From assembly GCA_024072375.1 (NCBI GenBank), contig CP099617.1:1778001-1842000 (forward strand): DNA of 64,000 nucleotides, given 5' to 3'. The position numbers and the translations under genes were made by a program. Source of the DNA: Sphingomonadaceae bacterium OTU29LAMAA1. Its GTDB lineage: Bacteria; Pseudomonadota; Alphaproteobacteria; Sphingomonadales; Sphingomonadaceae. Positions 1 to 64,000 of this stretch are shown here, one piece after another; the stretch's first letter is position 1; the number at the start of each line of letters is the position of its first letter. The notes below the pieces were generated by a model. That model was given only the letters and a program-made list of their open reading frames with translations, was not told the DNA's origin and did no database searches.

Positions 1-409
1 GCGTGGTCGTGTTCCGGTTACCGCCGATGCCGACATAATAGGTGCGAAGGTCGTCATATGCGGCAAAGGCGCCGCTGCGGGGATGCGCCAGAACCGATCC
101 GCCATCCGCATCGGTCGCCATCCAGAACGCGTTGAGGTCGCTGACTGCGTCGTTCGGCCCGCCGGCGGACACCGCCATCGCCTCGAAACCGATCGTCACC
201 GGCACGGTGATCGCCTGCCGCCACCACAGCGTCAGCCCCTTGGGCGTGTCGATATCGATGATGCCGCCGCGGACGTTGACGCGCGCATCCGGGGATTCCG
301 CCTCGACACGCCAGTCGGACAGGCGCGGAGAGGCGGACACCGCAGCCGGTGTCGCCGCCATGATCGCCATGATCGCCAGGATCGCCAGGATCGCCAGTCG
401 TCTGAGCAA
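1..409 (-). CDS. DUF6250-type secreted protein of a pectin-utilisation locus (3' end off window)
   Basis: Reading leftward from a TTG at 409, the frame stays open to the window edge (136 codons seen). An AAGGAG lies 8 nt before this TTG, and no ATG in this frame has such a site. The first 25 or so residues are a hydrophobic signal peptide (LLRRLAILAILAI). The mature part has a tryptophan-rich beta stretch (KGLTLWWRQ), then GGPNDAVSDLNAFWMATD and YYVGIGGNRNTTT. I remember these as hallmarks of the DUF6250 family found beside rhamnogalacturonan lyases and acetylesterases. It is divergent from the acetylesterase pair that follows, which fits a pectin locus. The catalytic role is not established; it may bind or cleave a rhamnogalacturonan side chain. 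Confidence 0.7.
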   Translation of the reverse strand, partial: MLRRLAILAILAIMAIMAATPAAVSASPRLSDWRVEAESPDARVNVRGGIIDIDTPKGLTLWWRQAITVPVTIGFEAMAVSAGGPNDAVSDLNAFWMATDADGGSVLAHPRSGAFAAYDDLRTYYVGIGGNRNTTT

Positions 410-580
410 GGCTCCATCTCCTTCGCAGCGCTCTGTCGGCGCAATACGATGCTTAGAACTCCCGATCGGGCATGCCAAGTCTATCCCGAATAATCGTTTT
501 ATGTTCCACATATTGACAGTTGCGCATCGTCGTGGCCGGACGCATGATGCGGGACAAAGACGTATGATGTGGAGAGTGGC

Positions 581-1366
581 ATGAGGATGCGGTGGCTCGG
601 CGCGGCGGCGATGATCGTGCTTACGGGAGCAGCGGACCCCGTCCCGCGGCGAATATTCATCGCCAGCGATTCGACGGCGCAGGACTACAAGCCGGAAAAA
701 TACCCGCAGTCCGGCTGGGGCACGATGTTGCGTTGCGCTGCGCCCGGCGTGACGATCGAGAATCGCGCGATCGGCGGCCGCAGCACCAACAGCTTCATCC
801 GCGAGGGCCGGCTCGACAAGATCGCCGCCGATCTGCGCAAGGGCGATACGCTGCTGATCCAGTTCGGCCACAACGATGCCAGCGTCGACAAGCCGGAACG
901 CTACACGACCATCGACCAATATAAGGCGAACCTCCGCCGTATGCTCGACGTCGCGAAGACGGCGGGCGCCAGGGCGGTGATCCTGACGCCGGTCGCGCGC
1001 CGCGATTTCCGGTCGGGTGTCGAACAGCCCAGCTTCCCGACCTATGCCGATGCCGCACGCGAAGTGGCGAAGGCCACGCACACGCCGCTGCTCGACCTCG
1101 GCAAGGCATCGCAGGCGATGGTGCAGGCGGCGGGGCCGGACGCGTCCAGGGCCTATTATTTGCATTACGACGGGGCGGCGGGTGCGCCCGGCTATCCGAA
1201 CGGCGTGTCCGACGACACGCATTTCAGCGAACTGGGCGCGCGCAAGATCGCCGATCTGGTCGCCGTCGGCCTCAAGGCGACACGCCTGCCGGTCGCCAGG
1301 CGGATCACGCCGCACGTCCCCGCGCTGACGCGCACGACCCCGGCGGGCGGCCCGTCATGCGGGTAA
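581..1366 (+). CDS. Rhamnogalacturonan acetylesterase-like SGNH hydrolase (CE12)
   Basis: Predicted periplasmic or secreted esterase that removes acetyl groups from rhamnogalacturonan. About 261 residues. The N-terminus is a short signal peptide (MRMRWLGAAAMIVLTGAAD). The SGNH blocks are visible in order: SDST with the nucleophile Ser near residue 31, IGGRSTNSF (Gly block), FGHND (Asn block) and DDTHFSELGA carrying the catalytic Asp and His. The start at 581 has GGAGAG 571-576 at good spacing; 587 is an alternative. The stop overlaps the start of the next esterase gene, so the two are probably translationally coupled. The length is normal for single-domain CE12 enzymes. Confidence 0.85.
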   Translation: MRMRWLGAAAMIVLTGAADPVPRRIFIASDSTAQDYKPEKYPQSGWGTMLRCAAPGVTIENRAIGGRSTNSFIREGRLDKIAADLRKGDTLLIQFGHNDASVDKPERYTTIDQYKANLRRMLDVAKTAGARAVILTPVARRDFRSGVEQPSFPTYADAAREVAKATHTPLLDLGKASQAMVQAAGPDASRAYYLHYDGAAGAPGYPNGVSDDTHFSELGARKIADLVAVGLKATRLPVARRITPHVPALTRTTPAGGPSCG

Positions 1367-2631
1367 TGCTGGCCGGCGCCTTGCTGCTTCTCGCGTCACC
1401 GGCCGAAGCCGCAGCCCGGTCGAACGACGTCGCACCCTCCAGCACGAAGGCGGCGGTCCGCAGCTTCACCTTTGGCGACGCAGCGAAGAACCGCGGCGGC
1501 GCAGCGAGGAACGACCGCATCGCCGTGCCGGCAGGCCGCCCCTACGCGGATGGCTACGGCTACGAACCCGGCTCTGCCGCGCTGTTCTCCGTCGCAGCGG
1601 CACCCGGCAATTATCGCGTCACCGTGACGCTCGGCCGCCGCGGTGCGGCCTCCACCTCGACGATCAAGGCGGAATCCCGCCGGCTGATGCTCGACGCCGT
1701 TTCCGTTCCGGCCGGCCGCAGCATGACGCGAAGCTTCATCGTCAACGTCCGCGACGCGGCACTGACGCCGCCCCCCGCGAATGCCCCCGGCGGCACCAGG
1801 GTTCTGCTGAAGCCGCGCGAGCGCAACTCGCTCAACTGGGACGACCGGCTGACGCTGGAAATTCTCGGCGATCGGCCATCCGCGATCCGGATCGAACCGG
1901 TCGCCGTTCCCACGATCTTTCTGCTCGGCGATTCCACGGTCACCGACCAGCCGGCCGAACCCGCGGCCAGCTGGGGCCAGATGCTCCCCATCTTCCTCAA
2001 ACCCGATATCGCGGTGGCCAACCATGCGGAATCGGGCGAGACGCTGAAATCGTTCATGGCCGAGCTGCGCTTCGCCAAGGTGCTGGAATCGGTGAAGCCC
2101 GGCGATATCGCGCTGATCCAGTTCGGCCACAACGACCAGAAGGTGCAATGGCCGCAGACCTATGCGGCGGCAGAGACGACGTATCGCGACTATCTGCGCG
2201 CATGGATCGCCGAATTCCGGCGGCGCGGCGTCACTCCGATCCTCGTCACCTCGCCCGAGCGGCGGGCGTGGACCGGCGACCGGATCAAGCCGACGCTGGG
2301 CGACTATGCGGCAGCGGTAAAGGCGGTCGGCGCGACGGAACGCGTACCGGTCATCGATCTCAACGCCGCAAGCATCGCCTTTTACGAAGCGCTGGGTCCG
2401 GCGCGGGCGCCGCTGGCGTTCAACGACGGCGGCAAGGATGCCACGCACCACGACAATTATGGCGCGTGGGTCCTCGCCCGCATCATCGCACAGGGACTGG
2501 CGGGGCAGCCCGCGGCGACGCACCTGCGCGACGATATCGGCCGGTTCGATCCCACGCATCCGCCCGATCCCGCGACCTTCCGGGTCGCCGCCAGCGTGAC
2601 GCGCGATGCCACTCGACCCGACGGGAATTGA
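1357..2631 (+). CDS. Two-domain rhamnogalacturonan acetylesterase-like SGNH hydrolase (CE12)
   Basis: Second CE12-type esterase, 424 residues, starting inside the end of the first esterase (10-nt overlap). After a signal peptide (residues 1-19) comes a beta-rich N-terminal domain of about 160 residues (GYGYEPGSAALFSV, SLNWDDRLTLEILG). This domain type often precedes the SGNH fold in CE12 proteins such as Bacillus YxiM. The catalytic half begins near residue 188 with LLGDSTVTDQ, followed by NHAESGETLKSF, QFGHNDQK and DATHHDNYGAW. All four SGNH blocks are present, so it looks active. Having one short and one long CE12 paralogue together suggests different acetyl positions or chain lengths are attacked, which is inference. 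Confidence 0.85.
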   Translation: MRVMLAGALLLLASPAEAAARSNDVAPSSTKAAVRSFTFGDAAKNRGGAARNDRIAVPAGRPYADGYGYEPGSAALFSVAAAPGNYRVTVTLGRRGAASTSTIKAESRRLMLDAVSVPAGRSMTRSFIVNVRDAALTPPPANAPGGTRVLLKPRERNSLNWDDRLTLEILGDRPSAIRIEPVAVPTIFLLGDSTVTDQPAEPAASWGQMLPIFLKPDIAVANHAESGETLKSFMAELRFAKVLESVKPGDIALIQFGHNDQKVQWPQTYAAAETTYRDYLRAWIAEFRRRGVTPILVTSPERRAWTGDRIKPTLGDYAAAVKAVGATERVPVIDLNAASIAFYEALGPARAPLAFNDGGKDATHHDNYGAWVLARIIAQGLAGQPAATHLRDDIGRFDPTHPPDPATFRVAASVTRDATRPDGN

Positions 2632-2632
2632 G

Positions 2633-3580
2633 ATGACCGACCGACGCACCCTGATCGCCGGCGGCCTCGCCGCGCTGCTGCCGCTCCGCGTGTCGGCGCA
2701 GGCGACGGCCGACCGCTTCCCGCTCTGGCCGAAGGCGGCACCGGGCGGCGAAGGTCGCGCCATCGCCGACCAATGGGTCAAGCGCTCGCCCACCGGCGGC
2801 GCGGACGATATCGCCTGGCCGCACGTCGCGACGCCGATGCTTACCGTGGTACGTCCCACGAAACCGAACGGCGCGGCGGTATTGATCTGCCCCGGCGGCG
2901 GCTATGCCCGGGTCGCGGTGGGCCGCACCGGCGGCGGCATCGCGCGCGACTTCGCGAACCGGGGATTCACGGCGTTCGAGATGCTCTATCGCCTGCCGCA
3001 CGATGGCTGGGCTGCTGGGCCGGACGTCGCGTTGCAAGACGCGCAGCGGGCGATGCGGGTGATCCGTGCCGGTGCGCAGCGGTTCGGAATCGATCCCGCG
3101 AAGGTTGCGGTCACCGGCTTTTCCGCTGGCGGCCATGTCGCGGCACGATTGGCCGCACGCGCGAGCGTGCGGGTCTACGATCCCGTCGACGCGGCGGATA
3201 CGCTGTCGGCGCGGCCTGACGTGGCCGGGCTGTTCTTCCCGGTCATCACGATGCTCGACGACGGCGTCCATGCCCAGTCGCGTCGCGAACTGCTCGGCAC
3301 GCACGCCGCCGGGGCCGACTGGCAGCGACGCTATTCCGCGCAGATCGACCTGCCCGCGGACATGCCGCCGACCTTCGTCGCGGCGAACGCCGACGATCCG
3401 GTGGTGCCGGCGCGCAATGCCGTGCTGATGTACGAAGCGTTGAAGGCGGCGAAGACGCCCGCCGAATTGATGATCTTCGAACGCGGCGGCCACGGTCCGC
3501 CCGCACCCTATCGCAACGGCAAGGCAGTGCCGTGGATGGACCTGTTCGTCGATTGGGCAGGCGATCACGGCTGGGCGTGA
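2633..3580 (+). CDS. Secreted alpha/beta-hydrolase esterase (acetyl-esterase/xylan-esterase-like)
   Basis: 315-residue alpha/beta hydrolase of the Aes/BD-FAE type, third gene of the esterase run and only 1 nt after the preceding stop. The N-terminus ([18 protein letters not shown]) has a twin-arginine-like motif and a hydrophobic core, suggesting export, possibly by Tat. The fold markers are an HGG-like loop written CPGGGYARV, the nucleophile elbow GFSAGGH, an acid-loop candidate NADDPVVP and a C-terminal GGHGPP with the catalytic His. Its neighbours imply it removes acyl or feruloyl groups from plant cell-wall polysaccharide. The exact substrate cannot be read from sequence. ATG 2633 is preferred over the in-frame 2606 because the earlier residues lie inside the upstream gene. 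Confidence 0.8.
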
Positions 3581-3629
3581 CCGCGGCACCGACGTTGCAC
3601 CTGCCTCGCGACCGCTTACCTGCGACACG

Positions 3630-4184
3630 ATGCCGTTGCCCCGCGCCTTTTTCGACCGGGCGGTCGACCACGTCGCGCGCGACCTGATCGGCGCGACGCT
3701 GCTGGTCGATGGCGTCGGCGGGATCGTCGTCGAAACCGAAGCCTATGACGCCGACGACCCCGCCTCGCACAGCGCACGCGGTCCGACGCCGCGCAACGCC
3801 GCGATGTTCGGCCCGGCAGGCCATGCCTACGTCTATCGCAGCTACGGCATCCACTGGTGTTTCAACATCGTCTGCCGTCCGGGCAGCGCCGTCCTGATCC
3901 GGGCGATCGAACCGACCCACGGCCTCGATACGATGATTGCCCGCCGCCGTCTCGGCGACCCGCGCCTGCTGTGCGCCGGGCCGGGCAGGCTGTGTCAGGC
4001 GCTCGGCATCGACAAGACGCTGGATCATGCCCCGCTCGACGGCCCGCCCTTCACCCTCGAACCCGCACCCGCCCCGTCGTCGATCCACATCGGCCCTCGC
4101 ATCGGCATTACCCTCGCCACCGATACGCCATGGCGCTTCTGCCGCACCGGATCGCGATTTCTCAGCAAACCACCACGCTCCTGA
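3630..4184 (+). CDS. mpg: DNA-3-methyladenine glycosylase (AAG/MPG family)
   Basis: Base-excision repair glycosylase that removes alkylated purines from DNA; cytoplasmic. The 184 residues match the usual size of bacterial AAG-type enzymes. Visible family signatures are the N-terminal [20 protein letters not shown] with the catalytic Glu, [15 protein letters not shown], and [16 protein letters not shown] that forms the base-flipping pocket. [14 protein letters not shown] and RIGITLATD follow further on. It stands alone between the esterases and the glycogen genes, 69 nt before glgX, and may share transcription with either side. Nothing is missing from the active site. Confidence 0.92.
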
Positions 4185-4253
4185 AACCGATACGGGACCT
4201 TCCATGCTGCACCTGCGTTCTCGGCCAGCAAAACCATCACGGGGGTTCCAGAC

Positions 4254-6365
4254 TTGCACGCATTGCCCGACCGGCTCGATCCGGGCTCGCCCTACCCTCT
4301 CGGCGCCACATTCGACGGGCTCGGCGTTAACTTCGCGGTCTTTTCGGCCAACGCCGACGCCATCGAACTGTGCCTGTTCGATCCCTCCGGCAGGCGCGAA
4401 CTGCAACGTATCCGCCTGCCCGAATGCACCGACGAGGTTTGGCATGGCTATCTGCCCGATGCCGCCCCAGGCCTGCTCTACGGCTATCGCGCGCATGGCC
4501 GCTACGAGCCGGAGAACGGCCACCGCTTCAATTCCAACAAGCTGCTGCTCGACCCCTATGCTCGCAAGCTGCACGGCCAGATCAAATGGACCGATGCGCT
4601 GCACGGCTACAAGGTCGGCCATGCCAAGGAAGACCTGAGCTTCGACAAGCGCGACAGCGCGCCGGCGATGCCCAAGGCGGTGGTGGTCGACGATCATTGG
4701 GACTGGTCGCGTGATACGAAACCGAACACCAAGTGGTCGGAAACGGTCATCTACGAGGCGCACGTCAAGGGGCTGACGAAGCTGATGGAGCTGGTGCCGC
4801 CGCGCGAACGCGGCACCTATGCGGCGTTGGGACATCCCGCGGTCATCAAGCATTTGAAGCATATCGGCGTCACCGCCCTCGAACTGCTGCCGATCCAGAC
4901 GTTCACACAGGACCGTTTCCTCCAGGAAAAGGGCCTGAAGAACTATTGGGGCTATAACACGCTCGGCTTCTTCGCGCCCGAACAGGCGTATATGTCGACC
5001 GAGAGCCAGGACGAGCTACGCCGCGCCGTCCATCGACTGCACAAGGCGGGGATCGAGGTGATCCTCGACGTCGTCTACAACCACACCTGCGAAGGGTCGG
5101 AGAAGGGGCCGACGCTGTCATGGCGCGGACTCGACAATGCGAGCTACTACCGGCTGGTCAAGGATCAGCCGCGCTATTCGATCAACGACACCGGCACCGG
5201 CAACACGCTGAACCTTAGCAAGGCGCGCGTCATCCAGATGGTGACGGACTCGCTGCGGTACTGGGCAACGAGCTTCGGCATCGACGGATTCCGCTTCGAT
5301 CTCGGCCTGACGCTGGGGCGTGAGGATCATGGCTTCGATCCCGGCGCGGCGTTTTTCGACGTGGTGCGGCAAGACCCGGTGCTCGGCCGGTTGAAGTTGA
5401 TGGCGGAGCCGTGGGACGTCGGCCCCGGCGGTTACCAGCTCGGCAACTTCCCCCCCGGTTTCGCCGAGTGGAACGACAAGTATCGCGATACCGTCCGCCA
5501 GTTCTGGCGCGGCGAGCCCGGCCAGCGCGGCGACCTCGCCGCACGGCTGTCGGGATCGGGCGACCTGTTCGACCGTCGTTCGCGCCGGCCGTGGGCGAGC
5601 ATCAACCTGATCTCCGCGCACGATGGCTTCACCCTCGCCGACACGGTGATGTACGAGGAGCGCCACAACGAGGCGAATGGCGAGGACAATCGCGACGGCC
5701 ACGACAACAACCATTCGCGCAACTGGGGGGTCGAGGGGCCGACCGACGATCCCGCGATCAACGATGCGCGCGGGCGCGTGCAGCGGTCGATGCTGACGAC
5801 GCTGCTCGCCTCGCTCGGCACGCCGATGCTGGTCGCGGGCGACGAATTCGGCCGCACGCAGCAGGGCAACAACAACGCCTATTGTCAGGACAACGAGATC
5901 AGCTGGCTCGACTGGAACGCCGCCGCGACGCCGGAAGGGCAGACCCAGATCGATTTCGTCGCCCGCCTCGCCGATCTGCGCCGCCGTTACCCCGTGCTCC
6001 GCGCCGCGACCTTCCTGTACGGTCAGGATTCGCCCGGCCACGGCATCGACGACATCGAATGGTGGGACGAGCGCGGCCAGCAACTATCGGCGGAGGACTG
6101 GCAGAACCCCGAAGGCCGCGCACTCATGATGCGCCGCGCAAGCTGCAACGACGTCGGCGAGATCGAGGCGGTGTCGCTGCTGGTCAACGGGTCGGAAGAC
6201 CCGGTGACGTTCCATCTGCCCCCGCCGCACAGCCAGCGCACCGTATTGATCGACAGTGCCAGACCCGATCAGGGCGAACTCGCGATCGAGGACAGCTACG
6301 AAGTGTCGCCGCAGGGTGCGGTATTGCTGACCTGGACCGGCAGTTTCGAGGAGCCGTCGGCGTGA
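4254..6365 (+). CDS. glgX: Glycogen debranching enzyme GlgX
   Basis: Hydrolyses alpha-1,6 branches of glycogen or limit dextrin, giving linear malto-oligosaccharides for the TreY/TreZ/MalQ enzymes encoded next. About 703 residues. The N-terminal starch-binding-like domain (GLGVNFAVFSANADAIELCLFD) is followed by a GH13 barrel with the four conserved regions: DVVYNHTCEGSE, GFRFDLGLTL (nucleophile Asp), LMAEPWDVG (acid Glu) and INLISAHDGFTL. AGDEFGRTQQGNNNAYCQDN is typical of GlgX. The start appears to be TTG 4254 with only a weak G-rich site upstream; no in-frame ATG gives a full N-terminal domain. The stop overlaps the treZ GTG. Confidence 0.95.
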   Translation: MHALPDRLDPGSPYPLGATFDGLGVNFAVFSANADAIELCLFDPSGRRELQRIRLPECTDEVWHGYLPDAAPGLLYGYRAHGRYEPENGHRFNSNKLLLDPYARKLHGQIKWTDALHGYKVGHAKEDLSFDKRDSAPAMPKAVVVDDHWDWSRDTKPNTKWSETVIYEAHVKGLTKLMELVPPRERGTYAALGHPAVIKHLKHIGVTALELLPIQTFTQDRFLQEKGLKNYWGYNTLGFFAPEQAYMSTESQDELRRAVHRLHKAGIEVILDVVYNHTCEGSEKGPTLSWRGLDNASYYRLVKDQPRYSINDTGTGNTLNLSKARVIQMVTDSLRYWATSFGIDGFRFDLGLTLGREDHGFDPGAAFFDVVRQDPVLGRLKLMAEPWDVGPGGYQLGNFPPGFAEWNDKYRDTVRQFWRGEPGQRGDLAARLSGSGDLFDRRSRRPWASINLISAHDGFTLADTVMYEERHNEANGEDNRDGHDNNHSRNWGVEGPTDDPAINDARGRVQRSMLTTLLASLGTPMLVAGDEFGRTQQGNNNAYCQDNEISWLDWNAAATPEGQTQIDFVARLADLRRRYPVLRAATFLYGQDSPGHGIDDIEWWDERGQQLSAEDWQNPEGRALMMRRASCNDVGEIEAVSLLVNGSEDPVTFHLPPPHSQRTVLIDSARPDQGELAIEDSYEVSPQGAVLLTWTGSFEEPSA

Positions 6366-8056
6366 GCCGGCGCTGGGGCGCGGAGCTCCGCGACGACGGC
6401 ACCACCCGCTTCGCGCTCTGGGCGCCCGATCGCGACGCGGTGATGCTGGAGATCGATGGGGCCACGACGCTGGCGATGAGCGCGGACGGCGACGGCTGGT
6501 TCACGGCCACCGTCGCTGCCCCGGCCGGCACGCGATATCGGTTTCGCTGCGGCGACCTGATCGTACCCGATCCGGCGTCCCGGGCGCAGTCGGGCGGCGT
6601 CCACGGCTGGAGCCTCGTGATCGATCCCGCCTACCCCTGGTCCGTCGCCGACTGGCGCGGCCGTCCGTGGGAAGAGACGGTGCTGATCGAGCTGCACGCC
6701 GGCGTGCTCGGCGGCTTCCGCGGGGTGATGGACCAGATACCGACGCTTGCCGCGCTGGGTTTCACCGCCATCGAACTGATGCCGGTCGGCGCGTTCGGGG
6801 GCACGCGCAACTGGGGCTATGATGGGGTCCTGCCCTATGCGCCCGCCGAGGCGTATGGCGCGCCCGCCGACCTCAAGGCGCTGGTCGACGAGGCGCATGC
6901 GCTCGGCGTGTCGGTGTTCCTCGACGTCGTCTACAATCACTTCGGGCCGGACGGGAATTACCTCAACGCCTATGCGGCGGACTTCTTCGACGCCGGGGTG
7001 GATACGCCATGGGGCGGCGCGGTCGCGGTCGCACGCGCGCCGGTGCACCGCTTCTTCGTCGACAACGCCTTGATGTGGCTCGGAGAATATCGCATCGACG
7101 GCCTCCGCTTCGACGCGGTGCACGCGATCGCCGATCCCGCCTTCCTCGACGCGATGGCGACGGAGGTGCGCGCAGCCTTCCCCGATCGCCACATTCACCT
7201 CGTCCTAGAAAACGAGGAAAACGACGCGGATCGCCTCGATCATGGCGGTTACGACGCACAGTGGAACGACGATTTCCACAACGTCATGCACGTGCTGCTG
7301 ACCGGCGAGACCAGCGCCTATTACGGCGACTTCGCCGACAGACCCGCCGAACGCCTCGCCCGCTGCCTGTCCGAAGGCTTCATCTATCAGGGCGAGGGGT
7401 CGCCCAACCACGACGGCAAACCCCGGGGCAAGGCCAGCGCGCATCTGCCGCCGACGCACTTCGTGTCCTTCCTCCAGAACCACGATCAGGTCGGCAACCG
7501 CGCTTTGGGAGAACGGCTGACCGTCCTCACCGACACCGCACGCCTGCGCGCCGCCACCGCGCTGCTGCTGCTCGGCCCGCAGATCCCGCTGTTCTTCATG
7601 GGCGACGAACAGGGCAGCGAGAGCCCCTTCCTGTTCTTCACCGATTTCCACGACGAACTGGCGGACGCGGTGCGCGAAGGCCGGCGCAAGGAATTCGCCA
7701 AGTTCGACGCATTCGCCGACCCCGCCGCGCGCGAACGCATCCCCGATCCCAACGCACTGGCCACCTTCGACCGCTCGCGTCCGCAGCCGGGACCCGATGC
7801 GACCGGCTGGCGCGACCTGATCCGCGACCTCATCGCGTTGCGCCAGTCCGCGATCGTTCCGCACCTTTCCGGCGCGAAGGCATTGGGCGCGGAGGCCACC
7901 GGCGACGCCGCCGTCACCGCCCGCTGGCAGCTGGGCGACGGCAGCATCCTGACGATTGCCATCGACCTCGCCTACGATCCCGATCCGTTGCCACAGGGCG
8001 ACGGCGAACTCCTCCACGCCGAAGGCGAACGCTTCGCCGCGTGGATCGCGCGATGA
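6362..8056 (+). CDS. treZ: Malto-oligosyltrehalose trehalohydrolase TreZ
   Basis: Releases free trehalose from the maltooligosyltrehalose ends made by TreY. About 564 residues starting at a GTG that overlaps the glgX stop by four bases. It has an N-terminal E-set domain (TRFALWAPDRDAVMLEID), a GH13 barrel with FLDVVYNHFGPDGNY, GLRFDAVHAI (nucleophile), LVLENEEND (acid) and FLQNHDQVGNRA, and a C-terminal beta domain. HAGVLGGFRGVMDQIPTLAALG is the usual TreZ block. The compact spacing with glgX argues for one transcript. The following gap to malQ carries a palindromic repeat, so expression of the last two genes may be modulated there. Confidence 0.95.
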   Translation: MSRRWGAELRDDGTTRFALWAPDRDAVMLEIDGATTLAMSADGDGWFTATVAAPAGTRYRFRCGDLIVPDPASRAQSGGVHGWSLVIDPAYPWSVADWRGRPWEETVLIELHAGVLGGFRGVMDQIPTLAALGFTAIELMPVGAFGGTRNWGYDGVLPYAPAEAYGAPADLKALVDEAHALGVSVFLDVVYNHFGPDGNYLNAYAADFFDAGVDTPWGGAVAVARAPVHRFFVDNALMWLGEYRIDGLRFDAVHAIADPAFLDAMATEVRAAFPDRHIHLVLENEENDADRLDHGGYDAQWNDDFHNVMHVLLTGETSAYYGDFADRPAERLARCLSEGFIYQGEGSPNHDGKPRGKASAHLPPTHFVSFLQNHDQVGNRALGERLTVLTDTARLRAATALLLLGPQIPLFFMGDEQGSESPFLFFTDFHDELADAVREGRRKEFAKFDAFADPAARERIPDPNALATFDRSRPQPGPDATGWRDLIRDLIALRQSAIVPHLSGAKALGAEATGDAAVTARWQLGDGSILTIAIDLAYDPDPLPQGDGELLHAEGERFAAWIAR

Positions 8057-8057
8057 T

Positions 8058-8291
8058 GTTCGCGCGGAGGCGCGGAGGGCGCAGAGAGGGTGCGGGCGGG
8101 GCCGGCGGCAGCCTTTCAAGAAGGTTGATCCACGCGGAGACGCGGAGACGCGGAGAGAAGAAGAGGAATGCCGGGGCCACGTTTCTCCTCCGCGTCTCCG
8201 CGTCTCCGCGTGAATCAAACGTCTTCGCTGCGCGGCTGAAGATCGCACCGCCGGCCCAGCAGACCAAACTCCTCTGCGCCTCTGCGCGAAC
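8058..8291. repeat. Composite palindromic repeat (CGCGGAGA type), copy 1
   Basis: A nested inverted repeat fills the treZ-malQ gap. The inner arms are a perfect 25-bp inverted pair, 8131-8155 and 8188-8212, built from the iterated unit CGCGGAGA. The outer arms 8058-8078 and 8271-8291 pair imperfectly. The same unit builds a second element at 41855-42105. Short CCGCGTCTCCGCG palindromes of this type are scattered through many high-GC genomes; no coding potential is apparent. Folded in RNA it would be a long stem that could attenuate or protect the glgX-treZ transcript. Confidence 0.8.
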
Positions 8292-8315
8292 CCAAGTATC
8301 CGAGGCGCAGACCCG

Positions 8316-10211
8316 ATGACGAACCTCGCCGAAGACGCCGCAGCAGCCGGTCTCCAGATCGAATGGGAGGACGCCGACGGCCAGCAGCATAGGGTCGCCG
8401 ACGGCACGATCCGCGCGATCCTCGACACGCTCGACACCCGTACGGACGGCATCCCCTTCGTCACTGCCGACGTCGGCAAGCCTGTCCCCATCGCCGCCAG
8501 ACCCGGTCTCGCCACGCTGATCCTCGACGACGGCACCCGCACGACCGTCACCGTAGCGGCCGACGGCACGATCCCGCCGATCGCCGCTCCCGGCTACCAC
8601 CGCCTGGAAACCGACGACGGCGCGATCACCGTTGCCGTCGCGCCGGACCGATGCGTCCCCCCGCCCCACGGCCATAGCTGGGGCCCGGCCGTGCAAATCC
8701 CGGCGCTGCGCGGCCGTGTCCCGACGCCTTATGGCGATCTCGGCACGCTCGTGGACGCTGCCCGGGCCTTTGCGAAGGCCGGCGCGGATGCGATCGCGAT
8801 CAGCCCGACGCATGCCTTGTTCCCGACCGACGCCGGCCGGTTCAGTCCCTATGCGCCGTCGAGCCGCCTGTTCCACCACGCGCTGCTCGCCGATCCGACG
8901 CTGGCGGGCGTGTCGCCTGCGGCCGATGACGGCGGCGCGCTGATCGATTGGCGAAGCGCCCTTCCCGACCGCCTCACGCAGCTTCGCCGCGCCTTCGACA
9001 CGGCGCCTGCCGATTTGCTCGCCCGCTTCGAAGCCGACCGCGCCTTGCGACAGGATTGGAACGAGCACGCACACTACGACGCGCTCCACGCGCATTTCGG
9101 CACCCGCGGCTGGCAGGACTGGCCGACCGAATATCACGACCCCGCCAGCGTCGCGGTCGAACGCTTCGCCGGAACCCACGCACAGGACGTGAGCTTCTAC
9201 GCCTTCCTGCAATGGCTGGCCGAATGCAGCCTCGCCAACGCGCAGTCCGCCGCACGCGATGCCGGCATGCGGATCGGCCTGATCGCCGACCTCGCCGTCG
9301 GCATGGACGCGGGCGGCAGCCACGCTTGGAGCCGGCGCGGCGACCTGCTCACCGGCCTCTCGATCGGCGCGCCGCCCGATCCGCTCGGGCCGCAGGGGCA
9401 GAACTGGGGCATCACCGCGCTGTCGCCCTTCGCGCTGCGCCGCACCGGCTTCGACGCGTTCATTCGCACCGTCCGCGCCGCGCTGTGCCACGCCGGCGGC
9501 CTGCGCATCGATCATGCGCTCGGCCTCAAGCGGCTGTGGGTGATGCCCGATGGTGGCAGGGCGAGCGACGGCGCCTATCTGGCGATGCCGTTCGACGACC
9601 TGCTCCGTATCCTCGCGCTGGAATCGCACCGCGCCGATGCGATTGTCATCGGCGAAGACCTCGGCACCGTGCCACCCGGCTTCCGCGACACGATGGCGGC
9701 GAGAGGCATGCTCGGCATGCGCGTGCTGCCGTTCGAGCGCGACGCCAAGTGCTTCACGCCCTCGACCGATTGGGACGAACAGGCGGTGGCGATGACCGGC
9801 ACGCACGACACCGCGACGCTGGCGGGCTGGTGGACCGGTCGCGACATCACCTGGAACCACAAATTGAAGCGCAGCGACGGAGACGAACCTTCCGACCGCC
9901 TGCGCCGTGTCGGCGAGAAGAAGGCGCTGTGGACCGCCTGCACGACCGCCGGCGTCGCCTCCGGGCCGGTGCCGCACGACGCAGCACCCGCAGTCGACGC
10001 GGCGATCGCCTTCACCACGCAGGCGCCCTGCCCGCTGACGATCGTGCCGCTGGAAGACCTGATCGGGATCGAGGAACAGCCCAACCTGCCCGGCACCACC
10101 GACGAACATCCCAACTGGCGTCGCCGCATGCCCGATACGACCGACGCGCTGCTCGCCCGTCGCGACGTCGCCCGCCGCACCGCGCTCCTCTCAGCAAAGA
10201 CACCCCGATGA
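8316..10211 (+). CDS. malQ: 4-alpha-glucanotransferase (amylomaltase) MalQ
   Basis: Disproportionates malto-oligosaccharides, lengthening short products so that TreY can use them. 631 residues, in the range of long proteobacterial MalQ with an N-terminal extension (residues 1-120). GH77 signatures seen are PSSRLFHHALLADP, YAFLQWLAECSLA, RIGLIADLAVGMDAGGSHAW, GGLRIDHALGLKRLWVMPDG (nucleophile Asp), VIGEDLGTVPPG (acid Glu) and MTGTHDTATLAGWW. The start ATG 8316 lies 260 nt after treZ, across the palindromic repeat. The end overlaps the treY start (ATGA), tying it to trehalose synthesis. Confidence 0.94.
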   Translation: MTNLAEDAAAAGLQIEWEDADGQQHRVADGTIRAILDTLDTRTDGIPFVTADVGKPVPIAARPGLATLILDDGTRTTVTVAADGTIPPIAAPGYHRLETDDGAITVAVAPDRCVPPPHGHSWGPAVQIPALRGRVPTPYGDLGTLVDAARAFAKAGADAIAISPTHALFPTDAGRFSPYAPSSRLFHHALLADPTLAGVSPAADDGGALIDWRSALPDRLTQLRRAFDTAPADLLARFEADRALRQDWNEHAHYDALHAHFGTRGWQDWPTEYHDPASVAVERFAGTHAQDVSFYAFLQWLAECSLANAQSAARDAGMRIGLIADLAVGMDAGGSHAWSRRGDLLTGLSIGAPPDPLGPQGQNWGITALSPFALRRTGFDAFIRTVRAALCHAGGLRIDHALGLKRLWVMPDGGRASDGAYLAMPFDDLLRILALESHRADAIVIGEDLGTVPPGFRDTMAARGMLGMRVLPFERDAKCFTPSTDWDEQAVAMTGTHDTATLAGWWTGRDITWNHKLKRSDGDEPSDRLRRVGEKKALWTACTTAGVASGPVPHDAAPAVDAAIAFTTQAPCPLTIVPLEDLIGIEEQPNLPGTTDEHPNWRRRMPDTTDALLARRDVARRTALLSAKTPR

Positions 10212-12496
10212 CGCTTCCCCGCGCGACCTATCGCATCCAGTTCCACAAGGGCTTCACCTTTGCCGATGCGGAGGCGCTGGTCCCCTATCTCGATCGGCTC
10301 GGCATCAGCCACCTCTACGCCTCCCCCATCACGGTCGCCGCGGCGGGATCGACCCACGGTTACGACGTGATCGATCCGACGCGGATCAATCCCGAACTGG
10401 GCGGCGAAGACGCCTTCCGCAGCCTGGTCGCCGCGCTGCACGCGCGCGACATGGGCGTCGTCATCGACATCGTCCCCAACCACATGGGCGTGGCGGGCGG
10501 CGGCAATGCATGGTGGAACGACGTGCTGGCGAAGGGGCAGGACAGCGAATACGCGCGGTTCTTCGATATCGACTGGTCGCGCCGCCTCGTCCTGCCGGTG
10601 CTCGGCGATACGTTGGCCACGACGGTGGCGAACGGTGACATCGCCGTCGAGGGCGACCGGATCGTCGCTTATGGCGAACATCGCTTCCCGATCCGCGCAG
10701 GCTCCGACACGAGCGACCTCGCCGCACTGCTCGACCAGCAGCATTACCGTCTGGCCAGCTGGCGTGTCGCCAACGACGAACTCAACTGGCGCCGATTCTT
10801 CACGGTCAACGACCTCGCTGGCATCCGCATCGAGGACCCGGCGGTGTTCGACGCGACGCACGCGCTCTACTTCCGCCTGTACGACGAGGGACTGATCGAG
10901 GGCGTCCGCATCGACCATGTCGACGGCCTCACCGACCCGATCGGCTATTGCCGCAAGCTTCGCGACCGCCTCGGCCCCGACGCGTGGATCGTCATCGAGA
11001 AGATCCTCGGCGCGGGCGAAGGTCAGCCGGTCGGCTGGGGTATCGACGGCACCAGCGGCTACGACTTCATGGAACAGGTGGCGCTGCTGATCCACGATCC
11101 GCTTGGCGCGCTTCCGCTCGAGGAGCTGTGGCAGGATGTCAGCGGCCGTTATCAGGAGTTCGAAGCGGAGGAATTCGAGGCGCGGCAGGATCTGTTGTCG
11201 TGGCAATTCTCCGGCCAGCTCGACGCCTGCGTCGCCGCCTTCGCCGCACTCGACACCGACGAGGCCGTCACCACCGCCATGCTCCGCCGTGCGATCGAGC
11301 GGCTGTTGTGGGTATTCCCGGTCTATCGCACCTATGGCACCGGCGACGACGCCCCCGCCAGCGACGCGCGCATCCGCGGCATCGTCAGGGAACGCCTGTC
11401 ATGGCTGATCCCGCCCGGCGAGGCGCATGTGGTCGACCGCATCCTCGCGTGGCTCGCCGGTGACGGGCCGGGTGACGCGGCAGAGGCCGTCCGCCGCTTC
11501 CAGCAGCTATCCGCACCGATCGCGGCGAAGTCGGTCGAGGACACGGCCTTCTACCGTTCCGGCCGCCTGCTCTCCCGCAACGATGTCGGCTTCGACGCCA
11601 ACATTCTCGGTATCGGCCTGGACGAATTCCACACGCTGATGGTCGACCGCGCCCGCGACGTACCGCGTGCGATGCTGACCACCGCCACGCACGACCACAA
11701 ACGGGGCGAGGACGTCCGCGCCCGGCTTGCGGTGCTCAGCACGATACCCGACGTCTGGCGCACCCGCGTCGAGGGGTGGGAGGCGATGTCCTTCGCGTGG
11801 AATCACGACGTCGATGGCGGCGACCGCTATATGCTGCTCCAGACCATCGTCGGCGCGTGGCCGGCTGAGGGGGCGTCGGGAGACTTCGCCGATCGTCTCA
11901 AGGCATGGCAGCAGAAGGCGTTGCGCGAGGGCAAATTGCGCTCGTCATGGGAAGCCCCCGACGAAGCCTACGAAGCCGCCGCCGCCGCGCTCGTCGACAG
12001 CTATCTGTCCGACGATCGCTTCGTTGCGGAGGTGACCGCCTTCGTCGCCGACATCGCGGCCGCCGCGGACGCGAACACGCTCGTCCAGACCCTGCTCCGC
12101 TACACCGTGCCCGGTGTGCCGGACCTGTATCAGGGCACCGAGCTGGCGGACCTCAGCCTCGTCGATCCCGACAACCGCCGCCCGGTCGATTACGCCGCCC
12201 GTGCCGCGTTGCTGGGGCGCGACGATGCTCCGGCCAAATTCCGCCTGATCGCCGATCTGCTGGCGTTGCGGCGCGCGCATCCCGGGCTGTTCGCCGCTGG
12301 CGATTACCGACCGGTGGCGGTCGAGGGCAGCGACCGCATCCTCGCCTTCACCCGCACCGCCGGTGGAAAGACGCTGAAGGTCGCGGCACTCGTTCGCGGC
12401 ACCGCGATACCCGATGCGACCATCGCCTTCGACGACAAGCCCGTGTCTGCCCGCGACGCGTTCGGCGAGCGCGTCATCTGGTACGCCGTCACCTGA
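10208..12496 (+). CDS. treY: Malto-oligosyltrehalose synthase TreY
   Basis: Intramolecular transglucosidase that turns the reducing-end alpha-1,4 bond of malto-oligosaccharides into the alpha-1,1 bond of trehalose. 762 residues from an ATG that shares four bases with the malQ stop. Diagnostic blocks are ATYRIQFHKGFTFADA, YASPI plus GSTHGYDVIDPTRINPELGG, VIDIVPNHMGV, GVRIDHVDGLTDP (nucleophile), WIVIEKILGAGE (acid) and the C-terminal TVPGVPDLYQGTEL. With glgX, treZ and malQ it completes the glycogen-to-trehalose route, a common osmoprotection and desiccation response. Confidence 0.95.
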   Translation: MTLPRATYRIQFHKGFTFADAEALVPYLDRLGISHLYASPITVAAAGSTHGYDVIDPTRINPELGGEDAFRSLVAALHARDMGVVIDIVPNHMGVAGGGNAWWNDVLAKGQDSEYARFFDIDWSRRLVLPVLGDTLATTVANGDIAVEGDRIVAYGEHRFPIRAGSDTSDLAALLDQQHYRLASWRVANDELNWRRFFTVNDLAGIRIEDPAVFDATHALYFRLYDEGLIEGVRIDHVDGLTDPIGYCRKLRDRLGPDAWIVIEKILGAGEGQPVGWGIDGTSGYDFMEQVALLIHDPLGALPLEELWQDVSGRYQEFEAEEFEARQDLLSWQFSGQLDACVAAFAALDTDEAVTTAMLRRAIERLLWVFPVYRTYGTGDDAPASDARIRGIVRERLSWLIPPGEAHVVDRILAWLAGDGPGDAAEAVRRFQQLSAPIAAKSVEDTAFYRSGRLLSRNDVGFDANILGIGLDEFHTLMVDRARDVPRAMLTTATHDHKRGEDVRARLAVLSTIPDVWRTRVEGWEAMSFAWNHDVDGGDRYMLLQTIVGAWPAEGASGDFADRLKAWQQKALREGKLRSSWEAPDEAYEAAAAALVDSYLSDDRFVAEVTAFVADIAAAADANTLVQTLLRYTVPGVPDLYQGTELADLSLVDPDNRRPVDYAARAALLGRDDAPAKFRLIADLLALRRAHPGLFAAGDYRPVAVEGSDRILAFTRTAGGKTLKVAALVRGTAIPDATIAFDDKPVSARDAFGERVIWYAVT

Positions 12497-12517
12497 TCGT
12501 CCGCGGCTCCCCAAAAC

Positions 12518-12556
12518 AAAAGGGCCCCGAAAACCCGCAGGTTTTCGAGGCCCTTT
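12518..12556. terminator. Bidirectional hairpin terminator between treY and tRNA-Val
   Basis: The sequence AAAAGGGCC..CGAAAACC, a CGCA-type loop, then GGTTTTCG..GGCCCTTT forms a long near-perfect stem with A and T runs at the two feet. It can end the treY transcript on the plus strand and the tRNA transcript on the minus strand. Confidence 0.75.
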
Positions 12557-12559
12557 CGA

Positions 12560-12634
12560 TGGTGGGCGTGGCAAGGATTGAACTTGCGACCCCTGCGATG
12601 TCAACACAGTGCTCTACCACTGAGCTACACGCCC
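12560..12634 (-). tRNA. tRNA-Val (anticodon GAC)
   Basis: Reverse-strand cloverleaf. The 5' acceptor strand GGGCGTG pairs with CACGCCC, followed by an encoded CCA end at 12560. The D-arm is GCTCAGTGGTAGAGC, the anticodon loop is TTGACAT (anticodon GAC, plus-strand 12600-12602) and the T-arm contains GGTTCAA-like GTTCAATCC. The total is 75 nt. The GAC anticodon reads valine codons GUC/GUU. Confidence 0.95.
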
Positions 12635-12646
12635 GCCGGAGGTGGG

Positions 12647-12675
12647 CCATTAGCCGGGGCTGGCCCGGCTGGCAA
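12647..12675 (-). promoter_or_regulatory. Candidate promoter of tRNA-Val
   Basis: On the minus strand TTGCCA (12670-12675) is followed after 17 nt by TAATGG (12647-12652), about 12 nt before the first base of the tRNA. Spacing is ideal but the -10 match is weak. Confidence 0.35.
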
Positions 12676-12693
12676 GCGGTCAATTCGGTAAAA

Positions 12694-13071
12694 TTAGCTC
12701 AACCCACTAACACTACCCACCTCAAACACGCGGTCGACCTCGGCGACGAGATCGCGCAGGTGGAACGGCTTCGACAGGACCCGCGCATTTGGCATCTCCC
12801 GCCCGGCCTTCAGCGTCACCGCTGCAAAGCCGGTGATGAACATCACGCGCAGGCCCGGCACCATTTCGGCGGCGCGGCGCGCCAGTTCGATGCCGTCCAT
12901 CTCGGGCATCACGATATCGGTCAGTAGCAGGTCGAACGTCTCGGTTTCGAGCAACGGGATCGCCGCCGTACCGCGATCCACGGGCGAAACGGCATAACCC
13001 GCGCGTTCCAGCGCCCGCGTCAGATATTCGCGCATGATCTGGTCGTCTTCGGCCAGCAGGATTCTGATCAT
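12694..13071 (-). CDS. cpdR: Single-domain response regulator CpdR
   Basis: Stand-alone receiver of about 125 residues. In Caulobacter, unphosphorylated CpdR primes the ClpXP protease for cell-cycle substrates. Visible features are the acidic pair ILLAEDDQIM, the phospho-acceptor Asp in LLLTDIVMPEMDGIELARRA, the VMFITGFAAVTL block and the conserved Lys in VLSKPFHLRDLV. This wording is close to the CpdR sequence as I remember it. The start is placed at MIRILLAEDD (13071); an ATG 18 nt upstream (13089) is an alternative. Its promoter would lie in the 87-nt gap shared with the divergent amidohydrolase. Confidence 0.9.
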   Translation of the reverse strand: MIRILLAEDDQIMREYLTRALERAGYAVSPVDRGTAAIPLLETETFDLLLTDIVMPEMDGIELARRAAEMVPGLRVMFITGFAAVTLKAGREMPNARVLSKPFHLRDLVAEVDRVFEVGSVSGLS

Positions 13072-13158
13072 CGCTTCGTCGGTCCCCATTCGCGGCCGCA
13101 TCTATGACGATGAGGTGTGAAGATTTCCAGAGCGCCGAACGCGCGAAACCGCTAAGCC

Positions 13159-14028
13159 GTGCCACAGATGGACGCTTCGTTCGAACGGATCGGCGGTCAG
13201 GAGCCGGATGGCACACCGCTGAGCCCTGTAGTGCTGTCGGTGCCGCACGCCGGCCGTGATTATCCGCTGGCGTTGCGCACCGCGCTACGCGTGCCCGAAG
13301 CCGCATTGGTGGTGCTGGAGGATCGCTACGTCGATCACGTCGCGCAGGGCGCTCGATCGGTCGAGACGATGCTGGTGCAACATCGCGCCCGTGCGTGGAT
13401 CGATCTCAACCGCAGCGAGGCCGAGCGGGATGCCCGCGTCGACGAGGGCGCGCGATCGCATAGTCAGCCCACCGCGTCGACCAAGTTGCGCAGCGGTCTG
13501 GGGCTCGTCCCCCGTCGCGCCGGGGCGGCCGGCGACCTGTGGCGACGCCGCTTCACCGGGGCGGAGGTCGCGGCCCGTATCGTCGAGGATTATCGCCCGT
13601 ATCACGAAGCGCTTGCCATGACGCTGGCCGCAGCGCGGGACAGGTTCGGGATCGCGGTGCTGCTCGACATACATTCGATGCCAGCGGTCGGTCCGCATGC
13701 CCGGATCGTGTTGGGCGACCGGTTTGGCCAGGCATCCGCCGGTCGCTTCGTCACGCGACTGGAGGCGGCAGCGGCGCAAACCGGCGTACGCACCGCGCTC
13801 AACACCCCCTACGCCGGCGGTCACATCCTGGAGCGGCAGGGCGCGCCGTCGCGGAATATCCACGCGATCCAGATCGAGATCGACCGGACTCTGTATCTCG
13901 ACCCTATGCTCGACCGGCCCGGCACCGGTATGGCGCAGACCATCGCGATGCTGCGCACGATGATCGACGCTGTCACGGATGAGGCACTGGCAGGGCAAGC
14001 AGGCGCCACCGCGCTGGCAGCCGAATGA
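13159..14028 (+). CDS. N-formylglutamate amidohydrolase family protein
   Basis: Zinc hydrolase that cleaves formyl from N-formylglutamate (last step of one histidine-degradation route) or similar amides. 289 residues. Seen are VLSVPHAGRDYP with the first metal ligand, AWIDLNRSEAERD, YRPYHEAL and the metal-binding LLDIHSMPA, plus an IQIEIDRTLYLD block, all standard for PF05013. No other hut genes are nearby, so the in vivo substrate is uncertain. The start is GTG 13159 or ATG 13168. It diverges from cpdR. Confidence 0.85.
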   Translation: MPQMDASFERIGGQEPDGTPLSPVVLSVPHAGRDYPLALRTALRVPEAALVVLEDRYVDHVAQGARSVETMLVQHRARAWIDLNRSEAERDARVDEGARSHSQPTASTKLRSGLGLVPRRAGAAGDLWRRRFTGAEVAARIVEDYRPYHEALAMTLAAARDRFGIAVLLDIHSMPAVGPHARIVLGDRFGQASAGRFVTRLEAAAAQTGVRTALNTPYAGGHILERQGAPSRNIHAIQIEIDRTLYLDPMLDRPGTGMAQTIAMLRTMIDAVTDEALAGQAGATALAAE

Positions 14029-14035
14029 ACGACAT

Positions 14036-14069
14036 AAAAAAACCACCCCGTGCTGTTCGCACGAGGTGG
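14036..14069 (-). terminator. Rho-independent terminator of the candidate sRNA
   Basis: On the minus strand an 11-bp GC stem (plus 14043-14069) with a GAACA loop is followed at once by seven T residues. The T-run is on the minus-strand side, so it ends leftward transcription from the sRNA rather than the amidohydrolase gene. Confidence 0.85.
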
Positions 14070-14142
14070 CCAAGGTTCAGGGAGGAGGCACACTGAAAGT
14101 GTGCCATACGGCGTCGCGAAAGGGGGGACACGAGCGCCGTAC
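14036..14142 (-). ncRNA. Candidate trans-acting sRNA with CCUCCUCCC anti-SD motif
   Basis: No reading frame of note exists here, but the minus strand has a full sRNA layout. The predicted start is near 14142, followed by a stem of TACGGCG/CGCCGTA (14135-14141 with 14107-14113). A perfect hairpin GGCACAC/GTGTGCC (14087-14105) comes next. CCUCCUCCC (14080-14088) overlaps the foot of that hairpin and runs into a short single-stranded stretch. A strong GC stem CCACCTCGTGC/GCACGGGGTGG and seven U residues (A-run 14036-14042) end it. CCUCCUCCC loops are known in alphaproteobacterial sRNAs (Rhodobacter CcsR 'cuckoo' RNAs, the Sinorhizobium mmgR/suhB class) and pair with ribosome-binding sites. Family membership is inference. 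Confidence 0.78.
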
Positions 14143-14148
14143 AGAAGT

Positions 14149-14176
14149 AAAATAGGTGAACCGTGGATTGGTTCAA
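14149..14176 (-). promoter_or_regulatory. Promoter of the candidate sRNA
   Basis: Minus-strand TTGAAC (14171-14176) and TATTTT (14149-14154) are separated by 16 nt. A start 6-7 nt downstream falls on the base just before the first sRNA stem, so promoter, structure and terminator agree. Confidence 0.65.
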
Positions 14177-14252
14177 CCCCGACGTACCCGCCCGATGATT
14201 ATTTTTGCGAATGCCCTGTTCCGCGAGCCGATGCCGTAATCTGCCGCCGGAC

Positions 14253-14798
14253 CTATCGACGCAACGCAGGCGCCATGCGGGTAAGCACGGTGTCGCGCAG
14301 GATCAGGTGATGCCGCAAGGCCGCTGCGATATGGAGCACCACCAACGCCGCCATGAGCCAGCCGATCGGCCCGTGCGCATCATGGCCAAGATCGGCCAGC
14401 CCCTTGCCGACCGGCAGCGTCGGAACATCGAACAGGCCGAACCACAGCAGCGGTCGGTGCGGACCGGGCCCCGACACCATCAGCCAACCGGTCAGCGGCA
14501 TCGCGATCATCAGCAGGTACAAGGTCCAGTGCGTCGCGTGGGCGACGCCTTTTTCCCATACAGGCGTGCCGGCGGGCAAGGCGGGCGGTCGATGGGCAAG
14601 GCGCCAGGCGACGCGCCCGGCGGTCAGCAACAGCACGGTGATGCCGATCGCTTTATGCGCGCCCATCAGGGATCGCAGCACCGGAATGGCGTCGTGGCCG
14701 ATCCCGATAACCAGATTGACGATGACCAGCACCGCGATCGACCAGTGAAAGGCGATCGCGACACCGGAATAATATTCGCCGCGGGAAAATCCTGCCAT
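14253..14798 (-). CDS. Cytochrome b561 family protein
   Basis: Four-helix inner-membrane di-heme b cytochrome of the CybB type, 181 residues. It probably passes electrons between quinol and a periplasmic or superoxide partner. Hydrophobic segments lie near residues 12-33 (FHWSIAVLVIVNLVIG), 46-62, 87-105 and 143-165. His residues suited to heme binding are in FHWS, MGAHKAIG, ATHWTLYLL and LHIAAALRHH. The start at 14798 follows directly from the first helix. The gene ends about 110 nt upstream of the sRNA gene and may be transcribed towards it. Confidence 0.88.
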   Translation of the reverse strand: MAGFSRGEYYSGVAIAFHWSIAVLVIVNLVIGIGHDAIPVLRSLMGAHKAIGITVLLLTAGRVAWRLAHRPPALPAGTPVWEKGVAHATHWTLYLLMIAMPLTGWLMVSGPGPHRPLLWFGLFDVPTLPVGKGLADLGHDAHGPIGWLMAALVVLHIAAALRHHLILRDTVLTRMAPALRR

Positions 14799-14913
14799 GT
14801 CGAGTCCCTTGCCGTAAGGATCCGACAGTCCCCCGCGCGCATGGCAGGGTCAAGCGCGGACGATAGTCACCGGCGGCCGGTCGGGAGAGCCGCAGGCGCC
14901 CCCCCGCCGCGCA

Positions 14914-15675
14914 TCAGCCGATCTGCGGCTGCGGCGTCTTGCCCAGCGTGACCTGGCGCGCGAAGATTTCGCGCATCAGCGACAGCGAGAACAGGTGCGC
15001 GTACAACAGCGGCAGCATGCCCGACTGCGACATCTTGCGCAGCTGGTCGCCGCGCAGGCCTGCAAGCTTTTCCTCGTTGATCATCTGGAAGCCGCGATAG
15101 ACGAACGGCTGCTGGTTCTGATCGGCCTGGATCGTCACCTCGCCCTCCATCAGCAGCTCCTGCTCGCGCAGCTCGTTCATGAAAGCCTGCGTACGCGCAC
15201 CGGCCTGTTCGAACTGCTCGGCGAAGTCGAGAATCGCCTTTGTCGTCTGGCTCGGCTGGCCGTTCTCGAACAGCACGTCGCCCTCGTCGAACGCGCCGAG
15301 CGCTTCGGACGTCGGATCGAAGCAGAGCGACAGCTCGTCTGAGTCGGGGCGCAGGCGGGCGAGCATATACGGATAGCGTCGCACATAGGCCGGCACGTAG
15401 AAGTTCGTCTCGGTCAGCTTGCCGTCGTCGCCCATGAAGACGTTGACGCCTTCGTTAAGGCCCATCAGCGCCAGCGGAATGGCATCTTCGCCAACCGAGA
15501 ATACGATCGGCATGTGACGCTGCACCATCGGGAATTCGTCCGTGGTGATCGGCACCGCATGCTGCCCGACCAGGAACGGTGCACTGTCCTGCTGCCGCAC
15601 GCGCCAGGTCGCGTGGGTCTCGCTCGAAAGCGGCTCGAGGCCATTGTAGAACAGGGGAAGCGGCGCGCTGGCCAT
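14914..15675 (-). CDS. SapC family protein
   Basis: 253-residue soluble protein of the SapC family, common in sphingomonads and often near TonB receptors or polysaccharide loci. The name comes from a Campylobacter S-layer locus; no molecular function is proven. Family blocks seen are PVALN-like PLPLFYNGLEPL, EFPMVQRHMPIVFSVGED, PAYVRRYPYML and a C-terminal AGLRGDQLRKM..LLYAHLFSLS. ATG 15675 has GGAGAG at proper spacing; the longer frame to 15756 lies in the upstream gene. It is 55 nt downstream of the FAD oxidase and in the same direction. Confidence 0.82.
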   Translation of the reverse strand: MASAPLPLFYNGLEPLSSETHATWRVRQQDSAPFLVGQHAVPITTDEFPMVQRHMPIVFSVGEDAIPLALMGLNEGVNVFMGDDGKLTETNFYVPAYVRRYPYMLARLRPDSDELSLCFDPTSEALGAFDEGDVLFENGQPSQTTKAILDFAEQFEQAGARTQAFMNELREQELLMEGEVTIQADQNQQPFVYRGFQMINEEKLAGLRGDQLRKMSQSGMLPLLYAHLFSLSLMREIFARQVTLGKTPQPQIG

Positions 15676-15730
15676 CGGAACTCTCCACGTCGTAATGTGT
15701 TTGCGGCGCAGCCGCGGTTGGCGCGTTGCT

Positions 15731-17164
15731 CTATTGGGCCGCAGCCTCAGGCGCAAGCGCGACGAGCTTGCCCGGATTGAGGATGTAGAGCGGGTCCATC
15801 GCCGTTTTGATCGCGCGGAGCGTCGCCAGCCGCGCCGGTGACGATAGCCGCTCCAGCTCGCCGCGCTTCATCTGGCCGATGCCATGCTCCGCGGCGATCG
15901 ACCCGCCCGCGGCAATGACCAGATCGTCGACGAATCGCGTCACCTCCGGCACGTTCTCGGCATACCAGACGTCCGGGTCGGTACCCGGAGCAGCCCGGAC
16001 GTGGAAGTGGATGTTGCCATCGCCCAGATGGCCGAAACCGCTGGCGTGCGTCCCGGGAAAGCGCGCCTCGCACGCCGCCGCCGCCTCGATCATGAACCGC
16101 GGCATGGTCTCCACCGGCACCGACAGATCGTGCTGCGATGCCGGTCCCAACGCCCGTTCCGAGTCGGAGATCGACTCGCGGATGCGCCAGAACGCTGCCG
16201 CCTGTGCCTCGCTGGCGGCGATCGTTGCATCGGCGACCAGATTGTCCCCCAGCGCATCGGCTAGCAGGCGCTCCATCAGCGCAGCTCCCATGGCATCGGT
16301 ATGCTCGATCAGGACATGCCACGCATGATCGCCAACAACCGGCGCCCGCGCGCCGGGAACGTAGGCGAGCACCGCGGCCAGCGATTCGCGTGGCAGGATT
16401 TCGAAACTTTCCAGCGCCTCGGTCGCCTGCTGGAAGCGGCGGAGCAGAATAAGGGCAGCCTTTGGGTCGGCGACCGTCACCCAGGCCGTCGCACGAATCT
16501 CAGGCACAGGCACCAGCCGGAGCGTTGCGGCGGTGACGACGCCCAGCGTCCCCTCCGCCCCGACCAGCAATTGTGTCAGGTCGTATCCGCGATTGTCCTT
16601 CTTCAGCGCCGCCAGACCGTCGTGGATGCTGCCATCCGCCAGCACCACTTCGAGCCCCGCGACCAGGCCGCGCATCGATCCGAAGCGCAGCACCTGCGTT
16701 CCCCCGGCATTGGTAGACACGAGTCCGCCGATGGTCGCGCTGCCCTTTGCGCCCAGCGTAAGTGGGAAACGACGCTCCACCGCCGATGCCGCGTCGTGCA
16801 GGTCGGACAGGATTACTCCCGCCTCCGCCACCGCCAGCCCGGCTTCTGCATCGACCGACCGGATGCGATTCATTCGCCGCAACGACAGGATCAGCGCCGA
16901 ACCGTCCGCAGGCGGGGTCGCTCCGCCCACCATCGAGCTGTTGCCGCCCTGTGGCACCAGCGGAACCCGATGTCGCACCGCCGCCGCGACGATCGCCGAA
17001 ACCTCCGCGGTCGAAGCCGGCGCCAGTAAGGCCGGGGACCGACCGTGGAAGCGCCGGCGCCAGTCGGTTTCCCATGGTGCGATATCGGCAGGATCGGTGA
17101 TGATGCCGTTCGGTCCCAAATCGGGACGGAGCGCATCGAGCATGGCGGATTGCGCGGGCGTCAT
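15731..17164 (-). CDS. FAD-linked 2-hydroxyacid oxidase/dehydrogenase (GlcD/D-lactate dehydrogenase type)
   Basis: 477-residue flavoprotein of the vanillyl-alcohol oxidase superfamily. It probably oxidises a D-2-hydroxy acid (D-lactate, glycolate, D-2-hydroxyglutarate) and passes electrons to quinone or ETF. The PCMH FAD-binding domain spans about residues 40-215, with PLVPQGGNSSMVGGATP contacting the pyrophosphate, GSATIGGLVSTNAGG and GAEGTLGVVTAATL. The C-terminal FAD-oxidase domain ends with HLGDGNIHFHV, SIAAEHGIGQMKR and DPLYILNPGKLVAL. The His in AEHGIGQMKR is a conserved active-site position. The substrate cannot be chosen from sequence alone. Confidence 0.85.
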   Translation of the reverse strand: MTPAQSAMLDALRPDLGPNGIITDPADIAPWETDWRRRFHGRSPALLAPASTAEVSAIVAAAVRHRVPLVPQGGNSSMVGGATPPADGSALILSLRRMNRIRSVDAEAGLAVAEAGVILSDLHDAASAVERRFPLTLGAKGSATIGGLVSTNAGGTQVLRFGSMRGLVAGLEVVLADGSIHDGLAALKKDNRGYDLTQLLVGAEGTLGVVTAATLRLVPVPEIRATAWVTVADPKAALILLRRFQQATEALESFEILPRESLAAVLAYVPGARAPVVGDHAWHVLIEHTDAMGAALMERLLADALGDNLVADATIAASEAQAAAFWRIRESISDSERALGPASQHDLSVPVETMPRFMIEAAAACEARFPGTHASGFGHLGDGNIHFHVRAAPGTDPDVWYAENVPEVTRFVDDLVIAAGGSIAAEHGIGQMKRGELERLSSPARLATLRAIKTAMDPLYILNPGKLVALAPEAAAQ

Positions 17165-17229
17165 GCCGCGGTGCGCTAGGCCAAGTTCATCGCGTGTTCA
17201 ACGACGGTGGCTAGGAACCGGAGCCTGCC

Positions 17230-17700
17230 ATGCTGCATCCCGCCTTCCCCGTATCCCTCCTCGCCCTCGCTGCACCCGCCGTCGCGTTTGTCGGCGATGC
17301 GCTGGCGCAACTCGACGGGGTGCAATGGGCGCAGGCGACGATCCACGAACGCGTCGTGATTCGCGTTCCCCGTATGAGCATGAGCCGATCGGTCGGGCGC
17401 GTCGCAATTCCGGCACCGATCGTCCGCTACAAGGAAAAGAAGGGGCCGAAGTGCGTCGCCGTCGCCGATCTTGGCGGCGCGTTGATCACCGAAGCTGGTG
17501 CGGTCGATCTCGTGATGGCAGGCGGCAAGCGTCTGCGTGCGAAACTGGACGACGATTGCGGACCGATGGACTTCTATAGCGGCTTCTACCTGCGCCCCGC
17601 CGCCGACGGAAAGGTGTGCGCCGATCGGGACGTCATCCGGATGCGTTCGGGAGCCAGTTGCGGAATCAGCACGTTCAAGACGCTTCAGGTCTCTCGCTGA
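17230..17700 (+). CDS. Conserved exported hypothetical protein
   Basis: 156 residues beginning with a signal peptide (FPVSLLALAAPAVAF) cleaved around residue 26. The mature part contains four Cys residues (KKGPKCVAV, DDDCGPMDF, DGKVCADR, SGASCGI) that could form two disulfides in the periplasm. The central pattern, in which a Cys-containing strand is followed by DLVMAGGKRLRAKLDDDCGPMDFYSGFYL, recalls a small beta fold seen in sphingomonad genomes. I know no function for it. It diverges from the FAD oxidase across a 65-nt gap. Confidence 0.7.
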   Translation: MLHPAFPVSLLALAAPAVAFVGDALAQLDGVQWAQATIHERVVIRVPRMSMSRSVGRVAIPAPIVRYKEKKGPKCVAVADLGGALITEAGAVDLVMAGGKRLRAKLDDDCGPMDFYSGFYLRPAADGKVCADRDVIRMRSGASCGISTFKTLQVSR

Positions 17701-17804
17701 CCGCCTTTTCTTGACTTTTGCTGGCAAATCCGCAAGCGCCCGGTTAGCGTTGCTGCGCGCGTGTGCGGCCGTTCTTTTCCGGACCTTTGCATGAGCCTTT
17801 TGGC

Positions 17805-19265
17805 ATGAGCTTCGCCGACCTCGGCCTTTCCGACGAACTCCTGACGGCGGTCACCGACGCCGGCTATACGGAGCCGACCCCGATCCAGGCGCAGGCGATC
17901 CCGTCGGTACTGATGATGCGCGACCTGATTGGCATCGCCCAGACGGGAACGGGCAAGACTGCCGCGTTCGTACTGCCGATGATCGACATCCTGTCGCACG
18001 GCCGCAGCCGCGCCCGCATGCCGCGCTCGCTGATTCTGGAGCCGACGCGCGAACTCGCTGCGCAGGTTGCCGAGAATTTCGAGAAATACGGCGCGGGCAC
18101 CAAGCTGTCGATGGCGCTGCTGATCGGCGGCGTGTCGATGGGCGACCAGATCAAGGCGCTGGAAAAAGGCGTCGACGTGCTGATCGCGACGCCCGGTCGC
18201 CTGATGGATCTGTTCGGGCGCGGCAACATTCTGCTCACCGGCTGCTCGATGCTGGTCATCGATGAAGCGGACCGGATGCTCGACATGGGGTTCATCCCCG
18301 ATATCGAGGAAATCTGCACCAAACTGCCCAAGACGCGCCAGACTCTCCTGTTCTCGGCGACGATGCCTGCCCCGATCAAGCGGCTTGCTGACAAGTTCCT
18401 CGACAACCCCAAGACGATCGAGGTGTCGCGGCCGGCATCGACCAACCTCAGCATCAAGCAATATCTGGTGCCGGTGTCGGGCGTGGCGGCGAAGAAGCGC
18501 GACGCGCTGCGCCAGCTGCTGAACACCGACGAGGTGCGCAACGCGATCATTTTCTGCAATCGCAAGACCACCGTGCGCGAGCTCAACAAGAGCCTGAAGC
18601 AGCACGGCTTCAAATCCGGCGAGATCCATGGCGACATGGAACAGGCGCAGCGGATTGCCGAGCTGGACCTGTTCAAGGACGGCAAGATCAACATCCTGGT
18701 GGCGTCCGACGTCGCTGCACGCGGGCTTGACATCAAGGGTGTCAGTCACGTGTTCAACTTCGATGCGCCGTGGCATCCCGACGATTACGTCCACCGTATC
18801 GGCCGCACCGGCCGCGGTGGCGCGACCGGCATCGCGTTCACGCTGGTGACGTCGGAAGATGCCGAGAACATCCAGAATATCGAGAAGCTGACCGGGCAGA
18901 AGATCGATCGGCTCGAGATCGGCGCCGCTCCCAAGGCGGAAGCTCCGGCCACGGAAGAACCGCGTCGTGCCCGCCGCGAGCGTGCGCCGCGTGGTGAGGG
19001 CCGGCGCGAGCGCGCACCGCGTGCCGAAGTCGAGGAAGCGCCGCAGGTCGAGCGCGAGGCGGAGGTCGAGGCAGCTCCGCAGCAGACCGAACGTCCGCAA
19101 CGCGCGCCGCGCGCCGGGCCGACGTTCACGCCGCCGCCGCGGCGCGACGTGCGCCGCGATGACCGCAATGATCGTCGTCCGCGTCGCGACGAGCGCGACG
19201 ATGGTCCGGACGAAGGCTGGAACGGTCCGATCCCGGACTTCCTCAACGCGGTGATCGCGCTCTGA
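17805..19265 (+). CDS. DEAD-box RNA helicase (RhlE-like)
   Basis: ATP-dependent RNA helicase, 486 residues, for ribosome assembly or mRNA turnover. Motifs in order: Q-motif (YTEPTPIQAQAIP), I (AQTGTGKT), Ia (PTRELAAQ), Ib (ATPGRLMD), II (VIDEADRMLDMG), III (SAT), IV (AIIFCNRK), V (ASDVAARGLDI) and VI (HRIGRTGR). The C-terminal 110 residues are a low-complexity Arg/Glu/Pro tail with RRERAPR repeats, likely RNA-binding and disordered. The start is ATG 17805 (MSFADLGL); the longer frame from 17763 lacks family similarity. It overlaps the DUF1289 gene by one base. Confidence 0.93.
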   Translation: MSFADLGLSDELLTAVTDAGYTEPTPIQAQAIPSVLMMRDLIGIAQTGTGKTAAFVLPMIDILSHGRSRARMPRSLILEPTRELAAQVAENFEKYGAGTKLSMALLIGGVSMGDQIKALEKGVDVLIATPGRLMDLFGRGNILLTGCSMLVIDEADRMLDMGFIPDIEEICTKLPKTRQTLLFSATMPAPIKRLADKFLDNPKTIEVSRPASTNLSIKQYLVPVSGVAAKKRDALRQLLNTDEVRNAIIFCNRKTTVRELNKSLKQHGFKSGEIHGDMEQAQRIAELDLFKDGKINILVASDVAARGLDIKGVSHVFNFDAPWHPDDYVHRIGRTGRGGATGIAFTLVTSEDAENIQNIEKLTGQKIDRLEIGAAPKAEAPATEEPRRARRERAPRGEGRRERAPRAEVEEAPQVEREAEVEAAPQQTERPQRAPRAGPTFTPPPRRDVRRDDRNDRRPRRDERDDGPDEGWNGPIPDFLNAVIAL

Positions 19266-19492
19266 TGCCGGGCGGCGGTCGCCCCCGCCGCCCGTCCGAT
19301 GCCGTGATCCAGCCGGTGCCGCCGGTGGTGATCGTCAGTCCCTGCACCGGCGTATGCGCCATCGACGCCGGGGACCTGTGCCGCGGCTGCGGTCGCACGC
19401 TGGACGAAATCGCCGCGTGGAGCGTGATGACGCCGGCAGAGCGCGATGCGATCATGGTGGCATTGCCGACGCGACGCAGGGCGCCGCGATAA
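19265..19492 (+). CDS. DUF1289 domain-containing protein
   Basis: 75-residue small protein with the DUF1289 Cys pattern SPCTGVCAID..LCRGCGRTLDEIAAW, four Cys that probably bind a metal. The block ends with the usual WSVMTPAERDAIM. Function is unknown; in many proteobacteria such genes sit near iron-sulfur or housekeeping genes. Its ATG overlaps the helicase TGA (TGATG), so it is probably translated with it. Confidence 0.87.
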   Translation: MPGGGRPRRPSDAVIQPVPPVVIVSPCTGVCAIDAGDLCRGCGRTLDEIAAWSVMTPAERDAIMVALPTRRRAPR

Positions 19493-19671
19493 CGGCGGTC
19501 ACACCGTCGGCTTCGTGTCGATCGGCGTCAGGCCCTTGTCGTCACCTCGGGATGTTCCCCGACTGCTGTCCTCCGTGACCGGGAGAGGTGCAGACAACCC
19601 GTAGCCGTAGCAAGCGCCTTATCAAGACGCGCCGGGGCCTTCGGTTCGCTCGCACTGACCACAGTGACAGC

Positions 19672-20295
19672 TCAGGTGGCAGCCATCGCGGCCATTGCCG
19701 CGTCGTCCAGCGCCGCGGCCCGCTCATACGCCTCCCGCGCCGTCAGCCGCGCGATATAAGCATCGAACGCGTCGCGCTTCGGTAGCGAACCGAACTGCGC
19801 GCCCCAGATCACCTGCGACCCGACGTAGACGTCCGCTGCCGTAAACCGATCGCCGGCGATATATTCATGCGCCGCCACCGCCTGTTCCAGTACATCGACC
19901 ATGCGGTCGTAGGTGCCATAACCAGCCATCCGCTGTTGCTGATCGGTCGGCGCGACACCGAGCGAGCGGTTGGTGATCGCGGCCTCGACCGGCCCGGCCG
20001 CGAAGAACAGCCAGCGATAATAGTCCGCCCGTTCGTCTTCGCGTGGGGCGAGGCCGGCACCGGGAAACGCCTCGGCAAGATAGGCGCAGATCGCGGCACA
20101 TTCCGTCACCGTCTTGCCTCCGTGAATGATCGCCGGCACCTTCGCCATCGGGTTGACCGACAGGAACGGCTGCTCCTTCATCGTCGAGGCATAGTCGAGC
20201 AACACGGCATCGTAGTCGACGCCGGCCTCCTCCAGCATCCAGCGCGCAATCCGACCGCGCGACATCGGGTTCGTGTAAAGAATCAGGTCGGCCAT
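19672..20295 (-). CDS. Glutathione S-transferase family protein
   Basis: 207-residue cytosolic GST, probably detoxification or reductive conjugation. The thioredoxin-like N-terminal domain has LILYTNPMSRGRIARWMLEE with Ser/Arg near the glutathione site and the cis-Pro in NPMAKVPAIIHGG followed by TVTECAAICAYL, which binds the gamma-glutamyl end. The C-terminal helical domain has the capping motif GDRFTAADVYVGS. ATG 20295 (MADLILY) is preferred over 20310. It is 57 nt downstream of the dienelactone hydrolase, in the same direction. Confidence 0.88.
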   Translation of the reverse strand: MADLILYTNPMSRGRIARWMLEEAGVDYDAVLLDYASTMKEQPFLSVNPMAKVPAIIHGGKTVTECAAICAYLAEAFPGAGLAPREDERADYYRWLFFAAGPVEAAITNRSLGVAPTDQQQRMAGYGTYDRMVDVLEQAVAAHEYIAGDRFTAADVYVGSQVIWGAQFGSLPKRDAFDAYIARLTAREAYERAAALDDAAMAAMAAT

Positions 20296-20352
20296 TTGCA
20301 ATTCTCTCATCAGACTCGCCGGAACAAAGATCGAACGATCCTGTCTCCAGTG

Positions 20353-21219
20353 TCAAGCGTGGCGATCGAGGTTGTTCGCGAACAGATCGAGCATCTTTCC
20401 CCACGCGCGCTCGGCCTGTGGCTGATTGTAGACCTTGCTGTCGATCACGCACCAGCCGTGCATCGCACCGTCATAGACCTCGATCTCGGCAGGGCGCTTC
20501 GCGGTCGTGAATGCCTCCCGCAGCGCGACCTTGTCGTTCGGGTTGCGTGCATCGTCGTTGGTGGCGATCGCGATCAGATAACCGCCGCGCAACTGCGGGA
20601 CCAGCTTGTGCGGGCTGTCAGGGGCATCGTTGACCAGCCCTGCGCCGTGGAACGAGGCACCAGCCTTGATCCGTGATGAGGCTGCCGCGGTGCGGATCAC
20701 CATCGGCCCACCCATGCAATAGCCGGCGCTGCCGATACCGCGTTTCGTATCCACTTCCTTCTGCGTGTCGAGGAAGGCGACGAAGGTCTTGCCGTCGCTG
20801 GTTACCGCCGCGGGCGTCAGGACCGCCCGCCATGGCGTGATCCGTTCGCGAACCGCCGGCTGGTCGAACGACTCGCCCGGCTGGACGATCGGCGACTTGG
20901 CCGAGCGGTAGAACTGGTTGACGACCAGCACTGCGTAGCCAGACTGGGCGAGCCGGTCCGCCATCGTGCGGAACGCGGGACGCAGGCCCATGATGTCGGG
21001 CCATATCAGCACCGCCGGATGCTTGCCGGCCGTCGGTGCGGTAAAATAGGCGTCGCACTGGCCATCGGGCGTGGTGATGACCACGTCGCGGCCCTTGATC
21101 GGCTTCGCGTTCGCCGGAGCGGGCAGCAGCACCGCCGCGCCGATCGCGCCCGCGGCGGCACCCAGTTGACGCCGGGACAGATGACGGTCGGTATCGGCGG
21201 CGGTCAATTCGTCGCACAT
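20353..21219 (-). CDS. Exported dienelactone hydrolase family protein
   Basis: 288 residues. The N-terminus has a twin-arginine-type signal (HLSRRQLGAAAGAIGAAVLL) up to about residue 37. The alpha/beta-hydrolase core carries the Cys nucleophile elbow GYCMGG typical of dienelactone hydrolases, and a C-terminal GAMHGWC with the catalytic His. An exported DLH cannot be assigned to chlorocatechol degradation without neighbours, and none of that pathway is here. The likely role is hydrolysis of a small lactone or ester in the periplasm. Confidence 0.85.
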   Translation of the reverse strand: MCDELTAADTDRHLSRRQLGAAAGAIGAAVLLPAPANAKPIKGRDVVITTPDGQCDAYFTAPTAGKHPAVLIWPDIMGLRPAFRTMADRLAQSGYAVLVVNQFYRSAKSPIVQPGESFDQPAVRERITPWRAVLTPAAVTSDGKTFVAFLDTQKEVDTKRGIGSAGYCMGGPMVIRTAAASSRIKAGASFHGAGLVNDAPDSPHKLVPQLRGGYLIAIATNDDARNPNDKVALREAFTTAKRPAEIEVYDGAMHGWCVIDSKVYNQPQAERAWGKMLDLFANNLDRHA

Positions 21220-21329
21220 GCGCGCTCTCCCAAGTATTCGGGGGAGGCTAGCCGAGACTCACCGCCGGTGCCAACGCATTACGTGTTCCTGCTCTCGCAG
21301 GATCGGAGACACAGTTCGGCCGGACCGCG

Positions 21330-22010
21330 TCAGCGCTTGAACGGATCGTTGAACAGTGCCGCCGCCGCCGCCGCGGGATCGTTATGATCGACATCGACAC
21401 CGCGCGCCGCTGCGTCACGCTCAGCCCGCAACGATGCGATCAGCGCCTCGCGGTCGCCTTCAAGGCGCGTATCGGTCGGTGCGGCCTCGTTGCCCGATGC
21501 CTTCGACGCCTTGGCGACCGCGGCATCCAGTTCACGCTGCGTCGTCAGACCGAGCGTCACCGGATCCTTCGGCGTGATGTTGCCGATGTTCCAGTGGCTG
21601 CGATCGCGGATCGCGGCGATCGTGGTGCGGGTGGTGCCGATCAGGTTGCTGATCGCGCCGTCCGTGATCTCGGGATGGTTGCGGATGATCCAGGCGATGC
21701 CGTCGGGCTTGTCCTGACGCTTCGACACCGGGGTGTAGCGCGGCCCCTTGGTACGGCGGACCTGCTCGGGGCCCTTGATCATCTTCAGGCGATAGGCCGG
21801 ATCGGCCTGGCCCTTGTCGACCTCTTCCTGCGTCACCTCGTGCGCACGGATCGGGTCGCGCCCGGTCAGCTTGGTCGCGGCGGTGTCGTCGGCGATCGCC
21901 TGCACTTCCAGGATGTGGAGACCGCAGAAGTCCGCGATCTGGTCGAAAGACAGCGACGTGTTGTCGACCATCCAGGAAGCGGTCGCATGAGGCATGAGCG
22001 GCTGGGCCAC
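21330..22010 (-). CDS. trcR: Cell-cycle transcriptional regulator TrcR (DUF1013)
   Basis: 226-residue DUF1013 protein. In Caulobacter, TrcR is a nucleoid-associated activator found at RNA polymerase with CtrA-related control. The N-terminal stretch LMPHATASWMVDNTSLSFDQIADFCGLH and the HTH-like block ITDGAISNLIGTTRTTIAAIRDRSHWN are strongly conserved in alphaproteobacteria. The start is GTG 22010, with GGAG seven bases upstream. The C-terminal 40 residues are Ala-rich and probably flexible. Monocistronic, ending 110 nt from the DLH gene. Confidence 0.87.
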   Translation of the reverse strand: MAQPLMPHATASWMVDNTSLSFDQIADFCGLHILEVQAIADDTAATKLTGRDPIRAHEVTQEEVDKGQADPAYRLKMIKGPEQVRRTKGPRYTPVSKRQDKPDGIAWIIRNHPEITDGAISNLIGTTRTTIAAIRDRSHWNIGNITPKDPVTLGLTTQRELDAAVAKASKASGNEAAPTDTRLEGDREALIASLRAERDAAARGVDVDHNDPAAAAAALFNDPFKR

Positions 22011-22036
22011 GGGAAAACTCCGTCGGAAATAAATAG

Positions 22037-22059
22037 GGCCGCCCCTTATCGGAGCGGCC
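22037..22059 (-). terminator. Terminator downstream of the quinone oxidoreductase
   Basis: On the minus strand GGCCGCTCC pairs with GGGGCGGCC around a GATAA loop and is followed by CTATTTATTT. It lies after the end of the 22116-23114 gene. Confidence 0.6.
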
Positions 22060-22115
22060 GTGTCATAACCTGCGATGTACTGCGCACTGCTCGGAAGGGC
22101 AAGGTGCGACGGCAG

Positions 22116-23114
22116 CTATAGCGTCAGCACGATCTTGCCGACATGATCGCCCTCTTCCATCCGGGCGTGCGCGGCCGCGGCCTCGCCAAGCGGAAATACC
22201 TGATCGATCACCGGGCGCAGCCGGCCGGACTCGACATGCGGCCACACCGTACGGGCGATCTCGTCTGCCACCAGCGTCTTGAAGGCGGTGTCGCGCGGGC
22301 GCAGCGTCGATCCGGTCAACGTCAGGCGGCGGCGCATGATCTCGAACAGCGGGATCGTCGCCTGTGGCCCGCCCTGCACCGCGATCGAAACGTGGCGACC
22401 GTCGTCGGCGAGGCATTGAAGGTTGCGCGGCACGTAATCGCCGCCGACCATATCGATGACTGCGGTGACGCCCTTGCCGTCGGTGATCGCCTTCACCTGT
22501 TCGACGAAATCGTGCGTCTTGTAGTTGATCGCGTGATCCGCGCCCAGTTCCAGCGCCCGCGCGCACTTCGCGTCCGATCCCGCGGTGACGATGATCGTCA
22601 GGCCGAAGATGTTGGACAACGCGATCGCCATCGTTCCGATGCCGCTGGTACCGCCGTGTAGCAGCACGCTGTCGCCCTCGGTTGCGAAGGCGCGTTCGAA
22701 CAGATTGGTCCAGACGGTGAACAGCGTCTCGGGTATCGCCGCCGCCTCGATCATCTCCAACCCCTCGGGGATCGGCAGACACTGACCGGCGGGCGCAACG
22801 GCGTATTCAGCATAGCCGCCCCCGGCGAGCAGCGCGCAGACCGGCTGACCCAATTGCGTGTCCTCCACTCCCTCGCCCACCGCGACGATCGTACCGGCGA
22901 TTTCCAGACCGGGGATCGAGGAAGCGCCCGGTGGCGGCGCATAGCCGCCCTTGCGCTGAAGCACGTCGGGACGGTTGACACCGGCGGCGGCGACGCGGAT
23001 CAGCACTTCGCCCGCACCCGGCTGCGGCACCGGTCGCTCGACCAGCCGAAGCACCTCCGGTCCGCCCGGCGCCTCCGGGTCGATCGCCTGCATCATCTGG
23101 GGCAGTTCGCTCAT
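22116..23114 (-). CDS. NAD(P)H-quinone oxidoreductase (zeta-crystallin/PIG3 type)
   Basis: 332-residue medium-chain reductase without catalytic zinc. It reduces quinones or enones with NADPH. Seen are the GroES-like N-domain (GAGEVLIRVAAAGVNRPDVLQRKGGY), PGLEIAGTIVAVGEGV, the Rossmann stretch VLLHGGTSGIGTMAIALSNIFG with GTSGIG, and the terminal DHVGKIVLTL. The closest named class is the TP53I3-like quinone oxidoreductase annotated in alphaproteobacteria. It diverges from the DUF1192 gene. Confidence 0.88.
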   Translation of the reverse strand: MSELPQMMQAIDPEAPGGPEVLRLVERPVPQPGAGEVLIRVAAAGVNRPDVLQRKGGYAPPPGASSIPGLEIAGTIVAVGEGVEDTQLGQPVCALLAGGGYAEYAVAPAGQCLPIPEGLEMIEAAAIPETLFTVWTNLFERAFATEGDSVLLHGGTSGIGTMAIALSNIFGLTIIVTAGSDAKCARALELGADHAINYKTHDFVEQVKAITDGKGVTAVIDMVGGDYVPRNLQCLADDGRHVSIAVQGGPQATIPLFEIMRRRLTLTGSTLRPRDTAFKTLVADEIARTVWPHVESGRLRPVIDQVFPLGEAAAAHARMEEGDHVGKIVLTL

Positions 23115-23187
23115 CCCGTCGCATCCTTCGCGTCCGATCCGCGCGCCTTATTGACATCACCGGGGCAAGGGTCAACGTTGATAGACG

Positions 23188-23382
23188 ATGGATCTGGACG
23201 ACGCCCCTTCGCGTCCCAACGACGCATTGACCGAGCTGCTGCGGCAGGACCTCGATCCGTTGTCTGTCGACGAGCTGGATTCGCGCATTGCCGCGCTGGA
23301 AGGTGAGATCGCTCGCACCCGCGCCGCGCGCGATCGATCGGTTAACCACCGCGCAAGCGCCGACGCGTTATTCAGGCGATGA
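23188..23382 (+). CDS. DUF1192 domain-containing small protein
   Basis: 64 residues with the DUF1192 core DPLSVDELDSRIAALEGEIARTRA, a predicted short coiled coil. It is found across alphaproteobacteria and often beside zeta-crystallin-type quinone oxidoreductases, as here (divergent, 73-nt gap). The function is unknown. The Asp/Glu/Arg-rich helix suggests a protein-protein contact role. Confidence 0.85.
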   Translation: MDLDDAPSRPNDALTELLRQDLDPLSVDELDSRIAALEGEIARTRAARDRSVNHRASADALFRR

Positions 23383-23528
23383 GCCGTTGCCGCACCGGAT
23401 GGGCACAGAGCCCTTCGCTCCGGTCGCGGTGTCAAGAGCTTGATGGACGCGCCCCCGATACCGACATTGGTGGAAAGGACGCGGCGACGCACCCCCGGCG
23501 CCTCCATAGTCCGACTGGAGTAATCTGA

Positions 23529-25841
23529 ATGCCATCCTTCGCCCCCGCGCTCGAGACTACGCTCCACAAGGCGCTCGAAGCCGCGTCCTCGCGTCGGCAC
23601 GAATATGCGACGCTCGAACATCTGCTGCTCGCGTTGATCGGCGACGAACATGCCTCCAAGGTCATGGAAGCCTGCCACGTCGACCTGGGCGAGCTCAAGA
23701 CCACCGTCGCGCACTACCTCGACACCGAACTCGACGCACTGAAGGTCGATGCCTCGACCGACCCGTCGCCGACCAGCGGCTTCCAGCGGGTCGTGCAGCG
23801 CGCGATCCTGCACGTGCAATCGTCGGGCCGTGACGAGGTGACCGGCGCCAATGTGCTCGTCGCGCTGTTCAGCGAGCGGGAGAGCTATGCCGTCTACTTC
23901 CTGCAGCAGCAGGACATGAGCCGCCTCGATGCCGTGAGCTTCATCAGCCACGGCGTCGGCAAGGGCGGCACCGCCGACGCCACGCCGCCGAAAGGCGCCG
24001 AGGAGGACAAGCCCGCCAAGGGACAGGAGAAGGGCAAGACGGAAAGCGCACTCAAGCAATTCACCGTCGACCTCAACGAAAAGGCCAAGATCGGCAAGGT
24101 CGATCCGCTGATCGGGCGCGGGCCGGAGGTGGATCGCACGATCCAGATCCTGTGCCGCCGGTCGAAGAACAATCCGCTGTACGTGGGCGATCCCGGCGTC
24201 GGCAAGACCGCCATCGCGGAAGGGCTCGCACGCAAGATCGTCGAGGGCGAGGTTCCCGACGTGCTCAAGGAAGCGGTCATCTACAGCCTCGACATGGGGT
24301 CGTTGCTGGCCGGCACCCGCTATCGCGGCGATTTCGAGGAGCGGCTGAAGGCGGTCGTCAACGAACTCGAGAAGCTGCCGCATGCGGTGCTGTTCATCGA
24401 CGAGATCCACACCGTGATCGGTGCGGGCGCAACGTCTGGTGGCGCGATGGACGCGTCCAACCTGCTCAAGCCCGCACTGTCGGGCGGCACGATCCGTTGC
24501 ATCGGTTCCACCACCTACAAGGAATTCCGCAACCATTTCGAAAAGGATCGTGCGCTGCTGCGCCGGTTCCAGAAGATCGACGTCAACGAACCGACGATCG
24601 AGGATACGATCAAGATCCTCGCCGGCCTGCGCTCGGCGTTCGAGGATCACCATAACGTCAAATATACGCCCGATGCGATCAAGTCGGCGGTGGAGCTGTC
24701 GGCGCGTTACATCAATGACCGCAAGCTGCCCGACAAGGCGATCGACGTGATCGACGAGGTCGGCGCGATGCAGATGCTGGTGCCGGCGAACAAGCGGAAG
24801 AAGACGATCACCGCCAAGGAGATCGAACAGGTGATCGCGACGATGGCGCGCATCCCGCCGAAGTCGGTCTCGACCGACGACAAGGCGGCGCTGGAAAGTC
24901 TCGAGACCGATCTCAAGCGCGTCGTGTTCGGCCAGAACAGCGCGATCGAGAAGCTGGCGTCGGCGATCAAGCTCGCCCGCGCGGGCCTGCGCGAGCCGGA
25001 GAAGCCGATCGGCAACTATCTGTTCACCGGCCCCACCGGCGTCGGCAAGACGGAGGTCGCCAAGCAGCTGTCGTCGATCCTCGGCATCCCGCTCCAGCGG
25101 TTCGACATGTCCGAATATATGGAGCGGCATTCGGTCAGCCGGCTGATCGGTGCGCCTCCCGGCTATGTCGGGTTCGATCAGGGCGGGTTGCTCACGGATG
25201 CGGTCGACCAGAACCCGCATTGCGTGCTGCTGCTCGACGAGATCGAGAAGGCGCATCCCGATTTGTTCAACATCCTGTTGCAGGTGATGGATAACGGGCG
25301 CCTGACCGATCAGCACGGCAAGTCGGTGGATTTCCGCAACGTCATCCTCATCATGACCACCAATGCCGGTGCCTCGGACATGGCGCGCGAGACGGTCGGC
25401 TTCGGCAATCTGACGCGCGAGGGCGAGGACGAGCAGGCGGTGCAGAAGATGTTCACGCCGGAATTCCGCAACCGGCTCGATGCGATCGTGCCGTTCGGGT
25501 ATCTGCCGACCGAGGTGGTCGCGCGGGTGGTGGACAAGTTCATCCTCCAGCTCGAACTCCAGCTTGCCGACCGCAACGTCCACATCAATCTGGACGATGC
25601 CGCGAAGAGCTGGCTGACCGAGAAGGGCTATGACAAGCTGTACGGCGCGCGTCCGATGGGTCGCCTGATCCAGGAAAAGATCAAGCAGCCGTTGGCCGAG
25701 GAATTGCTGTTCGGCAAGCTGGTCCATGGCGGCGAGGTGACGGTGCGGATGAAGGATGGCGCGCTGTCCTTCGCGATCGAAGCCGCGGCGCCCAAGAAGC
25801 CGCGCAAGAAAGGCAAGGCCGAGCCGGTCGATGCCAAGTAA
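23529..25841 (+). CDS. clpA: ATP-dependent Clp protease ATP-binding subunit ClpA
   Basis: AAA+ unfoldase that feeds substrates to ClpP. 770 residues: an N-domain (1-145, [16 protein letters not shown]), a linker with a Lys/Gly-rich stretch, D1 with Walker [10 protein letters not shown] and [12 protein letters not shown], and D2 with Walker [33 protein letters not shown] and [15 protein letters not shown] loop in D2 stands where ClpA carries its ClpP-docking IGL/F loop. There is no long middle coiled coil, so it is not ClpB. No clpS lies directly upstream as in Caulobacter or E. coli. Confidence 0.95.
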
Positions 25842-25862
25842 GCGTTAGAACAACCTCCGAAA

Positions 25863-25890
25863 CGGACCGGACTTTAGCCAGTTCGGTCCG
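25863..25890 (+). terminator. Hairpin after clpA
   Basis: CGGACCGGACT and AGTTCGGTCCG pair around TTAGCC (one G-U pair) 21 nt after the clpA stop. There is no clear U-run, so it may be a weak terminator or a 3'-end stabiliser. Confidence 0.5.
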
Positions 25891-25911
25891 CATCGGTGAT
25901 AATGCTTTCGG

Positions 25912-26427
25912 GTGCCGACATTCGACGCCCCTACCCAACTGCTCCCCGACCCAGACGTTCGCGCCTCCAGCGATGCAAAGGCGCTGGCAGACGCGGCGGC
26001 CGGGCGGATGATCGACAGCAAGACGGTGGCCCGCTGGCTGGGTGGATGGCATCTTGCCCGGACCAGCTTCGACGACCTTTGCCACGTATCTCCCTTGCAT
26101 CGTGATCGGCCTGCATCGCCCGATTCCGGCAGTGGGTTCCGCATCCGGTCGAACGACGCCGTCGGCGCTTTTCCCCTCATGTGGACCCAAACCGCGATAG
26201 ACGAATGCAGTCGCATGCGACGGATATTCACTGTTATCAGCGACGAAGCGGAACCCCGTTTCGCCGCGGCCCTGGTTACGGTGATGGTGCGCCTGATCGT
26301 CGATGGCCCCGGTTGGGATAGCGGCATCGCGGACGTTCCGCTGCTGCCGCCATTCGCGCTACGTGTCATGATCGAGGACACCGGCCTGACGGTACTGGGC
26401 CCGCGACAGCCCCACATGCTGGTTTGA
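25912..26427 (+). CDS. Hypothetical protein
   Basis: 171 residues from GTG 25912; no ATG in frame opens the N-terminus. I do not recognise the family. The N-terminal 45 residues are Ala/Asp-rich and polar. Residues 40-60 contain KTVARWLGGWHLARTSFDDL. The C-terminal 50 residues look like an alpha/beta segment (AALVTVMVRLIVDGPGW, FALRVMIEDTGLTVL). There are no membrane segments. The frame is long and its third positions are GC-rich like those of its neighbours, which supports coding, but the start is uncertain. It lies between the clpA hairpin and a decayed Nudix gene. Confidence 0.5.
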   Translation: MPTFDAPTQLLPDPDVRASSDAKALADAAAGRMIDSKTVARWLGGWHLARTSFDDLCHVSPLHRDRPASPDSGSGFRIRSNDAVGAFPLMWTQTAIDECSRMRRIFTVISDEAEPRFAAALVTVMVRLIVDGPGWDSGIADVPLLPPFALRVMIEDTGLTVLGPRQPHMLV

Positions 26428-26451
26428 ACGGTCGCACGCCGCCGGGCGGGT

Positions 26452-26793
26452 CTAGCGAAACGGCGGTTCCAGTGACTCCGTCCGCAGCGCGGTCATCGCA
26501 GCTTTCGTCGGGGTGGTCAGCGCATCGGGCATGGCATCCAGCGGAAACCATTCAGGTCCGTGGTGCTTCGCCGGCTCCATATTGCGCGGAGTTCCAGTGA
26601 AGGCATCGGCGCGATAGATCGGTGCGACCCAATGCGTCCCCCGCGCCACGTCGATCTGGTCGACGAAGCACAGCAAGCGTGCGGCGACCACGACGATGCC
26701 CAACTCCTCGACGATCTCCCGTCGCATTGCAGCCTAGGCTGATTCGGTCTGCACGTCCGGTGCAACGAACGCGTTCACCGGGATATCTGCCAT
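26452..26793 (-). pseudogene. Decayed Nudix hydrolase gene
   Basis: From ATG 26793 the frame reads MADIPVNAFVAPDVQTESA, then a TAG (26734-26736), then continues in the same frame as AAMRREIVEELGIVVVAARLL to a proper end (LDAMPDALTTP..). The part after the stop holds the second half of a Nudix box (REIVEELG), and NAFVAPD resembles the first strand of a Nudix fold. The roughly 35 residues normally between them, including the GG..GE half of the box, are absent. An internal deletion plus a stop codon explains this. A restart at ATG 26727 would lack half the metal site. Confidence 0.65.
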
Positions 26794-26888
26794 TGGTATC
26801 GCCTGTCCTCGCCCGTTCCAGGCCAATCCTTCGTATCCCTGACATGCCGTTTACCAAAGCTTTGGAAACGATGACTTACTAGGGGTGC

Positions 26889-28589
26889 ATGCCGAAGTGG
26901 CCTCCGATCCGGTGCATCGTTGCCACCCTGCTGCTGCTGCTGGCAAGCATCGTCGCTGCGCCGGCGGTCGCGGCTACCGGTACGCCGCTGCGGACCTGCA
27001 TCTTGCCCGCAACATTGTTGTCCGGGATCGCTGGCGACGCGTTGCCAGGGGCGCTGTTCGCGCATCCCGACCGGTTCGATTGTACGACCAGAGCGACCGA
27101 TTTCGGCGCGGGCGATTTCTGGGTCCTGTCGCAACCGCTGCCACAGGCTGCAGTGGGCGGCCCCGTCACCCAGGTCCGGCAGGCGAGCCTGTGGCAGAAC
27201 CGGGTCACCCTCTACGTCCTGTATGCCGATGGCGCGATCCGGCATATCGGCTTCACCAGCGCCACCGCCGGTGAGCATCTGATGCTGGGCGCCGTGGTGC
27301 AGCTGGCATTGCCACGCCATCACGTCCACCCGACGCGGCTGCTCTGGCATATCGAGGGATCGCTCAATCGTCGTGGCGTACTGGTAGGACCGGCGCTGGT
27401 CGATCACCGCACCGCTGCCAATACCGAAATTACGATGGCGGCGCTCTATGCGGCCTTCGCCGGCATGTGCCTGGCATTGCTCGTCTACAATCTGGCGCTT
27501 TGGGCAGCACTGCGGCAGGCGTTCCAGCCGGCTTATTGCCTGATGGTGTTGTGCCTGCTGGCCTATGCCTTCACCTCATCGGGGCTGCTCGGCCAGTTGA
27601 CCGGTATCGACAACAACGATCGGCAGCGGCTGAGCTATGTGCTGCTCGGCTGGTCCGCCGCGACCGCGATGGTGTTCGCCCGCGCATTTCTGGAACAGCG
27701 CGTCTTCGACGGCTGGCTGCGGCCGTACAGCAACCTCGTCATCGCGTTCCTGCTGATCGCCACCGGCAGCTACGCCATTCTGTCACCGCGCTTTGCGGAC
27801 ATTACCGATCCGCTGAGCACCTTCGCGTATCTGCTGGTGATCACCTGGCTGGTGCCGGTGCTTGTCCGCGCCTGGCGGCGGCGCAGCAACTATCTCTGGA
27901 TCTTCGCCCTCGCCTGGGGCGCGCCGGTTGCGCTGGCCGGCGTCCGTGTCCTCGCCGCGTTCAACCTGATCGGCTGGCAGATGTGGATCGACAATTCGAC
28001 GCTGCTGGCGATGGCGCTGGAGGCGGCGCTGTCGTCGCTCGGCGTCGCCTATCGCATTCGCCTGCTCAGCGTCGAGCGGGACGAGGCACGCGAGCAGGAG
28101 ATCGCCGCCCGCCTGCTCGCCGCGACCGATCCGCTGACCGGCCTGCTCAACCGCCGCGCTTTTCTGGACAATGCGATCGGGCGGACGGAAGACCACCAGC
28201 TGATCCTGATCGACATCGACCATTTCAAGAGCATCAACGAGACGATCGGCCATGACGGCGGCGACGAGGTGCTGCGCGTGATCGCAAGGGCCTTGCGCGC
28301 CTCCGCGACGCCCGAGGCGCTGGTAGCGCGCGTCGGCGGCGAGGAATTCGCGATGATCGCTCCGGCCGAGGCGCCACTCGACGCGCGTGGCGTGCTCGAC
28401 AGGCTGCGCATGGAGCGGATGCCGTTCGACCTGACCGTCACTGCCAGCATCGGCACCTGCATCGGCCCGCTGACCCGCGAGACTGACTGGAAGGCGATGT
28501 ATCGCTGCGCCGATCGCGCCTTGTTCGAGGCGAAGGCGGCAGGCCGCGACCGCGTGCGTAACGGCGCGACGCTTGCCGACGCCGCCTGA
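26889..28589 (+). CDS. Membrane diguanylate cyclase (7TM-type sensor with GGDEF domain)
   Basis: 566 residues; makes c-di-GMP in response to an unknown envelope signal. A signal peptide (1-28) is followed by a periplasmic beta domain (to about residue 180), then seven hydrophobic helices between about 180 and 390. This is the 7TMR-DISM arrangement. A short coiled coil (LSVERDEAREQEIAARLLAATD) leads into GGDEF: DPLTGLLNRRAF, LILIDIDHFKSINETIGHDGGDEVL and the active-site loop GGEEF. No RxxD inhibitory site stands five residues before GGEEF, so product feedback is probably absent. AGGGG eight bases before ATG 26889 supports the start. Confidence 0.9.
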   Translation: MPKWPPIRCIVATLLLLLASIVAAPAVAATGTPLRTCILPATLLSGIAGDALPGALFAHPDRFDCTTRATDFGAGDFWVLSQPLPQAAVGGPVTQVRQASLWQNRVTLYVLYADGAIRHIGFTSATAGEHLMLGAVVQLALPRHHVHPTRLLWHIEGSLNRRGVLVGPALVDHRTAANTEITMAALYAAFAGMCLALLVYNLALWAALRQAFQPAYCLMVLCLLAYAFTSSGLLGQLTGIDNNDRQRLSYVLLGWSAATAMVFARAFLEQRVFDGWLRPYSNLVIAFLLIATGSYAILSPRFADITDPLSTFAYLLVITWLVPVLVRAWRRRSNYLWIFALAWGAPVALAGVRVLAAFNLIGWQMWIDNSTLLAMALEAALSSLGVAYRIRLLSVERDEAREQEIAARLLAATDPLTGLLNRRAFLDNAIGRTEDHQLILIDIDHFKSINETIGHDGGDEVLRVIARALRASATPEALVARVGGEEFAMIAPAEAPLDARGVLDRLRMERMPFDLTVTASIGTCIGPLTRETDWKAMYRCADRALFEAKAAGRDRVRNGATLADAA

Positions 28590-28647
28590 CGGGCCGCTGG
28601 CAGCCGCCTCGACTTTCTGCTACGCATCGTCGGGGAGGACATGCTGG

Positions 28648-28842
28648 ATGACGGACCGTCGTAAATTGGCAATCGCCGCACTGGCGGTCGTGACGATCGT
28701 AGCGGTGCGCCACCCGACTCCGAACATCCGCCTGTTGACCCATGACGTTGGTGATACACAACCCCATCGCGTGCAGGCGGCGATCGACCTGGGGCTGATG
28801 GGCTTCTCCGTCCTTTATACCTGGACCGCGCGCCGTACCTGA
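28648..28842 (+). CDS. Small putative membrane protein
   Basis: 64 residues from ATG 28648, with GGGGAGGA ten bases upstream. Two weakly hydrophobic helices (KLAIAALAVVTIVAV and AAIDLGLMGFSVLYTW) flank a polar loop, suggesting a two-pass inner-membrane peptide. I do not recognise a family. It follows the GGDEF gene and runs tail-to-tail against the aldehyde dehydrogenase gene with 4 nt between them. Confidence 0.5.
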   Translation: MTDRRKLAIAALAVVTIVAVRHPTPNIRLLTHDVGDTQPHRVQAAIDLGLMGFSVLYTWTARRT

Positions 28843-28846
28843 TTGA

Positions 28847-30205
28847 TCAGCCGATCACGGTCTTCAGGTTCATGAATTCGTGCAGCCCGTATGGACCGAG
28901 CTCCCGCCCGTAACCCGACCGCTTGATACCGCCGAACGGGGCCTCCGGACTGGAGGCCAGCATCGCGTTCACCGCGATCATGCCAGCCTCGATATCCCGC
29001 TCGAACCGGTCGCGCTCGGCCGGGTCGCGTGTCCAGACCGACGATCCGAGGCCGAACGGCACGTCGTTCGCCAGCGCGATCGCGGCGTCGATATCGGCGG
29101 CGCGGAACACCATCGCGACAGGACCGAACAATTCCTCCTGCGCCGCCGGATGATCGATCGGCACGTCGACCAATATTCCGGCCGACATATAAGCGCCCCT
29201 GCCTGGCAACGCCTCGCCGCCGAACAACAGCTTGCCGCCGGCGCGCCGGATCGCCTCGAGCTGGCCGAGCGTGGTGGCGCGCTGCTCTTCGCTCGACAGC
29301 GGTCCCATGTCGGTGTCGCCGTCCATCGGATCGCCGGCCTTGACTGCGCGCATCGCCGTCGAGAACCGCTCCAGGAAAGCATCATAGACGTCGGTATGGA
29401 CGATCATCCGTTTGGCGCAGATGCACGACTGGCCGGTGTTCTGCACCCGCGCCTTCACCGCCTGCTGGACCGCAGCGTCTAGATCGGCCGAGGGCATGAC
29501 GATAAACGGATCCGACCCACCCAGTTCCAGCACCGCTTTCTTCAGGTGACGCCCCGCCGCCTCGGCGACCTTGATCCCCGCGCTCTCGCTGCCGGTCAGC
29601 GTCACCGCAACGATGCGCGAATCTGCGATCAGGGCATCAACCTTGTCGCTCTTGATCGCAAGGTTCTGAAACAAGCCGGCGGGCGCACCCGCCGCGACGA
29701 TCATCCGTTCGATCGCCGCGCCGCACCCTTGCGTCAGCGAAGCATGCTTCAGCAACCCGACATTGCCCGCCATGATCGTCGGCGCGGCAAAGCGAACGAC
29801 CTGCCAGTACGGGAAATTCCACGGCATGACGGCCAGTACCGGTCCCAGCGGCAGCCAGCGCGCGGTGGCGGGACCGTTTGGCGTCTGGAACGTTGCCGGC
29901 GCGAGCATCGCCGGTCCCTCCTGGGCATAGTGACGAAACGCCGCGGCGCATTTCTGCACCTCGGCGATGGCCGATGACAGGGTCTTGCCCATCTCGCGCG
30001 TCGCGATCTCCGCCAGTTCGCGCACATTGGCCTCGAACTGTTCCGCGATACGTTCCAGCAAGGCGGTCCGCTCGTCGTACGTCGTCGTCCGCCATCGCAC
30101 ATACGCGGCAGCGGCGCGGGCGATCTTGTCCTCCAGTTCGGCGGCGGTGAGCTCGGCAATGCTGGCGCCGGCGATGCCGGTAGCGGGATCGATACTTGTG
30201 AACAT
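28847..30205 (-). CDS. NAD(P)-dependent aldehyde dehydrogenase, succinate-semialdehyde type
   Basis: 452 residues, close to the short Sad/YneI class that oxidises succinate semialdehyde to succinate (GABA or tyrosine breakdown). Visible are SIDPATG at the N-terminus, the cofactor block [31 protein letters not shown], the general base Glu in [11 protein letters not shown] and the catalytic Cys in [11 protein letters not shown]. The C-terminus has [25 protein letters not shown] 30205 ([10 protein letters not shown]) is right for the family. The substrate is inferred, since no GABA transaminase is near. Confidence 0.85.
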
Positions 30206-30280
30206 CAACGGCCAACGCGCCGCAATCGCGAGCGATCCCGCTTCTTGCACCCGCCCCGCCCGTGCCGCATAGCGACACGC

Positions 30281-30520
30281 ATGGATACGCCGATCGAAAC
30301 CCTGTCGTTCGAGGACGCCCTCAAGGAACTGGAACGCATCGTCGGCCGGTTGGAAAGCGGAGAGGCGACGCTGGACGAGTCGATCCAGCTTTACGAGCGG
30401 GGCGACCGCCTGCGCCAGCGCTGCGCGGAACGGCTCGACGCCGCGCAGGCCCGGATCGAGGCAATCCGTCTGGATGCCGACGGCAAGGCCGCCGGTACCC
30501 GCCCCTTTGCCGCGGGCTGA
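30281..30520 (+). CDS. xseB: Exodeoxyribonuclease VII small subunit
   Basis: 79-residue XseB, partner of XseA in a single-strand DNA exonuclease. The conserved core [34 protein letters not shown] is complete. ATG 30281 is chosen because upstream residues do not match the family. It precedes ispA by 4 nt, the usual alphaproteobacterial xseB-ispA pairing. Confidence 0.93.
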
Positions 30521-30524
30521 GGCG

Positions 30525-31415
30525 ATGCAGCCTGCGTTAGCGGACGCCATGGCGACCGTGTCGGCCGACATCGACGCGCGGTTCGACCGATTGCTTGCGG
30601 TGCCGGACGATCCCCGGTCGAGCCTGTATGAAGCGATGCGCCATGCCGCGATCGGCGGCGGCAAGCGGCTGCGACCGCTGCTGCTGTGCGCCACCGCCGA
30701 CCTGTTTGGCGTGTCGCGCGACTGTTCGGGCGAGGTCGCGACGGCTGTGGAAGCGATCCACGTCTATTCGCTGATCCACGACGACCTGCCGGCGATGGAC
30801 GACGACGATCTGCGCCGCGGCAAGCCGACCGTGCACAAGGCGTATGACGAGGCGACGGCCATCCTCGCGGGCGATTGCCTGCACGCACTGGCATTCGAGA
30901 TTCTCGCCGATCCCGATACGCATCCGGACCCGTTCGTGCGCGCCGATCTGGTGATGGAACTCGCTCGCGCGTCCGGCCCTTCGGGCATGGCGGGCGGGCA
31001 GATGATGGATCTGGTCGCCGAACGATCACGGTTCGACCTGCCGACCGTCACCCGGTTGCAGCAGATGAAGACCGGTGCGTTGATTTCTGTATCGGTCGAA
31101 ATGGGCGCGATTCTGGGCCGGGTGCCGCCGGAGGGTCGCACCGGCCTGCGCGGCTATGCCCACGACCTCGGCCTCGCCTTCCAGATCGCCGACGATCTGC
31201 TCGATGCCGAGGGCGACGAGGCGATCGCCGGCAAGAAGCTGCGCAAGGACGAGGGCGCGGGCAAGGAGACGTTCCTGTCGCTGCTCGGCATCGACCGTGC
31301 GCGCGAACAATGCCGCATGCTGGTGGATCAGGCGGTGCAGCATCTGCATGGCCATGGGCCAGAGGCGGATGTGTTGCGCGACGTTGCGCGCTACGTGGTC
31401 GAACGGGACCATTGA
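30525..31415 (+). CDS. ispA: Farnesyl/geranyl diphosphate synthase
   Basis: Condenses isopentenyl diphosphate with allylic diphosphates for quinone, carotenoid and undecaprenyl synthesis. About 296 residues. The first Asp-rich motif (LIHDDLPAMDDDDLRRGKPTVH) and the second (FQIADDLLDAEGDE) are intact, as are GGGKRLRPLL near the N-terminus and the GKK stretch after the second motif. It is 4 nt after xseB. A second ATG at 30549 is a possible start. Confidence 0.93.
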   Translation: MQPALADAMATVSADIDARFDRLLAVPDDPRSSLYEAMRHAAIGGGKRLRPLLLCATADLFGVSRDCSGEVATAVEAIHVYSLIHDDLPAMDDDDLRRGKPTVHKAYDEATAILAGDCLHALAFEILADPDTHPDPFVRADLVMELARASGPSGMAGGQMMDLVAERSRFDLPTVTRLQQMKTGALISVSVEMGAILGRVPPEGRTGLRGYAHDLGLAFQIADDLLDAEGDEAIAGKKLRKDEGAGKETFLSLLGIDRAREQCRMLVDQAVQHLHGHGPEADVLRDVARYVVERDH

Positions 31416-31435
31416 GGCCATTCGGGGGCAACGAA

Positions 31436-31942
31436 ATGAGTGAACGGATCGGCGTCTATCCCGGCACTTTCGACCCCGTGACGCTGGGGCATATGGACAT
31501 CATTCGCCGCGGTGCGAAGCTGGTCGACAGACTGGTGATCGGGGTGACGACCAATCCATCCAAATCGCCGATGTTCACGATCGAGGAACGGATGGCGATC
31601 GTGCGCCGAGAGGTGGCAGATGTCGGGGGTGCGATCGACGTCGTCGCGTTCGATTCACTGCTGATGGATTTCGCCGAGCGCGAGGGTGCGAAGGTCATCA
31701 TCCGCGGTCTGCGTGCGGTAGCCGACTTCGAGTACGAATATCAGATGGCGGGGATGAACCAGCAGATCAACCCGCGGGTCGAGACGGTATTCCTGATGGC
31801 AGACGTCGCGCTGCAACCGATCGCCAGTCGATTGGTCAAGGAAATCGCGCTGTTCGGCGGACCGATCGGGAAGTTCGTGACACCCGCCGTTTGCGAGGAG
31901 GTCGTTGCGCGAGTCGAGGTGCTGGGCCGCAAGGGCAGCTGA
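31436..31942 (+). CDS. coaD: Pantetheine-phosphate adenylyltransferase
   Basis: 168 residues; adenylates 4'-phosphopantetheine to dephospho-CoA. The nucleotidyltransferase signatures are clear: GVYPGTFDPVTLGHMDIIRRG with the T/HxGH site, AKVIIRGLRAVADFEYEYQMA, and LQPIASRLVKEIALFGG, the ISSTxVR-like loop. ATG 31436 is 20 nt after ispA. The order coaD, peptidyl-prolyl isomerase, queA is a conserved alphaproteobacterial arrangement. Confidence 0.94.
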   Translation: MSERIGVYPGTFDPVTLGHMDIIRRGAKLVDRLVIGVTTNPSKSPMFTIEERMAIVRREVADVGGAIDVVAFDSLLMDFAEREGAKVIIRGLRAVADFEYEYQMAGMNQQINPRVETVFLMADVALQPIASRLVKEIALFGGPIGKFVTPAVCEEVVARVEVLGRKGS

Positions 31943-32108
31943 TCCCCCCTTATCGTCGCTCAGGCTACATTGTTGTCAGAGCTCTTCCGACTGCCGGTTC
32001 CTTTCCCCGCCACCAGCAAGTCTCCGCCCCATTCCGGCCACGATGTTCAGTTTGGTGCAATCAGTGATTTGGTTTAAGCCGCCCGGCATCACCAGAGTTG
32101 GAAATTTC

Positions 32109-32822
32109 ATGCGTCCGTTCGCCCGTTTGTTCGCGTTCCTCCTGTGCCTGTTCGCGGTGCCTGCATTCGCGCAGACGCTGCCGGTAGAGGTCGCCGGCCG
32201 CGCTACCCCGCCGCTGACCACCGACAAGGAAAATCTGTGGCTCCTCGACCTTTCCGACGGTGGACGGGTAACGATCTGGCTGCGTCCTGACGTGGCGCCG
32301 AAGATGGTCGAGCGGGTGAAGCTGCTGACCCGCCAGGGCTTCTACAACGGTCTTGCATTTCATCGCGTGATCGACGGCTTCATGGCGCAGGGCGGCGATC
32401 CCAAGGGCGACGGCACCGGCGGGTCGACGCTCCCCAATGTCGCCGCGGAGTTCAACTACCTCCCCCACGTCCGCGGCGTCGTGTCCGCGGCACGTGCCGA
32501 TGACGAGAACAGCGCCAACAGCCAGTTCTTCATCGTCTTCCAGCCGCGCCTCAACCTGGACAAAAAGTACACCGTTTTCGGCCGTGTGATCGAGGGCATG
32601 CAATATGTCGACGCGATCGAACGCGGTGAGCCGCCGACGGACCCCACCAAGGTCATCCGCGCCTATATCGCCGCCGACAACCCTCCCCCCTACACGCCTG
32701 CCGCCGCGCCTGCGCCGGTAACGCTCGGCGCGCCCGTGACTCTGCCCGGCAGCAGCAGTCCGGCGGGCAAGGCCGTACCGAAGCGCGCGTCCGCCACCAG
32801 GGCACCCGCTGCCGCAAAGTGA
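32109..32822 (+). CDS. Periplasmic cyclophilin-type peptidyl-prolyl isomerase
   Basis: 237 residues. A signal peptide ([19 protein letters not shown]) precedes a bacterial-type cyclophilin domain with [39 protein letters not shown] and [11 protein letters not shown]. The Arg in FHRVI and the Gln in MAQGGD, needed for isomerase action, are present. The last 50 residues are an Ala/Pro-rich tail. It overlaps queA by four bases (GTGA), so the two are coupled. It probably assists folding in the periplasm. Confidence 0.9.
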
Positions 32823-33844
32823 AAGTCGACCTCTTCGATTTCGTGCTGCCGCCGGAACGCATCGCGCTGCGGCCGGCGGTGCCGCGCGACACTGCCCGGC
32901 TGCTGGTGCTTGATGGCAATGCGACGCGCGATCTGACGGTGGGCGATCTGCCCGACCAGTTGCGCGCTGGCGATTGCCTCGTCTTCAACGACACCCGCGT
33001 CATTCCCGCCCGGCTCGACGGCCGGCGTGGAGACGCGAAGATCGGCGCGACGCTGCACAAGCGCGAAGGGGCGCGACGCTGGCGCGCCTTCATCCGCAAC
33101 GCCAAGCGACTGCGTGACGGCGACGCGATCGACTTCGGTAATGGTGTCACCGCTACCGCATCGGACCGTGCCGAGGACGGCAGCTTCGCGCTCGATTTCG
33201 CCGGTGACGAACCGGTCGAACTGCTGCTCGAGCGCGCCGGCCGGATGCCTTTGCCGCCCTATATCGCGGCCAAGCGGCCGACGGACGCACAGGACGCCGA
33301 CGATTACCAGACGATGTTCGCCGCCGAGCCCGGCGCCGTCGCCGCGCCGACCGCCGCGCTGCACTTCACGCCGGACTTGATCGCCGCGCTCGATAAGGCA
33401 GGCGTCTCGCACGAGATGCTGACACTGCATGTCGGTGCCGGCACCTTCCTGCCCGTCAAGGCCGACGATACCGCCGATCACCGCATGCATGCCGAATGGG
33501 GCCGGATCGACGCCGCGACCGCCGACCGCCTGAACGCCGTCCGCGCCCGCGGGGGTCGCGTCATCGCCATCGGCACCACCTCGCTCCGCCTGATCGAGAG
33601 CGCGACGGGTGAGGATGGCGTCATCCGACCGCTCGCGGGCGATACATCGATCTTCATCACGCCCGGCTACGTGTTCAGGGGTATCGACGGACTGCTGACG
33701 AACTTCCATCTGCCCAAATCGACACTGTTCATGCTGGTATCGGCGCTGATGGGGCGGGAGCGGATGCAGGCAGCCTATGCGCATGCGATCGATCGGGGGT
33801 ATCGCTTCTATTCCTACGGCGACGCTTCGCTGCTGATCCCTTGA
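32819..33844 (+). CDS. queA: tRNA preQ1(34) S-adenosylmethionine ribosyltransferase-isomerase
   Basis: 341 residues. Transfers and isomerises the ribosyl part of S-adenosylmethionine to preQ1 at tRNA wobble position 34 to give epoxyqueuosine. The blocks [42 protein letters not shown] [30 protein letters not shown] and [17 protein letters not shown] are typical. The GTG start lies inside the isomerase stop. Its functional partner tgt is not next door but 6.7 kb away in the same direction. Confidence 0.94.
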
Positions 33845-33952
33845 GCGGGATCGCATGCCGGGAATGGCTATCGTCGTGCGGCGAAGCCGACTAAGCACAT
33901 GCTACGATCGCAATTTCCTTTTGCGGACCCGGATTAGGCGCAGGAACCGTCA

Positions 33953-35479
33953 GTGTCGCAACAACAAGGATCAGTGTTCGCGTCCACCGGCATCGACGGG
34001 CTGGATGACATCCTCAACGGGGGTTTGACGCCCGAGCGGCTTTATCTGGTCGAGGGAACGCCCGGCACCGGCAAGACCACGCTGGGTCTCGGTTTCCTGT
34101 TGACCGGGGCCGCTGCCGGTCAGACCGGCCTGTATATCACGCTCGCCGAGACCGAAGTGGAACTGCGGGCGGTCGCCGACACGCATGGCTGGACGCTCGA
34201 TCCGATCACGATCTTCGAGATGGTACCTGCGGACGGGCTGGGTGGCGATCACGAACAGACGCTGCTGCACCCCAGCGAGGTCGAACTCGGCGAAACGGTA
34301 CGGGCGATCATGGCCAGGGTGGACGAGATCCGGCCGGCCCGCGTCGTCATCGACAGTCTGTCCGAGTTGCGGCTGCTGGCGCAAAGTCCGGTGCGTTATC
34401 GCCGGCAGATCCTGGCGCTGAAGCATTATTTCTCGACCCGCCAGTGCACCGTGCTGGTCCTCGACGACAAGAGCGCCTCGGGTGGCGACTTGCAATTGCA
34501 CAGCATCGCGCATGGCGTCATCTCGCTGGAACAGACGCTGTCGGGTTTTGGGGCGCAGCGTCGCCGCATGCATGTGGTCAAGATGCGCGGCGTGCGCTTC
34601 CGCGGCGGTTATCACGATTTCGAGATCGAACGCGGCGGCCTGTGCGTCTATCCGCGGCTGGTGGCGTCGGAACATCACGATGATGGCGAGATGCCGTTCG
34701 TGTCTACGGGTTCACCGGCGTTCGATGCGCTGCTGGGCGGCGGCCTCGTCACCGGCACCGCGACGCTGCTGACCGGTCCGGCGGGCGTCGGTAAAACTAC
34801 TGCAACGGTCCAATGCATGGTCGCCGCCCTGAAACGCGGCGATCCGGCGTCCTATTTCCTGTTCGACGAACGGGCGGCGACATTAAAGGCGCGATCGAAG
34901 GCGCTTGGCATGGATTTGCAGCCATTCATCGATTCGAGACAATTGACGCTGCGGGCGATCGATCCTGCGGAGCTGTCGCCAGGCGAATTCGCCGCGACCG
35001 TGCGCGCTGCGGTGGAGCAGGACGGCGCGCGAATGATCGTGGTCGACAGCCTCAATGCGTACCTGCAGTCGATGCCGAGCGAGCAGTTCCTAATCCTTCA
35101 GATGCACGAGTTACTGACCTATCTGGGCCAGCGCGGCGTGGTGTCGATGCTGATCTTGGGAATGCACGGCATCATGGGCGACGTGCGCGCCGACGTCGAT
35201 CTCAGCTATCTCGCAGACACTGCGGTCCAGTTGCGCTATTTCGAGGCGTTCGGTGAGGTACGCCAGGCGATATCGGTCATTAAGACACGAACCGCGCGTC
35301 ATGAACGGATGATCCGCGAATTCCGGATTGAGGAGGCGGGCCTGACGTTTGGCGAACCGCTGAAGGAGTTCCGTGGCGTGCTGACCGGCGTGCCGACGTT
35401 CCAGGGCGAAGGCGTTGCACTGCTGGCGTCGCACGATGCCATACCCGTGGGCGATCGTGGCGACGATATCGTCACCTGA
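33953..35479 (+). CDS. Two-domain KaiC-like RecA-superfamily ATPase
   Basis: 508 residues with two KaiC domains. The first (about 10-240) has Walker A GTPGTGKTT at 35-43 and a Walker B-like VVIDSLSEL. The second (about 245-490) has GPAGVGKTT at 275-283 and VVDSLNAY. By my remembered alignment to Synechococcus KaiC, S431-T432 correspond to S418-Y419, so one of the two phosphosites is kept and the other is Tyr. No kaiA or kaiB is in the window. The GTG start has AGGA upstream. It lies 1 nt before a hybrid histidine kinase, its likely partner. Family roles outside cyanobacteria include stress and light signalling. Confidence 0.9.
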   Translation: MSQQQGSVFASTGIDGLDDILNGGLTPERLYLVEGTPGTGKTTLGLGFLLTGAAAGQTGLYITLAETEVELRAVADTHGWTLDPITIFEMVPADGLGGDHEQTLLHPSEVELGETVRAIMARVDEIRPARVVIDSLSELRLLAQSPVRYRRQILALKHYFSTRQCTVLVLDDKSASGGDLQLHSIAHGVISLEQTLSGFGAQRRRMHVVKMRGVRFRGGYHDFEIERGGLCVYPRLVASEHHDDGEMPFVSTGSPAFDALLGGGLVTGTATLLTGPAGVGKTTATVQCMVAALKRGDPASYFLFDERAATLKARSKALGMDLQPFIDSRQLTLRAIDPAELSPGEFAATVRAAVEQDGARMIVVDSLNAYLQSMPSEQFLILQMHELLTYLGQRGVVSMLILGMHGIMGDVRADVDLSYLADTAVQLRYFEAFGEVRQAISVIKTRTARHERMIREFRIEEAGLTFGEPLKEFRGVLTGVPTFQGEGVALLASHDAIPVGDRGDDIVT

Positions 35480-35480
35480 G

Positions 35481-37460
35481 ATGGACGGGGCCGTCCTGAT
35501 CCTAGCTCCCCGCGGACGCGATGCGGCGGTGGCGGCCGACCTGCTACGGCGTGGCGGCATTCGGGCGGACGTCGTCGCCGATCTGCCCGCCCTGATGGCG
35601 GCATTGTCGAACGACGTCGCAGCCGTGCTCATCACCGAAGAAGCGCTCGCGGCAGAGGATCGGTCACCGTTGATCGCCTGGGTGGCGGCGCAACCCACCT
35701 GGTCGGACCTGCCGTTCGTTGTGCTCGCCAATGGTGCGCGTGGCCCCCGATCCGCAGCGGCATCGGAACGGGTCGGCGACCTTGGCAACGTCGTGCTGCT
35801 GGAACGCCCGCTGCATGCCGAGGCGATGCTCGGTGCGATCCGGTCGGCGATCAAGGCGCGAACGCGGCAATACGAAGTCCGCTGGGCAGCCTCGATGCTG
35901 GAAGCAGCGGTGAAGCAGCGGACCGCGGAGCTGGAGGCGGCGCGCGGCAGTCTGGAATTTGCGCTCGATGCCGCTGGCATGGGCAGTTGGGACCTCGACC
36001 TCGCCAGCGGCACAATACAGCGCAGCCTTCGCCACGACGAGATCTTCGGCTATGCCGAGCCGCAGCCGGAATGGTCGATCGAGCGGATGCTGTCGCATGT
36101 CGACCCCCGCCAGCGCGATGCGATCGCCGCCGCATTCGAAAACGCTCTCGTTATCGGCACGCTCGATATCGAATGCCCGATCCGTGGGGCGGATGGCAGC
36201 CAGCGGTGGATCACCAAAAAAGGCCGCATCCGCTTCGACTCGGCAGACCAACCGGTTCGTATGACGGGCGTCGTGACCGACATCACCACCCGCAAAGAGG
36301 CCGATGTCCAGCTGGCGCAGGCACAGAAGATGGACGCGATCGGCCAACTCACCGGCGGGGTCGCGCATGATTTCAATAATTTGCTCACGCCGATCGTCGG
36401 CAGTCTCGACATGGTCCGCCGCCGTCATCTGGATGACGAGCGCACGCAGCGGATGGTTGGCGGCGCGCTACAGGCGGCGGAGCGCGCGGCGACTTTGACC
36501 CAGCGACTGCTAGCATTCGCCCGGCGACAGGCGCTTCAACCCAAAGCGGTTGATATCGGTGCACTGATCGACGGTATGGTCGACCTGATTCGTCGTTCGC
36601 TCGGCCCGACGATCAAGGTGGTACTCGAGGTTCCGCCGAGCCTGCCGCCCGCCCGCGTCGATCCCAATCAGCTCGAACTGGCGTTGCTCAACCTCGCGAT
36701 CAACGCACGCGATGCCATGCCCGGCGGCGGCCAATTGACCATTACGGTCGCCGACGCGTCGCTCACCCGACGCAACGCCATTGGCCTGGATGCCGGGCGT
36801 TATGTGCGGATCCTCGCGGGTGACACAGGCGTCGGTATGGATCAGGCGACGCTGGCTCGCGCGACCGAGCCGTTCTTTTCGACCAAGGGCGTCGGCAAGG
36901 GCACAGGGCTCGGCCTTTCGATGATTCACGGTCTGGCCGCGCAATCGGGCGGCACATTGACGCTGGCGAGCGAACCCGGTCAGGGCACCAGCGTGGAACT
37001 GTGGTTACCCGCGACGCAGGATGAGCCGACAGTCATTGCCGATCGGCGCAGTGAACCGATGCAGGCGCGGCGAGCCGCCCGGATATTGCTCGTCGACGAT
37101 GAGGACATCGTCCGTTTGGCGACCGCCGACATGCTGCGCGATATCGGCTATCAGGTGGTCGAGGTATCATCGGGCAGTCAGGCGCTGACGGTGATCCGTA
37201 GCGGCGCCGAGGTCGATCTGCTGGTCACCGATTATTTGATGCCAGGTATGACCGGGGCGGCGCTGATCGGCGAGTTGCGCGGCCGCGGCCATGCCTTGCC
37301 GATGCTGTTGATCACCGGCTATGCGGCGACCGGAACGGACGTGCCCTCCGACGTACCGCGTCTTGCCAAACCGTTCCGTCAAGTCGATCTTGCGGCACAG
37401 GTCGACGACTTGCTGCACGTTGCGACGGACAGGAGCAAGGGACTGCGTATCGTCCGTTGA
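35481..37460 (+). CDS. PAS-containing hybrid histidine kinase with N-terminal pseudo-receiver
   Basis: 659 residues. Domains: a receiver-like N-terminal module (3-125) that lacks the phospho-acceptor Asp (VLITEEAL where LLLDxxMP is expected) and has ERP instead of KP; a PAS domain (about 155-272); a HisKA helix with the phospho-acceptor His296 (GGVAHDFNNLL); HATPase with NLAINARDAMPGGG and GTGLGLSMIHGL; and a C-terminal true receiver (RILLVDDEDIV, LLVTDYLMPG). No membrane segment, so it is a cytoplasmic sensor. It follows the KaiC-like gene by 1 nt. The pair probably forms a KaiC-to-kinase signalling unit. Confidence 0.9.
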   Translation: MDGAVLILAPRGRDAAVAADLLRRGGIRADVVADLPALMAALSNDVAAVLITEEALAAEDRSPLIAWVAAQPTWSDLPFVVLANGARGPRSAAASERVGDLGNVVLLERPLHAEAMLGAIRSAIKARTRQYEVRWAASMLEAAVKQRTAELEAARGSLEFALDAAGMGSWDLDLASGTIQRSLRHDEIFGYAEPQPEWSIERMLSHVDPRQRDAIAAAFENALVIGTLDIECPIRGADGSQRWITKKGRIRFDSADQPVRMTGVVTDITTRKEADVQLAQAQKMDAIGQLTGGVAHDFNNLLTPIVGSLDMVRRRHLDDERTQRMVGGALQAAERAATLTQRLLAFARRQALQPKAVDIGALIDGMVDLIRRSLGPTIKVVLEVPPSLPPARVDPNQLELALLNLAINARDAMPGGGQLTITVADASLTRRNAIGLDAGRYVRILAGDTGVGMDQATLARATEPFFSTKGVGKGTGLGLSMIHGLAAQSGGTLTLASEPGQGTSVELWLPATQDEPTVIADRRSEPMQARRAARILLVDDEDIVRLATADMLRDIGYQVVEVSSGSQALTVIRSGAEVDLLVTDYLMPGMTGAALIGELRGRGHALPMLLITGYAATGTDVPSDVPRLAKPFRQVDLAAQVDDLLHVATDRSKGLRIVR

Positions 37461-37558
37461 GCGACCGTGTCCATCCGGGCCTATCTCTCCTTAACCGTTT
37501 GCTTGCTAAGGCAGGCGAATACAGGGGCGATCTCGGGGCGGAGCGGGCGGTGGCATTG

Positions 37559-38548
37559 ATGGGTTCGGCCGATCCAGGCCGCCGCAATACGGCGATCGAC
37601 AGCGTCCGCGGGTTGCTCGTACTGGCCGTCATCCTGGGTCATTACGGAGAACTCGCCGATCGTACGAGCCTCTTGACCTGGCTCGGGACCGGGTTTCGCA
37701 TGCCGCTGTTCATCGGTCTGTCGGGCTATCTGTTTAGCCTCGAACGCGCACGCGCGACGCCTCTGCCGCGATTGCTACGACGCTACAATGCGCGCCTGAT
37801 CATGCCGTGGGTCGCTGCGTTGATCGTCTATCTAATTATCACCCAGCAGGTTGCGCTGCTGACGCCCTACACGATGCTGGTTCGTCCGCCGTATCACTTC
37901 TGGTTCGTGCCCGTACTGATGGCGTTCATCGTTGTGGCCGCGAGCAGCCGGCTGAGCCCGGTCGCGATGCTGGGGATTGCGATTCCCTTGAGTATTGGCG
38001 CGATGTACGTGTTTGGCGTAGGCCATGTCACGCAGGCGGCGCATGCGTCGCTGTTGGATCGTCGGTTTTTTATTTATCCGATCTATTTTTACTACGGCCT
38101 GTGGATTGCACGACGGGCGCCCGATCGCTGGCGTACTATCGCGGCAATTATGCTGGTCCCGATCGGTGTGGTCTGGTGGTGCAAGCTGTACGGTGAGCCG
38201 AACCTTGCGGGCGAGGTCGCCGCGAGCCTGCTGTCGTCGCTGGCGCTGATCTATCTGCTGCCACGCATCCGCACGATCCCGTACACCATTCCGGTGGTCG
38301 CGGAGATCGGACGCAACAGCCTGTTCTTCTATCTGTGGCACCCGATGTTGTTCGGCCTGTGGACGAACGCCGGGATGGTCGGCCTGCCGATGCTGGCGAC
38401 GACGATCCTGAGCCTGATCGCCTTGCAGATGGGGCTGGCGCGTCATGCCGGGATCGCCGGCGTGCTGGGCATGATCCCGCGTCGGCCGGCGACGGCGGAC
38501 GCGGCCACGCCGATACCGCTCGCCGCCGTATCGGGATCGACGACATGA
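37559..38548 (+). CDS. Acyltransferase 3 family membrane protein
   Basis: Integral membrane O-acyltransferase of the OafA/OpgC type with about ten hydrophobic helices, starting at RNTAIDSVRGLLVLAVILGHYGE where the conserved His sits. It probably acetylates or succinylates an extracellular polysaccharide, lipopolysaccharide or glucan. I place the start at ATG 37559. A longer frame from TTG 37457 overlaps the kinase stop, but its codons (CTA, CTT, GCT, AGG) are unlike those of its neighbours. It overlaps the next esterase gene by four bases (ATGA), so the two may act on the same acyl groups. Confidence 0.82.
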   Translation: MGSADPGRRNTAIDSVRGLLVLAVILGHYGELADRTSLLTWLGTGFRMPLFIGLSGYLFSLERARATPLPRLLRRYNARLIMPWVAALIVYLIITQQVALLTPYTMLVRPPYHFWFVPVLMAFIVVAASSRLSPVAMLGIAIPLSIGAMYVFGVGHVTQAAHASLLDRRFFIYPIYFYYGLWIARRAPDRWRTIAAIMLVPIGVVWWCKLYGEPNLAGEVAASLLSSLALIYLLPRIRTIPYTIPVVAEIGRNSLFFYLWHPMLFGLWTNAGMVGLPMLATTILSLIALQMGLARHAGIAGVLGMIPRRPATADAATPIPLAAVSGSTT

Positions 38549-39777
38549 ACGCGGCGACGCGCTTGTTGCGGACCGGCACGATGACGGTCACGGGGCTGTT
38601 CGTCGCGGGCAGCCTGATCCTGCTATGGTCGGCGCTGGTGCCGGTGATCCCGATGCTGCGCCTGTATGCGATCGAGGTGGTACCCAATGCCGCGCCCTGG
38701 TTGCTGCTGGGCGGTATCGCCGCGCTGATCGTCGCGATCCTGTTCGACCTGCGCCGATCGACGCGTGCGACCCTTGGATTGCGGACGGCCGCCACGCTGA
38801 TGGTGCTGACTGCGGGCGGGATCATCGGCCATTTCCTCGTCATCGCCTATCGCAACGACGTGCCGATCAGGATCGGCAAGACGTTGTCGTTGCGGCATTT
38901 CAGCGAAACGGGCGCGCCGGACGAAAGCCGCATCTATGCCGCGCCCGCCGGCGAACCGCTGTGGCTTGATATCTATCGACCGCCCGCCGCGCTGCGGCTG
39001 GAGCGCACACCGGTGATGATGATCGTCCACGGCGGCGGATTCGTCGGCGGCGATCGACGGGTCGGCGCGGCGAACATGCGGCATTACGCGCGGCGGGGCT
39101 GGACCGTCGTCAGCATCGACTATCGCCTGGCGCGGCCCGGACGGCCGACCTGGAATCTGGCGCTGGAAGACGTCCGGTGCGCGCTGGGCTGGATTGCCGG
39201 CAATGCGGATGCACTGGGCGTCGACGTCCGCCGGCTGACGCTGAGCGGCGTATCCGCAGGCGCGCATCTGGCGATGGCGGCAGCCTATTCCGCCGGCCCC
39301 GGTCGTGGCGCCACCGCATGCGGCGCGCAGGTGCCACGGCCCGCGGCGGTGTGGGTGCGGGCGCCCCTGATCGACCCGCGCAATTCCTGGCTGCATGACG
39401 GCGAGATGCAGGCGGTACAGCGCCATTACATGACGCTGTACCTCGGTGGATCGCCGGAGCGTTACCCGGAGCGCTATGCCGCGCTGGACCTGCGTCGCTA
39501 TGCCGACCGCCGAAATCCGCCGACGCTCATCATGGCCGGACGCGAAGATCCGCTGTTGCCGGTTGCCGACGTACAGGAATTCGCGCGACGTTCGCAGGCC
39601 GCGGGCGCGACCGTGCGCCTGATCCTGTTCCCGTATTCGGGGCACGATTTCAACACGACCTATGGCGGCATTGCGAACCAGATCGTCAGGGGGGTCATAC
39701 AGCAATTCAGCCGGGAGCATGGCGGCGGGCCGATGGAACGCAAGGCCACCGTCACGACGCAGGCCGGCCGCCGTTGA
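38545..39777 (+). CDS. Membrane-anchored alpha/beta-hydrolase (carboxylesterase)
   Basis: 410 residues. Three N-terminal hydrophobic helices (about 13-35, 50-68, 78-98) anchor a BD-FAE/esterase-lipase-like catalytic domain. It has VHGGGFVGGDRR (oxyanion hole), LSGVSAGAHLAMAAAY (nucleophile Ser), an acid-loop AGREDPLLPVAD and YSGHDFNTTYGG with the catalytic His. It starts within the stop of the acyltransferase gene, suggesting a paired acyl-adding and acyl-removing function at the envelope, which is inference. Confidence 0.85.
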   Translation: MNAATRLLRTGTMTVTGLFVAGSLILLWSALVPVIPMLRLYAIEVVPNAAPWLLLGGIAALIVAILFDLRRSTRATLGLRTAATLMVLTAGGIIGHFLVIAYRNDVPIRIGKTLSLRHFSETGAPDESRIYAAPAGEPLWLDIYRPPAALRLERTPVMMIVHGGGFVGGDRRVGAANMRHYARRGWTVVSIDYRLARPGRPTWNLALEDVRCALGWIAGNADALGVDVRRLTLSGVSAGAHLAMAAAYSAGPGRGATACGAQVPRPAAVWVRAPLIDPRNSWLHDGEMQAVQRHYMTLYLGGSPERYPERYAALDLRRYADRRNPPTLIMAGREDPLLPVADVQEFARRSQAAGATVRLILFPYSGHDFNTTYGGIANQIVRGVIQQFSREHGGGPMERKATVTTQAGRR

Positions 39778-39828
39778 CGGCATAATCGATCGCTGGCGAT
39801 CCGGCGGCGATGCTGGCATCACGGTGGC

Positions 39829-40287
39829 ATGCTGTTCGCCCTGCTGCTTCAAGCCGTAACGCCACCCCCGCCGGTCCTCCCGCCCGCCGGCCCCGGTCAG
39901 CCGCCGGCGACCTTCGTGGTCGAGCCGGTCGGCATGGCCCTGGCGGGGTTCGATGCCGATGGCGACGGGCGCACCACCCGCGCGGAGATGGAAGCGGGCG
40001 TGCGGCGCAGCTACGCCGCGATCGATACCGGTAATAGCGGATCGATCGGCTATATCGCCTTCGCCGACTGGGCGGAGCGCTGGCTGGGCGACCGCAACGC
40101 GCTGCCCAGCCCGTTCGAGGTGGACGGCGATGGCGACAACCGGATCACGCCTGCGGAATTGCAGGCGGCATTCCGCAAGGTGTTCGCAAGGCTCGACGCG
40201 GACAAGGACGGCAGCCTCAGCCGCAAGGAACTGCTGACGATCCGCGCCATGGCCGGACGGACGATGGGACCGCCCCGCAAGCGCTGA
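39829..40287 (+). CDS. EF-hand calcium-binding protein (exported)
   Basis: 152 residues with a short hydrophobic N-terminus (MLFALLLQAV) and a Pro-rich linker, then four EF-hand loops: DADGDGRTTRAE, DTGNSGSIGYIA, DGDGDNRITPAE and DADKDGSLSRKE. The first, third and fourth have the Asp pattern and final Glu needed for calcium; the second lacks the last acidic ligand. A periplasmic calmodulin-like sensor or buffer is likely. The partner is unknown. Confidence 0.85.
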   Translation: MLFALLLQAVTPPPPVLPPAGPGQPPATFVVEPVGMALAGFDADGDGRTTRAEMEAGVRRSYAAIDTGNSGSIGYIAFADWAERWLGDRNALPSPFEVDGDGDNRITPAELQAAFRKVFARLDADKDGSLSRKELLTIRAMAGRTMGPPRKR

Positions 40288-40294
40288 ACCGCCG

Positions 40295-40459
40295 TCAGCC
40301 GCCGCCGATCCCCTCGATCACCACGCCGCTGCCGTCGCAGGCCGGACAGGCCGCATCGTCGATCCGGCCGCTGCCGTTGCAGCGCGGGCAGACATTCTCG
40401 CCCGTGCCGGGAGTGCCGGCGGGGGCCTGATCGCCCGGAGCCAAGGGTTGGTCGGTCAT
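40295..40459 (-). CDS. Small zinc-finger-like protein (CxxCxGxG repeats)
   Basis: 54 residues. After a Pro/Gly linker come two treble-clef-like units, [12 protein letters not shown] and [12 protein letters not shown], the same CxxCxGxG pattern as the DnaJ zinc region. AAGGAG stands seven bases before ATG 40459, a very strong start. The length is below common gene-calling limits. It probably binds one zinc. It diverges from tgt, whose 5' end it abuts. No function is known. Confidence 0.8.
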
Positions 40460-40526
40460 GTCCGTATCTCCTTCTGCCTCACCAACGCTCGACACCGCCC
40501 GCGGGCTTCGCCAAAGCGCGAGCGTC

Positions 40527-41660
40527 ATGTCCCGTTTCGCCTTTTCCATCGCCGCCATGGATGGCCGCGCCCGTACCGGCACCATCAGCATGCAGCGCGG
40601 TGCGATCCGCACGCCCGCGTTCATGCCCGTCGGCACCGCCGCGACGGTCAAGGCGATGAAGCCCGCCGATGTCGCCGCGTCGGGCGCGGACATCATCCTC
40701 GGCAACACCTATCACCTCATGCTGCGACCGGGTGCCGAACGCGTCGCACGCCTTGGCGGGTTGCACGATTTCATGGGATGGGAGCGGCCCATCCTGACCG
40801 ATTCGGGCGGATATCAGGTGATGAGCCTAGCCGACCTGACCAAGCGATCCGAAGAGGGCGTGTCGTTCAAGTCGCACCTCGATGGTACGCGGCATCTGCT
40901 CAGCCCGGAACGCTCGATCGAGATCCAGCGGCTGCTCGGGTCCAACATCGTCATGGCGTTCGACGAGCTGGTCCCGACCACCTCGACGCGGGAAGTGCAG
41001 GCAGCGGCGATGGAGCGGTCGATGCGCTGGGCGCAGCGATCACGCGACGCCTTCGACGGCGGCGGCGCGCATGCGGAGAACAACGCGATCTTCGGCATCC
41101 AGCAGGGCGCACTGGACGAAGGATTGCGCAAGGCATCGGCGGATGCGCTCATCCATATCGGCTTCGATGGCTATGCGGTCGGCGGCCTCGCGGTCGGCGA
41201 GGGGCAGGAGGCGATGTTCGGCTGCCTCGATTTCGCGCCGGGACAGCTGCCTGCCGACAAGCCGCGATATCTGATGGGCGTCGGCAAGCCCGACGATATC
41301 GTCGGCGCGGTGGAGCGCGGCATCGACATGTTCGATTGCGTGATGCCGACCCGGTCGGGGCGGACCGGACAGGCGTTTACGCGCACCGGACCGATCAACC
41401 TGCGCAACGCGAAGTTCGGCGAGGATCAGGCACCGCTCGATCCGGAATGCGCCTGCCCGGTGTGTTCGACCTGGAGCCGGGCCTATATCCATCATCTGGT
41501 CCGCGCCGGCGAAATCCTGGGTGCGATGCTGATGACCGAACATAATATCTGGTTCTACGAGGCCTTGATGGCGGACCTGCGGAGCGCCATTGCGGCCGGA
41601 GAGTTGACCCCGTTCGCGAACGCGTTCCGTGCGCGTTACCAGAGGGCCAAGGGAGAGTAA
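40527..41660 (+). CDS. tgt: tRNA-guanine transglycosylase
   Basis: 377 residues; swaps guanine-34 for preQ1 in tRNA-His/Asp/Asn/Tyr, the step before QueA. Signature blocks are AARTGTI-like [70 protein letters not shown] (nucleophile Asp) and the zinc site [19 protein letters not shown] 40527 matches the family start; 40458 would add 23 unrelated residues and share its bases with the divergent zinc-finger gene's start. Confidence 0.94.
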
Positions 41661-41662
41661 GC

Positions 41663-41851
41663 ATGTCGGATCAGCCCAACGAGATCCTGGAAGCCGCCGC
41701 CGCCGCCAAGGCGCAGCAGGACGCCGCAGCGAAGTCGCGCGGCAAGGTGGACAAGAACCATTGGCCGATGCGCATCATCGGCGTGGGGATCGGATCGGCT
41801 GCGGTGGCGGCGGCTGTGTTGTTCGCTAATTCCGGGAAGAAGAAGGACTGA
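41663..41851 (+). CDS. Small single-pass membrane protein
   Basis: 62 residues, ATG 41663 with GGGAGAG upstream, 2 nt after tgt. An Ala/Gln/Lys-rich soluble helix is followed by one membrane helix (IIGVGIGSAAVAAAVLFA) and a Lys tail. Proteins of this shape commonly follow tgt in sphingomonads. The function is unknown. Confidence 0.78.
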   Translation: MSDQPNEILEAAAAAKAQQDAAAKSRGKVDKNHWPMRIIGVGIGSAAVAAAVLFANSGKKKD

Positions 41852-41854
41852 TTT

Positions 41855-42105
41855 TCTCGCGAAGACGCGAAGACGCCAAGGCGCGAAGAAGGTTTTTTCG
41901 CGCGGAGGCGCGGAGACGCGGAGAAGAAGAGGGTGGCGTGGCGCCGCAGGCTTTACTCATGCTGGTCAGCGCGCGCGGCGCGCCGCGGTTTGTAAGCGGC
42001 TGCGCCGAGGGCATTGTGCCAATCTTCCTGTCTTCTTCTCCGCGTCTCCGCGCCTCCGCGCGAACCAATCTTCTTCTTCGCGGCCTCGCGGCTTCGCATG
42101 AATCA
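41855..42105. repeat. Composite palindromic repeat (CGCGGAGA type), copy 2
   Basis: This gap before the M16 peptidase gene holds a perfect 34-bp inverted repeat: 41897-41930 reads as the exact reverse complement of 42031-42064, with arms built of CGCGGAG units. Outer, less perfect arms made of CGCGAAG units lie at about 41855-41892 and 42065-42098. The 100-bp centre is unrelated sequence. It is the same design as copy 1 near 8.1 kb. No reading frame or RNA gene is apparent inside. Confidence 0.85.
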
Positions 42106-42184
42106 CAGATACCCCGCATTGACACCACCCGCACAACCCGGTTGAACCGGCGGCATCGTCCCGCCTGAGCCGGAGCCTTTTTCC

Positions 42185-45019
42185 ATGCGCCTCGTTCGTG
42201 CCGCCCTGTTGCTGGGGGCCGCGCTGCTGCCCATCGCCGCCACTGCCCAGACCAAGCCGCAGGCGAACACCGCTGCGGTGAAGCCGATCGCCTATACCGA
42301 GCGGACGCTGCCGAACGGGCTGCGCGTCTATGCGTTGCGCGACACGACGACGCCCAACGTCGCGGTGCAGGTGTGGTACGATGTCGGGTCGAAGGACGAT
42401 CCGCAGGGCCGATCCGGCTTCGCGCACATGTTCGAACATCTGATGTTCAAGGCGACGCGCAATCTCGTGTCCGAACAGATGGATCGGCTGACCGAGGATG
42501 TCGGCGGCTACAACAACGCCTCGACCAACGACGATTATACGAATTACTACGAGGTCGTACCCGCCAATCACCTGCAACGGCTGTTGTTCGCCGAGGCGGA
42601 CCGGATGGCCAGTCTGGTGGTCGAGCCGAAGAGCTTCGCGTCCGAGCGCGACGTGGTGAAGGAGGAGCTGCGCCAGAGCACGCTCGCGCGGCCCTATGGC
42701 AAGCTGTTCTCCACCTATCTGTCGGCCGCCGCCTACACCACGCATCCCTATGCGCGATCGACGATCGGCAGCATCGAGAATCTGGAAGCGGCGTCGATCG
42801 ACGACGTTCGCGGGTTCCACGCGACCTATTATCGACCCGACAACGCGATCCTCGTCGTATCGGGGAACTACGATCCCCGGCAGCTCGACGCGTGGATCGA
42901 CCAGTATTTCGCCGGAATCGCCAGACCGTCGACGGCGATCCCGCGCGTGACGGTGCAGGAGCCGCCGCGGACCAAGGCCGTGAGCTATACGGTGTACGAG
43001 CCGAACACGCCTTTGCCTGCGGTGCTGATGAGCTGGCACGTACCCGCAGACCGCGACGCGGACATTCCGGCGCTGACGGTGCTCCAGACGATCCTGTCCA
43101 CCGGCGAGAGCAGCCGGATGTACGAAAGCCTCGTCTATCGCGACCAGCTGGCGCAGGATGCCTCGTCGTTTCTCGACAGCAAACAGGGCACCGGCAATCT
43201 GATCGCCTATGCGATCCTGGCGGGCGGCAAGACCGTCGATCAGGGCGAAACGGCGCTGAAGCGCGAGATCGCGCGATTCCGCGATGCGCCGGTGACGGCA
43301 GCCGAGCTGGCGGAAGCGAAGAACGAGATCCTGACGTCGGCCATCAAGAGCCGCGAAACGGCGGAAGGCAAGGCGCGCATCCTCGCCTCCTCGGTCATCG
43401 TCGACGGCGATGCCAGGGCGGCGGACCGGCAGCTCGCCGCGATCGCGCAGGTGACGGCAGCCGACGTGCAGCGCGTGGCCCGCCGGTATCTGGGCGACAA
43501 CCAGTCGGCGACGATCCGCTATCTGCCCGATACGGCCAAGCCCGCCGGACAGAGCGGTGACACCATAGCCGTCGCATCGTCGGTGCAGACCGCGCCGCTG
43601 AAGGCACCGGCGAACATCGCCATCGTCACGCCGGCCCCCGAGGGCCAGCGGATCCAGCCGCCCGCCCCTGCCACGCCGATCAAGGCCAACCTGCCGCAGC
43701 CAGTGGAGACGCGGCTTGCCAACGGGCTGCGGGTCATCACCGTCGAACGCCACGACCTGCCGATCGCCACCGCCTATCTGGTCGCGACGGGCGGACAGGC
43801 GCTCGATCCCGCAACCCGGTCCGGCGTCAGCAGCCTTGCCGCCAGCCTGATGACCAAGGGGACGGCGACGCGATCGGCGACCGAGATCGCGCGCCAGATC
43901 GAAAGCCTCGGCGGGTCGATCGGAGCCGACGCGGCGAGCGAGGGCGGCACCGTCGCGGTGACGGTGAAGTCGGATCAACTCGCCCCGGCAATGGCGATCC
44001 TCGCCGATGTCGCCACGCACCCGACCTTCGCCGCGGAGGAACTCGAGCGGGCACGGGCGCAGCAGGTCGATGCCGTGACGGTCGCGTTCAAGAACCCGGC
44101 ACAGCTGGCCGCGATGGTCGCCGATCGCGCGGCGTTCGGTGCCTCGCCGTTCGGCGCGCCGGGCAGCGGCACGCCCGCGTCGCTGAAGGCGATCACGCGG
44201 ACCGACGTGACCGCGGCCTATGCCCGCACCTGGCGCCCCGATCAGGCGGCGCTGGTATTGGTCGGCGATGTCACGCCGGCGCAGGCCCGGGCGCTGGCCG
44301 AAGCGCAATTGGGCGGGTGGCGCGCGCCCGCGGCTGCGGCCGCGGCGTTGCCGACCGCGACGAGCTTCCCTGCCCCCCGCACGATCGTCATCGATATGCC
44401 CGGTGCGGGTCAGGCCGGGGTGGTGGTCGAGCGACCGGCGATCCCGCGGGCGGACGCGCGCTACTATCCCTTTGCGGTCGCCAACACCGTATTGGGCGGC
44501 GGCTTTTCGTCGCGGCTGAACCAGGAGGTGCGGATCAAGCGCGGCCTCGCCTATGGCGCGGGCAGCGGCGTCGATGCGGCACGGTCGGTCGGCAGCATCG
44601 CCGCGCGGACCCAGACGAAGAACGCGACCGCGGCGGAGGTGGTGACGCTGATGACGGCCGAGATGGCGCGGATGGGGGCGGCACCGGTGCCGGAAGCCGA
44701 ACTCGCCACCCGCAAGGCGGTGCTGGTGGGCGGCTTCGGACGCGCGGTGGAGACGACCGACGGCATCGCCGGCATGATCGGCGAATATGTGCTGGACGGC
44801 GTGCCGCTGACCGAATTGCAGACCTATACCGCGAAGGTCGAGGCGGTGACCCCGGCGGCGGTGCAGTCGGCTTCGGCGGCGCTGCTCGACCCGAGGGCGG
44901 CCAGCGTTGCGATCGTCGGCGATGCCAAACAGTTCATCGCCCCGTTGAAAGCGGCACGGCCGGACGCCGAAACGCTGACGGAGGCGCAGCTCAATCTGGA
45001 TAGCGCGACGCTGAAGTAA
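42185..45019 (+). CDS. Exported M16 family zinc metallopeptidase (tandem-domain)
   Basis: 944 residues: a signal peptide (1-21), then an active M16 half with the inverted zinc motif HMFEH (His81, Glu84, His85) and the distal Glu in ERDVVKEELRQ, and a second half (from about residue 510, RLANGLRVITVERHDLP) without the HxxEH motif. Active and inactive halves joined in one chain form the usual clamshell of pitrilysin/insulinase relatives. It probably degrades peptides in the periplasm. A hairpin follows the stop. Confidence 0.9.
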   Translation: MRLVRAALLLGAALLPIAATAQTKPQANTAAVKPIAYTERTLPNGLRVYALRDTTTPNVAVQVWYDVGSKDDPQGRSGFAHMFEHLMFKATRNLVSEQMDRLTEDVGGYNNASTNDDYTNYYEVVPANHLQRLLFAEADRMASLVVEPKSFASERDVVKEELRQSTLARPYGKLFSTYLSAAAYTTHPYARSTIGSIENLEAASIDDVRGFHATYYRPDNAILVVSGNYDPRQLDAWIDQYFAGIARPSTAIPRVTVQEPPRTKAVSYTVYEPNTPLPAVLMSWHVPADRDADIPALTVLQTILSTGESSRMYESLVYRDQLAQDASSFLDSKQGTGNLIAYAILAGGKTVDQGETALKREIARFRDAPVTAAELAEAKNEILTSAIKSRETAEGKARILASSVIVDGDARAADRQLAAIAQVTAADVQRVARRYLGDNQSATIRYLPDTAKPAGQSGDTIAVASSVQTAPLKAPANIAIVTPAPEGQRIQPPAPATPIKANLPQPVETRLANGLRVITVERHDLPIATAYLVATGGQALDPATRSGVSSLAASLMTKGTATRSATEIARQIESLGGSIGADAASEGGTVAVTVKSDQLAPAMAILADVATHPTFAAEELERARAQQVDAVTVAFKNPAQLAAMVADRAAFGASPFGAPGSGTPASLKAITRTDVTAAYARTWRPDQAALVLVGDVTPAQARALAEAQLGGWRAPAAAAAALPTATSFPAPRTIVIDMPGAGQAGVVVERPAIPRADARYYPFAVANTVLGGGFSSRLNQEVRIKRGLAYGAGSGVDAARSVGSIAARTQTKNATAAEVVTLMTAEMARMGAAPVPEAELATRKAVLVGGFGRAVETTDGIAGMIGEYVLDGVPLTELQTYTAKVEAVTPAAVQSASAALLDPRAASVAIVGDAKQFIAPLKAARPDAETLTEAQLNLDSATLK

Positions 45020-45055
45020 GGCCCATCGCCGGCGGCCCGTCGGTTCCTACCGGCG

Positions 45056-45088
45056 TTCGCATCCGTCCCACGACGGGACGGGTGCGAA
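45056..45088 (+). terminator. Hairpin after the M16 peptidase gene
   Basis: TTCGCATCCGTCCC and GGGACGGGTGCGAA pair over 14 bp (one G-U) around ACGAC, 37 nt after the stop. There is no U-run. Confidence 0.5.
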
Positions 45089-45130
45089 TCCGGGGCGGAC
45101 GCTACACCGGATGTAAGCTATTCGCGGCGC

Positions 45131-46204
45131 ATGCGAGTGGCGATGCGGACGGTTCGGACGATGACGCGGGTGTGGGCGGCGCTGGTAGCGCTGGGCCTCG
45201 CGCTGACCATCGCGCTGTCGGCGCAGGCCGCGTGGCGGGCGATCTCGGCGCATAGCGAGGTGGTGCCCCCTCCCCTGCCGGCGCCGGCCGGTTACGAGGC
45301 CGAGGATCATTTTCCGGGTGCGGCCCTGCTCTACACGGATGTAGTGGCGGCGGATCCGGCCGTTGCCGACTCCGCCGCACCGGCGAAGGGTGTGACCGGC
45401 ACCACCGCCTTGCCTGCGCTGCCCGTTTCCACAGAGGTCGCGACGGCGGCGCTGCGGGCGGATGCCGGGATCACCGCGGCTCTGCCGTTTTCGCTGAAGG
45501 CAGCGACCGGCCTGGATCGTTCCCGTGCGCTGGAGTGCCTGACGACGGCGATCTATTACGAGGCCGCGTCGGAACCCGATGCCGGCCAGTCCGCGGTGGC
45601 GCAGGTGATCCTCAACCGGGCGCGGCACCCCGCCTTTCCGGCGACGGTCTGCGGCGTGGTGTATCAGGGATCGGAGCGGTCGGGGTGCCAGTTCAGCTTC
45701 GCCTGCGACGGCGCGATGGCGCGGGTGCCGGCGCGAACCGCGTGGGTGCGGGCGGCCCGCAACGCCGCGATGGCGCTGGCGGGCTATGTCTATGCGCCGG
45801 TCGGGCTGGCGACGCACTACCACACCTACGCCGTGACGCCGGTGTGGAACCGCAGTCTGGTGATGACCGACGTGGTGGGCGCCCACCTGTTCCACCGGTG
45901 GAAAGGGTTCTGGGGCACGCGGACCGCATTTCGGCAGGTCTATCGCGGCGGCGAGCCGGTGCCGGGACCGCACCGGCCGCTGGTCCTGCCGCCGGTCGCG
46001 GTGACGCCGGCGGTCATCGCCGCGGCGGCACCGCTGCCGGTCGCGCCGGTGACGAACGCGGCGCAGGTCCGCCCGGCCTATGCCGAGAGCGGCAGTTACG
46101 TGACGCCGGCACCGGCACCGGCGGTGACGAAGGCGGGCGACACCCTGCCGCCCGCATCCATCGTGCTCGACAAATGGAAGGATTCGGGCAAGCCGCTGTT
46201 CTGA
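45131..46204 (+). CDS. Cell wall hydrolase (SleB/CwlJ domain)
   Basis: 357 residues. An N-terminal membrane anchor or signal (RVWAALVALGLALTIALSA) is followed by a SleB-type lytic domain near residues 133-255, with ECLTTAIYYEAASEPDAGQSAVAQVILNR (the catalytic-type Glu in YYEA), VCGVVYQGS and CQFSFACDG. THYHTYAVTPVWNRS closes the domain. The rest is Ala/Pro-rich. It probably cleaves peptidoglycan during growth. An internal ATG at 45143 is an alternative start. Confidence 0.87.
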   Translation: MRVAMRTVRTMTRVWAALVALGLALTIALSAQAAWRAISAHSEVVPPPLPAPAGYEAEDHFPGAALLYTDVVAADPAVADSAAPAKGVTGTTALPALPVSTEVATAALRADAGITAALPFSLKAATGLDRSRALECLTTAIYYEAASEPDAGQSAVAQVILNRARHPAFPATVCGVVYQGSERSGCQFSFACDGAMARVPARTAWVRAARNAAMALAGYVYAPVGLATHYHTYAVTPVWNRSLVMTDVVGAHLFHRWKGFWGTRTAFRQVYRGGEPVPGPHRPLVLPPVAVTPAVIAAAAPLPVAPVTNAAQVRPAYAESGSYVTPAPAPAVTKAGDTLPPASIVLDKWKDSGKPLF

Positions 46205-46213
46205 CGCCGGGCG

Positions 46214-48109
46214 TTACTTCGCGCCCTTCACATAGCGGTCGAACCACGCGATCGCCCGCCGCCGAACGTCGGCGGACTGGTCCGGGGCAGGCACGCAATG
46301 GCCGGCGTCGGGATAGATCACGAGGCTGACCGGGACGTTCCGGTCCTTCAATGCATGCCACCATTCGATCGACTGCGTCGGCGGCACTTCGATATCGCGT
46401 TCACCGACGTAGATGAAGGTCGGCGTCCTCGCCTTGCCGGCCTGATAGATCGCCGACACGTCCTCATAGGCCTTCATGTCGTCGTACATCGACTTGCCGA
46501 AGAACGGCAGCATCCACTGGTCGATGCCGTTGGTGCCGTAATAGCTGACCCAGTTGGACAGGCCCGCGCCGGCGACGATACCCTTGAAGCGGTTCGTCTG
46601 CGTATTCGCCCACATCGCCATGAAGCCGCCATAGCTGCATCCGCCGAGGCCGAGGCGATCGTCGTCCACCGGAGCGACGCGTTCGACCGCGTCGATGCCG
46701 GCAAGGATGTCGCGCAGATCGCCGCCGCCGAAATCGCGCCTGTTGGCGGCGGTGAACGCCTCGCCCTGACCATAGCTGCCGCGCGGATTCGGCAGGAAGA
46801 CGTAATAGCCGGCCTGTAGCAACGCGGCGTTGAGCGAGGTCGGATAGAGGTAGTTGGGCATCGATGCCGAGGACGGTCCACCATGGACGATGGTGATCAT
46901 CGGCGCCTTGCCAGCGGGAGCGGTGCGGGGTGCGAGTAGCCAGCCCTGAACGTCATACCCTTCGTTTTTCCAGCTGATGCTGCGGGCAGTGGCAACCGCG
47001 GGCGCCGCGTCGTTGTCGTGGGTGATCTGGCGAAGCGCGGCGATCGGGCCGGCATAGATGGCGGGGGCGTGTTCGTAATCCTGCACCACGGCGGCGGCGA
47101 TGCGGCCATCGGCGGAGAAGACGGCGCGACCGTCGCCGGCGCCGACGCTGGCCGGCTTGGCGAAGCCGGCGACGACGGGACGGCCGGGAGTGAGCGTGCC
47201 GAGCTGGACCGAATCGCCGGCGAGCGTGACGGTGCGCAGCCCGGCGGCGGTCCAGTCGATCGTGGTGACGGTGGATCTGGCGCCGGCGGTGATGTTGCGC
47301 GGGGTGCCGCCGGTCAGCGGGACGGTGAAGACGTCGCCGCCGATCGAGCCGAAATCGCTCATCAGACCACCGACATAGGCGACGGTGCGACCATCCGGGG
47401 ACACTCTGGGCTGGTTCAGCTGGGTCGTGGGTCTGGCGATGGAGCGAACCGCGCCCGTCGTCGCGTCGATGGCGTCGAGCGTCGCGACCCACCAATTGTT
47501 GTCGCCGTTGCCCAGCGCCGTGGTCGCGACGAAACCGCGACTGTCGGGAGTCCAGTCGTATTCGTAGACATAGCGGCCCGATGGCGACAGCGGAGTGACC
47601 TGTGCCGCCGGACGGGCGATGTCGAAGACCGCGAGGCGCTGTTCGTCGTTCCGCTCTCCAATCTCGCCGATCATCCTGACGCCGGCCTGGGTCGCGCCGG
47701 ATTCCTTGGCGGCGCCGAGGGTCACCAGCAGGGCGATGCGCTTGCCGTCCGGCGAAACGCGCGGGGTCTGCGCGATGCCGGGGATGGTGGCGACGGTACG
47801 GGTCGAGCGGGCATCGGCATAGGTCAGGCGGACGGCGGCGGTGTCGCGGACCAGGAAGACGAGGTCGCCGTTGGGGGCGAAGGTGAGGCCGGAATAGCTA
47901 CAGGTCTTGCAGGGATCGATCGTGCGGAGGATGCGGCCGTCGGCGACGGCCCGGATGGTCACCACACCGTGGCCGGCCGCGGCCTCTACCGTGGCGATGC
48001 GGTCGCCGGCCGGGGAGAGCGCGAGATTGCCGTATTGGTGGATCGTCTGCGCCGTTGCCGGAGCAGCGGTGGCGAGCAGGAGGGCGGCGGTGGTGAGGGT
48101 CAGGCGCAT
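46214..48109 (-). CDS. Exported S9 family prolyl-oligopeptidase-like peptidase
   Basis: 631 residues with a signal peptide (1-20), a beta-propeller-type N-terminal region of repeated WD-like strands (about 25-370) and an alpha/beta-hydrolase catalytic domain. In it are GLGGCSYGGFMAMW (nucleophile Ser), GERDIEVPPTQSIEWW (acid region) and DAGHCVPAP (catalytic His). This arrangement fits acylaminoacyl- or dipeptidyl-peptidases that work on short periplasmic peptides. It converges on the cell wall hydrolase gene with a 9-nt gap. Confidence 0.88.
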   Translation of the reverse strand: MRLTLTTAALLLATAAPATAQTIHQYGNLALSPAGDRIATVEAAAGHGVVTIRAVADGRILRTIDPCKTCSYSGLTFAPNGDLVFLVRDTAAVRLTYADARSTRTVATIPGIAQTPRVSPDGKRIALLVTLGAAKESGATQAGVRMIGEIGERNDEQRLAVFDIARPAAQVTPLSPSGRYVYEYDWTPDSRGFVATTALGNGDNNWWVATLDAIDATTGAVRSIARPTTQLNQPRVSPDGRTVAYVGGLMSDFGSIGGDVFTVPLTGGTPRNITAGARSTVTTIDWTAAGLRTVTLAGDSVQLGTLTPGRPVVAGFAKPASVGAGDGRAVFSADGRIAAAVVQDYEHAPAIYAGPIAALRQITHDNDAAPAVATARSISWKNEGYDVQGWLLAPRTAPAGKAPMITIVHGGPSSASMPNYLYPTSLNAALLQAGYYVFLPNPRGSYGQGEAFTAANRRDFGGGDLRDILAGIDAVERVAPVDDDRLGLGGCSYGGFMAMWANTQTNRFKGIVAGAGLSNWVSYYGTNGIDQWMLPFFGKSMYDDMKAYEDVSAIYQAGKARTPTFIYVGERDIEVPPTQSIEWWHALKDRNVPVSLVIYPDAGHCVPAPDQSADVRRRAIAWFDRYVKGAK

Positions 48110-48213
48110 CGGGGCTCCGGGAACAATGTCCCGCCGATGCTAGCGGTTGCGGGGCAGGCCGCAAGCGGAACGGTGGCGGAGGGCCGGCCGTTGGAGCGGC
48201 AGAGGAGACGATC

Positions 48214-48375
48214 ATGAAAGACGACATCAAGCCGACCACCGAAACCGACGCCCCCAATCTGTCGACCGAGCATCAGCGCCCCGGGGATGCTCGCCGGCCG
48301 AGCGAGACGCTGGACAAGGGACAGCCGCAGGGCGAGACGATCCCGCGCAAATCGTCGCTGCTGGGCAACGACTGA
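48214..48375 (+). CDS. Small hydrophilic protein
   Basis: 53 residues, starting MKDDIKPTTETDAPN and ending SSLLGND. ATG 48214 is preceded by GAGGAGA at ideal spacing. The protein is rich in Asp, Glu, Pro, Thr and Gln with no hydrophobic stretch, so it is probably disordered and soluble. I do not recognise the family. It lies between the divergent S9 peptidase and a convergent lipoprotein gene. Confidence 0.6.
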   Translation: MKDDIKPTTETDAPNLSTEHQRPGDARRPSETLDKGQPQGETIPRKSSLLGND

Positions 48376-48391
48376 CGCGGGACCATGCCGT

Positions 48392-48793
48392 TTACCGGCA
48401 GCGTACGTTGTTGCGGTCGACCGAGCGTCCGACCGCAGCACCGGCGGCACCGCCGAGCAGGGTGCCGAGGAGATCCGAACCGCCCGGCGCGATGATGTTG
48501 CCGAGCACGCCGCCGGCGATGCCGCCGACGATCAGACCGGTCGTGCCGTCGTTGCGGCGGCAGTAGTATTGGCCGTTTTCGCCGCGGTAGACGCGGTCGC
48601 GGGCAGACAGGCGGCGTTCGCGGTAGCGCGGGCCATCGGCGTAATAGCGGTCGGCGTAATAGCCGCCATAGGCCGGGTCGGCACGGTTGTAGTCATAGGC
48701 CGAATAGCCGCGATAGCGGGTATCGGTGCCATAGCTGGTACAGCCGGCCAGAGCGGTCGCTGCGGCCATCGCCGCGATCAGGGGTGCGCGCAT
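48392..48793 (-). CDS. Glycine-zipper outer-membrane lipoprotein
   Basis: 133 residues. The lipobox LAGC near residue 17 follows a short signal (MRAPLIAAMAAATA). A Tyr/Arg/Asp-rich stretch (residues 20-90) is followed by a glycine-zipper helix pair (LIVGGIAGGVLGNIIAPGG, LLGTLLGGAAGAAVG), as in the Rickettsia 17-kDa antigen family. GGGAGG at ten bases supports ATG 48793. It probably has a structural role in the envelope. Confidence 0.82.
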   Translation of the reverse strand: MRAPLIAAMAAATALAGCTSYGTDTRYRGYSAYDYNRADPAYGGYYADRYYADGPRYRERRLSARDRVYRGENGQYYCRRNDGTTGLIVGGIAGGVLGNIIAPGGSDLLGTLLGGAAGAAVGRSVDRNNVRCR

Positions 48794-48858
48794 TCGAACA
48801 AATCCTCCCATGATTGATGGATGTTAAGTCGAATGCGCGGCGTGCCGGAATGGTTGCG

Positions 48859-49314
48859 TCAGGCGGCCCCTGCCCCTTCGCTGAAACCGCTGCCGCGGTC
48901 GGCGACCAGCGTCGGCGCGGGGCCGGTGGCGGGGCGCAGCGCTTCGCGTTCCTGTTCGGTCGGGACCGCCGTCGGATCGGGGCGGAAGGCGTCGACGGCG
49001 CGGGTGTCGTTGCCGGGGTGGGTGTCGCCCATCAGGTCGGTGGGAACGTGTTCGGCGGCGGGGTTGCCGGGGCGTTCCTGAAAATGCTTTTCGGTTTCGG
49101 CCATGCCGACCGGGGCGGCGGCCATCGTCGCCGGACGCGGGGCGATCGGCGAGGTGGTGCTGTCGCCCGGCACCGCGCCTGCGCCGGTGTCGTCGTCGTT
49201 CGATGCGGGGCGGCGCGAACCGGGCTGCGGGCCGAAGGCCGCCGCTGCTGCGGTCCATGCCACCGCACCCGCCGCAAAGGCGCCGAGTCCGAAGCCGATC
49301 TTCTTGTAATCCAT
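48859..49314 (-). CDS. Hypothetical protein with N-terminal membrane helix
   Basis: 151 residues from ATG 49314 (AAGGAA upstream). One N-terminal hydrophobic helix (KIGFGLGAFAAGAVAWTAAAAAFG) is followed by a long Pro/Ala/Asp-rich, low-complexity tail with no recognised domain. It is likely an envelope-anchored, mostly disordered protein. Confidence 0.6.
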   Translation of the reverse strand: MDYKKIGFGLGAFAAGAVAWTAAAAAFGPQPGSRRPASNDDDTGAGAVPGDSTTSPIAPRPATMAAAPVGMAETEKHFQERPGNPAAEHVPTDLMGDTHPGNDTRAVDAFRPDPTAVPTEQEREALRPATGPAPTLVADRGSGFSEGAGAA

Positions 49315-49553
49315 GCCGTTTTCCTTTGCCGATGGGGGCATCATGGCGCGGTCAACGGGCGGGCGGCGGGGGTGTTCCGGGTTTGCGGGGCGGTGGATCG
49401 ATGAGGGCGGAATCGGCGGGGGCCGGCACGGCGTGGGCGGCGGGGCGGACGGCGCGTTCGCTGGCGCGATCCGGATTGCGGAAGATCATGGACAGCGGGG
49501 GACGTGGCGGATGGCGAGCATCCCGCAATGCGATCGGGACGATGCTCGTGAGA

Positions 49554-49964
49554 TCAAGGGTGCTTGTAATCCACCGTCAACGCGCGGCGGGCGATCGCGA
49601 TTGCGGCACGGACGGTGGCGGCGTGCGTGATCTCGCCGCAGGTCATCACCGGGAGCGGCACGGTCGGGGCTTGCGGACCATCCCCCTGCCCCTGCGGGAT
49701 GCCGGCACGTTTCAGTTCTGCCGCGACCGCATCGGCGACCGGGCTCCATTGTTCCGGACTGCCGTGTCCGCGCTGGATCACCGCTCCGGCCCATCGCTCG
49801 CCCTGCTCTTTCAGGTAAGGCTGCGGCAGGGCGGCGAAGCAACTGGCGACGGCATAGGCCGCAAGATCGCGATCGAGCGCGGACGGCACGGTCGACGGCG
49901 GCACCGGCGCCGCGGCGCTGCATGCCGCGAGCGGCAGAACGGCAAGGATGACGGCGCGGATCAT
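49554..49964 (-). CDS. Putative lipoprotein, possibly T6SS-immunity (Tai4)-like
   Basis: 136 residues. MIRAVILAVLPLAAC gives a signal with lipobox at Cys15. The mature part is helical with a Cys in AVASCFAAL and a later Cys in LPVMTCGEI. Helices around two such cysteines recall the Tai4 amidase-immunity fold, but this is a weak resemblance and no T6SS gene is near. GGGAG at good spacing supports 49964. Its start overlaps the stop of a truncated toxin gene. Confidence 0.55.
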   Translation of the reverse strand: MIRAVILAVLPLAACSAAAPVPPSTVPSALDRDLAAYAVASCFAALPQPYLKEQGERWAGAVIQRGHGSPEQWSPVADAVAAELKRAGIPQGQGDGPQAPTVPLPVMTCGEITHAATVRAAIAIARRALTVDYKHP

Positions 49965-50089
49965 GCCAGCTCCCGGAGTTCGCCACACGATGTGCGGGCG
50001 TTGCCGTTGACGTAGCGTACGGCGATATAGTCGAGAATATCCAGCAAATCGGCCGTGGCTTCGTCCGTCCAGACCAGTGCGAGCGTCAC
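49961..50089 (-). pseudogene. Truncated RelE/ParE-type toxin
   Basis: From GTG 50089, overlapping the antitoxin stop (GTGA), 42 residues read TLALVWTDEATADLLDILDYIAVRYVNGNA and then an unrelated end. LVWTDEATADLLDILDYIA is the first helix pair of ParE/RelE toxins, which are normally about 95 residues. The remaining strands with the active-site residues are missing, and the frame stops at the next gene's start. So it is a decayed toxin. Confidence 0.7.
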
Positions 50090-50262
50090 TTTGGCCGATG
50101 TCGATCGATCACTGCGCGCGCCATCGCCATCACTTCGTCATGCGGGATGCGCGGGGCTTTGGATGCCATCACCCGCTCGACCTTGGCGCGGAACCACGCG
50201 TCATAGGCTGCGGCGCCCTCGCTGGTCGCGACCTCCGATTCAATCGGGGTGAACTCAAACAT
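50086..50262 (-). CDS. RelB/StbD-type antitoxin
   Basis: 58 residues starting MFEFTPIESEVATSEGAAAY and continuing DAWFRAKVERVMASKAPRIP, with the IPHDEVMA segment that is typical of RelB-family antitoxins cognate to ParE-like toxins. It is intact, while its partner downstream is truncated. In full modules the antitoxin represses its own promoter. It is 37 nt upstream of the AT-rich DUF4062 gene's end. Confidence 0.75.
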   Translation of the reverse strand: MFEFTPIESEVATSEGAAAYDAWFRAKVERVMASKAPRIPHDEVMAMARAVIDRHRPK

Positions 50263-50299
50263 GGTAAATTACAAATTATGGCGGAATCACTATGACTGA

Positions 50300-51490
50300 T
50301 CATTGCTCCACCTCATCAGCTGTGCTCGTTTCAAAGTAGTTTATACTGTTTTCTACTGACTCCCTTAAGCTGTCAAAAATTAGCAGTAGCTTCTTACGAG
50401 GCTTGGATAGCCGTTTTTTTGCTTTATTAACATCTGTAGACAGTCGCGGCAGAGTGTCTGTTGTATGTATAAGGCTTTGCAGTTCACCATATGCTGAGTT
50501 GATACCCCCTATTAACTGTTTAGCCGCATCAATATTTCCAGATCCGGATTCCATAGGATCGTCAAAATCAAGCCTGATGCGCAAATCTTTGTCAATCAAA
50601 TCAGCCATTAGGCTTGCATCGCTCTCGACGGCATCAAGTAATGCCTCATACCTCGCAGCCAGTTCATTCATGCCGTCGGCAGCCTTGCGCATTATTGCTT
50701 TTATACCAGCGGCATCCGGCTGCCCAAACTTGAGTGCATCGCTTATTAATTGCGTACACTCATTGATTATAGCAGAATTGTCACTCTCATACTCGACTAA
50801 GCGCTGAAGTTTTTCGCTAAACTCTTCAACCAATCGCGTGAACGACTCTCCTAGCTCGATAAGGCCTTCCTCATCCTCATCATCCTGATCCTCTATCAAC
50901 GAGATGGCTGGCAGGTTCACCGCTTCACCTCTACCCGTATCGCTCAAAAAAAAACTTGAGTATTTATCCTTATCTTTGGCAATCTGCTCGAATAAAAGAT
51001 TTAAGATCGATCTTAAGGAGTTATCATCACTAAATTCACGATAAAAAGCACCTAAATCAGCGACTCTTTTCTTAAATTCCTGCACTTTAACTAACTGCAC
51101 AGCATCTATCGTAGTTGGATCAATCTCGCCTTTCTTGAACATTGTTGCAATCCGCAATACCTGTCCACTTTGGCTTCTCTCCAGTGCCGCGTTAAATTCT
51201 TCTTCTGTTCCAGAGTCCGCGATGCCTGTCGGTGTACCAAACTTGGTCCACATCATACCTAAATAGACATCATAATTATTCCCGACTTGATCAATAACGG
51301 CATCTTGCGCTCTACCACTTAGAGCAGGAGCAACAAGATTTTCCCACGTCAGAACTGATAGAAAGCATCCCGTGCTTCTACTTCTTAATCTGTTCCATTC
51401 GTTAGCATATTGAACCACAAACTCTCGCTCCGGATTTACATCCGCGGGACTCGATAGAAATATCTCGATGACTACAGCTTGGTAACTCAT
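50300..51490 (-). CDS. DUF4062-domain protein, AT-rich, likely acquired
   Basis: 396 residues. The N-terminal 105 or so residues match the DUF4062 pattern: a first strand with IEIFLSSPADVNPERE, a central WENL and VYLGMMWTKFGTPTG. In animals DUF4062 precedes NACHT NTPase modules (NWD1, TEP1). Here no NTPase follows; the rest is helical and acidic, with an EDQDDEDEEG linker near 215 and a coiled-coil-like C-terminus. Base use is unlike the surroundings (22 of 60 G+C in 50341-50400), and codons are AT-ended. The start is ATG 51490; the GTG at 51493 is out-competed. Recent transfer and a defence role are inference. Confidence 0.75.
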   Translation of the reverse strand: MSYQAVVIEIFLSSPADVNPEREFVVQYANEWNRLRSRSTGCFLSVLTWENLVAPALSGRAQDAVIDQVGNNYDVYLGMMWTKFGTPTGIADSGTEEEFNAALERSQSGQVLRIATMFKKGEIDPTTIDAVQLVKVQEFKKRVADLGAFYREFSDDNSLRSILNLLFEQIAKDKDKYSSFFLSDTGRGEAVNLPAISLIEDQDDEDEEGLIELGESFTRLVEEFSEKLQRLVEYESDNSAIINECTQLISDALKFGQPDAAGIKAIMRKAADGMNELAARYEALLDAVESDASLMADLIDKDLRIRLDFDDPMESGSGNIDAAKQLIGGINSAYGELQSLIHTTDTLPRLSTDVNKAKKRLSKPRKKLLLIFDSLRESVENSINYFETSTADEVEQ

Positions 51491-51511
51491 CACCTACCCC
51501 GCCAAATTTGA

Positions 51512-51540
51512 AGCATAACAGCCTGATGTATGTCAATAAA
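51512..51540 (-). promoter_or_regulatory. Candidate promoter of the DUF4062 gene
   Basis: On the minus strand TTTATT (51535-51540) precedes by 17 nt an extended -10 TGTTATGCT (TATGCT at 51512-51517), 22 nt before the ATG. TTGACA overlaps the -35 position at shorter spacing. The site lies in the AT-rich stretch just beyond the uvrA end. Confidence 0.45.
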
Positions 51541-51546
51541 CCTCGG

Positions 51547-54438
<2,892 letters not shown>

Positions 54439-54561
54439 GTGGCTGGTTCTACTTCTGTTCTATGACCTAGGCTAGTCTGCGCAGGTAGGAACGCGCGGGG
54501 TGCATTGAAAGCACCCAAGAGGTGTCTTACGTTGGCGACACACAGTGATGAGGCAGGCGGC

Positions 54562-54954
54562 ATGGGCAAGAAGAAGAAGGCGAAGCTCCCCAAGGAAGTG
54601 ATGGGCGTGAAGCTGCCGAAGGAGGTGCGCGAGATCGGCGGGGCGCTGCTGGAGAAGGCGCAGAGCCCGCAGGGGCGCGAGATGCTGGCGGCGGGGCTGA
54701 CGATGGCGGCTGCCGCCGCGACCGCGGCGGTGGCGAAGGGGCGCGCGAAACGCGAGGCGGCGGCGGCGCCCGTGCCCCCTGCCACGCCCGAAGCGCCGGT
54801 GCCACCGGTCCCGCCGGTGCCGCCCGTACCCCCTGTTCCCCCGGTATCGCCGCAGGGTACGCAGATGCAGCCCGATCCGCAGGCGATCGCGGAAGCGGTC
54901 GGCAAGGCGGCGGAGGCGATGCTGGGGCGGCTGTTCGGGGGGAAGAAGGCTTAA
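54562..54954 (+). CDS. Lys-rich hypothetical protein with PVPP repeats
   Basis: 130 residues from ATG 54562. A very basic N-terminus (GKKKKAKLPKEV) and a KLPKEVREIGGALLEKAQSPQG stretch are followed by an Ala-rich helix, a proline repeat (VPPVPPVPPVPPVPPV) and a C-terminal amphipathic helix. It is possibly a DNA- or membrane-associated disordered protein. It ends tail-to-tail with the DUF488 gene, overlapping it by 4 bases. I recognise no family. Confidence 0.62.
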   Translation: MGKKKKAKLPKEVMGVKLPKEVREIGGALLEKAQSPQGREMLAAGLTMAAAAATAAVAKGRAKREAAAAPVPPATPEAPVPPVPPVPPVPPVPPVSPQGTQMQPDPQAIAEAVGKAAEAMLGRLFGGKKA

Positions 54955-55385
54955 AGGTGGACGATGTCCAGGCCGCTGACCGCCTGCGCGAGGTAGTCGG
55001 AGGCAAGGCGGCGGTGGCAGTGATCGGGCTTCGCTTCGCTGCATAACAGGCAGGTGCGGTCGAGATCGTGCAGCGCGATGCGGTGTTCGACCTTGCGCGC
55101 GGCGAGCAGGTCGAGGTAGCGGCGGGCATATTCGTCCCAGCCGATCTCCTTCCTCCGATAGGCGTCGAGGATGTCGGCGGTGGGGGCGAGCAGCGCCTCG
55201 ACCTGGTAACCGATGCCGCCGATCCGTTCTAGGAAGAAGGACAGGTCGTCCTGCTTGGCGAAACCGGCGAGTTGCGACACGCGGTTGAGGCGGGTGTCGT
55301 GGACGCGAGTGACGCCGGCGTGTTCGAGCCGGCCGAAGAAGTGTGCGGCCTTGCTCTTGGTGAAGCCGATCGTGAAGAGTTTCAT
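54951..55385 (-). CDS. DUF488 family protein (third gene of dual-OB/DUF488 operon)
   Basis: 144 residues. The DUF488 core is clear: LFTIGFTKSKAAHFFGRLEHAGVTRVHDTRL at the N-terminus and the conserved CLLCSEAKPDHCHRRLASDYL near the C-terminus. There C-x-E...CHR is thought to be the functional site. It is 12 nt downstream of a second, longer DUF488 gene and ends the operon. Biochemical function is unknown; its neighbours suggest nucleic-acid-related conflict roles. Confidence 0.82.
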   Translation of the reverse strand: MKLFTIGFTKSKAAHFFGRLEHAGVTRVHDTRLNRVSQLAGFAKQDDLSFFLERIGGIGYQVEALLAPTADILDAYRRKEIGWDEYARRYLDLLAARKVEHRIALHDLDRTCLLCSEAKPDHCHRRLASDYLAQAVSGLDIVHL

Positions 55386-55397
55386 GCCGGGGTCCCT

Positions 55398-55988
55398 TCA
55401 GCCGCGTTCGCGATACGCGATGGCGTCGGCCTGTTTCTCGTAGGCGAGCGCCAGTGCGCGTTCGTCGTCACCGGGCGCGCTGAGCAGCGGTGGCGGGGTC
55501 AGGCCATGGAGCGCGACCAGCCGGGCGTCGAACGTCGATTGGGGCTCCACCTGCCCATCCGTGTGGATGTGCGCGATCGTGTTGCGCAGGTCCTCCAACC
55601 GGTGCGCGACGAGGATCGCCCGATGGCATTCGACCGGGTCGCGTTCGGAGCAGACGAGCGCGAGCGTGGTCTTCGCGACGCCGTTGCGGACCCGGTCCAT
55701 GCCGAGCCGGAACGGTTCGGTCGCGGCGATCCGGTCGTAGCGCGCCTGCCCGTCGACGTAGCAGGAGCGATCATCGGGGCGCGCGCCGAGCTCGCGGCCG
55801 AGGAAGACGTATTTGATGCCCGCGGCGTTGAGATGCGCGCGGAACGGCCCACGGGTGAAGTCGGGTTTGAACTTCGAGAACGGCGTCGAACGCACGTCGC
55901 ACACGACCGCGATCCCGTTCTGCACGAGCCGGTCGATGAAGCCGGGCATGTCGAGCCCGGAATAGCCGATGGTGAACAGCCGTCCCAT
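55398..55988 (-). CDS. DUF488 family protein (second gene of dual-OB/DUF488 operon)
   Basis: 196 residues. DUF488 signatures: LFTIGYSGLDMPGFIDRLVQNGI, VCDVRSTPFSKFKPDFTRGPF and ALVCSERDPVECHRAILVAHRL. The C-terminal 45 residues extend past the usual domain (PQSTFDARLVALHGLTPPPLL). It differs clearly from the shorter paralogue downstream, so this is a paired arrangement rather than a fresh duplication. It is 9 nt after the dual-OB gene. Confidence 0.84.
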   Translation of the reverse strand: MGRLFTIGYSGLDMPGFIDRLVQNGIAVVCDVRSTPFSKFKPDFTRGPFRAHLNAAGIKYVFLGRELGARPDDRSCYVDGQARYDRIAATEPFRLGMDRVRNGVAKTTLALVCSERDPVECHRAILVAHRLEDLRNTIAHIHTDGQVEPQSTFDARLVALHGLTPPPLLSAPGDDERALALAYEKQADAIAYRERG

Positions 55989-55997
55989 GTCACGCGC

Positions 55998-56702
55998 CTA
56001 CGCCGGCACGATCACTCCGTTCAACTGCATGTAGCAGCGACGGGGATCATAATCGCCGTTCCGCCCTCGCCATGCCCGCGCCAGACCGATCCGGAGCGCC
56101 ACGCGGTCATGACCGACAAGCCGATCGCGCAGTGCATGGAGCGCGTCATCGTCCTGTCCGTCGAAGGTGAGTTCGGTGACGCTGAGGTGATGGCGGACCC
56201 CATCCGGATCGTTGAACGAAACCCGGATCTTGTCGAACGGCTTGCTGACCGAAACGCTGTCGCCATCGACGATCAGACAGCCGAGTGAGCGGCAGTCGGC
56301 ACGCTCCTCGACATATTTGTCATCGATCAGATTGTCGCCGACGATATCGGTAAGATCGTCGTCCGCCGTTTCCACACAGGCGTCGAACAGTTGCACCGCA
56401 GTCGCCGCGCCGATCCCGGTGACCCGGGCGACCCGCACATCTTCCGTACCGTGTGGCTTGTCCGATGCGGCCCCCGCGGCGAGCGACAGCGACAGGAGCT
56501 TGCCGACGCGAATGTGGCCGGCGTCGACCCATTTGTCCTCGGGCCAATTTCTGCCATCGGGTTGCAGTGGCCGGATCATCGCACCGGACGCTACGTCGAT
56601 GCCGGCGACGCAGACCATGCCGTCGCCCATCCGCGTGACCTCCGTCACCAGCATCTGGCGGTGGCCGGCGGGTATCGCCTGTTTGAGATCCTGCAACGCC
56701 AT
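55998..56702 (-). CDS. Dual-OB-like protein (first gene of dual-OB/DUF488 operon)
   Basis: 234 residues. The N-terminal part RQMLVTEVTRMGDGMVCVAGID..GAMIRPLQPDGRNW resembles the proteins called dual OB (DuOB) domain-containing, which I recall next to DUF488 genes; this memory is not verifiable here. Beta-rich blocks (HIRVGKLLSLSL, EDVRVARVTGIG, DKIRVSFNDPDGVRHHLSVTEL) fit two OB barrels, folds that commonly bind single-stranded nucleic acid. The last part (ALRIGLARAWRGRNGDYDPRRCYMQLNGVI) ends the chain. No enzymatic motif is seen. It likely acts as a nucleic-acid sensor for the two DUF488 proteins. Confidence 0.65.
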   Translation of the reverse strand: MALQDLKQAIPAGHRQMLVTEVTRMGDGMVCVAGIDVASGAMIRPLQPDGRNWPEDKWVDAGHIRVGKLLSLSLAAGAASDKPHGTEDVRVARVTGIGAATAVQLFDACVETADDDLTDIVGDNLIDDKYVEERADCRSLGCLIVDGDSVSVSKPFDKIRVSFNDPDGVRHHLSVTELTFDGQDDDALHALRDRLVGHDRVALRIGLARAWRGRNGDYDPRRCYMQLNGVIVPA

Positions 56703-56769
56703 CGCCCGTCCCTTTGACCCGGAGTGGCGACGTCATTGGCGGCATCGGCATGCGGACTGCAAAGCCAGA

Positions 56770-56801
56770 CGCATCGGTTTCGGTGATCCGAAACGGATGC
56801 G
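56770..56801. other. Near-perfect inverted repeat upstream of the dual-OB operon
   Basis: CGCATCGGTTTCGG and CCGAAACGGATGCG (one mismatch) flank TGAT, 68-99 nt upstream of the dual-OB start. It could be an operator for the operon or a terminator for decayed upstream genes. It has no U-run on either side. Confidence 0.5.
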
Positions 56802-56919
56802 CCTGAACGATCGCAATGCCGGCATCCGTGTCGGCCTGCTACGGCGGCAGCACGATGCCGGGGCGGCTGTTCCGGGGAAAAGCCGGCATGGCGCTTGCCT
56901 GACAGCTTGCGCGGCGTGT

Positions 56920-57192
56920 CGCGGGTTGAATGCCGAGGAGCAGGCAAGGTGCGCTGGCTGCGGTCCGACTATCAAATCGCCAAGGGGAGGCTGACCAAGC
57001 TGCCAACCGTGAAAACAGCCAAGCCTGAACAGTTCGAGGCGCTGTTACGGGACGCGACGGCACGCAAGCCGGGCTTTCCCCGGGATGCAACCGATCACAC
57101 CGCGGCGGGTGCAGGCGACGCTGGAGGCGCTGGAGCGGCTGGGTCATGTCGCGGGCACCGATGGCGGCTATCTGTTGCGGCGCGCGGCCTGA
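56920..57192 (+). pseudogene. Remnants resembling the C-terminus of a DNA methyltransferase
   Basis: Fragments in different frames line up with the end of a type IIL/MmeI-like class I DNA methyltransferase as I remember it. One frame gives LNAEEQAR (near 56925-56950). The +1 frame gives VRWLRSDYQIAK (56950-56985), then ARKPGFPRDA. A third frame ends ITPRRVQATLEALERLGHV..GGYLLRRAA with a stop at 57192. In full proteins these pieces occur in this order with a longer helical linker. Frameshifts and deletion make this a decayed gene. The rest of the 565-nt gap (56703-57267) shows nothing but the inverted repeat. Confidence 0.5.
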
Positions 57193-57267
57193 GGTCAGGT
57201 CGCTGATTTGACGGCGTTCGTTCGCCGGCTACACAGACGGATCGGATCGATCGAAGGGGCGTGTCGC

Positions 57268-59163
57268 GTGCGGATGATGTCGGGATGTTTGGCGGGTTCC
57301 ATTCTGCTGCTGGGAATGCTGGCAGGGAGCGGTGCGCAAGGGCAGACGGCGCAAGGTCTGGCCGCGAAGGCGATCGCCGCGCAGCAGGCGCAGGACCCCG
57401 GCACCGCCGCACCGGTGCAGTACGACATCGCCTTTGCCAATGCGGTGCATCACGAGGCGCAGGTGACGGCGACGTTCCGGCAGGTGCCGGCCGGGCCGCT
57501 GCGGGTGCAGATGGCGCGATCGTCGCCGGGGCGCTATGCGGTGCACGAGTTCGCCAAGAACGTCTATTCGGTGTCGGCGAAGGATGGCGCGGGGCGTGCA
57601 CTGGCGGTGTCGCGCACCGATCCCTACGGCTGGAGCGTCGCCGGGCATGACGGGACCGTAGTGGTCACCTACACGCTGTTCGGCGACTGGGGCGACGGCA
57701 CCTATGCGCAGATCGACGCGAGCCATGCGCATCTGAACATGCCGGCGACGTTCCTGTGGTCGCCGGGCTATGCCGACAAGGCGATCCGGGTGCGCTTCCG
57801 GCCCTTCGACCCCAAGTGGAAGGTGGCGACGCAATTGCCGGCGGCGCGCGGGACCGACACCTATTGGGCGCCGAACCTGCAATATTTCATGGATAGTCCG
57901 ACCGAGCTGAGCGACTTCGCGCTGCGGGAGTGGCCGGTGACGGATGCGAAGGGGCGGACGCAGCTGGTGCGGCTGGCGGTGCATCATGCCGGGACCGACG
58001 CCGATCTGGATACCTATACCGCCAGGGTAAAGCGGGTGATAGCGCAGCATTACGCGCTGTTCGGGCAGGCGCCACGCTACGATTACGGCAGCTATACCTT
58101 CATCGCGGATTACCTGCCGCAGATTGCCGGCGACGGGATGGAACATCGCAATTCGACGATCATCACCGACAAGCGGGGGCTGCGCGAAGCGAATTTCGGC
58201 CAGCTCAACACGCTGAGCCACGAGTTCGTGCACAGCTGGAACGTCGAGCGGTTGCGGCCGGTGGAACTGGAGCCGTTCGACTTCACGCGCGCCAACCCGA
58301 CGCCGAGCCTGTGGTTCGCGGAGGGCTTCACGCAATATTACGGGCCGCTGATGATCCGCCGCGCGGGGGAGATGAGCGTCGACGACTTCCTGAACGGGTT
58401 GGGGCGGACGGTGAGCGGCGTCGTCAACGGCGGCGGGCGGCGGTATGGCGGTCCCGAGGAGATGAGCCTGCGCGCGCCGTTCGTCGATGCGGCGAAGGCG
58501 ATCGATCAGGTCAATCCGAACATCTTCATCTCTTACTATCCGTATGGCGCGGTGGTGGCGCTGGCGCTGGATATGCAGTTGCGGCAGCGGTATCGCGGCG
58601 TGTCGCTGGACACATACATGCGGCATCTGTGGACGACGATCGGCGATAGCGAGCGTGCCTATACGCCCGCCGATCTGGAGCGTGGCCTCGCCGAGGTGAC
58701 GCGCGATCCTGCGTTCGCCAAGGCGTTCTTCGACGGCAGCGTGCATGCGAGCGGGTTGCCGGACTTCGCGCCGCTGCTCGCCCAGGCGGGGCTGACGGTG
58801 CGTCCGGTGGATGCGGCGCGCGGCTGGGCGGGGCTGACCGCGGTGGCGGGGGATGGCGGCGTGGTGGTGGGGGAAGCCCCCTCGCCTGCCGCACCGGCCT
58901 ATGCGGTGGGGCTGGAGCGGGGCGACGTCATCCTGACGCTGGAGGGGGCAGCCGTGAGCGATCTGGCGGCGGTCAAGACGACGCTGGAAGGGCACAAGCC
59001 GGGCGACCGGGTCGCGGTGCGGTTCCGCCAGCGCGGTGTCGAGCGGGACGCCGTGTTGCGGTTGGCAGTGAACCCGGCGTTCGAGGTGGTGCGGAGCGAA
59101 ACGGCGGGTGTGGCGGTGACGCCGGCGCAGATGGCGTTCCGGAAGGGCTGGATGGGCGAGTGA
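57268..59163 (+). CDS. Exported M61 family glycyl aminopeptidase-like protein with PDZ domain
   Basis: About 631 residues. A signal peptide (SGCLAGSILLLGMLAGSGAQG) is followed by a beta domain and the M61 catalytic region with the zinc motif HEFVH in LSHEFVHSWNVERLRP and the third ligand Glu in LWFAEGFTQYY. The C-terminal 90 residues form a PDZ domain (YAVGLERGDVILTLEGAAVSDL). It is probably a periplasmic peptidase preferring Gly/Ala N-termini. The start GTG 57268 has AAGG at ten bases; TTG 57208 and ATG 57274 are alternatives. The methyltransferase remnants end 76 nt upstream. Confidence 0.87.
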   Translation: MRMMSGCLAGSILLLGMLAGSGAQGQTAQGLAAKAIAAQQAQDPGTAAPVQYDIAFANAVHHEAQVTATFRQVPAGPLRVQMARSSPGRYAVHEFAKNVYSVSAKDGAGRALAVSRTDPYGWSVAGHDGTVVVTYTLFGDWGDGTYAQIDASHAHLNMPATFLWSPGYADKAIRVRFRPFDPKWKVATQLPAARGTDTYWAPNLQYFMDSPTELSDFALREWPVTDAKGRTQLVRLAVHHAGTDADLDTYTARVKRVIAQHYALFGQAPRYDYGSYTFIADYLPQIAGDGMEHRNSTIITDKRGLREANFGQLNTLSHEFVHSWNVERLRPVELEPFDFTRANPTPSLWFAEGFTQYYGPLMIRRAGEMSVDDFLNGLGRTVSGVVNGGGRRYGGPEEMSLRAPFVDAAKAIDQVNPNIFISYYPYGAVVALALDMQLRQRYRGVSLDTYMRHLWTTIGDSERAYTPADLERGLAEVTRDPAFAKAFFDGSVHASGLPDFAPLLAQAGLTVRPVDAARGWAGLTAVAGDGGVVVGEAPSPAAPAYAVGLERGDVILTLEGAAVSDLAAVKTTLEGHKPGDRVAVRFRQRGVERDAVLRLAVNPAFEVVRSETAGVAVTPAQMAFRKGWMGE

Positions 59164-59278
59164 GCCCGGTGATCCTGCAGAGGCAGGGCCACCCGGGCAA
59201 TCGCGCCCTCATGGATTAGTGTAACGGAACATTGCTGCGGCGCAGCGGTATACCCGGGGTAGAACCCGGAGTTGCCGC

Positions 59279-61663
59279 ATGAACCACGTCCGCCATCCTG
59301 CCCGATGGCCCCATATCCTCGCCGTGGTGATCGGCGCGGTCGGGGCGATCAACCTTGGCGGCGGCGTGTGGCTGGCGACTCTGGGGGGCAGCCTGTTCTA
59401 TGCCGCCGCGGGGCTGGCGATGCTGGCGACCGCGGTGCTGCTGTGGCGCCGGCGGGCGGTGGCGCTGCACGTGTTCGCGGCGTTGGTGCTGGGAACCGTC
59501 GTGTGGGCGTGGGCGGAGATCGGGGCGGACTGGTGGCCGCTGGTGCCGCGGGGCGACCTGATCTTCATCTTCGGTGCGTTGCTGGTGCTGCCGTGGACGG
59601 TCAGGCGGCTGGTGCCGGGCCCCGGCTGGCGGCGTGCGGCGGGGCCGTTGGCGGGCGCGCTGGGGTTGGCGGCGGTGTTCGGGATCGTGTCGCTGACGCG
59701 GGACGTGCACAATCTGGAGGGCACGCTGCCGGGGCCGCGCGAGGCGCTGGTGGCGAATGCTGGCGGGGTGCCGGACGACGATTGGTCGGCCTATGCGCGG
59801 AGTTGGCGGGGGGACAAGTTCTCGCCGTTGACGCAGCTGACGCCCGCAAATGTCGGCAATCTGAAGGTCGCGTGGCAGTTGCAGACCGGCGACGTGAAGC
59901 GCGAAGGCGATCCCGGCGAGACGACGTATGAGATGACGCCGATCAAGGTCGGCGACACGGTGTATCTGTGCACGCCGCATAATTGGGTGATCGCGGTCGA
60001 TGCGGAGACGGGCAAGGAGCGCTGGCGCTTCGATCCGAAGATCGCGACCTCTTCGAAGAACATGCAGCATCTGACGTGTCGCGGCGTATCCTATTGGGAT
60101 GGCGCGCGGGCGGGGGCCAGCGTCGGCGATTGCCCGCAGCGCATCTTCCTGGCGACCAACGACAGCCGGCTGATCGCGCTCGACCCGCGGACGGGGGCGC
60201 TGTGCCGCAGCTTCGGCCAGGGCGGGACGGTGAGCCTGCTGCCGGGGCAGCCGCACTACAACCAGGGCTGGTATCAGGTGACGTCGGCGCCGCTGGTCGC
60301 GCGCGGGTTGGTGATCACCGGGGGCGCGGTGTTCGACAATATCGCGACCAAGGTGCCGTCGGGGGTGATCCGCGGCTATGACGCCGTGACGGGCCGGCTG
60401 GTGTGGAACTTCGATCCGGGCAATCCGAACGACACCGCGCCGCTGGGTGCGGGTAAGCAGTATACGCCGTCGTCGCCGAACAGCTGGAGCACGCCGGCGA
60501 CGGACGAGGCGCTGGGGCTGGTGTATCTGCCGATGGGGATGGGCGCGGTCGACCAATGGGGCGGCAACCGGCCGGCGACGACCGAGCGGTTCGCGACGTC
60601 GGTGCTGGCACTCGACATCGCCACCGGACGGCCGCGCTGGGTGTACCAGACGGTGCACCACGATCTGTGGGACATGGACGTGCCGGCGCAACCCGCGCTG
60701 GTCGACCTGAACCTGCCGGGGCGCGGGCGGGTGCCGGCGCTGATCCAATCGACCAAGACGGGCAATCTGTTCGTGCTCGACCGGCGGACGGGACGGCCGG
60801 TGTTCCCGGTCACCGAAAAGCCGGTGCCGACCGGCGCCGCGCCGGGCGACCGGACGGCGCCGACGCAGCCGTTCTCGTCGATCTCGCTGCTGCCGGCACC
60901 GGCGCGCGAGAAGGACATGTGGGGGGCGACGATGATCGACCAATTGTGGTGTCGCATCCGCTTCAGGTCGCTGGATTACAAGGGGCCGTTCACGCCGCCG
61001 TCGTTGCGTGGGTCGCTGGTGTTTCCGGGGAATTTCGGGGTGATGGACTGGGGCGGGATCTCGATCGATCCGGTGCGGCAGGTGCTGTTCGCGCATCCCA
61101 ATTATATCGCCTTCGTCGACCGGCTGGTGCCGCAGGCGGGCGGCGAGCGTCAGAACGAACGTGGGCCGGCGGGCGGGTCCGACCGGCGCGGATCGGACGA
61201 GACCGGGTACAATCCCAATATTGGCGCGCCGTTCGCGGTCGACATGAACCCGTTCCTGTCGTTCGCCGGCCTGCCCTGCCAACAGCCGCCCTGGGGCTAT
61301 GTCGCGGGGATCGACCTGACGACGGGCAAGAAGGTGTGGGAGCACAAGAACGGCACGATCCGCGACGAGACGATCCTGCCGCTGCCGTTCAAGCTGGGCG
61401 TGCCGTCGCTGGGCGGGCCGATCACGACCGCGGGTGGCGTCGCGTTCATGGCGGCGGCGATCGACAATTACGTGCGCGCGTACGACACGCGGACCGGCAA
61501 GGTGCTGTGGCGCGCGCGGCTGCCCGCCGGCGGGCAGGCGACGCCGATGTCGTACCGGTCGGCGGCGAGCGGGCGGCAGTTCGTGGTGGTGGTGGCCGGC
61601 GGGCATGGCTCGCTGGGAACGAAGCTGGGCGATCATGTGATCGCTTATGCCTTGCCGAAGTGA
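59279..61663 (+). CDS. gcd: Membrane-bound PQQ-dependent glucose dehydrogenase
   Basis: 794 residues. Four or five N-terminal membrane helices (residues 10-140) carry the quinone site. A periplasmic eight-bladed PQQ propeller follows, with DWSAYARSWRGDKFSPLTQLTPANV, TYEMTPIKVGDTVYLCTPHNWVIAVDAETGKERW, QTVHHDLWDMDVPAQP and GVPSLGGPITTAGGVAFMAAA. It oxidises glucose to gluconolactone and feeds ubiquinone directly. No pqq biosynthesis genes are in the window. It is followed by REP-like palindromes. Confidence 0.94.
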   Translation: MNHVRHPARWPHILAVVIGAVGAINLGGGVWLATLGGSLFYAAAGLAMLATAVLLWRRRAVALHVFAALVLGTVVWAWAEIGADWWPLVPRGDLIFIFGALLVLPWTVRRLVPGPGWRRAAGPLAGALGLAAVFGIVSLTRDVHNLEGTLPGPREALVANAGGVPDDDWSAYARSWRGDKFSPLTQLTPANVGNLKVAWQLQTGDVKREGDPGETTYEMTPIKVGDTVYLCTPHNWVIAVDAETGKERWRFDPKIATSSKNMQHLTCRGVSYWDGARAGASVGDCPQRIFLATNDSRLIALDPRTGALCRSFGQGGTVSLLPGQPHYNQGWYQVTSAPLVARGLVITGGAVFDNIATKVPSGVIRGYDAVTGRLVWNFDPGNPNDTAPLGAGKQYTPSSPNSWSTPATDEALGLVYLPMGMGAVDQWGGNRPATTERFATSVLALDIATGRPRWVYQTVHHDLWDMDVPAQPALVDLNLPGRGRVPALIQSTKTGNLFVLDRRTGRPVFPVTEKPVPTGAAPGDRTAPTQPFSSISLLPAPAREKDMWGATMIDQLWCRIRFRSLDYKGPFTPPSLRGSLVFPGNFGVMDWGGISIDPVRQVLFAHPNYIAFVDRLVPQAGGERQNERGPAGGSDRRGSDETGYNPNIGAPFAVDMNPFLSFAGLPCQQPPWGYVAGIDLTTGKKVWEHKNGTIRDETILPLPFKLGVPSLGGPITTAGGVAFMAAAIDNYVRAYDTRTGKVLWRARLPAGGQATPMSYRSAASGRQFVVVVAGGHGSLGTKLGDHVIAYALPK

Positions 61664-61685
61664 TGGGCTGACCCGTTCCGCGCTT

Positions 61686-61844
61686 CGTCATCCCCGCGCA
61701 GGCGGGGATGACGGGGTGTGGGATGATCGCTCTCCCCTACCCGTCATCCCGGCGAACGCCGGGACCCATGGAGGCGCGCGGCTGGTGGTCGCGCGCGTCG
61801 CTGGCGAGGGGCTTCCATGGGTCCCGACTTTCGTCGGGATGACG
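61686..61844. repeat. REP-like palindromes in the gcd/actP convergent gap
   Basis: First, a perfect 12-bp hairpin CGTCATCCCCGC/GCGGGGATGACG with a GCAG loop (61686-61713). Second, a longer pair: CGTCATCCCGGC...GGGACCCATGGA (61742-61772) and its inverted, partly matching arm TCCATGGGTCCCG...CGGGATGACG (61814-61843). TCATCCCGGCGAA..CCGGG elements of this kind are scattered in sphingomonad genomes. They may act as convergent-transcript terminators. Confidence 0.78.
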
Positions 61845-61877
61845 GAGTGGGGGGGGCGGTAGGGACGATGGCGAGGT

Positions 61878-63575
61878 TCAGTGCGCCGAGGCTCCTTCCG
61901 CGCCGATGCCGGTTTCGGCGCGGATGCGTTGGGCGGGGTAGCCGGCGTGGTCGACCGCTGCCCTGGGGCTGCGGTCCAGTATGGACACCAGCCAGATCGT
62001 CAGGAAGGCCAGCGGCATGGAGACGATCGCGGGCGACGAATAGGGGAAGATCGCAGCCGAATGGCCGAGGATCGTGACCCAGACCGCGGGCGACAGGATC
62101 GTCAGCACGACCGCCAGCACCAGCCCCAACGTACCGCCCGCCACCACGCCTCGGGTCGTGCACCCCTTCCACAGCAGCGACAGGATCAGCACCGGGAAAT
62201 TGCCCGACGCGGCGATCGCGAAGGCGAGGCTGACCATGAAGGCGACGTTCTGCTTCTCGAACACGATGCCGAGCAGGATCGCCGCCGCCGCGAGTACCAG
62301 CACGGTGCGGCGCGAGACGCGCAGTTCGGCGGTGCTGTCCGCCTGCCCCTTGCGGAACACGGTGGCGTAGAGGTCGTGGCTGACCGCCGACGCTCCCGAC
62401 AATGTCAGGCCGGCGACGACCGCGAGGATGGTGGCGAAGGCGACGGCGGAGATGAAGCCGAGGAACAGGTTGCCGCCGACCGCATGGGCCAGATGGATCG
62501 CAGCCATGTTGCCGCCGCCGATCAACCCGCCGGCACCGTCCGCATAGCTGCTGTCGGTGGCGACTAGCACGATAGCGCCGAAACCGATGATGAAGGTGAG
62601 GAGGTAGAAATAGCCGATCCACCCCGTCGCCCACAGGACGGAGGTGCGCGCAGCCTTGGCGTCCGGCACGGTGAAGAAGCGCATCAGGATATGCGGCAGG
62701 CCGGCGGTGCCGAACATCAGTGCCATGCCGAACGAGATCGCCGACACCGGGTCCTTGATGAAATTGCCCGGCCCCATGATCGATGCGCCGCGCGTGGCGG
62801 CTTCGGATGGGGACAGGCCGGTCGCGGCGGCGAGGCCGGTCTTCACCTGCACCGCGCGGGCGAACAGCGCCTCGGGCGAGAAGCCGAACTGCGCGAGCAC
62901 CATCAGCGCCATGAAGGTGGCGCTGCCGAGCAGCAGCACCGCCTTGATGATCTGGACCCAGGTGGTCGCGGTCATGCCGCCGAACAGGACGTACAATGTC
63001 ATCAGCACGCCGACGATGCCGACGGCATATTCGTAGCGGAGGCCGAACAGCAGCTTGATGAGCTGTCCCGCGCCGACCATCTGCGCGATCAGGTAGAACA
63101 GGACGACAACGAGCGTGCTGATCGCGGCGAAGGTTCGGACCGGCGTCTGCGCGAAGCGGAACGAGGCGACGTCGACGAAGGTGAACTTGCCGAGGTTGCG
63201 CAGGCGTTCGGCCATCAGGAACAGGATGATCGGCCAGCCGACGAGGAAGCCGATCGAATAGATCAGGCCGTCGTAGCCGTCGTTGAAAATCTGTGCCGAG
63301 ATGCCGAGGAAGCTGGCGGCGGACATATAGTCGCCGGCGATGGCGAGGCCGTTCTGGAAGCCGGTGATGCCGCCGCCCGCGGTGTAGAAGTCGGATACGG
63401 TACGCGTGCGCCGCGCCGCCCAGCGGGTAATGCCGAGCGTCAGCAGCGCGAACGCCGCGAACATGGCGATCGCAGTCCAGTTGGTCGGTTGTTGCTGCAT
63501 CTGGCCCACCACCGCGTCTGCAAGGGCGGGCGTGGCGATCAGGGCAAGCGGTGCGGCGAGCAGCCAGCGCCTCAC
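61878..63575 (-). CDS. actP: Cation/acetate symporter ActP
   Basis: 565-residue sodium/solute symporter with a signal-like N-terminus ([16 protein letters not shown]) and about 13 membrane helices. Family marks are [57 protein letters not shown] and [28 protein letters not shown] [21 protein letters not shown]. The GTG start at 63575 overlaps the DUF485 stop (GTGA). It imports acetate and other short carboxylates. Confidence 0.94.
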
Positions 63576-63883
63576 GGGCGGTAATCCGCGACAAGGGCGG
63601 CGAGCGCGGCGTCGTAATCGCGGTTGGCGCGCGCGACGTAGAGGCCGGTCAGCAGGATCGCGAGCAGGATGATCGCGAAGCCGATCAGGATGCCGAGCGA
63701 GGTGACGCCGCCGGCGACGATCGGCTGCGCGAGGAACGCCTTGTCGAAGGCGATGAGCAGGACGAAGCCGAAATAGGCGGCGAGCATGATGCCAGACAGC
63801 AGCCAACCGAAGCGGCTGCGCGTGCCGGTCAGCGCGATATAGCGCGGATCGTCGGCGATCCGGGTCAGTTGCTCTTCGGTCAT
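63572..63883 (-). CDS. yjcH: DUF485 membrane protein (YjcH)
   Basis: 103 residues with two membrane helices ([45 protein letters not shown]). It is the usual companion of actP in proteobacteria and overlaps it here. GGAGGGGGA before ATG 63883 is a strong site. It may stabilise or regulate the symporter. The 117 nt upstream to the window end probably hold the pair's promoter, but I see no clear hexamers. Confidence 0.9.
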
Positions 63884-64000
63884 GGTCCCCCTCCACCGAT
63901 CCTATGATCGGGTCGATAGCGGCATCATGACGGATGACGGCCGCGGCGCAACCGGAAACCTGTCGGTATATGGTCGGTGGGCAACTCGGGTTGGAGGAAC

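Follow-up and report, generated by a model that had tools for sequence, protein, structure and literature searches.

A conserved and mobile cassette that combines a dual-OB protein with a DUF488 pair: a divergent variant of the listed candidate PDC-M45

The analysed stretch of Sphingomonadaceae bacterium OTU29LAMAA1 (64,000 nucleotides of contig CP099617.1, positions 1,778,001 to 1,842,000; hereafter the window) contains three minus-strand genes. An earlier note on this DNA had described them as a co-oriented operon with spacings of 9 and 12 nt, and coordinates, strand and spacing all agree with that description. The first gene (55998..56702) encodes a dual-OB protein of 234 aa, DuOB, which matches Pfam PF22557 with 37.7 bits at a cut-off of 27. 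It is followed after 9 nt by B (55398..55988), a DUF488 protein of 196 aa (PF04343, 79.1 bits), and after a further 12 nt by C (54951..55385), a protein of 144 aa in which both DUF488 (PF04343, 65.4 bits) and DUF488-N3a (PF22751, 40.5 bits) are recognized. The GC content at third codon positions is 0.77–0.88 in these frames, whereas two antisense ORFs that overlap them have values of 0.69 and 0.74, and because of this codon-position composition we favour the DuOB, B and C frames. B and C had been called dissimilar, which holds since they are only 27% identical across 127 residues. Nevertheless, profile comparison connects them (probability 98, E 1e-13) and, judged by their sequences, they are distant homologues. 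The source genome has one additional DUF488 outside the operon, and no second DuOB was found in it.

Both DUF488 proteins exceed the Pfam cut-off and retain the cysteine site that the earlier note had pointed out in each of them, namely C-x-E-x5-C-H-R. In B the site reads CSERDPVECHR (residues 113-123; 55620..55652, minus strand) and in C it reads CSEAKPDHCHR (residues 115-125; 55011..55043, minus strand). In an alignment of 52 proteins, C113 and E115 of B are conserved in at least 90% and C121-H122-R123 is invariant, and C115, E117, C123, H124 and R125 of C are all invariant in an alignment of 41. All 24 B and C proteins from 12 DuOB-B-C loci have the complete motif. At 36 loci on viral contigs it occurs in 11/11 B and 35/36 C frames, the exception being a shortened C (L114). 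One B-like DUF488 that stands alone, encoded by a Clostridioides plasmid (L020, 5995-6612), has no C-x-E half but retains C-H-R. DUF488 itself is a common domain, found in 6 of 14 well-known control genomes, and we know of no reaction that has been assigned to it. An archaeal DUF488-HTH protein fused to a ParB-CTPase fold, for which CTP binding is reported, is described in part of PMC12704722.

The lead gene had been thought to look like two OB folds, a proposal that was open to refutation by structure prediction, and AlphaFold predicts OB-like barrels for DuOB (pLDDT 94.1), with fold matches of modest score that include telomere end-binding protein and RPA70. The predicted DUF488 fold is PTP-like, likewise with modest scores. 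Searches of solved structures by sequence or profile returned nothing at E 0.001; DuOB had two weak matches, with E values of 0.04 and 0.4. Rhodaneses and PTPs belong to one superfamily, and the pair could therefore be imagined as sulfur-transferring, rhodanese-like enzymes that thiolate DuOB-bound nucleic acid as a self mark or as a tRNA or DNA modification; alternatively, the cysteines could hold a metal. The arrangement of C-x2-C and C-H around the site of C is in line with this idea; B has a single cysteine before C-H-R. Still, we consider it improbable, as phosphatases head the 50 fold matches listed for C and no cysteine desulfurase was noted beside the loci whose annotation was read. 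No rhodanese is among the 50 VIA matches listed for C, an absence that carries no weight.

The operon of the window has an M61 peptidase gene on one side and uvrA with a small gene on the other, and these flanks rule out that this copy lies in a dense defence island. A genus relative (G990) has the same flanks with a different gene of 560 aa between them, which reads like a chemotaxis receptor, so that the operon occupies a variable site. Of the eight M61 loci retrieved, only that of this relative includes uvrA, and B, C and DuOB were found at none of the eight. Methyltransferase debris had been claimed upstream of the operon and could be identified as a C-terminal remnant of an MmeI-like type IIL restriction-modification (R-M) enzyme (56934..57083, plus strand), which is 59% identical (E 7e-11) to an intact frame of G081. 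In this ORF of 1126 aa, three MmeI domains (methyltransferase, N-terminal and spacer) exceed the cut-off and the MmeI TRD falls below it. A possible last piece of the remnant in another frame (57085..57189, plus strand) is weakly indicated by one plasmid match (E 0.9) annotated as DNA methyltransferase. The plasmids searched with the remnant DNA and with its first piece gave no match. The cassette itself can be ruled out as an R-M system: Pfam detects only DuOB and DUF488 domains and no methyltransferase or endonuclease in the three genes, and the adjoining MmeI-like gene is a remnant. Next to uvrA, a DUF4062-like gene (50300-51493, minus strand) has a GC content of 0.436 versus 0.664 for the window and looks recently acquired; its N-terminal part matches PADLOC PDC-S60 with 115 bits and Pfam DUF4062 falls just below the cut-off.

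DuOB-B-C is almost certainly a real module. The triplet, whose absence from relatives would have spoken against the earlier note, is present in relatives, and 12 such loci were compared. When DuOB alone was used to find loci, all 11 that came up (L006-L009, L026-L032) had C and, as a partner, B or a DUF4326 protein beside DuOB, and the association of DuOB, C and a partner is thus far above chance; the DuOB of one of them (L032) scores 25.1 bits, under the cut-off. Picking on C alone, with "C" defined by the word patterns of the scan, gave 36 viral-contig loci (35 with distinct centres), of which 35 contain DuOB and 35 a partner enzyme. Their gene orders are DuOB-C-DUF4326 (22 loci), DuOB-B-C (8), B-C-DuOB (2) and DUF4326-DuOB-C (1). 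The remaining three comprise a DuOB-C pair near a contig end (L099), a B with the shortened C where no DuOB was found (L114), and a natural B-C fusion followed by DuOB (L113, 3308-4438), in which a single frame of 377 aa includes both DUF488 halves and both cysteine motifs. B and the DUF4326 partner never co-occur in these 36 loci. At the one locus scanned with Pfam, the DUF4326 partner carries mSLOG at its N-terminus (102.2 and 71.1 bits), and five aligned partners have C-K-P-x-x-C-H-G-D in common, which parallels C-S-E-x-x-P-x-x-C-H-R.

When the 12 DuOB-B-C loci are compared in pairs, the identities of DuOB, B and C are correlated with r values of 0.74, 0.75 and 0.85, host kinship not being removed, and these values were reached by 0, 1 and 0 of 5000 permutations. 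Of the trio in the window, DuOB is the least and C the most conserved member. Among the matches listed for B and C (at least 120 each, with 119 C entries used), 18 of 37 close DuOB clusters matched an equal-sized contig of a B or C cluster, compared with 0–2 for 12 shifts. B alone is no marker of the cassette because B-like DUF488 proteins occur without DuOB and C beside them (L020 and L024 according to their annotation; L019 according to a partial ORF list).

DuOB is rare, with 2 carriers among 249 genomes at the level of the family, 3 among 385 at that of the class and 5 among 398 at that of the phylum. These sets overlap, each includes the source genome, and four of the five phylum matches are over the cut-off. 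The DuOB-C-DUF4326 form is present on small plasmids of Citrobacter, Acinetobacter and Moraxella (L021, L022, L023). No match was obtained with the window DuOB in the plasmids searched or with a plasmid-type DuOB in the phage records searched, and none of 55 pattern matches to the window DuOB alignment in viral contigs was confirmed. A search of phage records with C yielded seven Gordonia phage records (30% identity, E 3e-4). Among the 8 of 43 viral loci whose neighbours were scanned are four prophage-like contigs on which genes for phage structure or replication lie no more than about 1 kb from the cassette. They comprise a terminase large subunit (L097, L104), a baseplate J gene (L110) and a P2-type replication gene A, the latter together with a GmrSD-type gene (L112). 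A plain housekeeping or repair operon with no part in conflict would agree with uvrA and the peptidase gene as flanks in the window and with the housekeeping neighbours of several relatives. However, such an operon would hardly be distributed so patchily, be replaced by another gene between the same flanks in a genus relative, or travel on plasmids, in prophages and within BREX, and we regard this explanation as very unlikely.

In two related contigs of the viral collection (L073, 2193-12365; L079, 777-8431), the DuOB-B-C trio is embedded in a BREX operon between a PglX-like gene and PglZ. On L073 the joints DuOB/B, B/C, C/PglZ and PglZ/BrxL are 4-nt overlaps on one strand, and on L079 this applies to DuOB/B and B/C. 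On both contigs PglZ, BrxB and, with about 400 bits, BrxL exceed the cut-off, and PglZ is present in 2 of 11 viral records searched. The genome of the window differs in this respect, as no PglZ over the cut-off was found there, only a single weak match below the cut-off and away from the cassette. The cassette is an insert in BREX and does not belong to BREX itself. None of the terms "DUF488", "rhodanese" and "dual OB" occurs in the main text of a BREX survey from 2026 (PMC12839542), and no DUF488 or rhodanese was found in PMC10853773.

This placement bears on the strongest rival explanation, in which the cassette serves the mobile element by repairing nucleic-acid ends or counteracting restriction, so that broken ends are cleaned and a phage or plasmid survives host nucleases. 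An end-binding protein combined with end-processing enzymes is equally consistent with repair, and copies are found on small plasmids and on prophage-like contigs beside terminase, replication or baseplate genes. Yet the trio is also found inside a BREX operon of bacterial type and in the vicinity of further defence genes, and neither a ligase nor a kinase was seen in the cassette. Taken together, we consider a counter-defence or repair function on behalf of the element unlikely.

Known or candidate defence genes are found near 5 of 16 non-viral DuOB loci, a count that covers part of the neighbours and has no random control. The neighbours are type II R-M genes (a C5 methyltransferase and an MvaI/BcnI endonuclease) along with TcmP/DUF5131-type genes and an ATPase with weak similarity to MzaB (L007), Csm6, Csx16 and Cas1 (L016), CBASS genes (L018), Cas1, Cas2 and Cas6 as the only annotated CRISPR genes (L025), and PD-Lambda-2_C and PDC-S21 (L029); a sixth locus (L006) has the same gene layout as L007. 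At one locus the cassette is flanked by integrases (L008), others have plasmid, transposon, toxin-antitoxin or unknown genes nearby (L017, L021, L022, L023, L032), and four have housekeeping, transport or unknown neighbour genes (L026, L027, L030, L031). A TcmP-type gene paired with DUF5131 (PADLOC PDC-M41/M30 candidates) adjoins the cassette in two distant hosts (L007, 10846-12572; L018, 7313-9457).

The copies near CBASS or Csm6 genes lead to the next rival explanation, nucleotide-signal processing. Here, the pair would act on small nucleotide-derived signals or toxins such as ADP-ribose or oligonucleotide derivatives, with DuOB as a nucleic-acid sensor that switches the pair on. The swapped partner is a mSLOG-DUF4326 fusion, and SLOG and DUF4326 have been assigned to ADP-ribose networks in part of PMC9503650. 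B, however, has no SLOG domain in Pfam, and BREX and R-M are among the neighbours of the cassette. To our knowledge, neither of these uses a signal of the ADP-ribose or oligonucleotide type, and we judge a signal-processing role to be quite unlikely.

The earlier note had proposed a conflict or defence system on the basis of a nucleic-acid binder with paired enzymes. This reading is supported by the PADLOC candidacy, the embedding in BREX and the defence and phage neighbours; its basis is genomic and structural, and the neighbour counts stand without a random control. Overall, we consider a defence or conflict role of the cassette probable, and it is conceivable, if somewhat short of an even chance, that it acts by end chemistry. 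Our tentative reading is that of an anti-phage module in which the predicted DuOB grips nucleic-acid ends or single strands and the two DUF488 proteins alter the ends via their cysteine sites. DuOB as the least conserved member would be the recognition part that holds these ends or single strands, C would be the constant catalyst, and B, elsewhere the mSLOG-DUF4326 protein, would be the second enzyme of the pair. C together with B or DUF4326 could change terminal phosphates. Ends that arise from restriction, BREX, CRISPR or phage replication would then have a terminal phosphate removed or exchanged, which would prevent their resealing. Ends are suggested as substrates because of the predicted PTP-like fold, the DNA-cutting neighbours (BREX, R-M) and the proposal that DUF4326 acts on terminal phosphates on ribose, made in part of PMC9503650.

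A more specific and rather doubtful version of this anti-phage reading is a new defence chemistry of end tampering: DuOB, as a fast-evolving recognition part, would catch single strands or ends left by BREX, restriction or CRISPR, and C with B or mSLOG-DUF4326 would rewrite the terminal phosphate and block ligation and replication of the invader. The slot between PglX and PglZ would then be explained because the cassette would be an add-on that makes reversible nicks permanent damage. If true, this would be a way to make breaks in invader DNA irreparable, and we know of no described defence system that does so by tampering with ends. With its two DUF488 proteins, a likely ssDNA binder, partner swap, fusion and BREX slot, the cassette offers a concrete system for probing DUF488 chemistry.

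Among known families, the pair falls into the DUF488 clade of the rhodanese-phosphatase superfamily, with which it has in common the DUF488 and DUF488-N3a domains, the occurrence of DUF4326 as an exchange partner and, tentatively, the PTP-like fold predicted for C. DuOB, DUF488-N3a and DUF488-N3i are Pfam names that reportedly originate from Burroughs and Aravind (2023), who are said to have predicted DNA-end processing in conflict systems. The mSLOG-DUF4326 modules share DuOB and C with the window and have a parallel cysteine site in the partner, but in the window the second DUF488, B, takes the place of mSLOG-DUF4326. The closest counterpart is PDC-M45, for which PADLOC-DB 2.0.0 (2023) holds the models PDC-M45A, B and C. 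According to parts of two papers, PDC systems are unpublished candidates that mostly await validation (PMC11811056, PMC12988326); no paper on PDC-M45 was found in the part of the literature covered by our search. B matches PDC-M45B with 220.3 bits and C matches PDC-M45C with 194.8 bits; the two genes are adjacent as members of these families, and DuOB precedes B in the place of the A component, which is itself a DuOB. The trio is therefore no nameless set, and only in treating it as unnamed does the earlier note have to be revised, as PADLOC independently lists the same kind of set as a phage-defence candidate. The M45A models match the first gene, Pfam DuOB, of operons of the same order in Allochromatium, Rhodovastum and Agrobacterium plasmid loci. 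In contrast, the window DuOB has no match at E 0.1 to the PADLOC models, M45A included, and the set is a variant of PDC-M45 rather than a strict match because the M45A models miss this protein. The window DuOB shares 17-21% identity with seven DuOBs of the plasmid-type branch, and both profile comparison (E 4e-5, probability 69) and Pfam link it to that type. By sequence, the window DuOB is thus a divergent DuOB branch that escapes the M45A models even though B and C are recognized. In conclusion, the cassette is real, conserved and mobile and is a divergent variant of a kind of candidate that is already listed; what is added here is evidence that partners are exchanged in a modular way and that the cassette can be located within BREX.
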